From positions 30,662-94,661 of the forward strand of contig JAQMWT010000451.1 of NCBI GenBank assembly GCA_029834535.1: 64,000 nt of DNA, in the 5' to 3' direction. Both the position numbers and the translations under genes were made by a program. Below the pieces are notes generated by a model, which was given only the letters and a program-made list of their open reading frames with translations, did no database searches and was not told the DNA's origin. Source of the DNA: Chrysophaeum taylorii (Eukaryota; Sar; Pelagophyceae; Pelagomonadales; Pelagomonadaceae). Below, piece after piece: positions 1 through 64,000 of this stretch (position 1 is the stretch's first letter; each line of letters opens with the position of its first letter).

Positions 1-2
1 AG

Positions 3-1694
3 CGGTTCCACGTGTTCATGATCCCGCGGAAAACCTTTATTTGCGAGCAGTTTTTGGAGGACGAGCTCGTGCTTCCTTACGTGAACACGGGCGATTTCCA
101 CCTCGATCTCGTGGCTTTCGACGCGGACGTGCTGAGCCTGGAATTGGAGAGTTGCTTTCACGACACGAAGATCCGGGGGGACCCGACGATGCTGGAATTC
201 GTGGTCCAGTCCCTCCTGAAGCTCGAGAACTTCTTCGGGGTCCCGCGGCGAATTCGCGGTCTCGGACCCTCGGCGAAAGGCGTGCTCGAGCGTCTCGCGC
301 GCCAGCGCCATAAGATGTGGGTCCTCAAGCTGCGGGAAAGGGGGTGCTACATGTTCACCGGAGAGTTGTTGGGGGCCAAGCCTCCGCCCCCGATGCCCGC
401 CGAGGATCCCGAAGGCGACTGGGAGTTAATGGTGTTCGATCGAGCCGCGGATTTGGTCACGGCTCTCGTCACGCCGCTCACCTACGAGGGGCTCATCGAC
501 GAGCTCGTTGGAATCAAGAACAGTTGCGTCAAGCTGCCCGACCAGGACGGGGGAAGTGTCGAGACCGTCGCCCTTAACTCGAACGACGCTCTGTACCAGG
601 AAATCCGAGACCTGAACGTCGAGGGATTGGGGTCGACTTTGGGCGATCGGGCCAAGCAGATTCGCGGTTCGTACGACAATTTCAGATCGAACAAAGATGC
701 GTCCATCACCGAAATCCACGATTTTGTGAAACAAATACCGGGGTTGACGCGAAACTACAAGTCGCTTCAGACGCACATCAATATCGTCGAGAAGATTAAG
801 GAAACAACGGATTCGAGAGACTTTCGCGATAGGTGGAATACGGAACGGTCGATGTTGGAAGGCGAGCAGAGCGCCGACCTCGAGGATCTCATCCTCCAGC
901 AGATTCCCCCGATGATGGCGCTGCGGTTCTTGTGTCTCCAGTCGATCGTGGCGGGCGGAATTCGCAAGTTCGATTTTTTTCGCAGGGAGATCATCCACAG
1001 CTACGGGTTCGAGTTGCTGCCGACCCTCCACAATCTGGAAAAGGCGGGCCTCCTGACGAAAAAGGATTCGAGCTGGATGACCACCGAAGTCCCCTTCGCC
1101 ACTGTCCGGAAGCAGCTGCGTTTGATCGTGGACGTCGACGCTATCAACCCTGACGACATTTCGTACGTCAGTTCCGGCTACGCCCCGCTGTCGTGCCGAT
1201 TGCTCCAAGTCCCGTGGACACCCCAGTTGCTCCAACATCTCCCGGGACCGGCTTTTGACTACCGACCCTTCGATTTTAAGAGAGAAGACCTCGTCGACCT
1301 CATGAAAACGCCCTCGTCCCGTCTTTTTTCTCCCCCGACTGCGACCGAAGCCCCGTTATCCCCAGGAGGAGGAGGAGGAGGAGGAGGAGGGGGTTCGCCG
1401 GCGGCATCCCCTCAGAAAAAGAAGACGACGCTGGTGGTGTACTTCGTGGGCGGCGTCACCTACGCCGAGATCGCTGCCCTCCGCTTCCTCTCCAAGCAAC
1501 CCGCCTTTCCCCACAACATCATCGTCGCCACCACCAACATCGTCAACGGGTCTACCTTCATCAAGGGTCTCGTCTACGAGATCGAAAACCGCCTCCAGCG
1601 CAACAACAACAACAACACCACCACCACCACCACCACCGCCGCCGCCGCCGCCGCCGCCGCGCCGTCGCCGTCGTCTTCGTCTTCGCCTACCTAG
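3..1694 (+). CDS. VPS33: VPS33 (Sec1/Munc18 family) C-terminal part, cut by window edge
   Basis: VPS33 is the SM-family subunit of the HOPS/CORVET tethering complexes and guides SNARE assembly in fusion at late endosomes and the vacuole. The frame is open from base 3 with no start, so the gene begins before the window and about 563 residues are visible. The stretch 'LTYEGLIDELVGIKNSCVKL' (about bases 480-540) is a VPS33 signature, and 'VVYFVGGVTYAEIAALRFLS' (about bases 1433-1490) is the typical C-terminal Sec1 block. Between them lies a poly-Gly insert (about 1366-1390). The protein ends in Asn, Thr, Ala and Ser homopolymer runs. An internal in-frame GTG or ATG near base 12 is not a credible start, because the preceding residues also match the family. 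The stop overlaps the convergent AlkB-like gene by 8 bp. Family assignment is strong. VPS33A versus VPS33B type is not resolved. Confidence 0.9.
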   Translation, partial: RFHVFMIPRKTFICEQFLEDELVLPYVNTGDFHLDLVAFDADVLSLELESCFHDTKIRGDPTMLEFVVQSLLKLENFFGVPRRIRGLGPSAKGVLERLARQRHKMWVLKLRERGCYMFTGELLGAKPPPPMPAEDPEGDWELMVFDRAADLVTALVTPLTYEGLIDELVGIKNSCVKLPDQDGGSVETVALNSNDALYQEIRDLNVEGLGSTLGDRAKQIRGSYDNFRSNKDASITEIHDFVKQIPGLTRNYKSLQTHINIVEKIKETTDSRDFRDRWNTERSMLEGEQSADLEDLILQQIPPMMALRFLCLQSIVAGGIRKFDFFRREIIHSYGFELLPTLHNLEKAGLLTKKDSSWMTTEVPFATVRKQLRLIVDVDAINPDDISYVSSGYAPLSCRLLQVPWTPQLLQHLPGPAFDYRPFDFKREDLVDLMKTPSSRLFSPPTATEAPLSPGGGGGGGGGGSPAASPQKKKTTLVVYFVGGVTYAEIAALRFLSKQPAFPHNIIVATTNIVNGSTFIKGLVYEIENRLQRNNNNNTTTTTTTAAAAAAAAPSPSSSSSPT

Positions 1695-2349
1695 TCGTAG
1701 GAGGTTGTCGTCGACGAAAGTGCCGAAACGTAAACGAGATGCGTCTCCCCTCGGGATAATGGTCCTTCGTCTTCCTTCGTCTCGGAATCTCGTGTTTGTG
1801 AGTTTGTTGCGTCGTTCCCCCCATTACCAAAAGGTCGCCATCCTCGAGCAAAAGTTCCGCCACGCCCCCCCCCAGTTTTGGCCTCAACAGAAAGCGCCGA
1901 CACGCCCCCCAGGACACGGATACCACAGGACACTCCGGATCCAAAAAGGTCTCGTCGTCGCTGTGGAGGCCAATGTGGTGCTCTGGTTCGTACCAGTTCC
2001 CGAGGCAAGCGTTAACCGGAGCGAAGTTCGCGACGCGATCCATCATTTCCGCCACAAACGGAACCATCTCGTGCGCTTCCGAGGTGTGCCCAGAATAACG
2101 ATATGTCGCGCCCCAGGACTTGGAATAACGGTTCTGCAGGACCTCGCGACCGTACACCTTTATTCTTGGTCGCTCGGCCGGTCGCATCTCCCAAACTTCG
2201 TCGAATACCTTCGCGCTCGGGGGGGGGGACCACGCCTTGGCGACCACGACCCACGACGCCTCGTCCGACGTCAACGGAATGCACTTCCCCTCGACCATTT
2301 CCGCAATCTCCGTCCCACCCAAAACCCGACCCCGCTTGCGTGGCGGCAT
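1687..2349 (-). CDS. AlkB-like 2OG-Fe(II) dioxygenase
   Basis: The 220-residue protein belongs to the AlkB family of 2-oxoglutarate- and Fe(II)-dependent dioxygenases, which remove alkyl groups from DNA or RNA bases. The iron site H129-x-D131 is seen in 'HHIGLHSDDE', with a distal His at 184 or 186. The C-terminal 'RRISFTFR' (202-209) carries the Arg pair that binds 2-oxoglutarate. 'RYSGHTSEAHEMVPF' and 'GNWYEPEHHIGLHSDDE' give the order expected for ALKBH2/3-like proteins. The start was set at the ATG at 2349. Upstream in-frame codons run into the CAGTAAGTTCACCTGG repeat array, so the longer reading is unlikely. The 3' end overlaps the VPS33 stop. Substrate is not predictable from sequence alone. 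Confidence 0.85.
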   Translation of the reverse strand: MPPRKRGRVLGGTEIAEMVEGKCIPLTSDEASWVVVAKAWSPPPSAKVFDEVWEMRPAERPRIKVYGREVLQNRYSKSWGATYRYSGHTSEAHEMVPFVAEMMDRVANFAPVNACLGNWYEPEHHIGLHSDDETFLDPECPVVSVSWGACRRFLLRPKLGGGVAELLLEDGDLLVMGGTTQQTHKHEIPRRRKTKDHYPEGRRISFTFRHFRRRQPPTTR

Positions 2350-2383
2350 CGAGGACAATCTCAATAATAATAACAAGTGCAGG

Positions 2384-2730
2384 CCAGTAAGTTCGCCAGT
2401 AAGTTCACCTAGTCCCAATCTCTAACCCCAGTAAGTTCACCTGGTCCCAGTAAGTTCACCTGGTCAGTAAGTTCACCTAGTCCAAATCTCTAACCCCAGT
2501 AAGTTCGGCGTAAACCCACTCGTGCTCACACCACTCCTTCGAGCTCGTCGCTGTCGCCTCCGCCAATCTAAGGTGCTTCGATCCGCACACGCCGCTAACC
2601 TTTCAGTTTACTCTAAAACCCCCAGTAAGCTCACCTGGTCCCAGTAAGTTCACCTGGTCACTATATTCACCTAGTCCCAATCCCAAACCCCAGTAAGTCC
2701 ACGTGGTCCCAGTAAGTTCACCTACAGTGC
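2384..2730. repeat. Clustered CAGTAAGTTCACCTGGTCC repeats (copy A)
   Basis: About eight imperfect copies of CAGTAAGTTCACCTRGTCC, some separated by CAATCTCTAACCC, fill 2384-2515 and 2622-2730. Between them is a short unique piece (CGGCGTAAACCC ... GAGCTCGTCGCT). The unit is partly palindromic (CCAG ... CTGG). The same array lies at 62734-62820 and 63238-63362, again next to a helicase remnant, so it is part of a dispersed element. The array starts directly upstream of the AlkB-like start codon. Confidence 0.85.
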
Positions 2731-3386
2731 GCGTGTAGACGCCGGGAGGGGGCTTATCGGTATTGCGCAGCACGTGTGGGGTAGGGCGGAGTCGTCGACT
2801 CAGAAGAGCATATTCTCGGGGTTGCCGATCGACAGAGAGCCACGTAGAGCTGGACGTGACAGAAGACGGGCTTGTGGGCAAGAGGACGCCGACCTCGCGG
2901 GGCGTCTGGCCCTGGCTCTTGTTGATCGTTTGGCGTCGGCGGGCCTTAAGAAGGGATACAGATTCGAGGAGCCTCGGTGACACGACGCGATCGCTGATGT
3001 ATCCGGTGCCGTTCCAGAGGCCGTGCGACGGGTCGAGGTTGCGAAGACTTTAAGCTCGCGATCAAAGTCAGCATGCCGTTGGTTGTCAGGGAGTTGAAAA
3101 CTCGACTGTTAAGAGCGAGGCGTCGTCTTCCGACCCAACCTAGTCGGCCGAAAAGAACTCCGACGCCTCGTCTTCGGAAAAAAAAGGCCGCGGTCATGCG
3201 CGCGTTGTCAGCATCGACAACATCGTTTCGACGGGGCGTGAGAATGGCGCGCTGAAAGAGCCGCCGCGGGTCGTGGAAATAGTCTGCGAGGTCGCCGTAG
3301 ACGGCTTGGAGGATCACTGTCTGGCTCTCGCGCCTACCTGATCTTTACTCTCGTGCCTATCTGATCCTTACCCTAAATCTAGGGAC
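2731..3386 (-). pseudogene. Helitron/PIF1-like helicase remnant (copy A)
   Basis: On the minus strand, codons near 3317-3170 read 'LFQRAILTPRRNDVVDADNA', like the PIF1/Helitron helicase segment 'RAILTPxNxxVDxxN'. Codons near 2925-2870 read 'TINKSQGQTPREVGVLLP', the C-terminal motif of Helitron and PIF1 helicases. The two pieces lie in different frames with interruptions, so this is a decayed fragment and not a working gene. A near-identical copy is at 63363-64000. I do not see the Rep/HUH domain or clear Helitron termini, so a PIF1-like gene fragment carried by another element is possible. Confidence 0.7.
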
Positions 3387-3726
3387 AAACAAACAGACAG
3401 ACAGACAGACAGACAAACATCTGTCGATTAGTAGTTAGGATGATGCCAAGATTACAAAAGCGGCCATAACAACAAAACCCTTACCTTATTAGCCGCGAGG
3501 CATATCACACCACCTTTGACCGACCCCACATCATCGCCTCGCGCGATCGACACGACAGTGCGGCTGCCGGCGTTATAGATGGCCGCCAACAACTCCCCGA
3601 ATCCCAGTGCCGGTGGTTGGATGTGCAGGGTGTGCTCGTTATTATTATTATTATTATTATTAACACCCGAGTGGATGGATCGTCCTTCCTTCCTGCGGTG
3701 CAAAATGTATGTTTCCCGAGCAACAA
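3387..3726. other. Gene-free spacer with CAGA and ATT microsatellites
   Basis: A (CAGA)n run at about 3392-3414 is followed by ACATCTGTCGATTAGTAGT, a segment found again after the GA microsatellite at 46034-46060. An (ATT)n run lies at 3639-3661. I see no supported gene here. The 3' end of SDHC begins at 3727. Confidence 0.6.
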
Positions 3727-4155
3727 CTAGTCTTTTTTCTTGGGTAAGGTGGCCGCGGCGAGGCCGACAGAGGCGACCGTGGCCACCCCGATGAGGGCCC
3801 AGCTCGAGCGCTCGACTTTGTCGTTCTCCAGCGTTTCGGGAATCTTGTCCCAGATAGTGTGGCGCATCGCTCCGAGGAAGTGGTAGACAAGGGGGAACGC
3901 GACGGCGAACTTTGCCGCGGGGGCAGCGGGTGAGGACCCGAGGGATGCGGCGAGGGCGCCGACGTCGCCGCCAGCGAGGGAGATGGCCGCAACGCCGCCG
4001 AGGCCAACGGAAAGCAAGACTCCCGTCACCCGCTGCGTGATCGAGGAGACGGCCGCGATCGGAAAGGCGTACTGCGTCACGTGCGGCGACACGGGCCGGC
4101 CCATGGCCTTCATCCGGTCAGTGTAGGTCGCTAGGCCCCGCGCCAGTCGGTTCAT
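3727..4155 (-). CDS. SDHC: Succinate dehydrogenase cytochrome b560 subunit
   Basis: This is the 142-residue membrane anchor subunit of respiratory complex II, which passes electrons from the iron-sulphur subunit to ubiquinone in the mitochondrial inner membrane. 'RPVSPHVTQYAFPIAAVSSI' (20-39) followed by 'TQRVTG' is the family hallmark, with the quinone-site Ser and Arg. 'PLVYHFLGAMRHTIWD' (88-103) holds the conserved His residues, one of which is a haem ligand. Three hydrophobic segments follow at about 30-60, 80-100 and 118-137. The start is the ATG at 4155. The longer frame begins with a low-complexity stretch unlike a presequence, though the first 18 residues, rich in Arg, could serve as a short mitochondrial presequence. 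Confidence 0.9.
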   Translation of the reverse strand: MNRLARGLATYTDRMKAMGRPVSPHVTQYAFPIAAVSSITQRVTGVLLSVGLGGVAAISLAGGDVGALAASLGSSPAAPAAKFAVAFPLVYHFLGAMRHTIWDKIPETLENDKVERSSWALIGVATVASVGLAAATLPKKKD

Positions 4156-4416
4156 TCTTTTTTCCTTCCTTCCGCGACAGCAGAAGAACAACAACGAGGG
4201 GGCACTCACTCACTCGACCAGTTTTTTTCCGTTAGAAACTGAGACCCCACCTGACCTGGGGGAGTGAGTGGTGAGACCGCAGCACCTGTCTCGTTCGTCG
4301 TCGGAGCTGGCGAGTGGGTCTTGTCTCGATTCCTATCCAACAATCGAAGGGCCATAGCATTGCCGCGCGAGTTGACAAATAAATAAATAAATAGTCAGTC
4401 GTCAGGGAAGTGAGCG

Positions 4417-5715
4417 TCAAATAAAGGTACCAACAGCCCTTGTTATTGGCGGCGGGTCCACGTCTCTGTCTTTGTCGTCGTCCTCAGGCGGGGTTCTGAG
4501 CAGCAAAGTGCGGAGAGGGGGGGTGAACGTAGCGAAATCGAAATCAACGTCGTCATCGTCGTCGTCGTCGTCGTGGGGGGCGAGGAGCATCGCCAGGTTG
4601 GCGAGGGCCGCGAGGGCCGTCGCGAGAAAGACGGCGAAGACGAGGGTGGGCCCCTCGAAGGCAGCCCCAAACCAAAAGCCAAAAGCGGTGGAGAGGAGCT
4701 CGGCGCCGAGGAAGAGGGAGGCGAGGGCGGCTCCGACGAGGTGGGGCGGGGCGATGGTCGCGGCGAGCTCGGCGCCAAAGGGCATGACGGGGGTAGAGGC
4801 CGCCGAGAAGCAGGTCCAGGCAAGCGCGACGGCCCATAACTTTTTCGAGGCAGTCGCGGCGACGAGCGCGATCGCCGCTACCGCCGCCGCCCCTTGCGTC
4901 CCGCAGAGCAACAGCTCCAAACTCCTTCGTTCCTTTCGCACGAGGGCGCTCAAGAGTACCGCGAAGATCGAGGCACTCACGGTGACGACGGCACCGACGT
5001 CGCCGACGCACGTCTCGCCGCACGCTCCGAGCAACGCCGAATCCAAAAGCTCCGCCCAGGCCCAATACCCCCCCTGGCCGATCGCGTAGGCCGCCAGCAG
5101 CAAGGCGAGCTTGGGCCTTCGCACGAGCCTCGCCACCTGCAGCGAATAGCGAATGGATTCGTATTTTTTGGACCGTCCGAAGGTCGCGAGAGCGGAGAGA
5201 AAAAAGAAGAGGGCGTAGGCGGCTCGGACGGCCAGCCACCCCCGCACCCCGAAGGGCCGCACCACGCGCGGCGCGATCAGGTAGGCCGCGGCCGACCCAA
5301 CGTTGTTGGCGACGCTCACGACAGTCGTGACTCTCGCCGTCCATCGTTCGGGGACGTAGGACCTCGCGAAAGCCGCGGCCGTCGACACGATCAGCGGCTG
5401 GCCGACTGCCGCGACGCAGGAGCCCAAAACGAGGGTTTCGAACCCGGGGATCACCGTCAGGGCGGCCCCGAGGGCCTGGGTGAAGGCGCCCGTCAGCAAC
5501 GCGATTCGGACATTCTTGTCCACGAGGTAGCCGCAGGGCAGGCAGGTCACGCAGTAGACGCCGAGGTACAGGTTTGAGACAGCGTTGAGAGTGCTCGCGG
5601 ACCGACCATAGTACCGCTCGGCATGCTCCAGAATGGCGGCGATCCCGAGCCAGTTGATTGCGCACACAGACGACACGCCGCAGGCCACGCCAACGCGGAC
5701 CCACCAAAACACCAT
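4417..5715 (-). CDS. MFS transporter, FLVCR/SLC49-like
   Basis: The 432-residue protein has about twelve hydrophobic segments and the layout of a major facilitator carrier. 'NWLGIAAILEHAERYYGRSA' near the N-terminus and 'VSNLYLGVYCVTCLPCGYLV' resemble FLVCR/SLC49 family proteins, which carry haem, choline or ethanolamine. Substrate cannot be assigned here. A poly-Asp run and an acidic cytosolic tail follow the last membrane segment. The ATG at 5715 was chosen because the upstream in-frame stretch is a low-complexity Phe run that overlaps the divergent fibrillin-like gene. The two start codons are only 46 bp apart. SDHC lies downstream on the same strand. Confidence 0.8.
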   Translation of the reverse strand: MVFWWVRVGVACGVSSVCAINWLGIAAILEHAERYYGRSASTLNAVSNLYLGVYCVTCLPCGYLVDKNVRIALLTGAFTQALGAALTVIPGFETLVLGSCVAAVGQPLIVSTAAAFARSYVPERWTARVTTVVSVANNVGSAAAYLIAPRVVRPFGVRGWLAVRAAYALFFFLSALATFGRSKKYESIRYSLQVARLVRRPKLALLLAAYAIGQGGYWAWAELLDSALLGACGETCVGDVGAVVTVSASIFAVLLSALVRKERRSLELLLCGTQGAAAVAAIALVAATASKKLWAVALAWTCFSAASTPVMPFGAELAATIAPPHLVGAALASLFLGAELLSTAFGFWFGAAFEGPTLVFAVFLATALAALANLAMLLAPHDDDDDDDDVDFDFATFTPPLRTLLLRTPPEDDDKDRDVDPPPITRAVGTFI

Positions 5716-5761
5716 TAGGAAGGAGGAGGGTTTGAGGGTCGAGAAGAAGAAGAAGAAGAAA
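5716..5761. promoter_or_regulatory. 46-bp divergent promoter interval
   Basis: Only 46 bp separate the ATG of the MFS carrier (minus) from that of the fibrillin-like gene (plus). The interval is rich in AGG and GAAGAA and shows no TATA box. Both 5' leaders and any core promoter must fit here or inside the neighbouring coding region. The regulatory role is inferred from layout only. Confidence 0.4.
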
Positions 5762-6388
5762 ATGCTCCTGCTGACGTTGTTGGCGGTGACGAGCGCTCTG
5801 ACACCAACGGTGGATCGGACGATCGCCGCGCGGTCGCGGCTCGTGGCTGCCCTGGATAACGCGCGCGAGGACCGGGAGATCGTCGCGGCAATCGACGCAA
5901 TCGAGGCCGCAACGCCCTTCAAGGGCTTCGCCTCGGAGGACTTCGTATCCTTCGCCGTCGCCGGCGACTGGCAGCTCGACTACGCGACGCGCCGCGACTC
6001 GACGAATCTCACAAAGTCGTACGTGCGGGTGAGAGACATCTCGCAGACAGTGGAGAAAGACGCGTCGAGGACGAGAGTCGCGTGGACCCTCCCGACTACC
6101 GGCGACGCGGGTACCCTCGAAGTTAGGAGTACGATGCGCTTCCAGGCGGAGCCGAGACCCCACCACGTCCTCCGCCTCGACGGCCATTTCCTCAAACCCC
6201 TCCATAAACTATCCGCGGAACCGACCGACGTCGTGAATCACGTTGCCGCCAGCGTCCCCTACGAACTCTTCCACCCGGACCGCACGGTCATCGAGCTCCT
6301 TTACGTCGACCCCGAGCTCAAAATTCTCCGATGCACCCGCGGAACCACAGACCCCGTCCTCACCTGCCAAGTCTGGAGACGGCAATAG
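5762..6388 (+). CDS. PAP/fibrillin-like plastid lipid-associated protein
   Basis: This 208-residue protein starts with a hydrophobic signal-like segment (MLLLTLLAVTSALTP). A domain resembling PAP/fibrillin follows: 'AAIDAIEAATPF' then 'LDYATRRD', and a C-terminal 'DPELKILRCTRG' strand, which parallels the 'iraLEaxNPTP ... GxWxLxYT' pattern and the terminal 'lRIxRG' of the family. Fibrillins are lipocalin-fold proteins of plastoglobules and thylakoids that bind lipids or quinones. The N-terminal signal would fit import into a secondary plastid. The start codon is the first ATG after an AAG-rich leader. Family call is moderate because the core identity is low. Confidence 0.6.
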   Translation: MLLLTLLAVTSALTPTVDRTIAARSRLVAALDNAREDREIVAAIDAIEAATPFKGFASEDFVSFAVAGDWQLDYATRRDSTNLTKSYVRVRDISQTVEKDASRTRVAWTLPTTGDAGTLEVRSTMRFQAEPRPHHVLRLDGHFLKPLHKLSAEPTDVVNHVAASVPYELFHPDRTVIELLYVDPELKILRCTRGTTDPVLTCQVWRRQ

Positions 6389-6397
6389 GTGTATTTA

Positions 6398-6679
6398 TTA
6401 CTTGCGAAAGTACCCGCGGCGCCGGGCCTGCTGGTCCCGAGCGCGGCGACCGGGTTCTGCGCCGAGCTTGTCCTCTTCGCGCACAACGCCCACCATAGGC
6501 AGCTGCGTGATAGCGAGGGCGACGGCGAGCGCGCCGAAGGCGATAACGGGAATTCGCGGGTCCGGAAGCTCCGCGCTCTTAGTCGTCGCCGCCGCCAAAG
6601 CGACACTCGTGGCCACAACAGCCGGAGCGAAGGCCCGGACGCTCCCCATCATCATGACGCACAACATCATCTTCCACAT
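6398..6679 (-). CDS. Small plastid-targeted membrane protein with AFAP motif
   Basis: A 93-residue protein I do not recognise. It begins with a Met-rich signal peptide (MWKMMLCVMMMGSVRAFAP). The AFAP directly after the hydrophobic core is the cleavage motif of bipartite plastid targeting in stramenopiles and other red-lineage algae, so plastid import is likely. The mature part has one more hydrophobic segment ('VIAFGALAVALAITQLPM') and a basic tail rich in Arg and Gln. Size and layout resemble small photosystem or thylakoid subunits, but no family can be named. The ATG at 6679 was preferred over 6808 because it puts the signal peptide at the N-terminus. The gene ends 9 bp from the convergent fibrillin-like gene. 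Confidence 0.65.
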   Translation of the reverse strand: MWKMMLCVMMMGSVRAFAPAVVATSVALAAATTKSAELPDPRIPVIAFGALAVALAITQLPMVGVVREEDKLGAEPGRRARDQQARRRGYFRK

Positions 6680-8565
6680 TTCGTATCCTAAACCCGCGCC
6701 GACTTCTTCTTCCCATCGAGAATTTTTGAGATTTATTTTCTTTTTTATTTTCTTTCTTTGCTCGCAGCACCACCAGCAGCAGCCGCCGCCGGACATACCA
6801 CTTATCACCGGATGGATCGCGAGTGCTCTCGCTGACAGGGGAGAGAGAGCTTTATGACGTCGTGACGGGCCCTCAATATTACGCTCTGATCTTATTGTTG
6901 GTAGATTTCGTTCGAGCGAGGCGCTCTACCGTACGACGACGACGCGCGCCAATAACCAACCAATCAATCAATCAATCAATCGTGCACACGTTGATGATGA
7001 AACGTGAGCAGTGGCACTGAGACTCGGAGCGAACATCAAGGTATCGTCGCCGATTCCGGCGGAGTTCCCCAAGTTGGAGCCCTAAACTAAAACCAGGGGT
7101 GTTCGGCGGCAGTTCTGAGATGCGACGCACTGCGTCGGCGCGACGCAGTGGAACTAAGGCCAAGGCGTGTCCGGACATAAGAACATAATTGCTATTACAC
7201 TATGCGGTGCGCGATCTTGCGACCATGTCGTCCTTGACCGTCACAATTTGGGTCGTTTTTTGGATGTCGCTGTTGCCGATTCTGATCACCGGTCGCTCAG
7301 TAAAAAGTTCCGAATCATCCAGATGCGACGCGCGCGGCATGACAATAATGGTTAAAAACCCCCTCCCGCTGGTGGGTGCGGCTTTTTTTTGTTGCGCTGT
7401 GCATGATAACTACCGGACGTTAGCAACGATGCCGCGCGGACGCGAGCTCTCTCCAAGTTGGGGAGAGCGGTGCGCGCCACGTCTTCTGCCAGACGCAATA
7501 CCGGGATGGTTGGTTCACAGCAGCAGCTAAGATTATATCGCCCCCAATTCACGCGGCAACTCGGCGTTCTTGGCGATCACGTCCTCGGCCGCCGCGCGTT
7601 GCTTTCTCCCCACTCCTCTGCGAGTTGCTGGTCGGGAAGTTTCGAAGGTGGTACAGGCAAAAGGAACGCGGGATCTTCTCGACGTGTGACGGGCCAATAA
7701 ATGCCGACTCCGAGTCGCTTGATGGTACGTCGCGATATTGGAGGTCCGTCTTAAGATCCAAGGATATGTCGTCAGGTCAGGTCAGGTACTTTCCAAGCCG
7801 GATGGTACGCACTGTTCAACACTTGAGGAAAATGTCGAAACGTTCGTCGACCTTTGCGAAGCTATATCATCATCTCCAGCCTAGTTTTGACGCAGGAATC
7901 ATCGAGGACATCGCACAGCCGTGATGAACTTTGTGCTGCACCGTCGTATGACGAGAAGATACGTCGTGCTGTGCGGTAGCTCAGTCTGTCAGCTACAGGA
8001 GCATTGGGCGTAGGAGAACGTTTTTGATATGGCGGTCGTTTGGTGGTCGTCAGAGCAGGTTCGGAACTGAAGTGCTGCATATGATATCTGGTCGTCCAAG
8101 AAACAACATGGGATTATATTTCGGCCTTCTTTCTATTTTGCCGGCCGCCGAAGAATGGTAAAAAGGTAGCCTTTCGCTGCTTATTATCGCGGCGTGATGA
8201 TGCTCGAGGTTTTTCGAACAAAATACCGTCTCCAACATCTTACTATCTCGGATTCAAATCCGCCGAGCTAGAAACCGACGAATCGTAGCGCGGCTTACGG
8301 CCGGAACGGGGGACAGCCGACGCAGCAACCTTCAGTCGCCTGAAGATGGCATGCGTCCCGAGCATTATGTCGCAGGAGTGTAGTGAGTGAGTGAGTACAC
8401 GCTGTAGAGGAGGAGACCCGGTATTGAACCGAGGATCGATCGACTTAAATTCCGTTGCCCTGATATCATCATCATCACAAGAGATTCCTTCCGATAATGG
8501 ATGAATCAGAAGAAGGGTAAGCAAGCAAGCAGTCGGGAGCGAGTCATCATCATCATCGTCATAAT
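6680..8565. other. Gene-free stretch, about 1.9 kb
   Basis: I see only short open frames here with no recognisable motif. It contains a (CAAT)n run at about 6958-6981. A tRNA-like T-arm on the minus strand at about 8413-8440 lacks matching acceptor and anticodon arms. The part nearest 8566 should hold the P4-ATPase promoter. Confidence 0.5.
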
Positions 8566-11500
8566 ATGTGGCGGTTCGTGGAGCAGTGCTTGACGTTCGA
8601 GGAGGAGGGCGAGGCGTGGCGGTCGGTGGAGGTGAAGGAGGGCATGGTGTGCGATGGGTACGGTAATTTCTGCGACAATTCGATCAAGACGTCGAAGTAC
8701 AACGCGGTGACGTTTGTTCCGCGGTCGCTTTTCGAGCAGTTTCGGCGCACGGCGAACCAGTACTTTTTGCTCATCTCGATTCTCATGATTCTCGGAAGCT
8801 ACACGAAATTGTTCTTCTCGCCGCTCACGGCATACTCGACGATCGCTCCGTTGGCGTTGATATTAGCGTTGACGATGGGGAAGGAGGGCGTCGAAGACTT
8901 AAAACGACACCGGTCGGACGAGAAGGTGAACAACACGCCCGCGAAGGTCGTGAGAAAGGACCGCGAAGATACGATTGTTCCGTGGCGGGATCTGCGACCG
9001 GGACACGTTGTCCTCCTGAAGGACAGAGAGGAGATTCCGGCGGATTTGGTGCTGCTGAGTTGTCCCGATTCGAGCGCGTACGTCGAAACTTCGAACATCG
9101 ACGGCGAAACTAACTTGAAGATAAAGAAGGCTGCGGGCGTGAGCGGGTGGGACTTCAAGCTCGACTTCGAGCCGCCGTGCGGGCGCATCCACACGTTCGA
9201 GGGGACTCTCGGCGACATTCCGCTTGATTCGAGCCACTTTTTGTTGCGAGGGTCTACCCTCCGGAACACGAAATGGGCTCGCGGCGTGGTATGTTACACG
9301 GGCCGCGACACGCGATTGGTCAGAAACTCGAGGGAGGCACCCTCCAAGTTGAGCGAGATGGAGCGCGTGGTGAATAATATGGTGTACTTCATACTGTTCA
9401 GCATGGCGGTGATCACGTCGATCTCGACGGTCGCTTACGCGGCGTGGAATTCAAAGTACAAGAAAGATTTGTGGTATTTGTGCTACCGGTATAACCATCC
9501 CGACGTCCCGCCGCTCTTTTCGGACAACTGCAAGGAGGGGTCTCACTACGCGACGGGCTCGTTGTGGTTTACGTTTTTTATCCTCTACAACAATTTCATT
9601 CCGATTTCGCTCTACGTGACGATAGAGGTGATCAATTATTGCCAAGCATATTACGTCGACAACGACCTCCGCATGTACGACGAAGACTCGGAGACCCCAG
9701 CCCTCGCGCGGACCTCGAACATGAACGCAGATCTCGGGATGATCAAGCACATTTTCTCGGACAAGACGGGGACCCTAACGCGAAACGTGATGCGGTTCGA
9801 GCGGTGCGCGGTCGCCGGCAACGTCTACGGCGCGCCCGACGCCGCGCCGCCGTTTCGTCTCGCTGCGCTCCGCCAGCTCGTGGTTGCGAATCATGCCAAG
9901 GAGGAGCGCGATTTCGTCACGATCATGGCGGTCTGCCATACGGTCGTCCCCGAGAGAAAAGAAGACGGTATCGCGTATCAGGCCGAGTCGCCCGACGAAG
10001 AAGCGTTGGTGAAAGGGGCGATCGAGTTGGGGTTGACGTTCGAGGATCGCGGGACCAAGGGGGTGAAGGTGGTGCTCGCGTCGCCAGGAGGAATCGACGG
10101 CGGCGGAACCTCCCTCGAGTTCGAGATCTTAGCCCTCATCCCCTTCGACAGCACGAGGAAGAGAATGTCGGTGGTGGCGAGGCTGCCCAACAACAGCGTC
10201 CGCGTCATGACCAAGGGCGCCGACACGGTGATAAAACCGCTGGCGGCTTCGAACTTCGACCGCCTCGCTCCGCATCTCGACGCCTTTGCGCGCGACGGGC
10301 TCAGGACCCTCGTCCTCGCGCAGCGCGATATCTCGAGCTCGGAGTACGGGTCGTGGGCCGAGAAGTTTCGCGCGGCCGAAACGTCCACGGCCGGCGACAG
10401 GAGCCAGAAGCTCGCTGCCGCGGCAGCCCTGATCGAACGCGACCTCGATGTGGTCGGGGCCACCGCTATCGAAGACCGCCTCCAGGATGGCGTCCCCGAG
10501 ACGGTCGCCGACCTCGCGAACGCTGGAATCAAGATATGGGTTCTCACGGGCGACAAAATGGAGACGGCGATCAACATCGGGTATTCGGCCAGGCTCTTGA
10601 CCCCCGACATGTACTTGGTCAAGATGCCGGTCGAAAACGCGACCCCCGGACCCGACAAGGACTACGGGGTGCGCCGCCAGCTCGACGCGCTAGAGGCCCT
10701 CGTCGCCAACGCGGCGAACAAGAGCACCTCCTCCTCCTCGGCAGCGGGGGCCGCCGCCGCCGCTCCTCGACCGCCGCCGCCGTCGTCTTTGGACGACGAC
10801 GACGCCAGACGCGCGCTCCCCAAACCGCTTCTTGTTGAGGAGGACGAACGCCGCGCCTCTTCCGCGAGTTCCCGAACCTTCGCGTCCGACTCTCTCGCGC
10901 TGGTGATCGAGGGATCGACGGCCGTCGAGGCTATCCTCGGCGACCCCGAGCTCGAGGACAGGCTGCTACGGCTGGCGCAGGCGTGCCGCGCTGTGGTTGC
11001 GTGCCGCGTCTCGCCTGCCCAAAAACGGCTCATCGTCAAGCTCGTCAAGGACGCGTCGAAGCGTACCACTAGCTTCGCTTCTCGAGCCTTCGATCGCCCT
11101 ATCACGCTCGCGATCGGCGACGGCGCGAACGACGTCGGCATGATCCAGGAGGCCCAGGTCGGCGTCGGCATCTCGGGGAAGGAGGGCCGCCAGGCTGTGA
11201 ACAACGCCGACTTCGCCATCGCCCAGTTCCGCTTTTTAAAACTCCTCTTGCTGTACCACGGCCGCCGGAACTACCGTCGCCTCGCCAAAGTTATCGTATA
11301 CTCGTTCTTCAAGAATATCGTCCTCACCTTTGTTCTCTTCTACTTCCAATCCGACTGCGGCTGGTCGGGCACATCCTTCTACGAAGCCTGGGTCTACTCG
11401 GGCTTTAATTTTTTCCTCGGTCTCCTCCCGTTTTGCATGGGCTTCTTCGACGTCGACATTTCCGACCCCACCGTCGAAAAATACCCGCGCCTCTACGCGG

Positions 11501-12285
11501 CCGGTCTCCACCGCATGGACCTCAACGTGACCAACACGGCCTACGCGACCCTGGAGGCGATCGCGGCCTCCGTCCTCATCTACTTCCTCACGCGCGAAGC
11601 ATTCGCAAGACCTGGCGCCGTCTGGCAGCGTCACGGCAAAGTCGCAGACGTGTGGGTTTTTGGCACGACGGTTTTCGTCGGCATGGTCGCCGCGATGACG
11701 GCTCGCGCTGTTCTCCTGGTCGAAGCCTGGAACGTCGTCGTATTCGTGTGCCTCGCCCTCCAAGCAGCCATGCTCTACACGTTCGTCCTCTTCATGTCCC
11801 AGACTTCTGTCTACGTCGACTACGACTTCTTCGGCGTCGCCTACCACGCCTTCTCCCTCGGCACTTTCTGGCTCGTCTCTCTCGCCGTCGTCCCCGCGAC
11901 CGTCGCTACCCTCCAACTTCTCATCAACGCCGTCCACCTCGAGTTCTTTCCGACCATTAGCGACGTCGGCAAGGAAATCGACCGAGGTCACGTCGACGGC
12001 GAGCACGTCGACCAGCTCCTCCCGCTCCGCGCGCGCCAGTGGGTTCACACCCTCGTCTCCAGGTTCCTCGGCGTCTCGAAGGAATCCTCTCCCACCTACA
12101 TCACGCGCGACTCGCTGCGCGAAATCCACCAGGCCCTCCCCCGCGAGCAGTCCATCCTCCTCGGCCTCCAGGACGACGTATCCTCCTCCTTCGCCTTCGA
12201 CGCCGCCTCCACCCACCTCGGCGCCGGCGCCGGCGAGGACACCGAAGCCCCCCGCTCCCGCGCCAACTCGGACGCCATCGTCTAA
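8566..12285 (+). CDS. P4-type ATPase, phospholipid flippase
   Basis: A single-exon, 1239-residue P4-ATPase that would flip phospholipids such as PS or PE from the outer to the cytosolic leaflet of Golgi, endosome or plasma membranes. Seen in order: the N-terminal 'NAVTFVPRSLFEQFRRTANQ' block typical of P4 enzymes, the actuator motif DGET (179-182), the phosphorylated Asp in DKTGT (D399), 'KGAD' in the nucleotide-binding domain, and GDGAND (851-856). Ten membrane segments are expected, and the C-terminal six lie at about 900-1130. A low-complexity Ser/Ala/Pro insert (about 720-760) splits the nucleotide domain. Length matches the family. The first ATG is used, as upstream sequence is not coding-like. 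An ankyrin gene follows 41 bp downstream. Confidence 0.95.
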   Translation: MWRFVEQCLTFEEEGEAWRSVEVKEGMVCDGYGNFCDNSIKTSKYNAVTFVPRSLFEQFRRTANQYFLLISILMILGSYTKLFFSPLTAYSTIAPLALILALTMGKEGVEDLKRHRSDEKVNNTPAKVVRKDREDTIVPWRDLRPGHVVLLKDREEIPADLVLLSCPDSSAYVETSNIDGETNLKIKKAAGVSGWDFKLDFEPPCGRIHTFEGTLGDIPLDSSHFLLRGSTLRNTKWARGVVCYTGRDTRLVRNSREAPSKLSEMERVVNNMVYFILFSMAVITSISTVAYAAWNSKYKKDLWYLCYRYNHPDVPPLFSDNCKEGSHYATGSLWFTFFILYNNFIPISLYVTIEVINYCQAYYVDNDLRMYDEDSETPALARTSNMNADLGMIKHIFSDKTGTLTRNVMRFERCAVAGNVYGAPDAAPPFRLAALRQLVVANHAKEERDFVTIMAVCHTVVPERKEDGIAYQAESPDEEALVKGAIELGLTFEDRGTKGVKVVLASPGGIDGGGTSLEFEILALIPFDSTRKRMSVVARLPNNSVRVMTKGADTVIKPLAASNFDRLAPHLDAFARDGLRTLVLAQRDISSSEYGSWAEKFRAAETSTAGDRSQKLAAAAALIERDLDVVGATAIEDRLQDGVPETVADLANAGIKIWVLTGDKMETAINIGYSARLLTPDMYLVKMPVENATPGPDKDYGVRRQLDALEALVANAANKSTSSSSAAGAAAAAPRPPPPSSLDDDDARRALPKPLLVEEDERRASSASSRTFASDSLALVIEGSTAVEAILGDPELEDRLLRLAQACRAVVACRVSPAQKRLIVKLVKDASKRTTSFASRAFDRPITLAIGDGANDVGMIQEAQVGVGISGKEGRQAVNNADFAIAQFRFLKLLLLYHGRRNYRRLAKVIVYSFFKNIVLTFVLFYFQSDCGWSGTSFYEAWVYSGFNFFLGLLPFCMGFFDVDISDPTVEKYPRLYAAGLHRMDLNVTNTAYATLEAIAASVLIYFLTREAFARPGAVWQRHGKVADVWVFGTTVFVGMVAAMTARAVLLVEAWNVVVFVCLALQAAMLYTFVLFMSQTSVYVDYDFFGVAYHAFSLGTFWLVSLAVVPATVATLQLLINAVHLEFFPTISDVGKEIDRGHVDGEHVDQLLPLRARQWVHTLVSRFLGVSKESSPTYITRDSLREIHQALPREQSILLGLQDDVSSSFAFDAASTHLGAGAGEDTEAPRSRANSDAIV

Positions 12286-12326
12286 GAAAAAAAAAAAGTT
12301 TGGGAAAAGCAGGAAGAAGGGTAAGG

Positions 12327-13091
12327 ATGGAAGGGCTTTCGGAGGCCGCCCGCCGCGCTCTCGAGGACGGGCGTGTCACGGTCCAGTCGCACCTCGTCGA
12401 GATCGCAACGGCTTTCCGGAAGGCCGGCGTGCCCATCAACGACCTCCTGAACTTGATGGTCCCGGGGATATCGTACAAGCCGATCGATGGGGTGAATCTC
12501 CCGTTGGGTGTGCAGTGGGAAGCGAAAGGAGACGCGCACGAGCTCTTCGAGTTCGTCGAGGCCGGCGCCCTCAATTGGATCGAGTGGTTCCTGACCCGGC
12601 ACGAAAAACTCAGGATTAGGGTGTGCGACGTCGCCGCTCGCGCCGGCAACCTCGACGTCCTGCGGTGGGCGAGAGAGCGCGACTTCCCGTGGAACGAGCT
12701 CACGTGCTCCAACGCCGCCAGCGTAGGGCGCCTAGATATTCTCGAGTGGTCGCGGGACCACGGGTGTCCGTGGGGGGAGTGGACCTGTTCTCACGCAGCC
12801 GCCGGCGGTCATCTTCGGGTGATCGAGTGGGCGAGAGAGCGCGGTTGCCCGTGGAACGAGGACACTTGCTCCTTCGCAGCCGACGGCGGACATCTGGAGG
12901 TCATCAAGTGGGCGAGGGCGCACGGGTGCCCCTGGGATGAGGACACGTGCTCCAACGCGGCCAAGGCGAGTCATCTCGAGGTGCTCAAGTGGGCCAGGGC
13001 TCACGGTTGCCCCTGGCGCAAAGAGGATTGTGCTGACGCCTACGACCCTGAAGTCCGCGCCTGGGTCCTTCGCCCTGACGCCGGAGACTAG
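12327..13091 (+). CDS. Ankyrin-repeat protein
   Basis: The 254-residue protein has a helical N-terminal region (about 1-100), then about five ankyrin-like repeats of 33 residues with the pattern 'GHLEVIKWARAHGCPWDEDT' followed by CSNAA. This style, with WAR and GCPW in every unit, is common in expanded families of stramenopiles and of large DNA viruses. The repeats make a protein-binding surface, but no partner can be named. The start is the ATG at 12327, 41 bp after the P4-ATPase stop. An upstream in-frame extension would overlap that gene and is Arg/Pro-rich shadow sequence. Confidence 0.85.
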   Translation: MEGLSEAARRALEDGRVTVQSHLVEIATAFRKAGVPINDLLNLMVPGISYKPIDGVNLPLGVQWEAKGDAHELFEFVEAGALNWIEWFLTRHEKLRIRVCDVAARAGNLDVLRWARERDFPWNELTCSNAASVGRLDILEWSRDHGCPWGEWTCSHAAAGGHLRVIEWARERGCPWNEDTCSFAADGGHLEVIKWARAHGCPWDEDTCSNAAKASHLEVLKWARAHGCPWRKEDCADAYDPEVRAWVLRPDAGD

Positions 13092-13395
13092 GGAATCTTT
13101 TTTGGCTTCATATCCGGAAGAGTGCATCGTCTTGGCTGATGTGTCCGCTGCAATAACGTCGTCTTTTGGGGGTGCCGAGGAGTCGTATGTGGCTCTGTAA
13201 GTTTCTGCTGTCCCCCTATATCGTCAACTCAAGTTGCCCACCCCCTTAATAATAGTAGCTCAGTGCTCCTACTCTTTGCGCTGCCAAATCGAATCGAATC
13301 GAATCGAATCGAATCGATCGTCGTAGTACTACTACTGGTGGTTTCCTTTCTCTAGTAGGGACAATAATGGACAGTTCGCCGTCATTTTTTAGCAC

Positions 13396-13427
<32 letters not shown>

Positions 13428-13963
13428 TTCATATCTTTGCGGCCGCAAGATCGAACCACTCGAGTCAAATCTTTTTGTGAAGTGAATCGCCAAGTCTGCA
13501 GCAGCTGCTCGCTGGGGGTGGTTCCTTCCCAGTGTCCCTGGCTCGCGGACCCTGATCGTCAAAAAACTGTCGTCGATCTCGCTCTCGCTGTTGGCAGGAC
13601 GGCACGTAATACCATCATTTGTGTCACGAGATCGAGGTCTGGTTGTCCATTCCCATATTCCGGCTGTACTTGGTGGTCCATGTCCATATTCCGGCTGTAC
13701 CAACGATGACGCACATATACCTCCTCCGGCGGCGGACCTCGCTTGGTTGATAGATGCTGCTGGCTTCTTTCCGGGCTGCACCGTGACAGGTGCCATGATC
13801 TTCTTCCAAAGCTACGGTTGCTGTTCTGCGGTTTTCTGACCGCAGAAGCGGCAGCGAGAAAAAACGGCTCCTTTCAACAAGATAACAGCTGCGTTGGACG
13901 CGGAAAAGAAACGCGGAGGCCTTAGCGTATTGCGAGAAGAAAGGAGTAGGGGCCAAGAAGTGC
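13092..13963. other. Spacer with AATCG and CAGA microsatellites
   Basis: No gene is supported here. An (AATCG)n run lies at about 13287-13316 and a (CAGA)n run at about 13395-13426. The sequences TTCCATTCCCATATTCCGGCTGTAC and CATGTCCATATTCCGGCTGTAC at 13647-13702 share CATATTCCGGCTGTAC and form a short direct duplication. Confidence 0.5.
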
Positions 13964-14960
13964 ATGACGGACCACCCAGACTGGATTGAGCTCATCATCA
14001 CCTGGAGACGACAGCTCGACGATTCACGGAAGGAGCGTGTTTTGTTTGATAAAAAAACAGCCGCCACACTCGCTCGGACCGGATGTCGCTCACGCCGAAG
14101 GAGGAGCAGGCGCCTGCGAAATGGATTTTTGAGAGCAACAATGCCCGCGCCAAGCTGCGAAGAGATTGGAGTCAAAGTATGCCGTATTGTACTCCTCAAT
14201 CGTCGACTTCAGAACCGGCGCGGCGGCCGACGCAAGAAAGTCCCGTTCAACAACGCCAACTACAAACTTGTGTGCGGGCATTCGCCCTCATGGAAGAATT
14301 CTTCATAGGTTGTTTCTTCGCCCGCGACTTGCACAACCGGATCTGCACGAGGATCAAGCAAAAAAATCGAGGCGAAGCGTGCCGCCGCGAACTGCGACGA
14401 GGAGTACTTTGCGGGAATCTCTGGACTTCGCGCCGAGCTCTCAAGACCGCGGGAATTATGGAGGAGCACGGCGCCATATCGGACCCCCGCCTGGTCCTGA
14501 ACCTCGACGAGACGCCCGAGTTTTTTTTTTCGTGGACTACGCCGACAACAACAAAGGGAACGCCAAGACCAAGTTTGGGGTAGGCAAGGGTGGCGTGTAT
14601 TGGGCCGAGGCCTATGACTACCGCGAGTGCAACACTGTCATGATGTGCTGGGGCCTGTGCGGGCAGCGATTTATTTATACGCGGCTTTTTTTCTCGGCAT
14701 GCTTCGAAGCGTGGCAGCGCTGCAAGGACGGCTGCGTCTGCGGCCTTGACAACGGCGCCGTGTGCGACGCCAGCAAACTCAAGTACTGCTGCGAGATCTG
14801 CGGGGATCTCAAAAACGGAAGCGGTGCAGTAAGAAGGCGTGAAAAAAAAAGGCGCTGGAGGATCTTGCATTTGCCCTGCCGGATGATGCTGATGCTGAAG
14901 ATGAGGAGGGGGAGGACAGCAACGCCGAATTCGAGCGCGAGATCGGTCACGATCGTCGCC
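13964..14960 (+). pseudogene. Degenerate DDE-type transposase remnant
   Basis: Open fragments in different frames line up into a coding-like region. The clearest is 'DPRLVLNLDETPEFF' at about 14484-14525, which resembles the second catalytic Asp block ('NxDETP') of pogo/Tigger-like DDE transposases. After a T-run indel the reading continues in another frame ('VDYADNNKGNAKTKFGVGKG'). A Cys-rich segment (CKDGCVCGLDN ... CCEICGDL) follows at about 14727-14810. Several stops and frame changes show it is dead. The superfamily assignment is tentative. Confidence 0.45.
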
Positions 14961-14999
14961 GCCGTAAAGGAAGCAACGAACCACGTGATTGGTTCGCGT

Positions 15000-15140
15000 T
15001 CGACGCGCGAACTCGGTCCGCGTTTGCTGTGGTTCGCATCCCAACAGCGCGCGAACCCGAACTCGCCGCGAACGCGAACCAGTAGCGAACCCGAACTCGC
15101 CCCGAACGCGAACCCGTCGCGAACCCGAACTCACCGCGCA
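15000..15140. repeat. GCGAAC-rich repeat array 1
   Basis: Imperfect units of the form GCGAACCCGAACTCGCC alternate with GCGAACGCGAACCAGTA. The same units recur at 16658-16815. The array lies just downstream of the transposase remnant and could be a subterminal repeat cluster of that element. Confidence 0.7.
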
Positions 15141-16264
15141 GCCAGCAGGCACTCGAAGGCACACACACAGCGATGGCCGCGGTTTCGAATACGAGTCGTA
15201 CTTTTTTCCTCAGCTCCGTGTCCGAGGATGACGAGGAGAAGCCATTTAAGCCATCATCATTCAGCTCAAATCCGCCATCACAGCCCCGAGATGTCGTCAA
15301 GAGACTGGCGATGTAGTGCTCAACTGGAAGGCTTCATGAAGCCTCTGCATGTGCTGACACTCCAAACCGAAGGCGACGTCCCGGTCGTCGTCGATATGGC
15401 TCGCGCCTTCACCGTCCGCGCACTCAACAAGCTGAAACGAGACACACTTCAGGTACCGATGATGAGACGGGCCTCGTGAACAAGCGTGAGTTCCATGAGG
15501 TGGAATGGGGGGTTTTGCGATGGATTGGTCTCAACTTCTCGGGACGTTTGCATAAAAGAACCGGAGAGGCGCTGCACGCAGTTCGCCCCACCGAAGGCTG
15601 TCGGCAACCTGATGATGCTGAGCCCTTCGATCAATATTGAAAAAGTGCTCCCTGTGGCGCAGGCTACTTTAGTCATGAGACTCGGTTCGACAGTAAATGG
15701 AGAGAGGCAGCGCGCGCGTTGGACTTGATGCAAGCAACGGAGCCAACGCTGCCTTCCCCAATGAAGCGACGCAAAACGAGCCATAGTGATGACAAGGACG
15801 ACGACAACGATATGGTAGGTTTAGGTGACAACAGCGACAACTCGAAGACCGCAACTGCTCCGCAAGCCCACAACGCAGATATAGAAAAGGCGAAGTTCCT
15901 CTCTATGCCCAGGACAGAATGGTCAAAGAAGATGGCATTCGCGGCAAGCGAGTGGACCCGCTTCAAATGTACGCTGATCCCAAGATCCGGGCAGATTACC
16001 CGACTGCGACGGTGTGTTCCGATTTTTGAAACTGACGAAAAGCGTGCTCCGTTCAAGTCTATCGCCGATACTTCTTGGTTCGTTTGTCGTCATCAAACAC
16101 AGCTACCCCTTCTGGAAGTACGTGCATGGTGACATTGATTATGACCGCATGTGGGAAATCGACAAGAAGACGCCAAACACACTAGGCGATCATGATTTTC
16201 CAGGCGAAGAAACTGACGTCGATGATGATGACGACGCGGAGGAAGAGAACGACAACGACTTCTG
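15141..16264 (+). pseudogene. Fragmented coding-like region between the GCGAAC arrays
   Basis: Several plus-strand frames stay open in relay, for example 15719-16132 and 16014-16265, the last ending in an acidic tail (DDDDAEEENDNDF) before TGA. I recognise no domain. The position between the two GCGAAC arrays suggests it belonged to the same dead transposon as the DDE fragment. It could also be an unrelated decayed host gene. Confidence 0.3.
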
Positions 16265-17287
16265 ACGACTGAGAGGCATAAAAACAACACGATATATATG
16301 ACCGCCATGTTCTCTTCACATGCACCTGGTGCCGTGTCTCGGAACGTCGAAGACTCTAGGACATGCCGCAGCTTCGACCACCACCACCACCCTCCCTACT
16401 ACCCCCTCCCCTTTACTCCCAACCCTCCCTCCCCTCGCTCTGCTCTCGCCTCACTCAAGGCTCCGGCTTTGATCCCCCTTCCTTCTTTGCCAGCCCCGTC
16501 TTATCCTTAGAGTTAACTCTGTAACCAACCCCTCCCCTCTTAGCAGTCGACCTTAAAAAATCCCTCCCCTCCCCAAAACTGCATCGTCCACAAATTGCGG
16601 CCTGCGGCAACGCAGTTGTACTATAAAAAGTGAGTAAGACTTAGTGCAGAGGGCAGACAATCGCGAACCCGAACTCGCCGCAAACGTGAACCCGTAGCGA
16701 ACGCGAACTCGCCGCAAACGTGAACCCGTAGCGAACCCGAACTCGCCGCGAACGCGAACCGACTAATCGAACGCGAACCAGTAGCGAACTCGAACTCAAA
16801 GCGAACGCGAACCCTGGGTTCGTTGCTTCCTTTAACGCCGCCGTCGGCGACCCCAGCCAAGAACCAACCAGCTACCTGAGTCCCGCCCAGAGCAGCTCCC
16901 AGGGTCCCCAGCGACACTTCGGGAGCTACGGTCATGCTTATTTCGACGCCTAGTGTGGCTCGCCATCCTCTCCACGCCTGGTAATTTTTAGTGTCGGGTA
17001 CGGCTAGACATTACCCCACATCATGCCACGATTAAACACGCTAAACTGGGGTATGGCGTGCCCCAGGTCTGTCTGTCTGTCTGTCTGTCCGAAAGGAGAG
17101 TGGTCGGGAGTACTCCTCCTGAGTGTCTCACATCATCGCTCGTTGGTCGTCGAGTTCGGTCCATGGTAGGGCCCTTGCAACAAAACAGTAATTTTTAGTG
17201 TCGATCTCGCGCCTGTACTTTGTGCAACAAATTCGGCGCCGACAACAGCTTGTGGCAAAAAAAATCCCACAGAAAACCAAAAAGAAG
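16265..17287. other. Gene-free stretch with second GCGAAC array and TCTG run
   Basis: It holds a pyrimidine-rich tract at about 16377-16500, the second GCGAAC array and a (TCTG)n run at about 17067-17089. The leader of the glycosyltransferase gene must start near the right end. No gene is supported. Confidence 0.5.
16658..16815. repeat. GCGAAC-rich repeat array 2
   Basis: Units such as CGAACCCGAACTCGCCGC, CAAACGTGAACCCGTA and GCGAACGCGAACCAGTA are repeated about six times. The array shares CGCGAACGCGAACC and the CCAGTAGCGAAC junction with array 1 at 15000-15140, so both come from one repeat family. Confidence 0.7.
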
Positions 17288-18442
17288 ATGCGAGCCGCCG
17301 TTGGTGTTGTCATCATCAACTGCGTGGTGGTGGTGGGGGGGCAGAGCACCCGGGAGTTCACGTTCGCAGGGTACAGGTTCGCCGACCTGATCGTGACGCC
17401 GTTCATGCCGACACCTCAGACCGCGCTGGTGGTGATGTGCGGGCGGTGCCAGACGCCGATTCAGAGGCAAGATAATTTCCACAACAAGGTCCTGACGTTG
17501 TGCCCGGGGTACCACCTGCGGGAGCCGAGGTGCGAGTTCGAGGGAGGAAGATCCGAGCTTCGGTCGCTTCGCGACGAGTGCCTCGCGTGCGAGGTTCCGG
17601 TATCGCTCCTTCTGGATAGAAACGACGAAGCGCTGCCGGTCGCGCTCTCGAACCATATTCACAGACTCGAAACCGCTGCGGCCACGTGGCCGTGGAAAGA
17701 GAACCGGAGCTGGAACGTCGCGCTCGCGACGATCGCTCGCGAGGAGTTTCCGATCGATTGGCTCGAATGGCACCTCGCGAGCGGAGTGGAGCATTTTTTC
17801 GTTTACCGAGACGCGACGACCTTCGACGCGAGCGTCGTCGCTCCGTTTGTTGCCAGAGGACTCGTCACACTCGTGTCGTGGGTCGATCGCAAGGGGTTGC
17901 AGGGCGAGAGGATACGCGCGAACCACGCGCGATTCGCGTTTGGGGCTAAAGCGAAGTGGTTCGGGATTGTGGATACGGATACGTACTTCGTGCCGCACGT
18001 CCATCACAAGATGCTAGTTCCTCCAACTCTCGGTGACGTTTCGGAGGCGACCGTTTCGCGCCACTACGTTGCTCGCAACCAAACCTATGCCCTCAAGATC
18101 GCCCTCAGACGCGCGCAGGATCCGAGGACGTGCGGCGAGGAGGTACTGCCACAAAAAAAGGTGTCCCGCCTCTTGCGATGTACGTGGTCCGAGCGCAAGG
18201 GCAAGGTCACGGCGACCAAGCCCCTCTGGCATTTTCCTCCCAGCGCCGAGCCATTCCCGCTCGCGGACGGCGACCTCGACAAAGTCGAGCAGTGGAGAGC
18301 CACGCCCTTCCTCGTCCATCCCGACCGCGCAGCATTCTGGCGCTTCGCGCCTGGCGCCTGCGTCCCCAACGACCCTGACTGCGAGGAGGACAAGCTCCTC
18401 GTCCCCCCGACCCTCCGCCTCGAGATAGAAGAAGATTATTAG
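17288..18442 (+). CDS. Secreted GT92-like glycosyltransferase
   Basis: The 384-residue protein opens with a signal peptide or type II anchor (hydrophobic 5-18). A glycosyltransferase domain of the GT92/DUF23 type follows: 'WLEWHLASGVEHFFVYRD' (158-175), 'VVAPFVARGLV' (183-193), and 'FGIVDTDTYFVP' (225-236) with a DxD-like motif (D229, D231) for nucleotide-sugar and metal binding. The Cys-rich segment at about 50-105 could form disulphides. It would act in the Golgi or ER on glycans or secreted polymers; donor and acceptor cannot be told. The ATG at 17288 gives the signal peptide. Its TAG overlaps the TAA of the convergent gene by two bases. Confidence 0.75.
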   Translation: MRAAVGVVIINCVVVVGGQSTREFTFAGYRFADLIVTPFMPTPQTALVVMCGRCQTPIQRQDNFHNKVLTLCPGYHLREPRCEFEGGRSELRSLRDECLACEVPVSLLLDRNDEALPVALSNHIHRLETAAATWPWKENRSWNVALATIAREEFPIDWLEWHLASGVEHFFVYRDATTFDASVVAPFVARGLVTLVSWVDRKGLQGERIRANHARFAFGAKAKWFGIVDTDTYFVPHVHHKMLVPPTLGDVSEATVSRHYVARNQTYALKIALRRAQDPRTCGEEVLPQKKVSRLLRCTWSERKGKVTATKPLWHFPPSAEPFPLADGDLDKVEQWRATPFLVHPDRAAFWRFAPGACVPNDPDCEEDKLLVPPTLRLEIEEDY

Positions 18443-18984
18443 AGGTAGCCGGTGTCCTCTCCGGTGAGGTTAGGATTCTCGACGCGTTTGACCTCGCGGA
18501 CGAGGTTCATGTACTCAATCTCAACCGGCGTCCCCCAGCCCCCGATCTGGACGGCCTTGGCCTTGACGCGACGACATTGCGTGATCATGTCTGCGAGACG
18601 CAGGCCGAACGGCAGCCCACGCTGCGCGGCCACCAACGCGGTCAGCTCCGAGAGACCCGCGACGCGGTCGTCGTCCGTGCCGGCGCCCGAGAACTTGGCG
18701 AAGGTGGCGTCCCACTTTTTCCGGTACGCCGCTTGTCGTTCCCGGAACGCGGCCCGCGCGGCCTCCGCTTTCTTGAACTCTTCGGTGGGTTCCGAAAGGT
18801 ACGACGGACTGCTGTCCTCGAAGCTCTCGACCCGCCGCTTCTTTGTGTCGGTCATCGGGTTCAGGCCGTTTGATGGTGGCGCGGCAACAACAACAACAAC
18901 AAACCCCGCGGGGGCCGCGATCAGCCCGCGCCGCACGGGCGACAGCGCAGCGGCGCCCGCCAAAAACAACAACAACAACAGCAT
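18439..18984 (-). CDS. Hypothetical protein with signal peptide, possibly plastid
   Basis: A 181-residue protein with no family I can name. It starts with a strong signal peptide (MLLLLLFLAGAAALSP), and a second hydrophobic stretch at about 26-36 follows a basic segment. Together they could be a bipartite plastid-lumen signal. The mature part is charged and helical, with 'EEFKKAEAARAAFRERQAAY' as a likely coiled coil, then 'LRLADMITQCRRVKAKAVQI' and a conserved-looking 'EYMNLVREVKRVENPNLTG' tail. A small extrinsic photosystem or lumen protein is one possibility, without direct support. It converges on the GT92-like gene with overlapping stop codons. Confidence 0.6.
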   Translation of the reverse strand: MLLLLLFLAGAAALSPVRRGLIAAPAGFVVVVVAAPPSNGLNPMTDTKKRRVESFEDSSPSYLSEPTEEFKKAEAARAAFRERQAAYRKKWDATFAKFSGAGTDDDRVAGLSELTALVAAQRGLPFGLRLADMITQCRRVKAKAVQIGGWGTPVEIEYMNLVREVKRVENPNLTGEDTGYL

Positions 18985-19477
18985 TGAAGGATGGATTTTT
19001 ATATCCGTTATGTACTATAAACCCTAACCCTGCGATCGCCAGCCGTGTGGTTCCTCCTGCTCCCTGCGGCGGTTTCGGGACGCGTCCCGAAGTGTGAGCC
19101 TGCTCGCCTCCCGGGCTGGCCGGCCGGCCGCTTATGAATGAGCACCCGGTAAAAAAAAAGTCTGCAGTCTGGGAATCATCATGGGGTTCTTCGCTCGGTT
19201 GTTGTTGTTGTTGTAGGGGCAGAACGCGACGGACAGCTCTCTCGTGGGTGGACCTACGGTTGACGCTTTTGCACGACCTCTCGCAGAAGACCGCAGTGGC
19301 AGTCCGCCATCAACAAGTCCGTCCTCGTCCCTCGCCTCTGCCCCAACAGCGTGATTTTGTTTCCTCTGTGATTCCGGCTCCTGCCGGTCCTGGCTCCCAT
19401 GCTCGGGGGAGGTGGTCTGAAGTAAGTTCGTTATGTACTCAACGACAGAGGTGGTCTGAAGTAAGTTCGTTATGTAC
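18985..19477. other. Spacer with a 39-bp tandem duplication
   Basis: GAGGTGGTCTGAAGTAAGTT plus 18 further bases occurs twice, at 19409-19446 and 19448-19485. The second copy runs into the last codons and stop of the GIY-YIG-like gene, so the gene's 3' end lies inside a recent duplication. No other gene is seen between 18985 and 19477. Confidence 0.6.
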
Positions 19478-20119
19478 TCAACGACGACTGGCGTCTTCTT
19501 CGCCAAGCGCGGTGAGGCGGCGCAGGAACTCGTTGGCGCGGCCCTCGTCCCCCGCGGCGATCGCGTCGTCCAGCTTTTGCTTGAGCTGGTCGCGCCGGCG
19601 CTGGAGGCGCTCCTCGTCCCCGAGAGCCGCGGCCCCTCTCTCCCCCTCCTGCAATTCACCCTCGCCGATGAGCCCGAAGAGGAAGGGGTTCGAGTCGGGG
19701 TCGACGTCGTCCCAGTCGGGCGTCGCGTTTCCGATCGGCGTCTTGCCGCCGACCTCAGCGGATGCCTCAGCGAGCCACGCCTTCGCTAGGTTCCGCATCA
19801 GCCGTTTCCCGACCTCCTCGTCGTCGTCTAGCTCGGGAAACTCCTCGAACCGTACCGCCGCGACGGTCTCGGCGCCGTGCTTCTTGACGAGGGCAGCGAC
19901 GGAGAAGGCCGCGTCCTCGAAAAATCCAACGTATACTGGATCCTCGCGCGCGTCGTAGAGCGCGACAACGGCCTTCGTGTCGCTGCGCAAACGCGACTCC
20001 TTGGCCCATTCGAAGGCGTTCGGTTTCAACGGACACTCGGCGAGGAACAGCATCTGGGGCGGCGGCGGCGGACAGCTGCGCAGGCCGCCGACCGCCGCGA
20101 TGCACAACACCCACAACAT
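19478..20119 (-). CDS. GIY-YIG-like domain protein with signal peptide
   Basis: The 213-residue protein has a short hydrophobic N-terminus (MLWVLCIAAVGGLRS). A segment 'AVVALYDAREDPVYVGFFED' (about 50-69) resembles the GIY-YIG-like domain of plant and algal proteins ('YAVYDxxGxLQYVGFSR'). 'HGAETVAAVRFEEFPELD' would be the next strand and helix. The C-terminal third is a charged coiled coil (about 175-210). The first catalytic Tyr and Gly of GIY-YIG nucleases are poorly kept, so nuclease activity is doubtful. A plastid location is plausible from the N-terminus. It lies 155 bp downstream of V-ATPase H on the same strand. Confidence 0.5.
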   Translation of the reverse strand: MLWVLCIAAVGGLRSCPPPPPQMLFLAECPLKPNAFEWAKESRLRSDTKAVVALYDAREDPVYVGFFEDAAFSVAALVKKHGAETVAAVRFEEFPELDDDEEVGKRLMRNLAKAWLAEASAEVGGKTPIGNATPDWDDVDPDSNPFLFGLIGEGELQEGERGAAALGDEERLQRRRDQLKQKLDDAIAAGDEGRANEFLRRLTALGEEDASRR

Positions 20120-20274
20120 GCGGCTTATCTTCTTAATTCAAGGGTTTAGGATTCGAGGTAGGCACTCAATTATTATTACAAGACAAGAACAGACAGACCC
20201 CCAGAAGTAGTAAAGTAGTATAATCGGTCGGCCGTCGTCGAGGCAAAAAGAAAGAAAGAAAGAAAGAAAGTAAG

Positions 20275-21618
20275 TTACTTGTAGTTGTTGTGGTGCTGCT
20301 GCTGCTGGGCGTCGACGAATTCCCAGTTGGTGACGAGCATTTTGGAGACGCACTGGAGGGCGTGGCGCTGAACGTCGCGGTCGGCGTGGTCGATAAGGGC
20401 AAGGATCGTGTCTTTGGCGCCGATGTGCTTGATGACGGCCTTGCCGTTGGGGTAAAACCTCACAAATTCGCCGAGGTCGTAGCAGGCAATCGCGATGACC
20501 TTCGGGTCTTCGTGGGCGAGGAGGTTAACGAGGAGCTGAACGACGCGGAAGTCTTGGTTTTCCGCGAGCTTGGCGTTTTCTTTCCAAAAGTTTTCCGTAT
20601 GGACGATGCCCCAATCTAGATCCCCAGATTCGACCTCGGCCTCGTACTTCTCAAAGGTCGAGAGCTCGCGGTAATTCGATAGGAGGATTTTGTGGAGGGC
20701 TTCGATGTCTTCCTGGACGTCCGGGTCGGTCCACGGCCTCTCCCGGAGCGTGACGAGCGTCTTCGGAAGTCCGCGCTTGATCATTCGCGCGGCGACGCCC
20801 TCCGACGAGGCGATCTCGCTCTGGCAGAGGTTCCGGAGGGTCGCCAACGAGACGCGGACCACCTTTTCGCGGGGAGCCGCGGCCACTTGGTCTACCAACG
20901 CGTCGACGGTCGCGTTCGCGATCGCCGAAGTATCGTCGAACGAAAGAGTCCACAGCGCGAACGTCAGCTCGTACTGCATCTGGGCGTTGGTTGTTTCGGG
21001 CCGTTTCAGGAGCTTGGTCACATATCCGACGCCTCCGTGCTCCGCAAACACGGCGCGGGCGCGGGCGGCGCGGAGCAGAATAGTCAGCGCTGGAACCGCG
21101 GCCTTCACCTCGCTCTGCCGCGACCGCGACGTCGACAGCTGTTCGCAGAGCCAGGAGACAAAGTCCTCGACCGGGGCTTCGGCTCGCGCGGTCAGGAGGG
21201 TCGCGAGCACGCCCGCGCCGACCTTGGCGGCGTAGCTGTCGCCGCCGTCGGACAGCGATCTCATAAAAGGCGACGGGTCGACGCGACCGTCATCCGCAAA
21301 ATGCGCCACCCGGGACTCGAGGGAGCCGCAGCCTTCGGCCATCAAGATATCCTCGAGCCGCGTCAGGGCGTACCGCTGCGCACCCACCTCCGACACAGTC
21401 CCGACGACCTTGACGAGCGTCTTCACGAATTTCTCGCCGAGGACAGGCTCCCGCAGCGTGTAGTCCAACGGCGTCGCCTCGGCCGCCTCGAGGGCCTCCA
21501 CGTCGCCGGGGGTCAGGACGCCCGACCTCGCGTACGACCCCCAGTCGATCGACGCGAAACCCCGCACGGCATCCTCGCGACACACCAGCGACAAAGACGA
21601 CGCCTCCGTCTCTTCCAT
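20275..21618 (-). CDS. ATP6V1H: V-type H+-ATPase subunit H
   Basis: Subunit H (yeast Vma13) bridges the V1 and Vo sectors, activates the vacuolar proton pump and silences free V1. The 447-residue length fits the family. The C-terminal block reads 'FWKENAKL', 'VVQLLVNLL', 'AIACYDLGEFVRFYPNGK' and 'DVQRHALQCVSKMLV', a near-diagnostic run of the H-subunit HEAT/armadillo domain. The N-terminal two thirds are the helical repeat domain, with 'LSFDDTSAIANA' and 'NLCQSE'. It ends in a short Gln/His run. The ATG at 21618 is the first in frame. No introns are needed. Confidence 0.93.
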   Translation of the reverse strand: MEETEASSLSLVCREDAVRGFASIDWGSYARSGVLTPGDVEALEAAEATPLDYTLREPVLGEKFVKTLVKVVGTVSEVGAQRYALTRLEDILMAEGCGSLESRVAHFADDGRVDPSPFMRSLSDGGDSYAAKVGAGVLATLLTARAEAPVEDFVSWLCEQLSTSRSRQSEVKAAVPALTILLRAARARAVFAEHGGVGYVTKLLKRPETTNAQMQYELTFALWTLSFDDTSAIANATVDALVDQVAAAPREKVVRVSLATLRNLCQSEIASSEGVAARMIKRGLPKTLVTLRERPWTDPDVQEDIEALHKILLSNYRELSTFEKYEAEVESGDLDWGIVHTENFWKENAKLAENQDFRVVQLLVNLLAHEDPKVIAIACYDLGEFVRFYPNGKAVIKHIGAKDTILALIDHADRDVQRHALQCVSKMLVTNWEFVDAQQQQHHNNYK

Positions 21619-22373
21619 AACGGATTGATTTTATTCAACGGACATGATGCTGGGATTTCGACCTCTTGTGGCAGCGACTCCGCCGCCGCGTGAAAGGCTG
21701 AGCGCATCGAGGAGGATGCGCGGGAGAATACGTCGTGGTGCACGTCTACTAACCAGTTAGACGCCGCTTGCCGTATTCGCACTTCATCGAAGAAGAAGAA
21801 GAAGATGCACGACGAAAGAAGTGACGTAGAAGTGACGTAGCCGCGCCTCTACCAAGACCGTCGAGCAACTCGCTGTACCAGAGCAAGGCGGCCTCCTTCG
21901 TCGCCCACAACGCCATGGATGGATAAACATCATCCGGCGAAAGCTATTCTGGGGACTTTGTACGTAACAGCGGCGCGCTAGAGAATCCTCATCAAGAAAC
22001 GCAACGACTGCCGTGCGTGTTCAGCAAGCCACTCTCTAGCTCATCTCTGAAAGTGCAATTTGAGGTCGGTCCACACAGGAAATTAGGAAGATCACGATCC
22101 CGCATATGGTTTGTTGTTCTTGGTACGTTGCCAATAGCAATCATCTAAGCGAAAAAACAACAACAACAACAAAAGCGCGACGAAAAAAAAGCCGCCCCGT
22201 GCGTTTTGGACGGAGGAGAGATCTGTGATGAGTTTCGAGGTTCGTATAGCCCCAGTCATAACAACTCCGGGGGGGGGGGGACTAGGAAACTATACTTGTA
22301 GAAATCATCGTAGGGCGGTGGCGCAGCTATCGAATTAAAAAAAACGACGACGACGACGACGACGAAGACGCAA
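21619..22373. other. Gene-free spacer between V-ATPase H and CCT6
   Basis: No open frame of note. It carries a short tandem GAAGTGACGTA (21818-21839) and CAA and CGA trinucleotide runs near 22158 and 22340. Regulatory sequence for V-ATPase H must lie at its left end. Confidence 0.5.
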
Positions 22374-24008
22374 TCACTCATCGCCCATGTCGACGGGGCC
22401 AGCACCCGCATTTTGGGCACCGCCCATTTTCTTGCCGGCCTTGATGACTTCGTCGACAAGGAGGAGTTGGACGGCGAGGACGGTGGAGAGGTGGAGGAAC
22501 TGCTTTTTGACGCGGTAGGTGTCGTAGATGCCCGCGGCGACCATGTCTTCGGGCTCGCCGGTCTGGAGGTCGAGGCCGAGGAGCTTTTTCGTCGAGTAGT
22601 GAGCCTCCTGGAGCTTGACGATGGTGTCCTGGACGTCGAAGCCAGAGTTTTCGGCGAGCGCTTTCGGGATCGCCAGGATAGCGTCGGCAAAAGCCTGGAC
22701 GCCGAACTTTTTTTTTCCCGAGGTCTGGGGCTTGCAGTTGAGTTCCAACGATTGCGCGGCGGCGATTTCGAAGGCGCCCCCCCCCGGAACGACGCACTCG
22801 TCTTCGATAACCGCCGATACGGCCCTCAGACCATCCCTGACAGCGTCCTTGATTTGCTCGATCGTGTGCTTGTTGGGACCCTTGATCAGAATCGTGCACG
22901 AGCGAGGATTGGCAACCTCATCGATGAAGGTGTAGTTGTCTTCGCCTAGACTGACTTCGTAAACGAGGCCCGCGTACCCCAGCTGGCTCGGCTCGAGGTC
23001 GTCGAGGCAGTTGACCGCGACGCCTCCGCACGCGAGGGCGATCCGTTCCATATTGCGGCGCTTGGCGCGGCGCGCAGCGAAAATGCCCTCCTTCGCCAGC
23101 ATGTCGAGGGAGAGAGGGTCGATGCCCTTTTGATTAATTAGCACGAACGACTCGCCCTCTTTGCACGCCGTCCTCTTGAACTCGATGATCTGCCTGACCT
23201 TGTCGTCGGTGAATTTTCGCTCCGACTCGATCAGCTTCTCTCTTTTGTCGGCGGTCGAATAGTAAAAGCCGCTCGCCACTTCGGACCGTTCGTACTCGAG
23301 ACTGACATTGCACGTGAGCACGCGGCACTTGGTCAGCCGCTTTGGCATGAGCGGGTGCCGCGACGCGTGGTCCAGGACCAATCCCCGAACTAAGGTCGAG
23401 TCGGTGCCGAGCTTGTGCTCCATCGTCATAATTTCCACCATGTGGAGGTCGATGCTCTCGCGCTGGACGGTCAGCACGGCCTCCACGACGGCCTCGGTCA
23501 TGAGGTCGGCCGTCCGACCTTCGAGCTTGGTGCGCAGAGCGGTCCGGGCAACGGAATACAAAATCTCTTTGTCGTCGACATCAACCGGGATCTTCGAGGC
23601 TTCGAGTATCTCGAGGACGTGGTCCCGCGCGGCGTCGAATCCATCCGCAAGCACCCGCGGGTGCATGCCCTCGGAAGCGTAGTGTTCGGCAGTCTTCAAC
23701 AGTTCTCCGGTCAACAGCACTACGCTCGTCGTGCCGTCACCCGTCATCTCGTCCTGCGCCGTCGCGGTCCGCGCGATCATCATCGCCGTCGGGTGCTGGA
23801 TCTGCATCTCCTTGAGCAAGACGGCGCCGTCTTTTGTTAGTTTGATCTGACCGGCGCCCCCAACAAGCATCTTCAGGGTGCCGCGGGGTCCTAGATTCGA
23901 CTTGAGCACCGACTGCAGGCCGCGAGCGGCGCTCGCGTTCACGAGCAGCGACTGCGACTTGGTCACGATCTCCGCCGACGGATTTACGAGCTTTGTTGCA
24001 GCGGCCAT
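22374..24008 (-). CDS. CCT6: T-complex chaperonin CCT zeta subunit
   Basis: This is one of eight subunits of the cytosolic chaperonin TRiC/CCT, which folds actin, tubulin and other proteins with ATP. The 544-residue protein starts '[20 protein letters not shown]', typical of zeta. It carries '[13 protein letters not shown]' (37-49) and the ATP-site motif GDGTTS (90-95). '[14 protein letters not shown]' and '[14 protein letters not shown]' are standard group II chaperonin blocks, and the Gly-rich 'VVPGGGA' closes the nucleotide site. The start at 24008 was chosen because residues upstream are unlike any CCT. The divergent CIA30-like gene starts 61 bp away. Confidence 0.95.
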
Positions 24009-24069
24009 TCTTCTTCTTCTCAGCGAACGACGGACGGGTGAAGCGTACCGTTCAACGGAAAGAAGCGAA
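24009..24069. promoter_or_regulatory. 61-bp divergent promoter interval
   Basis: The CCT6 ATG (minus) and the CIA30-like ATG (plus) face away from each other across 61 bp. No TATA box is evident. Shared control is an inference from layout. Confidence 0.4.
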
Positions 24070-24648
24070 ATGCTCTTGGTGATCTTCGGGCTAAACTCGA
24101 CCGTCAGGTGGCAGGAGATCAACGATCCTGTGATGGGCGGCCAGAGCGTCGGGACCTGGAGCGTCCTCGAGACGACGGCGCTCTTCTCGGGGACCGTCAA
24201 GAACGTCTCCTTCCTCGACGCCCCCGGCTTCTGCGAAGTCGCGTCGAGCCTTGTCGCCGCCGACCTCGCAGCCTACGCGGGCATCGCGCTGACGGTGCGC
24301 GCCAAGGCGTACGACGGCTACAAGTTTGCCTTTAGCGCTGTCGGGGCGCCGCGGCACCACGGTGGCCACGAGGCGACAGGAAGCTACAAGCAGAGCTTTG
24401 CGGTTAAAGATGCCAACTGGACGATCGTCGAATTGCCGTGGGCCAACTTTTCCTCCGACTGGTCCGACTACACGGGCGACTGCGCCACGATGGACCCCGA
24501 CGGCTACCAGCACCAGTGTTGCACGCCGACGACGCCCGACGTCTGCCCCAACGTCACGCAGCTCGCCAAAGTCACCGGCTTTAGCCTCTGGGCCGAGGGC
24601 TCCGAGGGGGATTTTAGCCTAGAAATTTCCCAGATCAGCGCGTACTAA
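24070..24648 (+). CDS. CIA30-domain protein
   Basis: A 192-residue protein with a complex I intermediate-associated protein 30 (CIA30) fold. '[17 protein letters not shown]' (about 14-30) matches the 'W..vnDgVMGGxS' hallmark. 'GFCEVASSL' and '[10 protein letters not shown]' follow, and the end '[18 protein letters not shown]' matches the closing strands. CIA30 proteins include complex I assembly factors and, in algae and plants, plastid or secreted relatives. The short hydrophobic start (MLLVIFGL) is too weak to place it. A Cys cluster at about 137-157 ([14 protein letters not shown]) hints at disulphides and a lumenal or secreted site. Its start is 61 bp from CCT6. Confidence 0.8.
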
Positions 24649-26316
24649 TTGGCATCTCGATCTAACAGTATTTTCAACTCCCATCTTATAAATAAATGAA
24701 TATATACATGACTCAGTGGCTGAGACCGACCACGGCGCGGGCAAAATATGAAGCCATGCGAGGCACAGTAGTTACCTTGCAACGGCGAGGTGCGCCGCGA
24801 TTCGGTGCCAAACCAGGCTCCTCTCGAGGGGAAGCGCGCGACAGCGGCCATTTGCACACGATCTGGAACTTCACCAACTACCGAGAGCACGATTACGAAG
24901 GACTAATCATCCAAACGACTGACACCGTCACGCATGGTGCAGCAGCGGCGTGAGCAAACCGAGCATAGGATGCTCGAGGCAGACGCATCATTTTCGCGCC
25001 CTTTGCTCAAAAACAACATTGTGCCTTTCATCCAAGCTCCACGACCTAAACCATCAGGAACAACTAGATGTGAGGTTGTTACAACAACAACAACAACAAC
25101 AAGCGAGACTTCTTCTTTAGTTGTCGTCGTCGACGAATGCGCCACGACAACAAAGCGCCCAACACTTCCAATAGCCGGGGACGATCCAAGCCTGATTCCA
25201 CCCATATTCAATTAAAGTTATTGCCCAAATATTCGTCGGCAAGCCCTTGCCCTTTCTCGAGCCAACTACTTTTTTCACCCTGCAAAATCAAGGCGCCTCT
25301 TTGAGCGAGAAGCCGCCCATCCAATCCGGCTTGCCACCAGGTGTTCGGCGGTTGGCTTAAAAAAAATAGAGCCAGGCTATACTTTGCTGGCGCAAAAAAA
25401 GTATAGTAAAAATCATCTTCTTCTAGTAATACAAGAGGATTTTTTTTTTTCCAGAGTGTGGAGTTTCTTCTTAAAGACGAGTGTCACACGGGTCGATGAT
25501 TATTTGTAGTCCATGCGACCAGAGGTCAGCCTCAGCAACGGCAAGCGTTCAGGCCCAAACAGCAAAAAAGGCCGGCCGCGCGCGCGCGTGGCGTACGCGA
25601 GGAAAACGACCGGCATGCTGGCGATGGTCGGCAGCGGCGGCTCTTCATAAGTCGACAGCGGAGTGTTCTTTTTTGCATGCTTGGCACTTTGGGGATTGCC
25701 AGTGCCAGGCACTGATAGGTCCGTGCTTAACAGAAGACTGCGGTGGCACAAAGATGCATTCTCTGCGTCAAAGACTCGAGAAATGTCGTTCTTCCGCTTT
25801 TTGTTTTTTGTCGGCGGGCTGCGATGTTTTGGGATAATCACGCACCCCCTTCCTGGACACCGCCGCCGTCTTTTTCTTCGTCGTCGAAGCATGACTCGGA
25901 GTCCGCGACGCTGATCATCCTGTCGGCGTGGAAAAGGCGCAGCGACATCGTCGAGGACATGCTCCCACCGCTGGACTTTGGTGACCTCCACAATGCTATT
26001 CTTGCTCTTCGGAGAGTTCGAAGGTAGTCACGTGTTTTTGTCAACGGTTCTGCGTCGCGCATCGTCCCGACGACGATTCGGGCGGCGGCGGCAAAGATGA
26101 TGCGAGGCGTAGTAGTAGTGTTGTTGTTGCTTGCTTTGATAGTGGTGTCTCGTCAACCACAATGAATAACCCCACATATCAATCATCATCACCATCATCA
26201 TCATCGTCAGATTTATTATGATTGCGGATACATAGATAGGTGGTGTGTGTAAAAGTGTAATAATATACAATAAGCGTTGGCAGCAGCAGCAGCAGCAGCA
26301 GCCACCAGAGGCCACG
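24649..26316. other. Gene-free stretch, about 1.7 kb
   Basis: Only short frames lacking motifs are present. A (CAA)n run lies near 25081-25102 and CAT/CAG runs near 26184-26302, the last forming the leader of the next gene. Some plus-strand pieces at about 25660-26025 look weakly coding (for example 'MLPPLDFGDLHNAILALRR') but are broken and I cannot name them. Confidence 0.45.
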
Positions 26317-29300
26317 ATGATGGTGCTGAGCACGGAGGTGGAGGAGGTGGCGCTGCTGTCGTTTCCGCGCGAGGAGAATAGTCGTCGCACGGAGTTTCCG
26401 AAGATTGCGAATCGCGAGGCCTTGAAACGCGAGGCTCACGACGCGTCTGTGAAAGGAACGACTTTGGAACTCCGGAAGGTGTGCGAGGAAATCGAGGGCA
26501 AGGTGCTCGATGCGTCGCTGGGGCTCAAGGCGGCACTCGAGAAGAGGGACGATGAGATCGAGGCGGTGTTGGCCGAGATGAAGCGCGACGAGGTTTTAGT
26601 GACGAAGGAGGCGTCGTATTTGCCCGAATCGTGGGAGATGATCACGAAGAAGCTGGAGGGTCGTCACGCGGCAATCGAGCGGTTCCGAAGGGAGCTCGAG
26701 GACCTCGAGGTCGAGCGCGCGGCGTCGGCGGGCGCCGAGCTCCGGAATCTCGCATCGAAGCTCGCAAAGATCGCGCACTTTTCGAAAGGAGAAATCGAAA
26801 GACTGGTCGAATCGGAAGCCCGCGAGATCAACGGCGTAATGATCGCGAACCGGCGATCCCACGCCGAGCTCGTGGCGATGCTGGAGAAACGGGACGTTGC
26901 GTTTGGCGAGCGCGCTATCGGCGCGTGGCGCGACCGAGAGGCTGCGTGGCGGAGGCTGAGGCACGAGGCGGCGATTCGAGCGACGGTCAAAGTTCTGGCG
27001 AGCGAACAGTTTACGAACCCTGGCGAGCGAACGCGGCTCTTCGAGGATATGCGAGCGCGGCAAGAGGAGACGGACGCGGTGCACCGCGCAAAGCTGCTCG
27101 GCGAGCTTGGGGCGTTGAGCCGCGAGAGCAGCGACGACGAGAGCGCGAGGGTGGCGGCGATTAAGGAGAAGTTCCGAGAAATCGCGGACGCGGAGGACCG
27201 GCTCGCGAGCGAGTGCGAGCACGAGTTGGGCGTCCTCGCCGAGGCCAGGGCGCGGGAGGGCGCGGAACTCCGGGAAGCCCTGCGCGCGGAGCTGCACGAC
27301 TACGGAGCTCTCGCCGAGGAGCCCGACCTCGCGGCGAACGCCAGAGTCGTCGAGAGCGTCGCGCTCGACCCCGAGCTCGAGCCGTATTTTCGGTCGGCGG
27401 GGGGACTCAAGGCCGAGCTGCGCGAGTGCGCGCGCGAGCTTCGCGGCCCTGAGCTGATTTACGGCCAGCAGGTCGCGGCGGCCAAGCACAGACTCGGGGT
27501 GCTGGTCTGCGGGGCCGACCTCGCGAGCGTCCTCGAGCGGCAGGGCAAGTTCCAGCTGCTCGCGACGCTCCGGGAGACGCTCGAGCGGCTCCGGAAGGCC
27601 GCGGGGAAAAGCGAGATTTCTGCGCTCCTGCAGCCGCTCGAGCAGCAGCTCAAAGCGCTCGCGGGGGTTGCCGGGCTCGACGCGCTCCTCGCTCGAGAAT
27701 TGAGCTCGGCGGCCGCCGTCGTCGAGCGCGTCGCGCGCGAGACGGCGCAACGGGGCGGCATCTCGACTCGGGGGTCTTGTCACGACCGAGCACCGAGCGT
27801 CGCGCCGTCGCGCGCGTCCTACAGATCGGCGGGCTCCCGACGCACGGCGAGGACGACGACGACGACGAGCGACGACGGCGGCTTGTCCGCGATCGCCGCG
27901 CTCGAGGTCAGGACCGTGCAAAAGCGCGTCGCCGCGCACGCTCGCGTCTGCGACCTCGACGCGGCCTGCATATCGCACATGCGGCTGGCCCTCCGTGGCC
28001 TCGACCAGAAGGTGATTTGCAACGAGAAAATCGACGCCGCGATCCGAAAGGAGTGCGACCCGGTATTGGAGGCGCGGCTCGCGGAATACGACGAGCTAAG
28101 ACGTCGCGCGGTCGCTTTCCTCGATCACCAGACCTCGGAGGCCTACGAGCACGCGTGTCGGCTCTGCGACTTTTATGGAACAACAGTTCGGATTGTCGAG
28201 ACGGCGCGCGAAAGCGAACGAGCGATCGACGAAAAGATGCTCGACGACCTCTACGAACTCGGCGAGAACGCGCGACGGGATACGGCCGATCTCGAGGCCC
28301 GGATCGCGGAGACCTCGCAGGCCTTGCGACACGCCGCGGACGCGGCGCAGCTCGACGCGCATTTTAGGACCGTCCTCGGCTTGCTCGAAGACCTCGAGTC
28401 GAGGTATCGCGATTACCACGCCGCGGCCACCGCCAAAGCGAGGACGCACGCGCCCCTGTCGACGGCGCATCTCGATGCCTTTCGCGACCAACTCTGCGAC
28501 ACCTTCTTCCTCCTCCTCCTGGAAAAAAATGGTTCCCAGAAGAAGGAGGAGGATCTTGACGACCTCCTCCTTCGTATCGGAGAGCGCCGGTACGCGGTCC
28601 GGGTGGACCTGCGAACGTTCGTCGCCGAGACGTTGTTTTGTCCCGTCAAAGAAGAAGAAGAAGAAGAAGAAGAAGAGGTAGTGGACGAGGGAGGAGACCA
28701 CCCGTTCTTCGAGGCCGGGTTCAGACTCCTGTCCGAGGAGGAAGAGAAAGCCCTCGAACCGGCGCGGCGCGACGCCTACTTGGATACTCGCGCGGCCAAG
28801 TTCAAACGACGACGACGACGACGATCGTCGTCGTCGTCGTCGTCGTCGTCGTTAAACTTAAACGACGACGACGAAGCGTACGCGGCTCTCGCGCAGGAAA
28901 TCGACGCGCATTTGATGCGACGCGACGCCGAACAGGCGGCCAAGGTGGCTCGCGCGTGCCGCGAGATGCTCGACGCGACGCGCGTCCCGTTGGATCCGAA
29001 AGGGATCGCGCTAGTGCGACGCGTCGCGTTGGACAAAACGGCCGCCGTCGAGATGCTGACCGAGCTGCGGTTGGCGCGCATGACGGCGATGGAGGCGAGA
29101 GCAGCGCGACGCACGAAGAAGATCGAACGTCTTACCAAGACGAGGCTCGCCAAGCTCACCGAGGAGCTCGAAGAGCGGCTCCGGACGCACTGGCCTCGCA
29201 AAGGACGGACGGAGGTGTCGTTTCGGCAACCGCGCGAGGGCGAGCTCATCGCGCACCACCAGCGAACGCAACGGCACGTGCGGCTCGTCGAGGATCGCGA

Positions 29301-30687
29301 CCGCGAACACACCGAGGAGTGCAAGCGCCTGCTGTACGCGGCGACCAAAAACATCGCCGCCTTGGAGCGAGCGGTCGAGGAGCTCGAGGCCGCGCTGCCC
29401 TCGCGGGCGTCGCTCGCGGGACTCCAGGGGATCGAGTCAAAGTGCAAGACCCTCTTTGCCCGCTTCCAGAATCAAGCCGAACAGCAGGCGACGCGTATCG
29501 TAGAACAGTTCGCCGTCGTCGAACCGACGCGGCTGTACCAGCTCAATGACGCCATGCTCAAGGCGACGCGCCTCTTCGAGGACGGCGGCGATTACTCGGA
29601 GCCCGAGCTCGACGAGCTCAAAGAGCGGCTCGAGGCCCTCAAAGCTGGGGTCCAGCAGAGCGTCGCCCGCCGCGCCGCCGCGTGCGAGGGGCTCCGAACC
29701 AAGCAGGCCGCCGCGCTCGAGCTGCGATCGCGCTTCCAGCGCGCTTCGGAAGCGCGCGAGCGCGAGCTCTCGCTCGGCGAGGGCCTCGGTCGCAAGTTCG
29801 GCGCGCCGAGGCGAAACGCGCAGGAGAAACTTCGCACCTTGCAGACGCGCGACGAGGCCCGCGCCGACGACCTCGACGCGCTCCTCTCGCGCCTCGAGGG
29901 ACTCCTCCGGGGCGGCAACGAAGACGACGACGACGACGACGACGTCGTATCGCGATTGGAGGCCGTCGGGACGCTCGCGCGAGAGCGCGCGATCTATCTG
30001 GATTGTTTGGTGCCCAAAGAAACAGCGGTAAGCGAGACGACGCTCGAAACCGCCGTCGCTGGCGTCGACGCGCAGTGCCGGCGCGAGACCCTCGAGCTCT
30101 ACCGCGGCAAGGAGGACTCGGGCAAGGAGGACTCGGGCAAGGAGGACTCGGTACCGTCGTCTCTCGAAGCCTGGCTCGCCGAGGCCGCCCGAAGAGTGCT
30201 CGAAACGTATCGCGAGAAAGCGGTGCGGCGGCTCCGCACCCAAATCCAGCGCCTCGAGCGCGTCGTGGCGAAATCGCCAGGCGATCCCAGCACCGAGGGT
30301 ATCCCGGCCCTCGTAGTCTCCGCGATACGAGCCACCGAGCCGACGGCCTTCGCGACAGAGCTCTACGACACGACGGCGAGACTCGTCGCGGTCCTCGACG
30401 GCCTCCTCTACACCGACGACATCGCCAAGCTCCCGGAGGACGAGTACCTCCAACCAAAACGAAAGAGTCTCAAGCGTCTTCGCAAGGCTAAGCGCAAGGG
30501 CCAGCCTCCGGAGGAGCCCAAAGAGGGGCGCAATTTTCCCCATCGCGACTGGCCCGGTCTCCCGAACGCAGCCCACCTCGACGCCCCGGTGACCGATCCG
30601 ATCCCGGGCTCCGTCACGACCGCGCACCGTCTTCTCATCAAAGCTCGCGACGCAGCCTGGGCAGACTATAATAATAGAGGGTTATGA
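26317..30687 (+). CDS. Long coiled-coil protein, CCDC180-like (DUF4455/DUF4456)
   Basis: The 1456-residue protein is almost wholly alpha-helical and charged. Near the N-terminus 'LPESWEMITKKLEGRHAAIE' and 'REINGVMIANRRSHAELVAM' fit the DUF4455 pattern of CCDC180-like proteins. The C-terminal quarter ('LETYREKAVRRLRTQIQRLE', then 'TELYDTTARLVAVLDGLLY') fits the DUF4456 part. This family is linked to motile cilia and flagella, which would fit a flagellate stage, but the role is not proven. Low-complexity features include a Glu run at about 780, an Arg/Ser run at about 830, a poly-Asp at about 1205 and three tandem GKEDS units (30108-30152). The ATG at 26317 is the first of two adjacent Met codons. 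No introns. Confidence 0.6.
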   Translation: MMVLSTEVEEVALLSFPREENSRRTEFPKIANREALKREAHDASVKGTTLELRKVCEEIEGKVLDASLGLKAALEKRDDEIEAVLAEMKRDEVLVTKEASYLPESWEMITKKLEGRHAAIERFRRELEDLEVERAASAGAELRNLASKLAKIAHFSKGEIERLVESEAREINGVMIANRRSHAELVAMLEKRDVAFGERAIGAWRDREAAWRRLRHEAAIRATVKVLASEQFTNPGERTRLFEDMRARQEETDAVHRAKLLGELGALSRESSDDESARVAAIKEKFREIADAEDRLASECEHELGVLAEARAREGAELREALRAELHDYGALAEEPDLAANARVVESVALDPELEPYFRSAGGLKAELRECARELRGPELIYGQQVAAAKHRLGVLVCGADLASVLERQGKFQLLATLRETLERLRKAAGKSEISALLQPLEQQLKALAGVAGLDALLARELSSAAAVVERVARETAQRGGISTRGSCHDRAPSVAPSRASYRSAGSRRTARTTTTTSDDGGLSAIAALEVRTVQKRVAAHARVCDLDAACISHMRLALRGLDQKVICNEKIDAAIRKECDPVLEARLAEYDELRRRAVAFLDHQTSEAYEHACRLCDFYGTTVRIVETARESERAIDEKMLDDLYELGENARRDTADLEARIAETSQALRHAADAAQLDAHFRTVLGLLEDLESRYRDYHAAATAKARTHAPLSTAHLDAFRDQLCDTFFLLLLEKNGSQKKEEDLDDLLLRIGERRYAVRVDLRTFVAETLFCPVKEEEEEEEEEVVDEGGDHPFFEAGFRLLSEEEEKALEPARRDAYLDTRAAKFKRRRRRRSSSSSSSSSLNLNDDDEAYAALAQEIDAHLMRRDAEQAAKVARACREMLDATRVPLDPKGIALVRRVALDKTAAVEMLTELRLARMTAMEARAARRTKKIERLTKTRLAKLTEELEERLRTHWPRKGRTEVSFRQPREGELIAHHQRTQRHVRLVEDRDREHTEECKRLLYAATKNIAALERAVEELEAALPSRASLAGLQGIESKCKTLFARFQNQAEQQATRIVEQFAVVEPTRLYQLNDAMLKATRLFEDGGDYSEPELDELKERLEALKAGVQQSVARRAAACEGLRTKQAAALELRSRFQRASEARERELSLGEGLGRKFGAPRRNAQEKLRTLQTRDEARADDLDALLSRLEGLLRGGNEDDDDDDDVVSRLEAVGTLARERAIYLDCLVPKETAVSETTLETAVAGVDAQCRRETLELYRGKEDSGKEDSGKEDSVPSSLEAWLAEAARRVLETYREKAVRRLRTQIQRLERVVAKSPGDPSTEGIPALVVSAIRATEPTAFATELYDTTARLVAVLDGLLYTDDIAKLPEDEYLQPKRKSLKRLRKAKRKGQPPEEPKEGRNFPHRDWPGLPNAAHLDAPVTDPIPGSVTTAHRLLIKARDAAWADYNNRGL

Positions 30688-30987
30688 ATGAGTCAGGGAA
30701 GGCCGTGTCCGGGAAATCATCGCGTTGCAGACGTCCGTCGCGCTCTGGCCGCGGCAGCCAAATGGCTTCTGGCTCTAGTAGTTGAGCGATGAGGTGTTCT
30801 GACGACTCCAGAAACTGGTCACCCGGTGCACATCTCTGTTGTGTTCTTTCTCGTGGGGCCAGCGACTCTGCGACTCGTCGCAGCCCAGCTTCCGTCGAGT
30901 ACTCGCTTCACCATGCATGCGCGCCCAACTTTGTTTGGCGCGACACAAGTTATGTGCTTTATCAATAAGGGGTGCCTTTCCCACCTC

Positions 30988-31073
<86 letters not shown>

Positions 31074-32293
31074 CTCCGCGCCGAGGTTCTTGCCGTCATA
31101 TGTCCGGCCTGTCTGTCTCTCTCCTGGGAATGTATGGCAGCGACCACCACGTCCATCGCCTTCCTATTTCGTTCGGTTTTCTTCTTTTTCTTCTACTTGT
31201 TTGCCGACGACCTCTGTGCTCGCCCCTTCTGCTTACATCCTTTCTTCGCCCTTCTTCTCCTTCCCCGCCCTTCTTCTTTCCTTGTCAACGAACTCTCCGT
31301 TGGCTTCCTACTCTTTCTTACCGCCCCCCCGAGGTCTCTTCCATTCGGGCTTTCTTTAGCGCCCTGGGGGAGTTAGTTGCCTGCTCGCCTGCCAGCCATA
31401 TGCGGGGTAGTAGAGGGGGGGCGCATTCTAGTAGCGGCTCACATTCACCGATATCTCCTACTTAGTCAGAACGGGTTTTACCCCCCTCGGTATAGGTGGG
31501 AAATAGCTGGCTGTCCAACGCGCATTCTGCGGGCAGGACAATGCAATCGTCATAAGTGAAACATCAGCTCAACATGCCGCGGCGTCGTCGTTGACGACCT
31601 TATGGTACCTGGTGGACACTGGCGCGGATGTCGGGGCATCTGGGAGAGCCAAGCGCGTCCGTCGGAGGAGGCAATGAATGAATACACTGCGAAGGACGTC
31701 GGCGCTTGTGTCGACGTAGCGACTGCAAGGAGCAATGGCAATGGATTCATTATACCCCCACCCCCCTCTTAGCAGTCGAGCTTTAGTAGAAACCACTAAA
31801 TTCTGGTGGTCGAAAACGAAGATCAATGATTTGGGACATTTTCATTGACGTATTTCGGTACTCCTCAGAAATTCTTCTTCCAAGAGGAGTAGGATGCCTG
31901 TGGGGCGCACTAACCCCGTTCTCGACGACGACGGTTTGGCTTGCGCTCTCTGCCGTCCTCAAACGATCGGCCCATTCATTGACGGCTCGGCTCGCGCTCT
32001 GCCGTCCCCTGCAAGCGGCGGCCTATAATCTTGCCCTCCCTCCCTTGTGGTCTCCGTCTTCTTGTCGTCCCTCCCTCGCTTCACCCTGTTTCTGCTCTCG
32101 CCTCACTCAACTCTCTGATCTACCTTTCTGATCGCCCCCCCTTCCCCGCCCGCCCCTTGAGTTTAAAAAAGATTGACGGACGGAATACTACTGCTTCTCG
32201 GTAGAAGGATCTTTGTGCTCGGGAGGTGCTCGGGAGGTGCTCGAGAGGTGAGAAGAGAATGAGGGCACATCCCTGGGACCGCCCCATCATCAG
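30688..32293. other. Gene-free stretch with pyrimidine-rich tracts
   Basis: No credible gene. It contains the GA microsatellite at 30990-31071, C/T-rich tracts at about 31090-31340 and 32030-32170, and the block CCCCTCTTAGCAGTCGA at 31763-31779, which recurs at 16534-16550. A short triplicate of GTGCTCGGGAGG-like units lies near 32216-32247, next to the lipase 3' end. Confidence 0.5.
30990..31071. repeat. (GA)n microsatellite, 82 bp
   Basis: Uninterrupted GA dinucleotides. A second, longer GA tract is at 45889-46026. Confidence 0.95.
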
Positions 32294-33088
32294 TCAGGAG
32301 AGGCCGCAGGCCGTAAGGAAGACGTCGTAGTCGCCGTGGACGGTCGCGATATTCTCGATGATGTCCTGGCAGTCGTCGGGAACGTCAGGGTCGGTGTCGG
32401 AACAGGAGATGTCGAGACATTGAACCTCCTGGCAGGAGTAGGAATCTGGGTGGTCGTCATCGGCGACGATAGTTTCAATACGGATGGCAGTCGTGATGTC
32501 GTGTTCGAAATTGGCGTAGGCCGTCACCCCTTGGGGTACGGGGTCGTCGACGTGGTGGTAGCGGACGCCCTCGACGTTGCAGGTAGAGTTGACCGTGGTC
32601 TTGGCCGAGCCGAAAGTGTGAGTGCCATAGATCGCGTTAGAGTGCACGGCAGAGTAGATCGTGGCTGCCGAGCCCCCGAGACTGTGGCCGACTGTGTAGC
32701 TCACCTCGATGTTTTCTAGTTTCCGAATTTCCTGTCGCGCGTCGTCGAGGCAGTCGGCGAGGACGTCCTGGTACGTCCACATGCCCTTGTGGTAGACTTG
32801 GTCCCCAACATAGACGAAACTTCCGTCGTAGTTGTAGTCAAAATCTGCGTCGTAGTCGTCCGTGCCAGAGAAGGCGATGACGACGCTATTGCTCTCCGAA
32901 ATGAAACGGAGAACCACAGCGCGTGCGTCGTCGGCTTCGCACAAGGCGTAATGTGTCCACATGGTCGAATTGATGAACACGTACGCGGCCCGGGCAGCGA
33001 GCCACAACTCGTACGCCGACCGCGGTCCCACCGATGGTACGGCGGTCGCAAGCGCGAAGAGTACACATACCATCGGCTTTCCGAACAT
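32294..33088 (-). CDS. Secreted class-3 lipase
   Basis: A 264-residue alpha/beta-hydrolase of the lipase class 3 family, which hydrolyses acylglycerols. A signal peptide covers about residues 1-20. The nucleophile elbow GHSLGG puts Ser136 as catalytic residue. 'YHHVDDPVP' (177-185) supplies the acid, Asp182 or Asp181, and His251 near the C-terminus is the likely base. 'VVIAFSGTDD' (69-78) corresponds to the oxyanion strand ('VAFRGT' in relatives). Eight or so Cys residues, many in the C-terminal third, fit an extracellular protein. The ATG at 33088 was chosen for the signal peptide. An in-frame upstream extension is Lys/Phe-rich noncoding-like sequence. Confidence 0.88.
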   Translation of the reverse strand: MFGKPMVCVLFALATAVPSVGPRSAYELWLAARAAYVFINSTMWTHYALCEADDARAVVLRFISESNSVVIAFSGTDDYDADFDYNYDGSFVYVGDQVYHKGMWTYQDVLADCLDDARQEIRKLENIEVSYTVGHSLGGSAATIYSAVHSNAIYGTHTFGSAKTTVNSTCNVEGVRYHHVDDPVPQGVTAYANFEHDITTAIRIETIVADDDHPDSYSCQEVQCLDISCSDTDPDVPDDCQDIIENIATVHGDYDVFLTACGLS

Positions 33089-34705
33089 GACGACGATAGA
33101 AAAGTTCGCTTCAATTCTTTTTTCCTCCGCCGGGATGGATGCCTTCAAGTACCAGTAAAAGACCTGTTTTCTCGACCCCATTTGGGTAATTGCGGTATTT
33201 CCCACGCCGACGAGATACCGAATCGGACAAACTTCATTTTTTTTTTTTTTTTGGGATGACATGACACTCGGCGATCTTTGTCGAAGTGGATTTGATTTTG
33301 GGAAAATGTCATCATTACCAGCCACGGGACCTCGGATTTTTAGCTCTAGCACTGTGCTTTTGAGCGATCTTGGGAAATGAGCGATATCGGCTCCTGTGGC
33401 TCGGCGGGCCTGGAGTTCATTCGATGGCTAGTCCCCACAACGTAGTGCGACTACGCGGGAAGGGGGGGCTTGAACGTCGTTGGCGACTCTGATCCCGGGA
33501 GCAGCGGAGGAACGGTTGTGGCCACCGGCGCCGAGCAGGGGGCGGTATCTGCTTCGAGTCGGATTTCTCTTTCAAGCACAGATGGCCTTGTCGGAACAAA
33601 GCGAAGGCAGTCGTCGATGGTCTGCAGCGCCCAGTCGTGGCGCAATCGGTATGCTCGAGCAGAATGATGATTTCTCGCGGGTGAACCAGTTCTCCCGCGC
33701 GAGGATTGCCCAAGGTCGGCAGCACCTCGCGCTCGTCCCGCCTGAGGAACCAACTTGACACCCGTCGTCCTCCTCGTACGCGACGTAGCTCCAGCCCGAC
33801 GGGAGCCTGGTGTCGGTCGTCGCGCGACTATGTTGACGAGGATCGGGCTCGATCCCCAGAGATTTCGGCGACCCGCCAGCCCGGCCGAAAAGAGGAAGCG
33901 CGCTCGGCGGCACTTATGCACGGTCTTGACCTCGGGGCCGTCGACGCGTCATCAGACCGCAGACCTGCTGGCGATGCAGCCGTTTTTTCTTGGCGTCGTG
34001 TTGATCAGGCGCTCGTCTTTAGCTGCTACCTTTGCAGCCCTTTTTTTCCGCCGCCGCCGCGAACTTCGTCTCGCCACTGGGGTGGTGGCGGCCGCCGATG
34101 TAAACGTAAAAAACAAGCTGGCAGCCTTTCTGCAAAAAGCACGTTCCACGCGTTGTTTGGGGGCCGCGGGGTTTCCGGCACGTTGCCTCGTTCCGCCTCC
34201 TCGACCTCGCTGCGGAGATCGGTGCCGCTGCTCTGCGTCGGTCTTTTCCTCGGTTTTTTTTTCCCTGCCATGGGCGTTCTGGATGTAGGAAAGCAGGCGC
34301 GCTGCAGGGTGAAGGCCTTTGTTTGTCTCGAGAAGCAGGTCCCTTTTATTCCGCTCGCGACGTGCCTTCTGCGTTCCAGTTTCAACGTGCCTGCGCCATA
34401 GAAACGAGCAGTCCGCATCGCCCCTGTCAGACAGACAGATAGATTGCCGGCAGAAAATGTGTCGCCGCCGCCGCATTGCGAGCAGCGCGGGATTCTAGCG
34501 GACGCGCGATAAACGGCCGACGACTCCTACCATCGCGCGACCTGGGAGCCTCAACCTCGAGACTTCCGGGACTACCAAACTGAGCAGCCAGGTTCCTTCC
34601 CATTGTCGTCGCCGCACGCACACACACGCCCACACCACCGTCGGAGAACAAACAACGCGAAGACCAGAGTAGTACGCGGGTATGCTAAAGAAGGCACTTG
34701 TCTTT
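33089..34705. other. Gene-free stretch, about 1.6 kb
   Basis: Several overlapping frames at 33417-34480 are open on both strands, as expected in GC-rich sequence, but none shows a known motif. A short CAGA run is at about 34428-34440. I make no gene call. A decayed gene cannot be excluded. Confidence 0.4.
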
Positions 34706-36376
34706 TCAAGTAGAGGACGGTCCTCGAGTACGAAGCCAGGCGGGGGAGATGGCGGGGGATACGTTTGCGTCGTGCTGGACAGTGAGAGCCGCGGCCTCGA
34801 CGCCGATCCGGATGGCATCGGGGAGGCGCGGCTCGCTGGCGTCGAAGAGGTCCAGCCAGGCTGCTGCCGTGACGCCGAGGAGCGTGTCGCCGGCGCCGAC
34901 GGTGGAGGTCGGGTTGGACACAATCGGCGCAGCCGGGAAGCGGTGGACGCGCCTTTCCCTGTCGACGAAGAGCACGCCTCGGTCCCCGAGAGTCGCGAGA
35001 ACCCGAGTTTTGGCGGAGGAGGCTAGAGCCACGGCGCGGTCTTCCGAGGTCGCGGCGGATGGGAGATGTCTCGTGAGTTCGACGAGCTCTGGCTCGTTGG
35101 GCGCGACGAGGGTCGCGCGGCTCGCGACCTTGCCGTGGTATCTGCGGGCCTTGCCGGGCGTCGTGGGGTCGAACCACAACTCTCGAGTCTGATAGGAGTT
35201 TAACACGATGTCGAGCGCCGCCTCGGGGAGATCGGCGTCCGCCACGACTAATCGCGCCACATTACTACTATTCGCTACCGCCTCGGCGAGGTACGCGCCG
35301 TAGCCCGCGGGTTCGACGAAGACGCCGTCGACCATCCAAGGCATAGAGGGCGAGGCGAGGACGCGAGTCGCGTCGTAGGCGGGGCTAGGCTCGAAGAGAC
35401 TCGCCGCAGACACGAGAGCCACGTCGAGGCCGCAAGCGCCCGCGGCCTGGGCAATGTTCCTGGCGACCCCGCCCATGCGACCGTCGATTTGGTCGATCGA
35501 CGAGGCGCCGACTACGAGCATATCGGACGACGACGACGATACGATCGCTTTGGCTACGTCGGCAGCGACGCCCGCGTTCCGGACCACCAGCTCGATGTTT
35601 AGCTCGAGGGACCTGCCCCCCGTGAGCTCCTCGATGCGCGCCAGCATGCGCGGAGTGTCGCCGGGCGACTCGTCGACGGCCTTCGAAACAGCCCGATCGA
35701 CGATCGGATCGTACGACGCGTGCGGAACGGCTACGACAGCTCCTCCTCCAAGACCCACGCGCAGCCATCGTGCCACCTCCTCGGGCGCGTCGACCCTTAG
35801 CGGCGCCCGCCACTTGGAGGCCGTGAAAAAGGTCTGGAACAGGTCCGATCCGTACCCGAAGACCGCGACGCCGTGCGTCTCGAGGACTTCCAACGTCTTT
35901 TCGACGTCGAGGACGGACTTGCACCCAGCGCAGACCACCGCAACCCGGTGCCGCCCGAGCTCGACGAGGTCGTTCGACACGTCCATCCTGTCGCCCCAAT
36001 GGACGCCGCCAATTCCCCCCGTCGCCATCGCGCCGATCCCCGCTTTTTCGGCGATCGCCGCGGTCGCGCCCACGGTCGTGCCCCCGATGACGCCCTGCAC
36101 GCACGCCGCCGCGACGTCGCGCGTCGAGCACTTCCGGGGCGTTTCGGCGCTCGCGACGCGCTCGAGCTGGGCATCGCTCAGTCCCACGTGAGCTTGTCCG
36201 TCTAAAATCGCGATCGTCGCCGGGACAACCCCCTTCGCTCGCACGGCGGCCTCGACGCGCCGCGCGGTCTCGAGGTTCCGAGGGTACGGCATCCCGTGCG
36301 TGATGATCGTCGACTCGAGCGCGACAACGCGGGGCAGGGACCACCGCACTTCCTCGCTCACGCGGAGCCATCGCAT
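34706..36376 (-). CDS. Pseudouridine-5'-phosphate glycosidase / pseudouridine kinase fusion
   Basis: A 556-residue bifunctional enzyme for pseudouridine breakdown. The C-terminal PfkB domain would phosphorylate pseudouridine, and the N-terminal PsuG domain splits pseudouridine 5'-phosphate into uracil and ribose 5-phosphate. PsuG (about 1-295) shows 'VVALESTIITHGMPYPRNLE', 'GGTTVGATAAIAEKAGI' and 'DVSNDLVELGRHRVAVVCAG'. PfkB (about 300-556) shows 'GGVARNIAQAA' and 'NPTSTVGAGDTLLG', with D497 as the catalytic base. Such fusions are known in eukaryotes, while bacteria use two genes. The ATG at 36376 is used; three codons of TTG-led extension were discarded. The RAP gene starts 54 bp away on the other strand. 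Confidence 0.9.
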   Translation of the reverse strand: MRWLRVSEEVRWSLPRVVALESTIITHGMPYPRNLETARRVEAAVRAKGVVPATIAILDGQAHVGLSDAQLERVASAETPRKCSTRDVAAACVQGVIGGTTVGATAAIAEKAGIGAMATGGIGGVHWGDRMDVSNDLVELGRHRVAVVCAGCKSVLDVEKTLEVLETHGVAVFGYGSDLFQTFFTASKWRAPLRVDAPEEVARWLRVGLGGGAVVAVPHASYDPIVDRAVSKAVDESPGDTPRMLARIEELTGGRSLELNIELVVRNAGVAADVAKAIVSSSSSDMLVVGASSIDQIDGRMGGVARNIAQAAGACGLDVALVSAASLFEPSPAYDATRVLASPSMPWMVDGVFVEPAGYGAYLAEAVANSSNVARLVVADADLPEAALDIVLNSYQTRELWFDPTTPGKARRYHGKVASRATLVAPNEPELVELTRHLPSAATSEDRAVALASSAKTRVLATLGDRGVLFVDRERRVHRFPAAPIVSNPTSTVGAGDTLLGVTAAAWLDLFDASEPRLPDAIRIGVEAAALTVQHDANVSPAISPAWLRTRGPSST

Positions 36377-36430
36377 TGCCTTCAATATATATCCCTAGTT
36401 TTTTCGTCCTTCCACTAATAATAATACCCA
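36377..36430. promoter_or_regulatory. 54-bp divergent promoter with TATA-like AATATATAT
   Basis: The interval between the PsuG-PsuK ATG and the RAP protein ATG contains AATATATAT at about 36384-36392, the only AT-rich block nearby. A (TAA)n run follows at about 36415-36425. It is read here as a shared core promoter by position only. Confidence 0.45.
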
Positions 36431-39400
36431 ATGCGGCGGCGGCGGCGGCGCACTGACGACCTGCTCTCGGATTCCCCCCCGAGAGTGCGAGATCAAGTTC
36501 GCGTTCGCCGGCGCCGCAATGGCTCGCAGAGGCTGCGCCGCGACGGCTCGAACGACGACGACGACCGGGCGTGGAACGACGACGACGACCGGGCGTGGAA
36601 CGACGACGACGACCGGGCGTGGAACGACGACGACGACCGGGCGTGGTCCTCCTCCTCCTCCTCCTCCTCCTTGAAGGTGCGGCGGCGGCGAGAGGACATG
36701 CCACGCCGGCGGGAGACGCGCCGCGGCGAGAATCGTGTGCAGCAGAGGTCGTGGTCCTCGGACGACGACGAGGAGTTCCCGCAGCGCCGCGAATTGGATG
36801 GTGGCGAGCGGAGACGACGGGACTCTCGCTCGGTCGGGCATTCGGCGGCGGCGGAGGAAGCTCCGCCGCTCCCTCCGCCGCGGCGAGGGAGACGGCTCGG
36901 GAGACGGCTCGGCCGCGACGACGACGACGCCGAGTCGCACGAGCGACCACACTCAAGAACTAAGAAGCGGGCGGCGCCATCGCCCCACGCAACGTTAAGA
37001 AAGCGGTTCGATGACAAGAACATAATCTCTCGGGATTGTCGAGATCGGCGAGCGGTCGGAGAGAACGACGGGAAGGGCCCGCGCGGCCAAGGAGCACCCA
37101 TCGAAGCTGCGCGCTGGCAACAAATCGAGTGGGGAAAGCAAATGACTCGCTGCGACGGGACCGCCGAGGCGATTCTCTCCCTCTTTGATTCTAAGGGCGA
37201 CGAGTTCGAACCGCGAAACCTAGCCACGGCCGCGCATCGCGTCGCCAAGTTTTGGAATGGGAGAAGCGACGAACTGCGGCGCGATCGCCGCATGACGGCC
37301 CTCGCAAAGGCTTGCGCGAAGCGCATCCAGGATTTCAACAATCAGGAGCTCGCGAACGCGGCGTGGGGCTTTGCTAAAGTCGGTTGCGAGGCGAAAGGGC
37401 TCTTCGAGGCGATCGTCGAATCGGCTCGTCGGCGTCTCGCGGCGTTTAAAGCACAGGAGCTCGCGAACACGACGTGGGCCATCGCAAAATCCGGCGTCGA
37501 GACGCCGCCGGGGCTTTTCGAAGACCAGATTATGTCAGCTTGCGTGAGTCGCGCGCGTGACTTCAGCGGCCGCGACGTTGCGCTGACCGCCTGGGCCTTC
37601 GCGTTCAAGGGCGCCGCGGCGCCTCGACTCTTCGCATTGATCGCGGAGTTGGCTCTGCCTCGGCTGAGTGCCTTCAGCCCGCGGGACGCTGCCAACACGG
37701 CGTGGGCGTTCGCGACGGCCGGCGTCGAGGCGCCTCGGCTGTTCGAAGCGATCGCCGACGCGGCTCTGTCGCGATTGGACGACTTCGTTGCCGAAGACCT
37801 CGCGAACGCGGCGTGGGGGTTTGCGGCGGCGGGCGTCGAAGCCGCCCGACTTTTCGACAAAATCGCCGCCGTCGCTCCGTCGCGCCTCGGCGACTTCACT
37901 CCGGCGCAACTGGCCGACACCGCGTGGGCCTTCGCGACGGCGGGCTTCGCCGCGCGTCGGCTCTTCGACGCGATCGCGAAAGCAGCTCTCGCGTTAGGAA
38001 CCGAGGACTTCGAAGCCCGAGACCTCGCCAACATGGCGTGGGCGTTCGCGAGAGTCGATGGAGATGCGTCTTTTCGAAGACGACGGCTCTTATTCTTCGA
38101 CGCGATCGCCGACGCTGCTCTAGGACGACGACGACGGCTGGAGGACCTGAACGCGAGCTGTCTCGGCAAAATGGCGTGGGCATTCGCGAGGGTCGGCGAG
38201 GCGGGTTCTCGTCGGCTCCTCGGCGCGATCGCCGAGATTGCGCCGCGTCGCGCGAAAGACGCGCGTCCGCGGGACCTCGCCGACACGGCGTGGGCGTTCG
38301 CGACGGCCGGCGTCGAGGCGCCTCGGCTGTTCGAAGCGATCGCCGAAGCGGCGTCGTCGCGGCTCGACGAATTCGACCCGCGGGAACTTTCCAAAACGAC
38401 GCGGGCCTTTGCGACGGCGGGCGTCCGATCTCCCGGACTCTACGACGCGGCGGCCGAAAGAGCGCTGTCGTCGCGATTGGACGACTTCGTTGCCGAAGAC
38501 CTCGCGAACGTCGCGTGGGGGTTCGCGACGGCCGGCGTCGAAGCCCCCCGACTTTTCGACGCGATTGCTGCGCAAGTTCCGAAGCGGATAGGCTACTTCA
38601 ACGCGCAGAATCTCGCGAACCTGGCGTGGGGGTTCGCGGCGGCGGGCCTCGAGCCGTCGCGGCCTCTCTTCGACGCGATCGCCGACGAAGCTTTGTCGTG
38701 GCTGAACGACTTCGAACCGCGGGACCTGGCGAACGTCGCGTGGGCGTTTGCGACGGTCGGTCTCGAAGCACCGCGTCTCTTCGATGCGATCGCCGAAAAA
38801 GCGGTGATCCTATCGCGCGACTTTTGCGCGCGAGACGTCGCCAGGACGGCGTGGGCTTTCGCGTGCGTCGACGACCGCTGTGGGAAACCCCCTCGGCTCT
38901 TCGCTACTCTAGCCTCGACGATGTCGGAGAATAATATCCGCGAGTTGAACGATCGCGACCTGTCGCTGCTCTATCTCGCGTTTCTCGGCGGTTGCCTCGA
39001 GCGGCCCGACTCATACCTAGAATCAGACCAACTAAAATCCTTGCTATCGCGCTGCCGGGAGACGATGATGACAGCGTATCGGCGCGTGCAGTCGAGGAGA
39101 CCATCTCGGCGCCAGCGCGACGTCGCGACCGGCCTCGAGCGCGTTACCGGCTTGACTTACGCCTTGGACCTCGTGACCGCGGAAGGTCTCTTGCTCGACG
39201 CGGTCGAACCTGGCACGAAGCGGGCCGTCCAGGTCGACGGGCCGTCGCACTTTTTCAAGCGGCCCTCGAGAACTGAGACCGGCCCTACGCGTTTCAAGTT
39301 GAGACTCCTGAGACGCCTCGGCTGGGAGGTTGTCCGCGTGCCGTTCTTCGAGTGGGATGCCCTCGCCAACGAACCCTCGGATCAGAAGCGAGATGCGTAC

Positions 39401-39448
39401 CTCAGGGCGAAGCTCCTCCAAGCCGGGGCACCAGCATTAACGGAGTGA
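36431..39448 (+). CDS. RAP-domain protein with helical repeats, organelle RNA factor
   Basis: A 1005-residue protein. The N-terminus (1-240) is disordered, Arg/Asp-rich and holds four tandem NDDDDRAW units of 24 nt (36551-36647). A tract of about fifteen helical repeats of 35-40 residues follows (about 285-850), each with the form 'LANTAWAFATAGVEAPRLF' then 'AIAxxALxRLDDF'. The C-terminal RAP domain reads 'RAVQVDGPSHFFKR' and 'KLRLLRRLGWEVVRVPFFEW' (about 935-985). Proteins of this layout (OPR-like or FASTK-like) bind organelle transcripts and act in their processing or translation. Which organelle is not clear, as no transit peptide is obvious before the Arg-rich start. Repeat copies are very alike at DNA level, suggesting recent internal duplication. 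Confidence 0.85.
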   Translation: MRRRRRRTDDLLSDSPPRVRDQVRVRRRRNGSQRLRRDGSNDDDDRAWNDDDDRAWNDDDDRAWNDDDDRAWSSSSSSSSLKVRRRREDMPRRRETRRGENRVQQRSWSSDDDEEFPQRRELDGGERRRRDSRSVGHSAAAEEAPPLPPPRRGRRLGRRLGRDDDDAESHERPHSRTKKRAAPSPHATLRKRFDDKNIISRDCRDRRAVGENDGKGPRGQGAPIEAARWQQIEWGKQMTRCDGTAEAILSLFDSKGDEFEPRNLATAAHRVAKFWNGRSDELRRDRRMTALAKACAKRIQDFNNQELANAAWGFAKVGCEAKGLFEAIVESARRRLAAFKAQELANTTWAIAKSGVETPPGLFEDQIMSACVSRARDFSGRDVALTAWAFAFKGAAAPRLFALIAELALPRLSAFSPRDAANTAWAFATAGVEAPRLFEAIADAALSRLDDFVAEDLANAAWGFAAAGVEAARLFDKIAAVAPSRLGDFTPAQLADTAWAFATAGFAARRLFDAIAKAALALGTEDFEARDLANMAWAFARVDGDASFRRRRLLFFDAIADAALGRRRRLEDLNASCLGKMAWAFARVGEAGSRRLLGAIAEIAPRRAKDARPRDLADTAWAFATAGVEAPRLFEAIAEAASSRLDEFDPRELSKTTRAFATAGVRSPGLYDAAAERALSSRLDDFVAEDLANVAWGFATAGVEAPRLFDAIAAQVPKRIGYFNAQNLANLAWGFAAAGLEPSRPLFDAIADEALSWLNDFEPRDLANVAWAFATVGLEAPRLFDAIAEKAVILSRDFCARDVARTAWAFACVDDRCGKPPRLFATLASTMSENNIRELNDRDLSLLYLAFLGGCLERPDSYLESDQLKSLLSRCRETMMTAYRRVQSRRPSRRQRDVATGLERVTGLTYALDLVTAEGLLLDAVEPGTKRAVQVDGPSHFFKRPSRTETGPTRFKLRLLRRLGWEVVRVPFFEWDALANEPSDQKRDAYLRAKLLQAGAPALTE

Positions 39449-39613
39449 CGAGAATTATGAGACCGCATCAAAGGACGTGGTTTGGCGGTTTCCCCCGAGC
39501 TCGTGCGTATGTCTGTCTGTCTCGACCGACCTACTACTACTACTAGCGCGGCCGGCAGCGCGCCAGCCTCAAAGAGCGCGCGGGCACGTATCCAAATCCA
39601 GCGCAGGAGGCGA

Positions 39614-39649
<36 letters not shown>

Positions 39650-39891
39650 TAAAGCGAACACACACATGAGCGCGGCAACTACACAATTCCGTCGTGGCAT
39701 GGCCTTTTTAAGAGCCAAATGCCCAGCGCGGTGCTTGAGGATCGCCGAGGCCGTGACAACCTCGTCGAAGGCAAAGGCGAAGGCAAAGGCGAAGGCGAAG
39801 GCGAAGGCGAAGGCTCGTCGACGATTTGTATTGTTGGACTTTTCTTCGCGCCGCGACGGACAACATAAATTTTAGTTTTAGACAATTAACT
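39449..39891. other. Gene-free spacer with GCC and AAGGCG repeats
   Basis: A (GCC)n run at about 39617-39650 and a hexamer repeat AAGGCG at about 39769-39812 are the only features. The convergent genes on both sides end here. Confidence 0.6.
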
Positions 39892-39916
39892 TCAGTCTAC
39901 CCTATCATTATCATCT

Positions 39917-39953
<37 letters not shown>

Positions 39954-40449
39954 GGTCCATGTCGTCGAGGCTGTCGCTGTCGCGCCTCGAGGGCGAATCC
40001 CGTTGCGTCGGCGGTGGGGTCCATGATATCAGGTGGTGGTGTCGCCGAGAGGTCTCCTCGGCGTCGTCGTCGTCGTCGCGATTTTGTGGGGGAGTCCGAG
40101 GGGGCGGGGTCGCGACGACGAGGTCATCATCCGCAAGGCGTGCGAGAAAGAGGACAGCCGCGAAAATTCCTCGACTCGCCGCCAAGTGCGCGATGTCCGC
40201 CAACGGCAAGACGGCTGCGAAGATTACGTCGGTAACGTCGAGGGATTCGGGGAGCAAAAAAGCGACAGTTACGCCGCAGACTTTGACAAAACTGTAGCCC
40301 GGAACCCAACGGAAAATCCAGTCGACATACGCGTCGTACAGCACGAGCGCCGCGAAGACGCTCCAGAACTTGAGCATGCGCCGCTCGCCATCGCGAACGG
40401 CTTTGAACGTGCGCCAAAGACCCCACAAACATACGGTCGATTGGTACAT
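39892..40449 (-). CDS. REEP/HVA22 (TB2/DP1) family ER-shaping protein
   Basis: A 185-residue protein. Residues about 20-100 hold hydrophobic hairpins with 'RRMLKFWSVFAALVLYDAYV' and 'WVPGYSFVKVCGVTVAFLLP', matching the 'WxxYWxxFA ... WIPFYxxxKxxxxxWLxxP' core of TB2/DP1/HVA22. These proteins curve tubular ER membranes. The C-terminal 75 residues are disordered and end in an Asp run coded by (GTC)n at 39919-39952. The start lies only 88 bp from the left LTR of the copia-type element, so the native promoter is largely displaced. Confidence 0.7.
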
Positions 40450-40537
40450 ATCCGTGAGGGTTAAGCGTTCAAGAAAAAAAGAACCGTCTCATTCCTAGCC
40501 ACCCCCAACAGGGAATTAAAATGAGTGGATTCGATAT

Positions 40538-40612
40538 TGTGAGGAAGCTATGACACTTACCCCTGCACCACGTCCCCATTATAGTTCTCACATCTCCATT
40601 TCAGTTCTCACA
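40538..40612 (+). repeat. Left LTR of copia-type element (75 bp)
   Basis: TG...CA ends with a 6-bp inverted terminus (TGTGAG/CTCACA). No substitution separates it from the right LTR. Confidence 0.9.
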
Positions 40613-40712
40613 TGGCACCAGGTGCTCGTTCACGATCGAGCCTCTGCTTGACTTCGTGGCGACACCTCCTCGGCTTCAGTTCATTGCTACGTGTTCGGTT
40701 CGTTGTCGTCTA

Positions 40713-41460
40713 TCATGTCCTCGATCGAAATTCAAGCTAGCAAGCTTTCGCACAAACTTGATGCCTTCAGCGATGCGCGACATCTTTTCCACCACTGGCC
40801 ACGTCGTCTCGCGAACATGATCATCTCTACCGGCGATCTCGACCAACGATCCTTGGACTAGCATCTCAGCATCTCGCTGCTCTGAAGAAGACTTTCGCGT
40901 CAAGCAACAACGTTGATATCCATGAAAACCGCGACATGAACTTCACGCGAACAACATGACAACCGCGACATGAACTTCACACGACTTTCCAAGCGCGTTA
41001 CCGATGTCTACATGGGCAGTGGGGATCGCGTAGCGAACTTCCTCAACAAGTTCATCATCGGAGTATACAAGTTGCTCGGCATTGTACCTATCACCGGCGT
41101 TCAAGTTGCTCGGCACTGTACCTATCACCGGAGTTCAAGTTGCTCGGCATTGTACCTGATCCGACGCACCCTCGAGTGGGTCCTCGCATTTGACTACGTG
41201 CATCGTGCTTCAAGCCTTACTGGCCTTGTTTTATCGTCTCGCGTTTCGTACCGATGAATGTGGTTCTACCCTTGAGAAGTTCAACAACAACCAATTTCGA
41301 TGGCATGCACAACCACTTCCGCCGCGCTATCCGCCGCGTCGTCAGCCACGACTTCAGACTCTTCCAACTGACCTACCCTAGACGCTCCCCTTTCCCAACA
41401 ACCTGGCTTTACTCGATTCCGACGCACTACCCGATGTCCTTTTAGCGGCTGCAAGGATCA
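40713..41460 (+). pseudogene. Gag-like fragments of the copia-type element
   Basis: An ATG at 40713 opens 'MSSIEIQASKLSHKLDAF' and stops at TAG 40858-40860. Further frames follow, with 'NRDMNFTRLSKRVTDVYMGS' and a Cys/His segment resembling a zinc knuckle (CPFSGCKDHFKGDC, about 41440-41480). Short tandem duplications (about 40926-40985 and 41060-41160) break the frame. Read as decayed Gag from position and the knuckle-like motif only. Confidence 0.45.
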
Positions 41461-41640
41461 TTTTAAGGGGGACTGCCGCAAGTTTCAAAGTTCCTAGCTA
41501 TTCCACGACAACGCGCTACCCACCATCGCCCTTCTTCTCAACAGCGCAACACTCCCAATGACTCCAACAACACTTTGTATGTCTCTTCTGTTAGCTTTCG
41601 TTTGTTAGTTCATTAGGTCTTCCTTCCCCTTTGTTTAGCT

Positions 41641-42760
41641 AACACCCTTGTTGATCCTCATGCACACGTTTATTACTCTGCTTCCGAAGAACTGTCGCAA
41701 TATTCCGACCTTGACGAATACACTATCACTTCCACCCATCTACGTGAAGCTTTAGCTCCGACCAATCCTGAGCGTCCTGGCTGGTTGCAAGCCATCGCTA
41801 AAGAATACAGCTCTCTTGGTCAGCTTGGTTGCTGGGATGTTATGCGCCTTCCTTCGACGTTTTCTGGCAACATTTGTACCCTCAAGTGGATCCTCCGCAA
41901 GAAGTATGACTCTGGCCGCTTCAAATCGTACAAGGCTCGCCTCGTTGTCCGCGGTTACACCCAGGTTCACGGCATTGCTTACCACGACACGTGCCGTCCT
42001 GTAGATGTCATCTCTGCTTGCATACAAGCCCCTGTCTGGCGTTGCTGTTCATGACTGGGATTTGCATAAGTTGGATGTCAACTCCGCTTTTATCCAAACT
42101 CTCATTGACGAAGACATCTATGTCTGGCCACCCGAAGGCTATGCTCCTCGCCAACCCACCGATGGTTCCAAAATCGTTTACAAGCTCCGTCGCTCTTGGT
42201 ATGGTTGCAAACAAGCTTGTCGCAATTGGTGGCTTTATTTGGAACGCTTCCTTCTCAATGATTGTGGCTTCGTCCGCGGATCTGGTGACACTTGCCATTA
42301 CAAGCTCGTGTTCAATTCTACCGTGGTCCTCCGTCTCGTTTTAGTCGTTGATGATCTTCTTGTGGCGCACCCTCGTCATTGCATTGGCCATTACCAAGCC
42401 TTTTTCCTCCATTTCCGCGCTTTCACTGACGTCAATGAACTTGATCTCACCTCTTACGTTGGTCTTCGCATTACGCGTGATCGCCCTCGGAGAACCCTCA
42501 CTCTTGACCAATCCCATGCTATCCGTGAAATCCTTACCGAACATCGCTTCATCAACAGTCAACCCGAACTCACTCCCGCTCCCAAAGGTCTTCATCTTTC
42601 TGCGGCTGATTGTCCGGCTCCTGGTTCTCCAGATCACATCTTCATGGCACGCATCCCTTTTTCGCCGTATTGTTGGCTGTGTCCTCTTCATCTCCATCAT
42701 GACTCGCCCTGATATCACTTGGTCCGTCAATCAGTGCGCGCGTTTTTTCCCACAATCCTG
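41641..42760 (+). pseudogene. Copia-type reverse transcriptase, frameshifted
   Basis: The reading 'NPERPGWLQAIAKEYSSLGQ', 'LKWILRKKYDSGRFKSYKAR' and 'LVVRGYTQVHGI' matches the start of Ty1/copia reverse transcriptase. After a frame change near 42008, 'DLHKLDVNSAFIQTLIDEDI' and 'LRLVLVVDDLLVA' give the catalytic Asp blocks, with Val replacing the usual Tyr of YVDD. 'LRITRDRPRRTLTLDQSHAI' is the usual copia thumb region. The frame ends around 42710-42764 before RNase H. Confidence 0.85.
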
Positions 42761-43067
42761 GTAAACCCCACTGGCACGCTTGGCACGCTTTATCTCCCAC
42801 TCTGCGTTATCTCAACGGTTCTCAGGATCTTGCCCTTATTCTTGGTCGCGATTCTACCCTTCCTCCGGCTTCGTGCTCGTTACCTCACCTCGTGACTTCG
42901 CCCGACATCTCCTGTCTCTTTCTGCCACAATGCCTTTCCTGACGTCTTCCTTCAAGCTTCTCCTCTGTGAGCGTCTCACTTACCCCTTTTTCCTTTTCTT
43001 TCTTTTCCAGCACCTGTGTGAGGACCTCACTTACCCTTTTTTCCTTTTCTTTCTTTTCCAGCACCTG

Positions 43068-43142
43068 TGTGAGGAAGCTATGACACTTACCCCTGCACCA
43101 CGTCCCCATTATAGTTCTCACATCTCCATTTCAGTTCTCACA
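43068..43142 (+). repeat. Right LTR of copia-type element (75 bp)
   Basis: Identical to 40538-40612. It is preceded by two copies of a roughly 53-bp unit rich in T and C (about 42965-43067) that ends TTTTCCAGCACC, where a purine tract would be expected. Confidence 0.9.
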
Positions 43143-43196
43143 GATATAGTATAGTGTTAACGACGACGACAGGCGTTAATGAATGGTTTTTTTAAT

Positions 43197-45830
43197 TCAA
43201 ATCAAAGAGTATTTTCCAAAGGCGAAGTTGGATGCTGCGCGGCGGCTGAGACCGAGCGCTGCGTTTCGCGTTTCGTCGTTAAGCAGGCGGAGCATTTCGG
43301 CCTTGGCGGCCTTGACGGCAATTTCGTCGTTGGCTTCGATGACGAGGTGCAGGCGCTTCTCGCCCGGAGGGGGGACCTTGCCCTGGGGGACGAAAACCCC
43401 CCTGGAGATGAGCGCGGCGCCGGTTTCCTCGCCGATTCGCAAGATGTTCTCGCGATGCGTCGCCCGGAGGCGCGCCTCCGGGGGGAAGTCGTTGATGTCC
43501 AGCTCGTCGGAGAAGTGGGTTTGGTGGTTGCTGCCGCCCGTCGAGGCCGCGAGAGCTCGCGCGCGCTCGAGGGCGGTAGCCCCCGCTTTGGGTTGGGTCT
43601 TGCCAAAGGTGGCAGCCAGGATCTTGGCCCGTTCGACCGGGGTCAGATTCTTCGTGTTGGCAACCCCCCGCGAGAGAGCCGCGAGCGCGAGCTTAGCCCC
43701 TTCGGGCAGCACCGTCGTCGCTGCTGTTTCGCTTTTTTCGGGAGGAGGCGGTGGACCAGGAGCTGTCTTCTCCTCCTCCTCTTCTTCTTCCTCCTCCTCC
43801 TGCGGCTTGTTGAGCAGACCGAGATCGTCGAAGAACTGTTCTTTCTGTATTTTTTCTCTTTTTTTTTGTTCCGTCAGCTCGTCTTCGTCGAACTTGAAGC
43901 CCCTGTTCCCTCGGAATCCCGAGGCCGCCCACTTGGCTTCCCCCGTTTGTGCTTTTTGCTTGAACTTGGTGACGAGGTCCGTCAGCTCGGGCGGGACTTG
44001 CTGCTTGGCCCGAGAGAGCGCTTTAGCCAGGATTGGCGCGAACGACTCCTCGTTTACGGGGTCGACGAAGGTGTAGGCGGTGCCTGGACGGCCCGCGCGG
44101 CCCGTCCTCCCGACTCGGTGGACGTAGTCTTCGAGGTGGTTTGGAGCCGAGTAGTTGACGACGCACCTGATCGCCGGCACGTCGAGGCCGCGGCCCGCGA
44201 CCGAGGTCGCGACCAGGACGGTCGCCGCGTTATTCTTGAAATCTGCTATCGTGGAGTCGCGGTCTGTTTGCGCGTGGCCGCCGTGCAGCGACAAGCACGC
44301 GTACCCAGCTTTGAGGAGGTCTCGAAATATGGAATCGCACTTCGCTTGCGTGTCGACGAAAACGAGCGTCGACCCGCGGTCGAACCAGACGCCGAGGAGC
44401 TGGAGCAACCGCACGAATTTCGTCGCTTCTTCGCGAACTTCGACGTACTGCACGATGTGTTCCGACGCCACCGATCGCGAGCCGCACACGATCTCGATCG
44501 GGTACTGGAGTATCTTGCGAGCGAGCTGCTCCACGGCCCGAGGAAACGTCGCCGAAAATAGAGCCGTCTGGCGGTCGGGTCGCACGTTCCGGAGTATCGT
44601 CGCGATCTGCGGCTCGAAACCCATGTCGAAGAGGCGGTCCGCCTCGTCCAGCACCACGAAGCTCACGCGCGACAGCCCCAGCATCCGCCCCTGTTGCATC
44701 GTCAGCAGGTCGATCATCCTCCCCGGCGTGCACACGACGATCTCCGCGCCGCGCTTGAGGTCGGCGATCTGCTCGGCCACGCGAGCCCCGCCGTACACGG
44801 CCGTCGCTCGCAGGTTTAGGGCCTGCGCGAACCTCCGGGCTTCCTTGTAGATCTGCACTGCGAGCTCGCGCGCGGGCGCCATGATCAGCGCGATCGGTCC
44901 CTCGGATCCGTCGACGACCGGCGGTTGATCCGCGACGTGACGCACCGCCGGCAGCACGAACGCGAGCGTCTTGCCCGACCCCGTCTTGGCGATCCCAATC
45001 ACGTCCCTCCCCGACATCAATGCCGGAATCGCCTGTTTTTGGATCGGAAACGGTTCCTCGAACCTCCGCACGATCTCGTCGGCTTGCCTCGGCAGCCCGC
45101 ACTCGGACCACGCCGAAACCGGCGGCGGACAACTCGCCCCTCTCACCTTGATTTCGTCCGCGCTTCTCGACTCCTCGATCTCCTCGGCCGTCAGAGCGGC
45201 GAGCTGTCGCGGCACAACATACAGATTCTTGCGAACTTTGAGGTACTCGACGGTCGAGTGATCGATCGGTCGCAGCTCCTTCTTCCTCAAATGCTCCGCG
45301 AAAGCTTCCAGCGCCGACTGCTCCGCCTGCCGGCGCTCCGACTCGTCCATCACGTCGCCGTCCGAGTTAAACAACCGCTCCCGGACAACATGTTGACTCT
45401 TGGGGGGGGGCGCCGGTTTCCTCTCTTCTCGCGCGGCGCTCCTCTCCTCCTCCTCTTCTTCTTCTTCTTCGAACAATTCCAGAAACTCGTCGAGCGGATC
45501 GTTCTCCGCGCTCACCTCCACGCGCTGCCTCTTCTTCAACCGCTCCACGTGCTCGCGCAGAGAGGTCACGCGACCCCCCGATGCCACCTCCTGCTTCCGG
45601 GGGAGGACCAGAAGCTCGTCCTCATCCTGATCATTCTCATCATCCAAAGTCCATTCCGCTCCCGCGGCCACCGGCGCTTCCTCGCGTCGCGTCGCCTGGA
45701 ACCGCAACGCCCGCTCCCGACGTGCCTTCACCTCCTCCTCCGGTTTAGACTTGAGCCGCGCGCTTATCACGGCGGCGAGCGCCGAAGCCTCCTCGGCAGC
45801 CGAGTCGGACGACGACGACTCACGACGCAT
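43197..45830 (-). CDS. DEAD-box RNA helicase, PRP5/DDX46-like
   Basis: An 877-residue DEAD-box ATPase of the PRP5/DDX46 group, which acts with U2 snRNP at the branch site in pre-spliceosome assembly. The N-terminal region (1-230) is acidic and ends with 'VRKNLYVVPRQLAALTAEEI', typical of PRP5. The core has the Q motif in 'FPIQKQAIPALMSGRDVIGI', Walker A AKTGSGKT (K287), DEAD (395-398), SAT (426-428) and HRVGRTGR (571-578). The C-terminal third has 'GFRGNRGFKFDEDE', as in DDX46 and PRP5. A Glu run near 690 is coded by (CTC/TTC)n. Its start codon lies 59 bp from a GA microsatellite and its stop 50 bp from the copia-type element. Confidence 0.88.
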   Translation of the reverse strand: MRRESSSSDSAAEEASALAAVISARLKSKPEEEVKARRERALRFQATRREEAPVAAGAEWTLDDENDQDEDELLVLPRKQEVASGGRVTSLREHVERLKKRQRVEVSAENDPLDEFLELFEEEEEEEEERSAAREERKPAPPPKSQHVVRERLFNSDGDVMDESERRQAEQSALEAFAEHLRKKELRPIDHSTVEYLKVRKNLYVVPRQLAALTAEEIEESRSADEIKVRGASCPPPVSAWSECGLPRQADEIVRRFEEPFPIQKQAIPALMSGRDVIGIAKTGSGKTLAFVLPAVRHVADQPPVVDGSEGPIALIMAPARELAVQIYKEARRFAQALNLRATAVYGGARVAEQIADLKRGAEIVVCTPGRMIDLLTMQQGRMLGLSRVSFVVLDEADRLFDMGFEPQIATILRNVRPDRQTALFSATFPRAVEQLARKILQYPIEIVCGSRSVASEHIVQYVEVREEATKFVRLLQLLGVWFDRGSTLVFVDTQAKCDSIFRDLLKAGYACLSLHGGHAQTDRDSTIADFKNNAATVLVATSVAGRGLDVPAIRCVVNYSAPNHLEDYVHRVGRTGRAGRPGTAYTFVDPVNEESFAPILAKALSRAKQQVPPELTDLVTKFKQKAQTGEAKWAASGFRGNRGFKFDEDELTEQKKREKIQKEQFFDDLGLLNKPQEEEEEEEEEEKTAPGPPPPPEKSETAATTVLPEGAKLALAALSRGVANTKNLTPVERAKILAATFGKTQPKAGATALERARALAASTGGSNHQTHFSDELDINDFPPEARLRATHRENILRIGEETGAALISRGVFVPQGKVPPPGEKRLHLVIEANDEIAVKAAKAEMLRLLNDETRNAALGLSRRAASNFAFGKYSLI

Positions 45831-45885
45831 TCTTACTTACCGCCCATCACCTCACAACGGGTAAGGATCACAACGCACACTCAAA

Positions 45886-46414
<529 letters not shown>

Positions 46415-46723
46415 TGAGGCGGTAACCCTTACACCTCCATCCTTACCCCTAGTTCTATCGAGTTCTCTACCCCACTTCCCGTTTACTGGACTCTACTTCA
46501 ACCCCTGACGCACGTATTGCAACGCCACCAGGCGTTTACTCTTTCAAGTCGACTAATCTCAACCATAAATCATTTCACGAGTCTTCGGATTGAAGCTCGT
46601 GGGCAGTTTGAAGGTTGATCGACAGGAAGGAAGCGCTCCTCAACCCGCTCGGCACCCTCGAGACGTCGAGGGCACAGTCGAAGCAGGGTAAGAAGTCAGC
46701 GCGCATAATCCTTTCCTGCCGCA
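46415..46723 (+). repeat. Left LTR of gypsy-type element (309 bp)
   Basis: Begins TGAGGCGGTAACCC and ends CTTTCCTGCCGCA. A TGG-starting candidate primer-binding site begins 2 nt downstream (46726). The leader up to Gag (46724-47217) has no supported gene. Confidence 0.9.
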
Positions 46724-47217
46724 GGTGGTGGAGGATACGAGATCTTGCTACATCGGCGAGATCTCCTCCGAACCTGCAACCGCAAACCAAGCGCTGGGAA
46801 CAACACAAGCACCGCCGGTAGTTGCCGCGGGGATTGATCACCCCCGAAGCTCTTCAAGGCGCTCGAGAGAAGACTAGCACACGTAACGTGCTCCGTACGA
46901 TCGTCGACGAGATCGTACGCCCGCGTGAAGACACGCACAACAACAAGAAGGGTACCCGGCCGAGACAACATCTCTCGGTATCACCACCAGTTTGGGAACT
47001 GAGTGGCAAAGAAGCTTCCCGACGTGGTCCTGAGCGGAGCGTCGAACGCGGCATACGTGTGGAAAACGTATATTTGCGCGAAATCCGGAGACGAGCATCG
47101 ACTCGCCCGACAAGCCCGAGGACAACCAAATAGCCGACCACCGGAAAAGAGTGAGCGGAGTCCGAGAAGACGGGCCAAGCCAGAACAGAGGCACTGAAAG
47201 AGACAGCGTCAGCAGCA

Positions 47218-48992
47218 ATGCCGAAGCGACGCATCATACGAGATGAAGACGTCCCCCCGACGCCGGGAGAGAAGGGGCGGAAGAAAAAGAGACCCCGCCG
47301 ACGCAGCCACCCGCGCCGGCGCCGGCCGCCGCACACGAGCCAGCCCGAGAAACCGAAAGAACGGCTGAAGCCGAAGAGAGAAAAGATGAGGAGTCGACGG
47401 GCGAGCAGCCAAGCGCCCCGGCCACGACTCGAACCGAATCCGCCGATGAGCGCGCCGCCGAAAGCTCCCGAGCAGTTCGCGAGCTGCAGGAGATGGTATC
47501 GTTGCTCCAAGGCCAGCTGCAGCAGCGCAACCGGCAAGATGAAGAAGTGCGAAGTCTGCTGCAAGAGCGGATCCGAAAGCAAGATGAGGAGAGTCAAAAG
47601 CAAGCGCAAGAGCGCGAGGAGGAGCGCGATCGGCTCGCCCAAGAAATCGCGGCGCAGATCGAAGAGGCGACGACGGCTCGACTCGAAACCGCGAACCGGG
47701 AGGAGAAGGAAGCCCTTCAGAACGAGCTCCGACGCGCCCGCGAGGACGCGGAGCACGCTCGCGAAGCCGCAGCAAACGAAATCCGAGATCTCCGGGAGGA
47801 AGTGCGCTCGCTCAAGACACGTCGAGAGCAGCGAGCGCGACCACCGCGACCCGAATCGCCTCGCGGATCGGATCTCGACGAATCCGACTCCGAGCCGCCG
47901 AGCAGCGAACCGCCGATCCGGCGCACGGGGCAAGCGAATCGTCCGCGAGACCACGAGGAAGAGAAGGAACCCACGGAAGCCGACAAGATCGTCGCCGCAC
48001 TGGTGAGAGCCGCAACGGGCCAAGGGCCATCCGCCACCCTGGCTTCCCGAAGATACGAGGACGCGGCTGCCCCGAGGCACCGACGTCTCAAGCTGGAGAT
48101 GATCAAGCTGGACATCGAGGGCAAAGACCAGCGACATTTCGATCACGAGGCCGCCCTCATCGTCGGAGAGTTGTCGAAGGACCACTATTCTATTAGCTCG
48201 CTGTCGTTTGGCCTCGCGGACGACGTGCGCCAGGCCGTGATACCGACGTTGGAGGAAGGGCGAATGGCGGCCGAGGCACTGTGTACCTCGTTCGGCCACC
48301 CCGAGTCGTTCTATCTGCAATTCCACGCCGACAGCCAGACGCCGTACAAGGAACAGATCCGACAGCTTCGCGACATGAACCTCTCCCACGTCCAGAGGAT
48401 CCTCCAGCAGCTCCGCCAAGCCTGCCGACCCGCGCCTCGACCGGAGGAAGCCTTCCACAAGGTCCGGAACATCACGCAGGCCACCACGCCGAAGAAGGAG
48501 GGCGAATCTTGGGTCCTGACCTACCTCAAGTCGCTGCAGAAGGAGGGTATGGCCTATACAGCGCTGACGGGCACGTCGATGGATAGCATCGAGATGATTC
48601 ACCAAATGATCGCCGGACTGGCATCGACGAAGCTGCAGCAAAAGATTCATATGGCGCGATGCGATCAGCCTAATCAGTACAACACCTTCGCTGAGGTACA
48701 AAGCCTGATCCTCCGGCACGAGATCCAGTTCAACCCGTGGCAGAAGGCGCACCCCGGCAAGACCACCAACCCGCCGCGGCGCGACCCGCGCGAACGCAAG
48801 AAACCCGGCGCATACGCGACGCAACAGGAAGAGCCAGAGGTAGACGAGGACCCGAGGCCCAGTATGCGAAACAAGGGCGGCTGGATGCAGAAGATGTGCG
48901 ACTGCGGAAACTACAAGATTGACCATACGCGAAATGCCGATGGCTCCCTCCGATGCCCTCGCCCGAAAACGCGTAGTATAAGCAAGCGATGA
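47218..48992 (+). pseudogene. Gag of the gypsy-type element (one frameshift)
   Basis: An ATG at 47218 opens 'MPKRRIIRDEDVPP'. A C-run at about 47252-47257 marks a switch to the frame that stays open to TGA at 48990-48992. The long frame codes an Ala/Glu-rich coiled coil ('QEREEERDRLAQEIAAQIEE'), then a helical capsid-like region ('LEMIKLDIEGKDQRHFDHEA' to 'FAEVQSLILRHEIQFNPW'). It ends with a Cys/His cluster 'CDCGNYKIDHTRNADGSLRC' that may replace the usual CCHC knuckle. The stop overlaps the ATG of ORF2 as ATGA. Confidence 0.7.
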
Positions 48993-51007
48993 AGGCGCGA
49001 CGACGGCAGGGACAAGAACCCATCCCTTACGGAGCCTGGAAGAGGGAACAGAAAGCAGCACGAGCCAACGGCGACCGACGACCGCCCGCAAATGCGAACG
49101 CCACCGCCTCACCGGGTGCTGGCGCCGTGCAGGTCAACCAGGTCGAAGCGATCGTAGAGCGCATACTCGCAGCGCGAAACTCCTCGAGCTCGAGTACGCA
49201 ATCCTCGATGAATTACGCGGGGTCTTTCTTTGGGCCTCAATCGAGGGACGGAGCAGCCGGATGCTCCATCACAGACGCCACGCCCCTCGGGTCGGCCAGC
49301 AGCACCGACGGAGAGTTTTTTGGGGCACTGCGGCCGTTCTCCGTGCACCCGGTGACACCACCGAGCGAACCGCCGCCAAAGCCGGGCGTGATGACCGCCC
49401 CGGCCGACTCGACGTTCGCCTCCCCGACTGCTCTCGACGTGGTCCCTGAGGACGAGCTAGACAAAACGCAAGCAGAGACCGCTATCGCGCAGGCAAAGCT
49501 CGCCTTGCTAGGAGCCCCGCTCCGGAACGAAGAGAACGCCGGGCTCCCCGAGATCGACGTAGACCCCGAGCCGGTGGTCGACCCTCGATCACTCACCGCC
49601 CAGGCGCCTGATCAAGAGGAGAACGCGCTATCGTCTCTGGCTAAGCCAGGACCCCGAATCATCGAGGACATCCAGCGGGGACCGCACGAGTCGGACGCAA
49701 CACCCTCGGACGTCAATGACGACGCCGAAGACTCGAATTCGTGCGATCAGGAGGAAGATGTGGCCAGTCGCATCAGCGGTGCAACCGCTGAAGTCCCGCA
49801 CGACTCGGACGCCGACGGCCCCGACCTCATCAAGAACACGTCCGACGGTGATGACGACGCCGACTCGGGAACGGAAGCGACCAATGAGCACCCCTCTGAC
49901 TCCGACAGCGATGATGACAGCGACGACGATTCCGACCCTGACGCTAACCGAACGGGGTCACCGGAGGCAAATCCGCACGCCGTCAATGACGAACTCACCG
50001 CCCTCATCGACGATGACACCGATTCGGACGGCGGCAGTTCGGACGAACGGGAAAGTCAGCCCGGAGAATTGTTCCCTGCCCTATTCAGTCATCCGCGTGG
50101 ACCCGCAACCGCCACAGCAGTAACAGATGCCCTTCTCCAAGCATTCGCGGACCCGCACCGACAAAACCCGACGGATGCGGACGGCGACGCGTCCGACAGA
50201 AACGACCAGGACGACGACGGCAGCACGCCCGAGAACGATATCAACCCCGATTCAACGTCGAGGGCGACGCCGCACTCTCCCCAAGGGGGTACCCGCCGCG
50301 GACTCGGCCGCGATATCGGCAGCGGAAACAGCGAGTCGCCAGCAGTCGAGGAACCCGCCCAGGAACCGAACACGCCGGAACCGGGAGGATCGGAACAAAC
50401 AGCCGAAACCGACAAGGGACCCCCGCGCAAAGGATCGGAACAAACAGCCGAAACCGACAGGGGACCCCCGCGCGAAGCTCGGGAAGAGAGAAGCCTCGAG
50501 GAAGTTCGCGGATCGAAAGCGTCCCGCACGCGGTTAAGAAACGCCAGATTAAGACCTCCGCACCGAGGGTCGAGGAGGGGGACGAGAGTCAAACGGCTCT
50601 GTAACAAGAAGAGTCCCGAGCGAACCGACCCCCCGGCACGAAACCGAAATAAGACCCCAGACGGTGGTAGAGTCCTCCCTCTCCAAAACGAAGAGAAGGC
50701 AATCGACAAGGAGCCCGAGCCACCGAAGAACGAAAGAGCCTCGGAAAGACGAGGAACGAAGATTTCCCGACTTTCCGGTTCGAGAGCGCGAAGAAAGAGG
50801 CCGTCGGTTACAGCGGGGAATCCAAGAGCTACCCGCCGATCCGCGAGCGAGCCGACAGAGCTGGTGGTCGATAGCCCACCGATTCTTCGCGGGACGCGCG
50901 CACGTATCGATGCCGATGGCAGGGACGGAGGACGAAGCCATGCGCATACACTCCTCTTTCGCCCCCATCAACGCCGAAACGATCGGCAGAGACCTGCGCG
51001 TCCTTAA
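48989..51007 (+). CDS. Retroelement ORF2, acidic Pol N-terminal region
   Basis: A 672-residue frame that starts on the ATG within the Gag stop (ATGA). It is largely disordered: Ser/Pro-rich, then Asp/Ser-rich ('SDSDDDSDDDSDPD', about 305-318), then Arg/Lys-rich. A 45-bp tandem duplication at about 50390-50479 codes two copies of 'GSEQTAETDKGPPR'. Near 50,920 the sense reading passes to another frame that contains the protease. It probably is the N-terminal part of Pol in the intact element, with the ATGA overlap serving re-initiation or frameshifting. No known domain is visible. Confidence 0.55.
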   Translation: MKARRRQGQEPIPYGAWKREQKAARANGDRRPPANANATASPGAGAVQVNQVEAIVERILAARNSSSSSTQSSMNYAGSFFGPQSRDGAAGCSITDATPLGSASSTDGEFFGALRPFSVHPVTPPSEPPPKPGVMTAPADSTFASPTALDVVPEDELDKTQAETAIAQAKLALLGAPLRNEENAGLPEIDVDPEPVVDPRSLTAQAPDQEENALSSLAKPGPRIIEDIQRGPHESDATPSDVNDDAEDSNSCDQEEDVASRISGATAEVPHDSDADGPDLIKNTSDGDDDADSGTEATNEHPSDSDSDDDSDDDSDPDANRTGSPEANPHAVNDELTALIDDDTDSDGGSSDERESQPGELFPALFSHPRGPATATAVTDALLQAFADPHRQNPTDADGDASDRNDQDDDGSTPENDINPDSTSRATPHSPQGGTRRGLGRDIGSGNSESPAVEEPAQEPNTPEPGGSEQTAETDKGPPRKGSEQTAETDRGPPREAREERSLEEVRGSKASRTRLRNARLRPPHRGSRRGTRVKRLCNKKSPERTDPPARNRNKTPDGGRVLPLQNEEKAIDKEPEPPKNERASERRGTKISRLSGSRARRKRPSVTAGNPRATRRSASEPTELVVDSPPILRGTRARIDADGRDGGRSHAHTLLFRPHQRRNDRQRPARP

Positions 51008-52190
51008 CTGCTGGGAAGCCGGTAGCCTGACGTTCATGCCCATCCGCGTGTTCAACAAGCCGGGCGACTCATCGTATGCCACGGTGATCGGTGTGGACGG
51101 AATGGCTGACGTCACCTACGACTGTCGCGACCCCGCCCGCCTAATGCGAAGGCGAGGGATGTTGCTGGACAGCGGCAAGCTGCCTTTCGAGCGAACGCTC
51201 TTCGGATCGGGAAAGAACACGACCTCGACTTCAGTGTGGATCGCCCTGCGAGTATCCGTTTCGGACGAAATGGCCGTACCGGTAGTCGCAATCATAGCAG
51301 ACACCAACAAACAAGTTCTGCTGGGAGCCCGCGACATTCGAGCCTTGGGCGCGGTCGTGGATTATCCCCGAGACCGAATTTCTTCCTTGCGAACCCAAAC
51401 AGTCTTCCAGATGATGAAGCTCCTATACGCTAGGGAGATCGTTCGGCCACCCGCCATCCTCTATCGGGCAGCGTACGAAACACACCCCGTCGTGGCGCCA
51501 ATTTACGGTTTCCGAGGGCAAGCGCTGGCGCAGAGTCGGAGTCAAGGTGGCAAGAGAGCTCTGCCACCCCTGCTCACGGAAGAGGATCTACTCTCGCCGC
51601 CTCCTCAGAGAGCGTTGGCCGCCATCACCTTAGCCGAGGACCCATCTATGCCGAGCAACGACACGAAAACATCCGCGCCCGAGATCCGAGCGTTCGCGAC
51701 CGGCTCCCAGCGCATCGACCCCGGCCGAACCCACAACATCCCGGTCAAGCTGAGCCAAGCGCGGAAGCCCGGAGAAGCCTTCGTCGCCACCGCGCCGAGC
51801 GTGGAGCACCTCGGCGTCGTCGCCGGATCCTGCTCGACACATGACCGCTCCGACCCAACCGCGGCCGCGGTGGCCATGTCGTCGATGGACGACACGCCAA
51901 TGTCGATCATCCCAGGTCAAGAGCTCGCACGGGGGGAAATCGTCAACTGCCAAGAAGAAGTTCAGGTGACAATCCCATTGCCAAACTCACACGAAAGCGA
52001 GCACGAGGGCACGGCCTCCTTCACGGTCTCGGTCACCAGTTATCCAACTCCAGACCCCGGAGAACCAGACGGCCAAGCCTTTCTAACGTCTTCCATCGAG
52101 CCGCGCCTGCAAGCCGCGCAGGCGCAGCCGCAAGAACCGCCGAAGTCCCGGACCGCCGACCAAGCGATCATCGATAAGCACCAGGCGCTC
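50925..52190 (+). pseudogene. Retropepsin-like protease region of Pol
   Basis: In the frame open from 50664, 'RGMLLDSGK' carries a DSG active-site triad (51168-51176). About 50 residues on, 'KQVLLGARDIRALGAVVDYP' matches the closing 'iLGxDwlxxxgaxidy' block of retropepsins. The following 270 residues are beta-rich and Pro-rich and act as a linker to the methyltransferase-like domain. Start and end here are approximate. The frame change before it means it is not joined to ORF2 in this copy. Confidence 0.65.
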
Positions 52191-53132
52191 TCCTGGATCC
52201 CGGAGAACGTGACGCCCGTCGTGATGTTCTTCGGCGGGATTGAAGGGGGCACACAGGGTATCTACCGGAGCAATGAGTGGTCCGGAACCGCGTACAGGGT
52301 CGTGCTCGTCATCGATGCATCCGACACCTCCAAAGAAGTCCACGAGAGAAACTTCCCAGGAGTACCTGTCGTCCAGCACACCCTCGGCGGTCGGTACGAA
52401 AAGGTCCTTTCTCTGGTCAAAGGTTACTTGCATGAAAGCCTATGGCCCACGGCACTTTTCGTTGGTACGCCCCCATGCGTAGACTCCGACTTGTGCAACC
52501 TTACGGCCAGCGACGCCGGGAAAGGAGTCTCCGCGACCAATTGGACCATCAAGCTCCTCCAGCTTTCCGGAGTCGGACGATGGATCATCGAGCAGGAACC
52601 TTCAAGCCGCTCGAAAATCACGTTGCGGCAAGGTTTCATCACCGTCGTCGACCTATGGACGACGACACCGGACCTCATGAGTACCCGTCGGCGCATGATC
52701 ATCACGAGCTGGCCTCTTCATCTCATCCGACGTCCCAAAACGTGCGGCACTATTGAAGATACCTTCGCCGCCAAACTCGGACTCGACCCTGCGCAGCCTC
52801 TCATCCAGCGCAACAACTTTTGATACATGCGAGAGGCCACGGCACTGATATACACCATCACGCGGAACGGGGTGCGAACAGGACCCACGCCTTCGGACAC
52901 CAAAGCGCTCGGACTAGAGATGCTCGCGGAGGCTCTCACAATGCCGAGCGATCTCGCATGGGGTAACCTCACAGTCACGGACCGAATGAAGCATCTAGCG
53001 GCCGTGATATCCCCGTCTTCCATGGCGTACATAGTCTTCGACGCCCACAACGCGCTGCCGCCCACGCTCCGCAACATCGGAATCGCGCGCCCGAACGTAG
53101 TCGGACCCACCGACGAACCCTCCGAAACATAA
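52191..53132 (+). pseudogene. C5-cytosine DNA methyltransferase-like domain in Pol
   Basis: Motifs in order: I 'VVMFFGGIEGGTQG' (52218-52259); II 'VVLVIDAS' followed by 'NFPG'; IV 'LFVGTPPC' with the catalytic Cys codon at 52476-52478; VI 'WIIEQEP' (Glu codon 52590) in place of ENV; VIII 'STRRRMIITSW' (52680-52712); IX 'LTVTDRMKHL' (52968-52997); X 'DAHNALPPTLRNIG' (about 53037-53078) for 'GNAVPPxLAxxIG'. Gaps of 38 residues (IV to VI), 32 (VI to VIII) and about 20 (IX to X) fit the family, and about 90 residues between VIII and IX would be the target-recognition part. An in-frame TGA at 52821-52823 splits it and TAA at 53130 ends it. The family methylates cytosine C5 using SAM. Motif reading is by eye. 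Confidence 0.75.
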
Positions 53133-53466
53133 ATCATCGAGCGCGCTCCCTCCGACCGCACCCGCGTCGGAGCCACCGCACCCGAGCCCCGAAGCGCCCT
53201 TGTGAACGTTTCGACTCGCGCAATTCACTGGGTGCCGAACTGCGACCTCCAGGATAAAGCGAAATGGCAACCGCCGGACCTTACTTTAACCCCTCCGAAG
53301 CCCGCTGCATCAGGGACGATGCACTCATCTTCCCAAGGGGGTACCCGCGCGAGCAAAAACGACGCAACCTCGAAAGGCGAACCAAGGGACGGAAAACCAA
53401 CCAAGGAACCAACGAGCGACAAAGACCAAAGAGCCCGCCCGGTTCAAATACGAGGAACGGTTTGAC

Positions 53467-55239
53467 GTGCCATGGAAAAACGCGCCCCTGGACAAAGACG
53501 GCGCACCGCTACCGCAACAGCCCAACCATCTGAAAGGGAACGAGGCCATGGTCGTCAAGAATCCCACGAAAGAAGAAGTGGACAAGGCCGTCGATGAGCT
53601 AGGCATCCCGAACAACCCTCACCTGGACGAAGATGCCAATCTCATGTTGGCGCGCTGCGTTCGATACTCCTGGGCGTTCTTCGATCCCATCATGAGACCC
53701 GTGGATTCTCGACCGGTATCCCTCCGATTCAAAGACGCGGACCCAAAACCCATCAAGATGTCGCCGTACCGCCTGACTCCCGCCAAGATAGAATGTCTTC
53801 GACAGCAGATCGCCGAATGGTGCAGAGACGGAGTCATCAGACCTGCCGAATCCCCCTGGGGGTTCCCGGTCCTGATGCTCCCGAAGAAAGGTGCAGAGCT
53901 CGGAACATCCAACGCCTTCCGCGCGGCCGTCGACTTACGTCAGCTCAACGACCAGTTGGTAGACAACAGCTGGCCGAACGTGCCGCAGGAGGACGCCCTA
54001 GCGTTCCTGGCCGGACGAAGGTTCCGGACCTCGATCGACATTCGATTGGGGTACCACAACCTTCGACTGGACTCGCAGGCACAGGACGCCGTGACGATGG
54101 TCAGCCCGCTCGGAGCCCACAGCTTTCTCCGACTGCCCTTGGGAGTGAAGACCGCGGGCGCCCTCTTCTGCAAGCAGATGACAGCCGACCTCGCGAAATG
54201 GATGTACTGCGACCTGGTCAGCTTCATCGACGACATCATCATGGGAACGAATAACGTCCACGATCATTTGCAGTGCCTGATCGAAGTCCTCTCCCACCTG
54301 GCCTCCTAAGGATACAGTGGCCGGACAGCCAAATTCCACTTGCTCCAAGACGAAATCGAGTTCCTTGGTCATATCTCAACCCCCGACGGATTGAAGCCCA
54401 ACCCCAAAACGTCGGAAGCACTACGAAAGATGCCGATTCCTGGGACGCTGCCGAAACCCCCCCCGAAGACGCAAATCCGCTCGTTCATCGGGATGGGCAA
54501 CTACTGCCGGAGATACATCAAGGACTATTCAAAGATCGCGGAACCCTTGGGACGCCTGACGTTGGAGGAAGTGCCGTTCAAATGGACGCCAGAGTGCCAA
54601 AAGGCGTGGGACACCATCATCGACGCACTAGCGGATTTCCGCGGAGTGTACCATCCGGATTACGACCTCCCCTTCCACATCCGGACCGATGCCTCCAAAG
54701 ACGGTCTCGGAGCTTATCTCTTCCAAATCGTCGAAGTCCAGGACGACAAGGGTCACACCTGTCGCGAAGAACGAGTTATCGAGTACTGGAGCCGAGCGGT
54801 GCCCAAACAGATGCGTAATTACGAGCCGCGCCGTCTGGAGCTCCTGGGAGTGATCCTGTCCCTCGAACACTTCCGCCCGTTCATCGAAGGCCACCGAACC
54901 GTCCTCGAAACCGACCACCGGAATCTGACATTCCTCCGGAACACGACCCACTCCACCGGGCAGCTCGCCCAATGGGCAATGCGGCTGGACAATTTCGACC
55001 CCGAACTCGGTTATAAGCCCGGCAAGTCCCCGGGAATGAGCATCCCCGACTGCCTCTCGAGGAATCCGATCGACCACGTCATTGAGACCGACGAATTCGG
55101 AGAGCCGCTCAATCACGCGTACTTGGTCGTGCAAGAGTTGCCTCTCCCCGACGGCGAAGCCGGGTGTCACGTCATCCTCAACTTGATGCAGAACGAGATA
55201 CCCGAGGACCTCGAAGACCCTCCAGACGATCCGATGTGA
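53467..55239 (+). pseudogene. Ty3/gypsy reverse transcriptase and RNase H
   Basis: The RT part reads 'YRLTPAKIECLRQQI', 'VIRPAESPWGFPVLMLPKKG', 'RAAVDLRQLNDQLV', 'RTSIDIRLGYHNLRL' and the catalytic 'SFIDDIIMGT'. TAA at 54307-54309 interrupts the same frame, which resumes with 'FLGHISTPDGLKPNP'. The thumb and RNase H region has 'FIGMGNYCRRYIKDYSKIAE', 'HIRTDASKDGLGAYL' (first catalytic Asp), 'EPRRLELLGVILSLEHF' and 'TDHRNLTFL', and ends with 'SIPDCLSRNP'. TGA at 55237-55239 ends it, yet the integrase continues in that frame. Confidence 0.9.
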
Positions 55240-56564
55240 TACGCCGCATCGCACGCCACGCAACATCGCAAGAAAGTGGCCCTGCGCTCACGCAAGCCAC
55301 CGTTGCAAACCGACGTCGGGCTACAGAAGGAATTCATCGACAAGATCCCTGACAACATCTCACTGGAAGAGATTGCCGAAGCCCAGAAGAACGACCCTCT
55401 ATGCGATAGTATCCGCGCGGGGATGAACCAAAGCGATTCTCGCCGCCGATTTGGAGCCAACGTCCACTATGATGTATGGAAGGGAGTTTTGTACCGGTGC
55501 GACATCGACCTCCGCCCTGTGATCGTCGCGCCCGCAACCTTGCGAGAGAGGATCATGCGCATCCACCACAGTTCGCCCCTGGGAGGACATCTCGGACGCG
55601 ATAGCACCGTCAACGCGATCGCCGAACGGTTCTGGTGGCCGCGCATGTCCCACCAGGTTGGAGTCTTCGTCAACGAATGCCTGGATTGCCAAAAATCGCG
55701 AACCCCGGAGCCAAAGCGAAAAGGGATGCTCCAGCAGCCGATATACGACGGAGATGGCGCCGTTCTATGCATGGACCTTTTCGAACCCCTGCCGAGCGCC
55801 GGCAAGTCCACGTACATCCTCGTGATGTTCGACCCGTTCTCGCACTATCTGGTCTTGGACGTCATAACACCAAGCATGCCGACGCCATCTTGGAATCCTT
55901 CGTGCGAAACATCCTCCTTCAGGGATTTCTCCCGCGTATGATCCTCACCGACAATGGTCGCGAGTTCGTCAACCGGCTGCTACGGGCCTTCCGCGCGGAG
56001 TTCGACGTCCCTTACAGAACAACGATACCGTACCACGCACAAGCGAACCCCGCGGAGCGAGTCAATCGGTTCCTCAAGGCATTCCTCCGAGCCTGCCTCG
56101 AGAGTCGCAGCATCACCGACTGGCCGGCCTTCGTCCGGTACGTGTCGTTCTGCTACAACCGAAAGTTCATCCCCGGCACGCAAATCTCTCCGTTCATGTT
56201 GCGCCTGAACCGGCAGCCGATGTTGCCCACGGACTACACCTTGTTGGTTCAGCCCGATCCTGTTCTGCCGCGACCCCGATCCGACGCGCTACTTGAGATC
56301 AAGCAAAACTTCCAATACTACTCGAAAGTCGTCGCGGAAGCACACGAGCAGGCCAAGAAAACGCAGAAGCTCGCGTACGACGCCGACCACATCGATGTCG
56401 AATACAACGTCAACTCGCACGTGCTGCTGTACATTCCGCAGTCCCAAAACAAGTTGCGACCGGAGTGGCGCGGCCCCTTTCTCATCACCGAGCGCCTCTC
56501 ACCCGTCTCGTACAAGGGCCGATCGGTTTACGGAGCCGCCGAAGAGCGAATCGTATCGGTCTAA
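55240..56564 (+). pseudogene. Retroviral-type integrase, frameshifted
   Basis: The zinc-binding HHCC domain is seen as 'MRIHHSSPLGGHLGRDST' followed by 'WWPRM' and 'CLDCQKSR'. The catalytic core supplies 'AVLCMDLFEP' (first Asp). A frame change then follows near 55865, and the core resumes in another frame with 'MILTDNGREFVN' (second Asp) and 'NPAERVNRFLKAFLR' (Glu). The C-terminal region 'KLRPEWRGPFLITERLSPVS' is the usual GPY/F-type module, and the frame ends at TAA 56562-56564. Domain set complete, but the copy is broken. Confidence 0.88.
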
Positions 56565-56582
56565 CAGATCACCCCAGTATCG

Positions 56583-57149
56583 ATGCCTCCCGCACTCGAC
56601 GCCACGATCCGTCGGCCGAGCCCCGGATTCCGCGACGAGTACGAGCGCGGCAAGCTCGTCATTTTCTGAATCCCGTCGGCCCGAGACCCCGATTGGCGCA
56701 AGAAGCTCTACGTCGCCGAGGTTTTCGAGGACTATGATGATCTTCAAGACCGAGTCGCCCTCCACTTTTACTCCGACCTGGGCCCGCGCGACGACCCATC
56801 GTATTTCGACCCGACCTCACCGCTTGAATGTCGCACGCTGAGCCCGGAATTCAAAACGGCACTCGGTCGCAGCTTCACTCGCACAGAGAAATTAACGCCT
56901 CAGTGCACCCCTTGCGTAACCGACTTCGCCCCGGACGAGAACGACGTCCTGGTTCCCCGGTTCAAGCTCCAGGGTAAATCAGTTCCTCCCCCGATCGTCC
57001 AGCGAGTCAAAGATATTCTCGCGCATCGCGCGCGCCAAGAACAAGAACAACTCCAAGCTCAACAACGCGCTCCTCAGACGCGCACTCAAGTCCCGTCCAC
57101 CGACGGTCCGCGCCGAAACTCTCGTCAGTCGCACTACCGCCGTCGCTGA
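56583..57149 (+). pseudogene. Tail ORF after integrase, with in-frame TGA
   Basis: In the integrase frame, 18 nt after its stop, an ATG opens a reading of about 188 codons split by TGA at 56667-56669. 'DPDWRKKLYVAEVFEDYDDL' and 'VALHFYSDLGPRDD' look like a small beta-barrel of the chromo/Tudor/SH3 sort. The rest is Gln/Arg-rich and ends 'QSHYRRR'. Chromo-like modules at the end of gypsy integrases guide insertion into chromatin, so such a role is possible. The fold assignment is by resemblance only. Confidence 0.4.
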
Positions 57150-57160
57150 GGACAGCTATC

Positions 57161-57172
57161 AAAGCAGGGGGG
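57161..57172 (+). promoter_or_regulatory. Polypurine tract
   Basis: AAAGCAGGGGGG lies 3 nt before the right LTR, in the place of the plus-strand primer for LTR retroelements. Confidence 0.6.
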
Positions 57173-57175
57173 TCC

Positions 57176-57488
57176 TGTGGCGGTAACCCTTATACCGCTA
57201 TCCTTACCCCTAGTTCTATCGAGTTCTCTACCCCACTTCCCGTATACTGGACTCTACTTCAACCCCTGACGCACGCACGTATTGCAACGCCACCAGGGGT
57301 TTACTCTTTCAAATCGACTAATCTCAAGCATAAATCATTTCACGAGTCTTCGGATTGAAGCTCGTGGGCAGTTCGAAGGTTGATCGACAGGAAGGAAGCG
57401 CTCCTCAACCCGCTCGGCACCCTCGAGACGTCGAGGGCACAATCGAAGCAGGGTAAGAAGTCAGCGCGCATAATCCTTTCCTGCCGCA
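57176..57488 (+). repeat. Right LTR of gypsy-type element (313 bp)
   Basis: Begins TGTGGCGGTAACCC and ends CTTTCCTGCCGCA. It differs from the left LTR by about ten substitutions and a 4-bp extra ACGC unit near 57275. CCTGT follows. Confidence 0.9.
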
Positions 57489-58454
57489 CCTGTTGTCCGC
57501 CAAATTTAAATCGCGTTAATTACCAGCCTTTGGTTGAAAAACTAGCACTCTCGAAGAGAAGGCGTTGTCGCCACAGCTCCGTTTTTCAGTATGTTCGACA
57601 CTAAACCCCGCTTCTGACGCAGGGGGTGAAACCAAACAACAGAGAAGGTCCCCAGTGACCCTAGCCCTTCTTTTCTTCGTCTCATACTACCATTATAACG
57701 ACTCGAATGTCTAACGCCGTGTTGTGTTCCTCCAGGGCTCCCTCTAGGTCAATCACTCTCTGGAACGTTTATGGTGTCCGCACTCGACGGCTCGGGTAGT
57801 GACTCGACCGACGCGGTAGCGTCGGCAGAGCGCGGCGCTTCGCCGAGATATTGGTTTGGAGCCTGCTATGAATGTCGGTTGTTGTACGGCGACCGCGACG
57901 GTGCTGTGAGGTCAACAGCATCGTCGTCCCGCCGCTGCCGTGTGCCAACGTAGAACTGTATGCGTGTCCGCATTTCTGGCTCGAGCACCACTGGGTCTGG
58001 TGCCGCCAGACCTGGAAAAATTCTCTCCAATTTTCCGTCCGGGATCGTCTTGAGTTGCGCCCAACAAGTGAGGACCACCGAACCCTCTCGGCGCGCCGGC
58101 GTCAACACTGACATCAAGTTGTATCAACTCAACTATCGGCCGCGGTGGAGCCAGGCATCGATGATGGTATGGTGCGGGAGATTGTGCATCGGAGTTCGGG
58201 GTGTTGGTGTCGGATAGAGTCGGCGAATGTGGGATGCATGACCGAAGCGGCGGTGACGCGCGCGGCCTTTTGGACTGCGTCGCAGCCGAACCACTGGCTG
58301 CCTCGATACGCGTGGAACACGCAAGCATCGTCGGCATCTTTGGACAGGGCGGTAACCTTGGAAATAGGGCCGCTTGGAGCAAGGTGTGTCGGGTCACCCC
58401 ACAGCAATACGACTGTGCGCCGATACGCACTGCTTGCCGGCGCAAATCCTCGGG

Positions 58455-58485
<31 letters not shown>

Positions 58486-58772
58486 AAATAAATAAATAAA
58501 AATAAATAAATAAATAAATAAATAAAAACGCAAACTCGAACAATGAAGAAGTGTTCGTGCCAAAAACGAGTACTCGTTCCAGGCGAAATCATCGACAACC
58601 GTTGAAGGGTAGTAAAGGCCGCAAAATGAATGGGACTTTGTCGTCGTTAGGGTTTCAGATATTAACGGCTAAAGATTAGGGTTAAGAGTTAGTGCGGCAT
58701 GCTGCTGGAACGATCCACCACGTCTCTACTGTCTCGTGTTTTTGTATTATTTCGACTCCTTCGTTGATCGGT
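57489..58772. other. Gene-free stretch with AAAT microsatellite
   Basis: No supported gene. An (AAAT)n run with interruptions lies at about 58455-58528. Open frames at about 57870-58460 on both strands lack motifs. Confidence 0.5.
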
Positions 58773-59573
58773 ATGCCTACGATGCTCGAGAAGGCCGCGC
58801 GGCAGATGGGGTGTCGGGAGTGTCGAAGGTTCACGTTAGCAAACAAGACGGACCGTCTCGCTAGATTCGAAGTCTTTGTTGAAAAAAAGCGCGTAGCGAG
58901 CAAGACGATGCGGATGTCATTTCTCGTACGGCTCAGCCCTTTGACGAGCACCTTTCAGCCAGGGATTGAGTGTACGAAAACCTATGAGCACGTGGAGAAA
59001 AAGACGACCGTCGAAGTCCGGCCTCGCGAGAGCTCGGAGATCTTTATTAGTAATAGACACGAGACGCACCTCGCGGTCTACGTCAAGGTCGGCGAAGATT
59101 GGCGCAAGACGGGCAACGAGCAAAGCAGAATTGGGGAGATGCAGAAAGGCTTCATTTTGAGCAGTAAAGATCTCGGCGACTGCGAAGATCGCCCCCGCGA
59201 GCGGACGTCTTCTGAAAGCGATTCGACGCTGGAAACGACGCGTCGTCCTCCTCCTTACGAGCCCGCTTCCGAGTCTGATGAGGACGCACTCCCGAATTGG
59301 AGGCTAAGAGGAATTGGCGATCAAGCCAGCGACAAAGATCTCCGCGGCGCGGAGCCGGTCGGGTCGCTGTCCAATCTCGAAAGTGGCCAAGGCCAACTCG
59401 TCTTGTTCCGCCGCGCGAAGAAAATGCCGTGGATCGTCGCGAGAGTCGATTGTGTCCTACGTGATTTCGCCATCATCATCATCGAAGAAAAGGGAGCATC
59501 TCCAACCCAGTTCGAGCTCGAGGAGAAATATTTTGAGACCTGTCTCCTCTTTCAGCGCTCTCGTTGCCTTTGA
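58773..59573 (+). CDS. Hypothetical protein
   Basis: A 266-residue frame with no family I recognise. The N-terminal half looks folded: 'CRRFTLANKTDRLARFEVFV', then 'FLVRLSPLTSTFQPGIE' and 'SSEIFISNRHETHLAVYVKV', alternating strands that could form a beta sandwich (C2-like or MSP-like). The middle (about 140-200) is acidic and Ser-rich, hence a linker. The C-terminal part 'LFRRAKKMPWIVARVDCVLR' followed by 'FAIIIIEEK' may be another small domain. The start was set at the first ATG preceding the folded-looking part. Base composition is lower in GC than neighbouring housekeeping genes. Real gene status is probable but not certain. Confidence 0.5.
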   Translation: MPTMLEKAARQMGCRECRRFTLANKTDRLARFEVFVEKKRVASKTMRMSFLVRLSPLTSTFQPGIECTKTYEHVEKKTTVEVRPRESSEIFISNRHETHLAVYVKVGEDWRKTGNEQSRIGEMQKGFILSSKDLGDCEDRPRERTSSESDSTLETTRRPPPYEPASESDEDALPNWRLRGIGDQASDKDLRGAEPVGSLSNLESGQGQLVLFRRAKKMPWIVARVDCVLRDFAIIIIEEKGASPTQFELEEKYFETCLLFQRSRCL

Positions 59574-61184
59574 GCTCTTCTGAAACTCGCTCGCGCAATC
59601 GGTGTAGCGATCAAACATCGACCAACAAGAACTACTTTTGCATATAATGCGGGATTGCCCTTCGATTACAGCACGGAATTGGAATTAATAGGAGCCTTTC
59701 GTCACGATTTTCCTTCGATCTAGGGACGGACGGACGGACAGATCGATCGCGCCTAGAACGCGGAATTCTAGTTCGGAACCGATTTTTTTTTTAAGTATGT
59801 TGTCTCTAAAATCACCAGAGAGTTGTCGTGTACGACTCTCTGGAGCTCTTCGCACCACACGCCATACCTCTTATGTATATATATGAAGGTTTTCTCTCCG
59901 AATTGCTACGGCTTTCCCTCGTCCTTACCCCTTCCGCTTTCAACCTACCGGTTGCCGTGCTTGCCGGCGGCGATGTTGTCGTTCTCTTAAAAAGCGGCCG
60001 CAGCGTCGGCATCTGGGGTCCTTGCGTATGTTGGTTTCGTGCTGATCCGGCTCGCGCGGGATGGGTTTGGAGTTAGACTGAGTTGGCGGACCTCCAAAGG
60101 CCGGGTCGATGGGTGGTGGGTAGATACCTTGAACGTCTGGAACGAGGACTCTGCCCGCTTGCGGGCACTGTGGTGCCTCGCTCGGGGGGGGGGGCGAAGC
60201 GGGAGCCCTAGACGCGAGCTCGGGAGCGACCCGATTACGAACGAGAGGCAACGGACCAGTCGGTTCGCGGAAGGCGTCGCTCCCCTCGTGCAGCGACTCG
60301 CAGAAGTGTTCCTGGAGAAGAACATTTTCGTCGCGGATAGTCGACGTCGCATCAGGTGCTGAGCCTGCAATTGTAGAGGTGATGTTAATCGCGCGCAAGA
60401 AGTGCTTCTTGTTGTATATTACCGCGGGAGACTCGCCGTCTTTCTGAAGACGCCAGAAGAAAAAAAAACTCTTCAGACACTAGAGGCTTGCAAACAAACA
60501 TGGGTCTCCCACCACTCGGCGAAATCGGGAAAGTCAACCGAGTCTTGGGCCTTCCCACCCGTCGAGGTCTTCTTCAAGAATCGGCGGTAGTTCTCACGAA
60601 AGAGAGCGCGTTCCTCTTTGGTCGACACGCGCGTCGTCGGAATCATCGAACCCTCAGAGCCAGCGGGCTACTCGCTCGGCCGCGTTGCGCGCCTCCTCCG
60701 CGGCCCAGTCTCGTGCGTCTTTTACGTGGTTGCTTGTCCTTCGATTTTCCCATCGTAAATCGGCAGGTGTAAGCGAGAGTTCGATGTCTTCGGGGAACCT
60801 GCGACTGTGCGTGGGCGGCCAAGCACGGCGACCAAGCACTCACTCTCCGGCTGCGCACCGCGCGTTAAGGCTGTCGCGCTGCCAGCGTTTCTGAAGAAGA
60901 AGGGCTTTAAAAGGCTCTGAAGGGTTTCACAGCTGTACAGCGGCTTAGTGATAGCCCTCGCTAGAAACCCTAGTCGACATTTCAAAACGAAGTAGATCCA
61001 GAGGCCGAACGCCGTGGCGCCGGCCGTCGATGCTTGTGGAGGAGGAGTGACCAAACTTGCTGGGGGACCTCCTTGATACATATCCTTGTCATGGTAAGCG
61101 GCGCCGCGGCGCGCGAATTTGTATGTGTCGCGTGGGCCGCGGTGTTTGGTGTCTGTTTGGATTATGGACGCGATGCGCTTTTCT
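59574..61184. other. Gene-free stretch, about 1.6 kb
   Basis: Several short frames are open but show no motif. An ACGG run lies at about 59724-59738. The piece 60402-60590 ('YYRGRLAVFLKTPEEKKTLQ') looks weakly coding but is too short to judge. Confidence 0.4.
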
Positions 61185-61338
61185 GGCCCAGCGCCGGCGA
61201 AAAATTGCCCGATCACACGGGAAAAAAAACGGCCCATGGTATGGGCCGTTTATGGGCCTTTTTTTGTGGTATGGGCCGTTTTTGGTATGGGCCTTTTTTT
61301 TTCCCATGTGATCGGGCATTTTTTCTCCGGCGCGGGCC
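61185..61338. repeat. Fold-back (palindromic) element, 154 bp
   Basis: The left arm 61185-61237 and right arm 61287-61338 are inverted copies of about 52 bp with only a few mismatches (shared core TGCCCGATCACAYGGGAAAA). The 49-bp loop holds further copies of ATGGGCC. It would fold into a long hairpin. It is either a small fold-back MITE or a source of hairpin RNA. Confidence 0.85.
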
Positions 61339-62700
61339 TCTTATTCGCGCGCTCATGCCGTGACGGCGCTCAGGACGCAGGACCTCGACCCAACGATGCT
61401 GGTGGATGCGTTCAAGGACCTCAACGACAAGCTCAATGGCACACTCGAAGGCGTTCCTTTCTGCGTGACACCCGGTCGCACCTTTTTGGGCTGGCCGCCC
61501 TAAGTGCACCTGGTACAAGGTCCTCCAGCTCGAATCCGAGGACTTCGACCAGGCCGAGGAGTCCCGGGAAGAAGCAGCCGGCGCTGCACAGCATCTACCG
61601 CGTCAAGGGCTCGGGGACGCACCCTGACCGCCAACCCTTCGGCACGGACGACAACAGCAGGCCCCTATATTAGTTCGCCTACCTCACCCCGTTAGATCCC
61701 GAGGCTACCCCGTCAAGGCCCTGCCACGACCCGAAACACCCCGAGGATTTATAGTCGATCAAGGTGCGCCTCGAAACATCCGCGCGAGTCGAGTCCCCAC
61801 AGTTCACGTGCCGGGTCTCAACAACGCATTCCGCGGATTCCGCATACCAACGATCTCTTACTTCCTTGCTCAAGACCGCGACAAAAAAATTGCGACAGGA
61901 TACCAGCACCCTGTCAATCCTCCTCCCACACCTGTCAATTTTCCTCTCTGCAGCCCTCCTCTGAACGCCGTGCCTTTTTATCCCGCGCGTCAAAGCGCTG
62001 GGATTAGCATACCCCCCGTGCATTGCATTATTGTGCTCGCATGTAGTTTGAGAATTAGTTGCTTTGATCTTATTTGATACATCGCAGGCTGCGCGTCGGG
62101 CGTACTACAGCGTGGCCTTGTGACCAACCACGAAGGCCTCTTTCTGGATGACATCGACGGCATGTGGACTAGATTACCCACCGATGAGCTCGTGGAGACG
62201 GATGGTCACACGATGACAAAGCCAAAGGAAGAGATCGAGGCCGTCATCTAGCGCATCGATCTCCTCTAGCCCGCCTACGCGTCTCTCTTCCAGGCACCGT
62301 GCCGCCTGCGACATCGCGTCAACCGATGCGCGCAAGGTGTACCCGACCATCCACGTGCAGCTCAAGCTCCACATCATCGATGATCAAGTCAAGTACGCCG
62401 CCGCCACACGCTGGCACACGGTCGGATTCTTCACCGAGGACGCCTGCGAGGCGATCCACAAGGTTCGCCAACGAGGTGAACCGTCAATGCGTTTGCGCCA
62501 AGGGCGCCGGCAAGCAGGAGTCGGCGCTCAAAGCCTCCAAGTCCTGGGCCGGCAGGACCTCCAGGACAACCGGCCCTCTCGCCGCCAGCGTCGGGCGCGC
62601 GGACCTGACGCCAAGACGCCTAACACGTCGCGCTAGAGTCGGAGGCGAGGCGTCCGAGAGGGTAAGGTGAAAAAGCGAACGAGGGTTTCTAATGTGAGCT
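61339..62700 (+). pseudogene. Degenerate coding-like region, possible transposase remnant
   Basis: Plus-strand pieces look coding in relay: 'RTQDLDPTMLVDAFKDLNDK' with 'VPFCVTPGRTFLGWP' (about 61371-61500), 'GLVTNHEGLFLDDIDGMWTR' (about 62116-62172), and 'TIHVQLKLHIIDDQVKYAAA' then 'TVGFFTEDACEAIH' (about 62348-62460). The last resembles the helix before the catalytic Glu of KDZ-type transposases ('H..EyHi ... GxxsEqgxEsiH'). Stops and frame changes are many. Family assignment is weak. Confidence 0.3.
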
Positions 62701-62852
62701 GTCACTAAGCCGCCGAAATTTGCTGTTTGTCTTTTAAGTTCACCTAGTCCCAATCTCTAACCCCAGCAAGTTCACCCGTTCCCGTTAAGTTCACCTAGTC
62801 CCAATCTCTAACCCCAGTAGATTCGGCGTAAACCCAATCTCTAGACTATAGT

Positions 62853-63110
62853 CAGGGTCGGATAAGAAAGTTCGTACGAGCCGTTAACTATGTTTCAGTT
62901 TGTACTAAGACATACTCAACGGATCGCTGAGCTATGTTCATTTGTACTCAAGCAGTATGTGCCGCCACGCCGCGAGATCGTCGCGATGGAACTAGTCCCC
63001 ATAGTGAAGTCGGCATCCTTTCGCTCCCTCACGCAAAAAAAGGAAAAAGCCCACGCGTTGTAGGACCCGTCGTTGCGGCGCGGGCTAGTCTCGTTTTCTT
63101 ATCCGACCCT
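62853..63110. mobile_element. hAT-like MITE, 258 bp
   Basis: Terminal inverted repeats of 16 bp (AGGGTCGGATAAGAAA ... TTTCTTATCCGACCCT) and an 8-bp target duplication ACTATAGT (62845-62852 and 63111-63118). The left end reads CAGGG, as in hAT elements; the right end lacks the final G. No coding capacity. It is nested in dispersed repeat copy B, and copy A at about 2500 lacks it. Confidence 0.85.
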
Positions 63111-63362
63111 ACTATAGTTCGGCGTAAACCCACACCCACTCACCCCACTCTCCTTTGAGCTCGTCGCTCTCACCCCCGCCAATCTAAGCTGCTTTGATCC
63201 GCACACGTCGCTAAGCTTTGAGTTTACTCTAAAAACCCCAGTAAGTTCTCACTTGGTCTCAGTGAGTTCACCTGGTCACTAAGTTCACCTAATCCCAATC
63301 TCTAACCCCAGTAAGTTCACCTGGTTCCAGTAAGTTCACCTGGTCCCAGTAAGTGAACCTAT

Positions 63363-63950
63363 AGTGCGCATGTAGACGCCGGGAGGGGGCTTATCGGTAT
63401 TGCGCAGCACGTGTGGGGTTGGGTGGAGTCGTCGACCCAGAAGAGGATATCCTCGGGGTTGCCGATCGACAGAGAGCCACGTAGAGCTGGACGTGGCAGA
63501 AGACGGGCTTCGCCAAGAGGACGCCGACCTCGCGGGGCGTCTGGCCCTGGCTCTTGGTGATCGTTTGGCGTCGGCGGGCCTTAAGGGATACAGGTTGGAG
63601 GAGCCTCGGTGACAACGACACGATCAATCATGTATCTGGTACCGTTGCAGTGGCCGTGCGACGGGTCGAGGTTGCGAAGACTTTAAGCTCGCGATCAAAG
63701 TCAGCATGCCGTTGGTTGTCGGGGAGTTCAAAACTCGACTATTGAGAGCGAGGCGTCGTCTTCCGACCCAACCTAGTCGGCCGAAAAGAACTCCGACGCC
63801 TCGTCTCCGGGAAAAAAAGGCCGCGGTCATGCGCGCGTTGTCAGCATCGACAACATCGTTTCGACGGGGCGTGAGAATGGCGCGCTGAAAGAGCCGCCGG
63901 GGGTCGTGGAAACAGTCTGCGAGGTCGCCGTAGACGGCTTGGAGGATCAC
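63363..63950 (-). pseudogene. Helitron/PIF1-like helicase remnant (copy B)
   Basis: Minus-strand 'LFQRAILTPRRNDVVDADNA' (about 63900-63840) and, in another frame, 'TITKSQGQTPREVGVLLAKP' followed by 'VFCHVQLYVALCRSATP' (about 63555-63440). The latter is fuller than copy A and matches the helicase motif VI region ('QLYVALSR'). Stops and frame changes show decay. Same caveats on Helitron versus PIF1 as for copy A. Confidence 0.75.
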
Positions 63951-64000
63951 TGTCTGGCTCGCGGGCCTACCTGATCCTTACCCTAAATCGAGGACAAACA

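What the first reader, a model, noticed from the sequence alone, without database searches (positions are those of the whole stretch)
52191..53132. C5-cytosine methyltransferase-like domain inside a Ty3/gypsy Pol
Between retropepsin and reverse transcriptase of an LTR-bounded element, motifs I, II, IV (Pro-Pro-Cys), VI, VIII, IX and X of C5-methyltransferases occur in correct order with mostly family-like spacing. Retrotransposons that carry such enzymes have been reported from dinoflagellates and charophytes; I know of none of this type in a stramenopile. An element able to methylate its own DNA copy could hide from or exploit host silencing. Motif VI has EQE instead of ENV and the domain holds an in-frame TGA, so this copy is a fossil and intact relatives should be sought.
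Basis: partly seen in the sequence, partly recalled or inferred. Interest (0 to 1): 0.93.

Follow-up and report, generated by a model that had tools for sequence, protein, structure and literature searches.

The report
Methyltransferase-bearing LTR retrotransposons in an alga
A dead jumping gene in this algal genome really does carry a DNA-methylating-enzyme domain inside its polymerase gene, and relatives of it, plus a second class of jumping gene, carry such domains too, so these genomic parasites may use the host's own silencing chemistry.

Summary
Window 52191-53132 encodes a divergent C5-cytosine methyltransferase (MTase) domain between the protease-like region and reverse transcriptase of an LTR-bounded Ty3/gypsy element. 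Alone it gives no Pfam hit. Two sister subfamilies in the same genome do: G2 (24.7 and 27.1 bits) and G3 (39.3 and 39.6), cut-off 22. Together the three align with canonical MTases from motif I to X. Short motif patterns count 26 (G1, the window's), 315 (G2) and 117 (G3) sites, reversed patterns 0. One G2 copy has an open frame of at least 3041 aa. Cys, Glu and Arg-x-Arg are conserved; dN/dS is 0.06-0.25. EQ in place of EN in motif VI is in all 25 aligned rows, so it is no lesion. This copy is dead through stops and frameshifts. Another family (113 sites; one copy read is Ty1/copia) carries a different, more canonical MTase. The kind is known (dinoflagellate LINE/DIRS, charophyte gypsy; PMC5890265). 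New here: a divergent non-ENV lineage, a fucoxanthin-type alga, two LTR superfamilies in one genome. Likely role, unproven: methylating the element's own cDNA.

The parts
46412..46723 (+). 5' LTR (TG...CA)
   Evidence: 309 aligned positions with the 3' LTR, 9 mismatches
47493..48992 (+). Gag-like ORF (499 aa), by position only
   Evidence: no Pfam family above cut-off
51020..51380 (+). retropepsin-like region (VDGMAD ... LLGARDIRALGAVVD), read by eye
   Evidence: translation; no Pfam protease hit, so inference
52191..53090 (+). C5-cytosine methyltransferase-like domain, interrupted by TGA at 52821
52227..52250 (+). motif I (FFGGIEGG)
52302..52325 (+). motif II (VLVIDASD)
   Evidence: (Asp 25 of 25)
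52464..52478 (+). motif IV with the Pro-Pro-Cys nucleophile
   Evidence: (24 of 25 copies keep Cys)
52581..52601 (+). motif VI, EQE in place of ENV (Glu-Gln family-wide in G1/G2)
52680..52703 (+). motif VIII, Arg-x-Arg
   Evidence: (25 of 25)
52905..53021 (+). motifs IX and X (ALGLEMLAEALTMP ... HLAAVISPSS)
53467..54306 (+). reverse transcriptase (RVT_1, E 8.2e-9)
54340..55236 (+). RNase H (RT_RNaseH, E 1e-25)
55276..56564 (+). integrase: H2C2 zinc domain (E 3.2e-19) and the start of the rve core (weak, E 0.13), split over two frames
57160..57171 (+). polypurine tract candidate just before the 3' LTR (by eye)
57176..57488 (+). 3' LTR

Best explanation
It is a decayed copy (subfamily G1) of a Ty3/gypsy LTR retrotransposon lineage whose Pol carries a divergent C5-cytosine methyltransferase between protease and reverse transcriptase. 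Shown: the domain, its homology to C5-MTases, its presence in three subfamilies with hundreds of sites and many open frames, and purifying selection. Supported: one capture before the subfamilies split, then vertical descent. Inferred: the domain is released by the protease, travels with RT in the particle, and methylates cytosines of the element's own nucleic acid, most likely the new cDNA before integration. That would make a new insertion look like native, already marked host DNA, which a host DNMT5-type enzyme could then maintain. Identity as a C5-MTase-derived domain is about 0.97 likely; catalytic methylation of own cDNA about 0.45.
Confidence: 0.6

Rival explanations
1. The domain is an ex-methyltransferase kept for a non-catalytic job, such as binding cDNA or the tRNA primer, or folding of Pol.
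For: Gln for Asn in motif VI and Ser/Ala for the motif X Asn; faster divergence than RT; no clear CpG footprint.
Against: The nucleophilic Cys (24/25), motif VI Glu (25/25) and motif VIII RxR (25/25) are among the most conserved residues, and PPC is invariant in 14 of 14 rows across G1-G3.
Confidence: 0.25
2. It is an RNA m5C methyltransferase, DNMT2-like in action, that modifies the tRNA primer or the element's genomic RNA.
For: Of 12 single MTases compared with the G profile, the host DNMT2-like protein scored highest (42.3, motifs I-VIII; its shuffles reach 29.6), with a phage MTase next at 41.5. In the FastTree it groups with the gypsy and copia domains (local support 0.95). Insect and human DNMT2 head the VIA list for the G1 model. 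SPPC is shared with the host DNMT2-like protein and G2/G3.
Against: The score margin is within noise; the tree's branches there are very long, so long-branch attraction is likely; DNA MTases head the list for the second model; no DNMT2-specific feature was tested.
Confidence: 0.15
3. The motifs are a chance resemblance in an unrelated Pol spacer.
For: No single-sequence profile hit for the window copy; the G1 subfamily alone scores 22.7, inside the shuffle range.
Against: Sister subfamilies pass the curated cut-off; shuffled profiles of the whole set reach only 23.6 against 47.7; strong purifying selection.
Confidence: 0.02

Closest known systems
KnitGypsy-Dnmt3 of the charophyte Klebsormidium nitens (de Mendoza et al. 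2018, PMC5890265; abstract, section 5 part 1 of 3, sections 9-11 read)
   Same: Ty3/gypsy LTR element with a C5-MTase inside the Pol ORF, intronless, under purifying selection.
   Different: There the enzyme is Dnmt3-related and key residues are reported conserved; here motif VI has Gln for Asn, the sequence is too divergent for a trusted tree, and there are three subfamilies with 458 motif sites in an unrelated alga.
SymbioDIRS-Dnmt3 and SymbioLINE-Dnmt of dinoflagellates (same paper)
   Same: Hundreds of retrotransposon-borne DNMTs; more than one retrotransposon class in one genome; DIRS enzymes methylate CG in yeast.
   Different: LINE and DIRS (tyrosine recombinase) elements, not LTR elements with an rve integrase; host genome mostly CG-methylated; SymbioLINE copies are CG-poor, whereas the element here is not.
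Canonical C5-MTases (Pfam PF00145: Dcm, phage enzymes, DNMT2)
   Same: Motifs I, IV, VIII, IX, X in order; C5-MTases at the top of the structure comparison.
   Different: Motif VI EQE, motif X Ser/Ala for Asn, Val/Ile after the PPC Cys, embedded in a polyprotein.

Membership tests
C5-cytosine methyltransferase family (PF00145) | score over Pfam's curated cut-off (22 bits) | tested here: met
   G3 39.6 and 39.3, G2 27.1 and 24.7 bits as natural domains; the window piece and G1 L003 alone have no hit and belong by homology to G2. In whole frames or the genome scan G2 falls around the cut-off (18.9 bits; about 21-23)
C5-cytosine methyltransferase family (PF00145) | motif IV Pro-Cys nucleophile | tested here: met
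   Cys in 24 of 25 rows and PPC in 14 of 14 rows; window has PPC
C5-cytosine methyltransferase family (PF00145) | motif VI Glu-Asn-Val | tested here: not met
   Glu kept 25 of 25, Asn replaced by Gln 25 of 25; in four G3 rows Gln, Gln, His, Glu. Hence I call it a divergent, C5-MTase-derived domain, not a proven active DNMT
C5-cytosine methyltransferase family (PF00145) | motif VIII Arg-x-Arg | tested here: met
   25 of 25
C5-cytosine methyltransferase family (PF00145) | motifs IX and X at the C-terminus | tested here: met
   in register in the forced global alignment; G3's best local match (27.0) is this part; the C-terminal half alone is borderline, 19.5 vs a maximum of 19.0 in 100 shuffles
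C5-cytosine methyltransferase family (PF00145) | SAM-binding Rossmann fold | tested here: inconclusive
   C5-MTases head both lists, but pLDDT is 40.7 and 42.3
C5-cytosine methyltransferase family (PF00145) | methyl transfer to cytosine | not testable with these tools
   needs expression
Ty3/gypsy LTR retrotransposon | LTRs; PR-RT-RNase H-IN order with rve integrase | tested here: met
   LTRs in the window; RVT_1, RT_RNaseH, Integrase_H2C2, rve in order, rve over cut-off in L061 and L063 and weak in the window; PR by eye only
Dnmt3 clade (as in KnitGypsy-Dnmt3) | groups with eukaryotic Dnmt3 in a tree | not tested
   no Dnmt3 sequence was in the tree

The most novel reading that the evidence does not exclude
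In one fucoxanthin alga both LTR superfamilies, Ty3/gypsy and Ty1/copia, independently captured C5-methyltransferases just downstream of the protease, because surviving in this host requires methylating one's own cDNA (or primer RNA); the gypsy enzymes form a new catalytic class using EQE in place of ENV.
Probability: 0.2. Interest if true: 0.88.

Novelty: new variant of a known kind. Interest (0 to 1): 0.74.

Why it matters
DNA methylation is usually a weapon against transposons. MTase domains under purifying selection in hundreds of gypsy copies, and another MTase in a copia-type family of the same algal genome, mean that such capture is not a curiosity of dinoflagellates and charophytes, and offer a system in which the benefit to the element can be tested. 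If the EQE enzymes work, they also widen the known active-site repertoire of C5-methyltransferases.

Tried and rejected
No relatives of the gypsy domain: two searches of 5.8 billion proteins (the 8000 candidates sharing most words scored; 2444 candidates; none at E<=0.01), viral contigs (44 pattern matches each, none confirmed), prokaryote genomes (47, none confirmed). The copia domain also found none (2849 candidates, none at E<=0.001). The share of eukaryotes in these collections is unknown or nil, so rarity among algae is not shown.

Gypsy against copia domains: scores 15.4, 13.3 and 11.8, within shuffle noise, so no evidence that one came from the other. The tree (FastTree, 247 trimmed columns, 19 sequences) groups them at 0.77 and the host DNMT2-like protein with both at 0.95, on very long branches; other deep supports run from 0.34 to 0.89. 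I do not use it for origin. The host DNMT5-like domain shows no similarity to the gypsy profile (16.1).

CpG depletion or CpG-biased decay as a trace of self-methylation: CpG o/e 1.15-1.57 over the 16 blocks of the window. CpG vs other third-position transition differences: G2a 0.033 vs 0.048 (45 pairs), G2b 0.060 vs 0.046 (15), G1 0.074 vs 0.049 (21; one of the seven G1 rows, L009, has a stop); pairs are not independent. No clear signal.

NCBIfam's dcm model: 22 and 18.6 bits for G3 and G2, 34.5 for copia, cut-off 100.65; the host DNMT2-like protein itself reaches only 53.9, so this is no fair test.

Host identity: the universal rRNA pattern found nothing. Light-harvesting proteins were used instead: two of 76 matches were compared with the PDB; L099 matched fucoxanthin proteins (E 2.4e-76), L096 only LHCI chains at the limit of 1e-30.

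Target-site duplication: the five bases on either side of the LTRs do not match.

No Foldseek 'pdb' or 'viral' listing was obtained (answered busy); only VIA-align results exist.

Full report
What is in the window. An LTR-bounded element lies at 46412-57488: two LTRs of 312 and 313 bases with TG...CA ends, 9 mismatches in 309 aligned positions. Between them lie a Gag-like ORF, a protease-like region read by eye, the methyltransferase-like domain, and RT, RNase H and integrase in Ty3/gypsy order. The element is broken: TGA at 52821, TAA at 53130, further stops at the ends of the RT and RNase H frames, and frame changes before RT and inside integrase.

Is it a C5-MTase. The window sequence in pieces gives no methyltransferase hit, so on a single-sequence profile test alone it would fail. 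Relatives in the same genome settle it. A search of G000 (70.8 Mb, 697 contigs) scored 150 of 758 candidates: 23 at 75% identity or more (subfamily G1, the window included) and 127 at 46-49% (G2); 136 of 150 have no stop inside and 23 lie in frames of 1500 aa or more (hand counts; best-scoring copies only). The PF00145 family search led to a third gypsy subfamily, G3. Scanned as natural domains, two G3 give 39.6 and 39.3 bits and two G2 27.1 and 24.7 bits against a cut-off of 22; the one G1 domain scanned, L003, gives none. In the genome-wide search G2 matches lie around the cut-off, many just below it. A profile of G1+G2+G3 (14 rows) scores 47.7 against an alignment of nine MTases (E. coli Dcm and eight phage enzymes) versus at most 23.6 in 100 column shuffles; the forced global alignment runs from motif I to motif X. 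Subfamilies alone score 35.0 (G2), 27.0 (G3, on motifs IX-X) and 22.7 (G1, inside the shuffle range). The C-terminal half alone scores 19.5 vs a shuffle maximum of 19.0. A PDB search with the profile gave DNMT2 as best, but not significant (E 0.41 and 0.45).

Catalytic residues. Among 25 stop-free G1/G2 rows (two of the 15 G2 copies fetched, L083 and L084, were dropped for stops), Cys is kept in 24, the motif VI Glu in 25, the following Gln in 25, the third Glu in 23, RxR in 25. In 14 rows over G1-G3, PPC, both motif VI Glu and RxR are invariant; the middle residue is Gln except His and Glu in one G3 row each. dN/dS (Nei-Gojobori, stop-free copies only, hence somewhat favourable): G2a vs G2b 0.06 with dS near saturation (80 of 84 pairs usable), within G2a 0.22 (66 pairs), G2b 0.25 (21), G1 0.19 (15); G2a vs G1 0.19 on only 23 of 72 usable pairs.

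History and abundance. RT segment identities are G1-G2 87%, G1-G3 70%, G2-G3 71%, one copy each over about 100 residues; MTase identities 46, 37, 40%. The same order in both suggests one capture before the split and vertical descent, with the MTase evolving faster. Short motif patterns count 315 G2 sites, 117 G3, 26 G1 and 113 copia-type, reversed patterns 0 each. Some contigs look like haplotype duplicates (C25/C521, C10/C297), which inflates counts of insertions, while the mismatch limits miss decayed copies. One G2 copy (L061) has an open frame of at least 3041 aa with DNA_methylase (18.9 bits in that long context, below cut-off) ahead of RT, RNase H and integrase. Whether gypsy elements without the domain exist in this genome was not tested.

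A second system. 56 PF00145 matches share another profile span (hand count); the eight translated are one family. One copy, L062, was read in full: a DGGAS protease motif (by eye), DNA_methylase (E 1.1e-7), rve (weak, E 0.006, below cut-off) and RVT_2 (E 1.6e-38) follow in one 1952-aa frame, so it is Ty1/copia; that the others are copia too is inferred. Its MTase has PCQ and ENV and resembles canonical enzymes by profile (60.0) but not the gypsy domain (13.3). LTRs of the copia element were not in the stretch read.

Host. 76 light-harvesting matches, one with a best PDB match to fucoxanthin chlorophyll a/c proteins at E 2.4e-76, make it a fucoxanthin-type alga, consistent with an ochrophyte; a second one matched only LHCI chains. 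Host MTases include a DNMT2-like gene (best match human DNMT2, E 3.9e-39) and a DNMT5-like gene (MTase plus SNF2, 2086 aa); naming them DNMT2 and DNMT5 beyond those hits is recalled knowledge.

How it may work. Position between protease and RT implies release with RT and packaging; the simplest target is the element's own cDNA, as proposed for dinoflagellate DIRS elements, whose enzymes methylated CG in yeast (PMC5890265 sections 10-11 read). Nothing here shows activity. The sequences carry no CpG depletion and at most a slight CpG bias in decay (0.7- to 1.5-fold), so heavy heritable CG methylation of these copies is not supported, though another context or efficient repair is possible. The changed motifs VI and X leave a non-catalytic role open, and closeness to DNMT2 in three weak comparisons leaves RNA as a target open.

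Literature. Searches (PubMed Central open licences only) found PMC5890265 as the report of retrotransposon DNMTs and PMC12344493 (8 passages seen), which mentions Copia and DIRS elements with DNMT3 as previously reported. PMC9998398 (12 of 14 places seen) and PMC3145265 (7 of 7 places) discuss stramenopile DNMTs; the passages shown report no MTase inside a stramenopile retrotransposon. Subscription papers and preprints were not searched.

Noticed in passing
L062 1400-8952 (G000:C96); 113 motif sites genome-wide: A Ty1/copia retrotransposon carries a separate C5-MTase with PCQ and ENV between protease and integrase (one copy read).
   Followed up: partly
L095 168-6425 (G000:C621): Host DNMT5-like gene: DNA_methylase plus SNF2 domain in one 2086-aa frame.
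   Followed up: partly
L031 1498-2577 (G000:C634): Host DNMT2-like gene, best PDB match human DNMT2.
   Followed up: partly
G1/G2/G3 elements: The MTase domain diverges far faster than the RT of the same elements (37-46% vs 70-87% identity) although catalytic residues are kept.
   Followed up: partly
G000:C25/C521, C10/C297, C111/C137: Parallel hit coordinates suggest haplotype-duplicate contigs in the assembly.
   Followed up: no
L062 957-1390: Perfect tandem duplication of 217 nt upstream of the copia Gag-like ORF.
   Followed up: no
window 12039-13091: ORF with repeated CPW-type ankyrin-like units, seen by eye.
   Followed up: no
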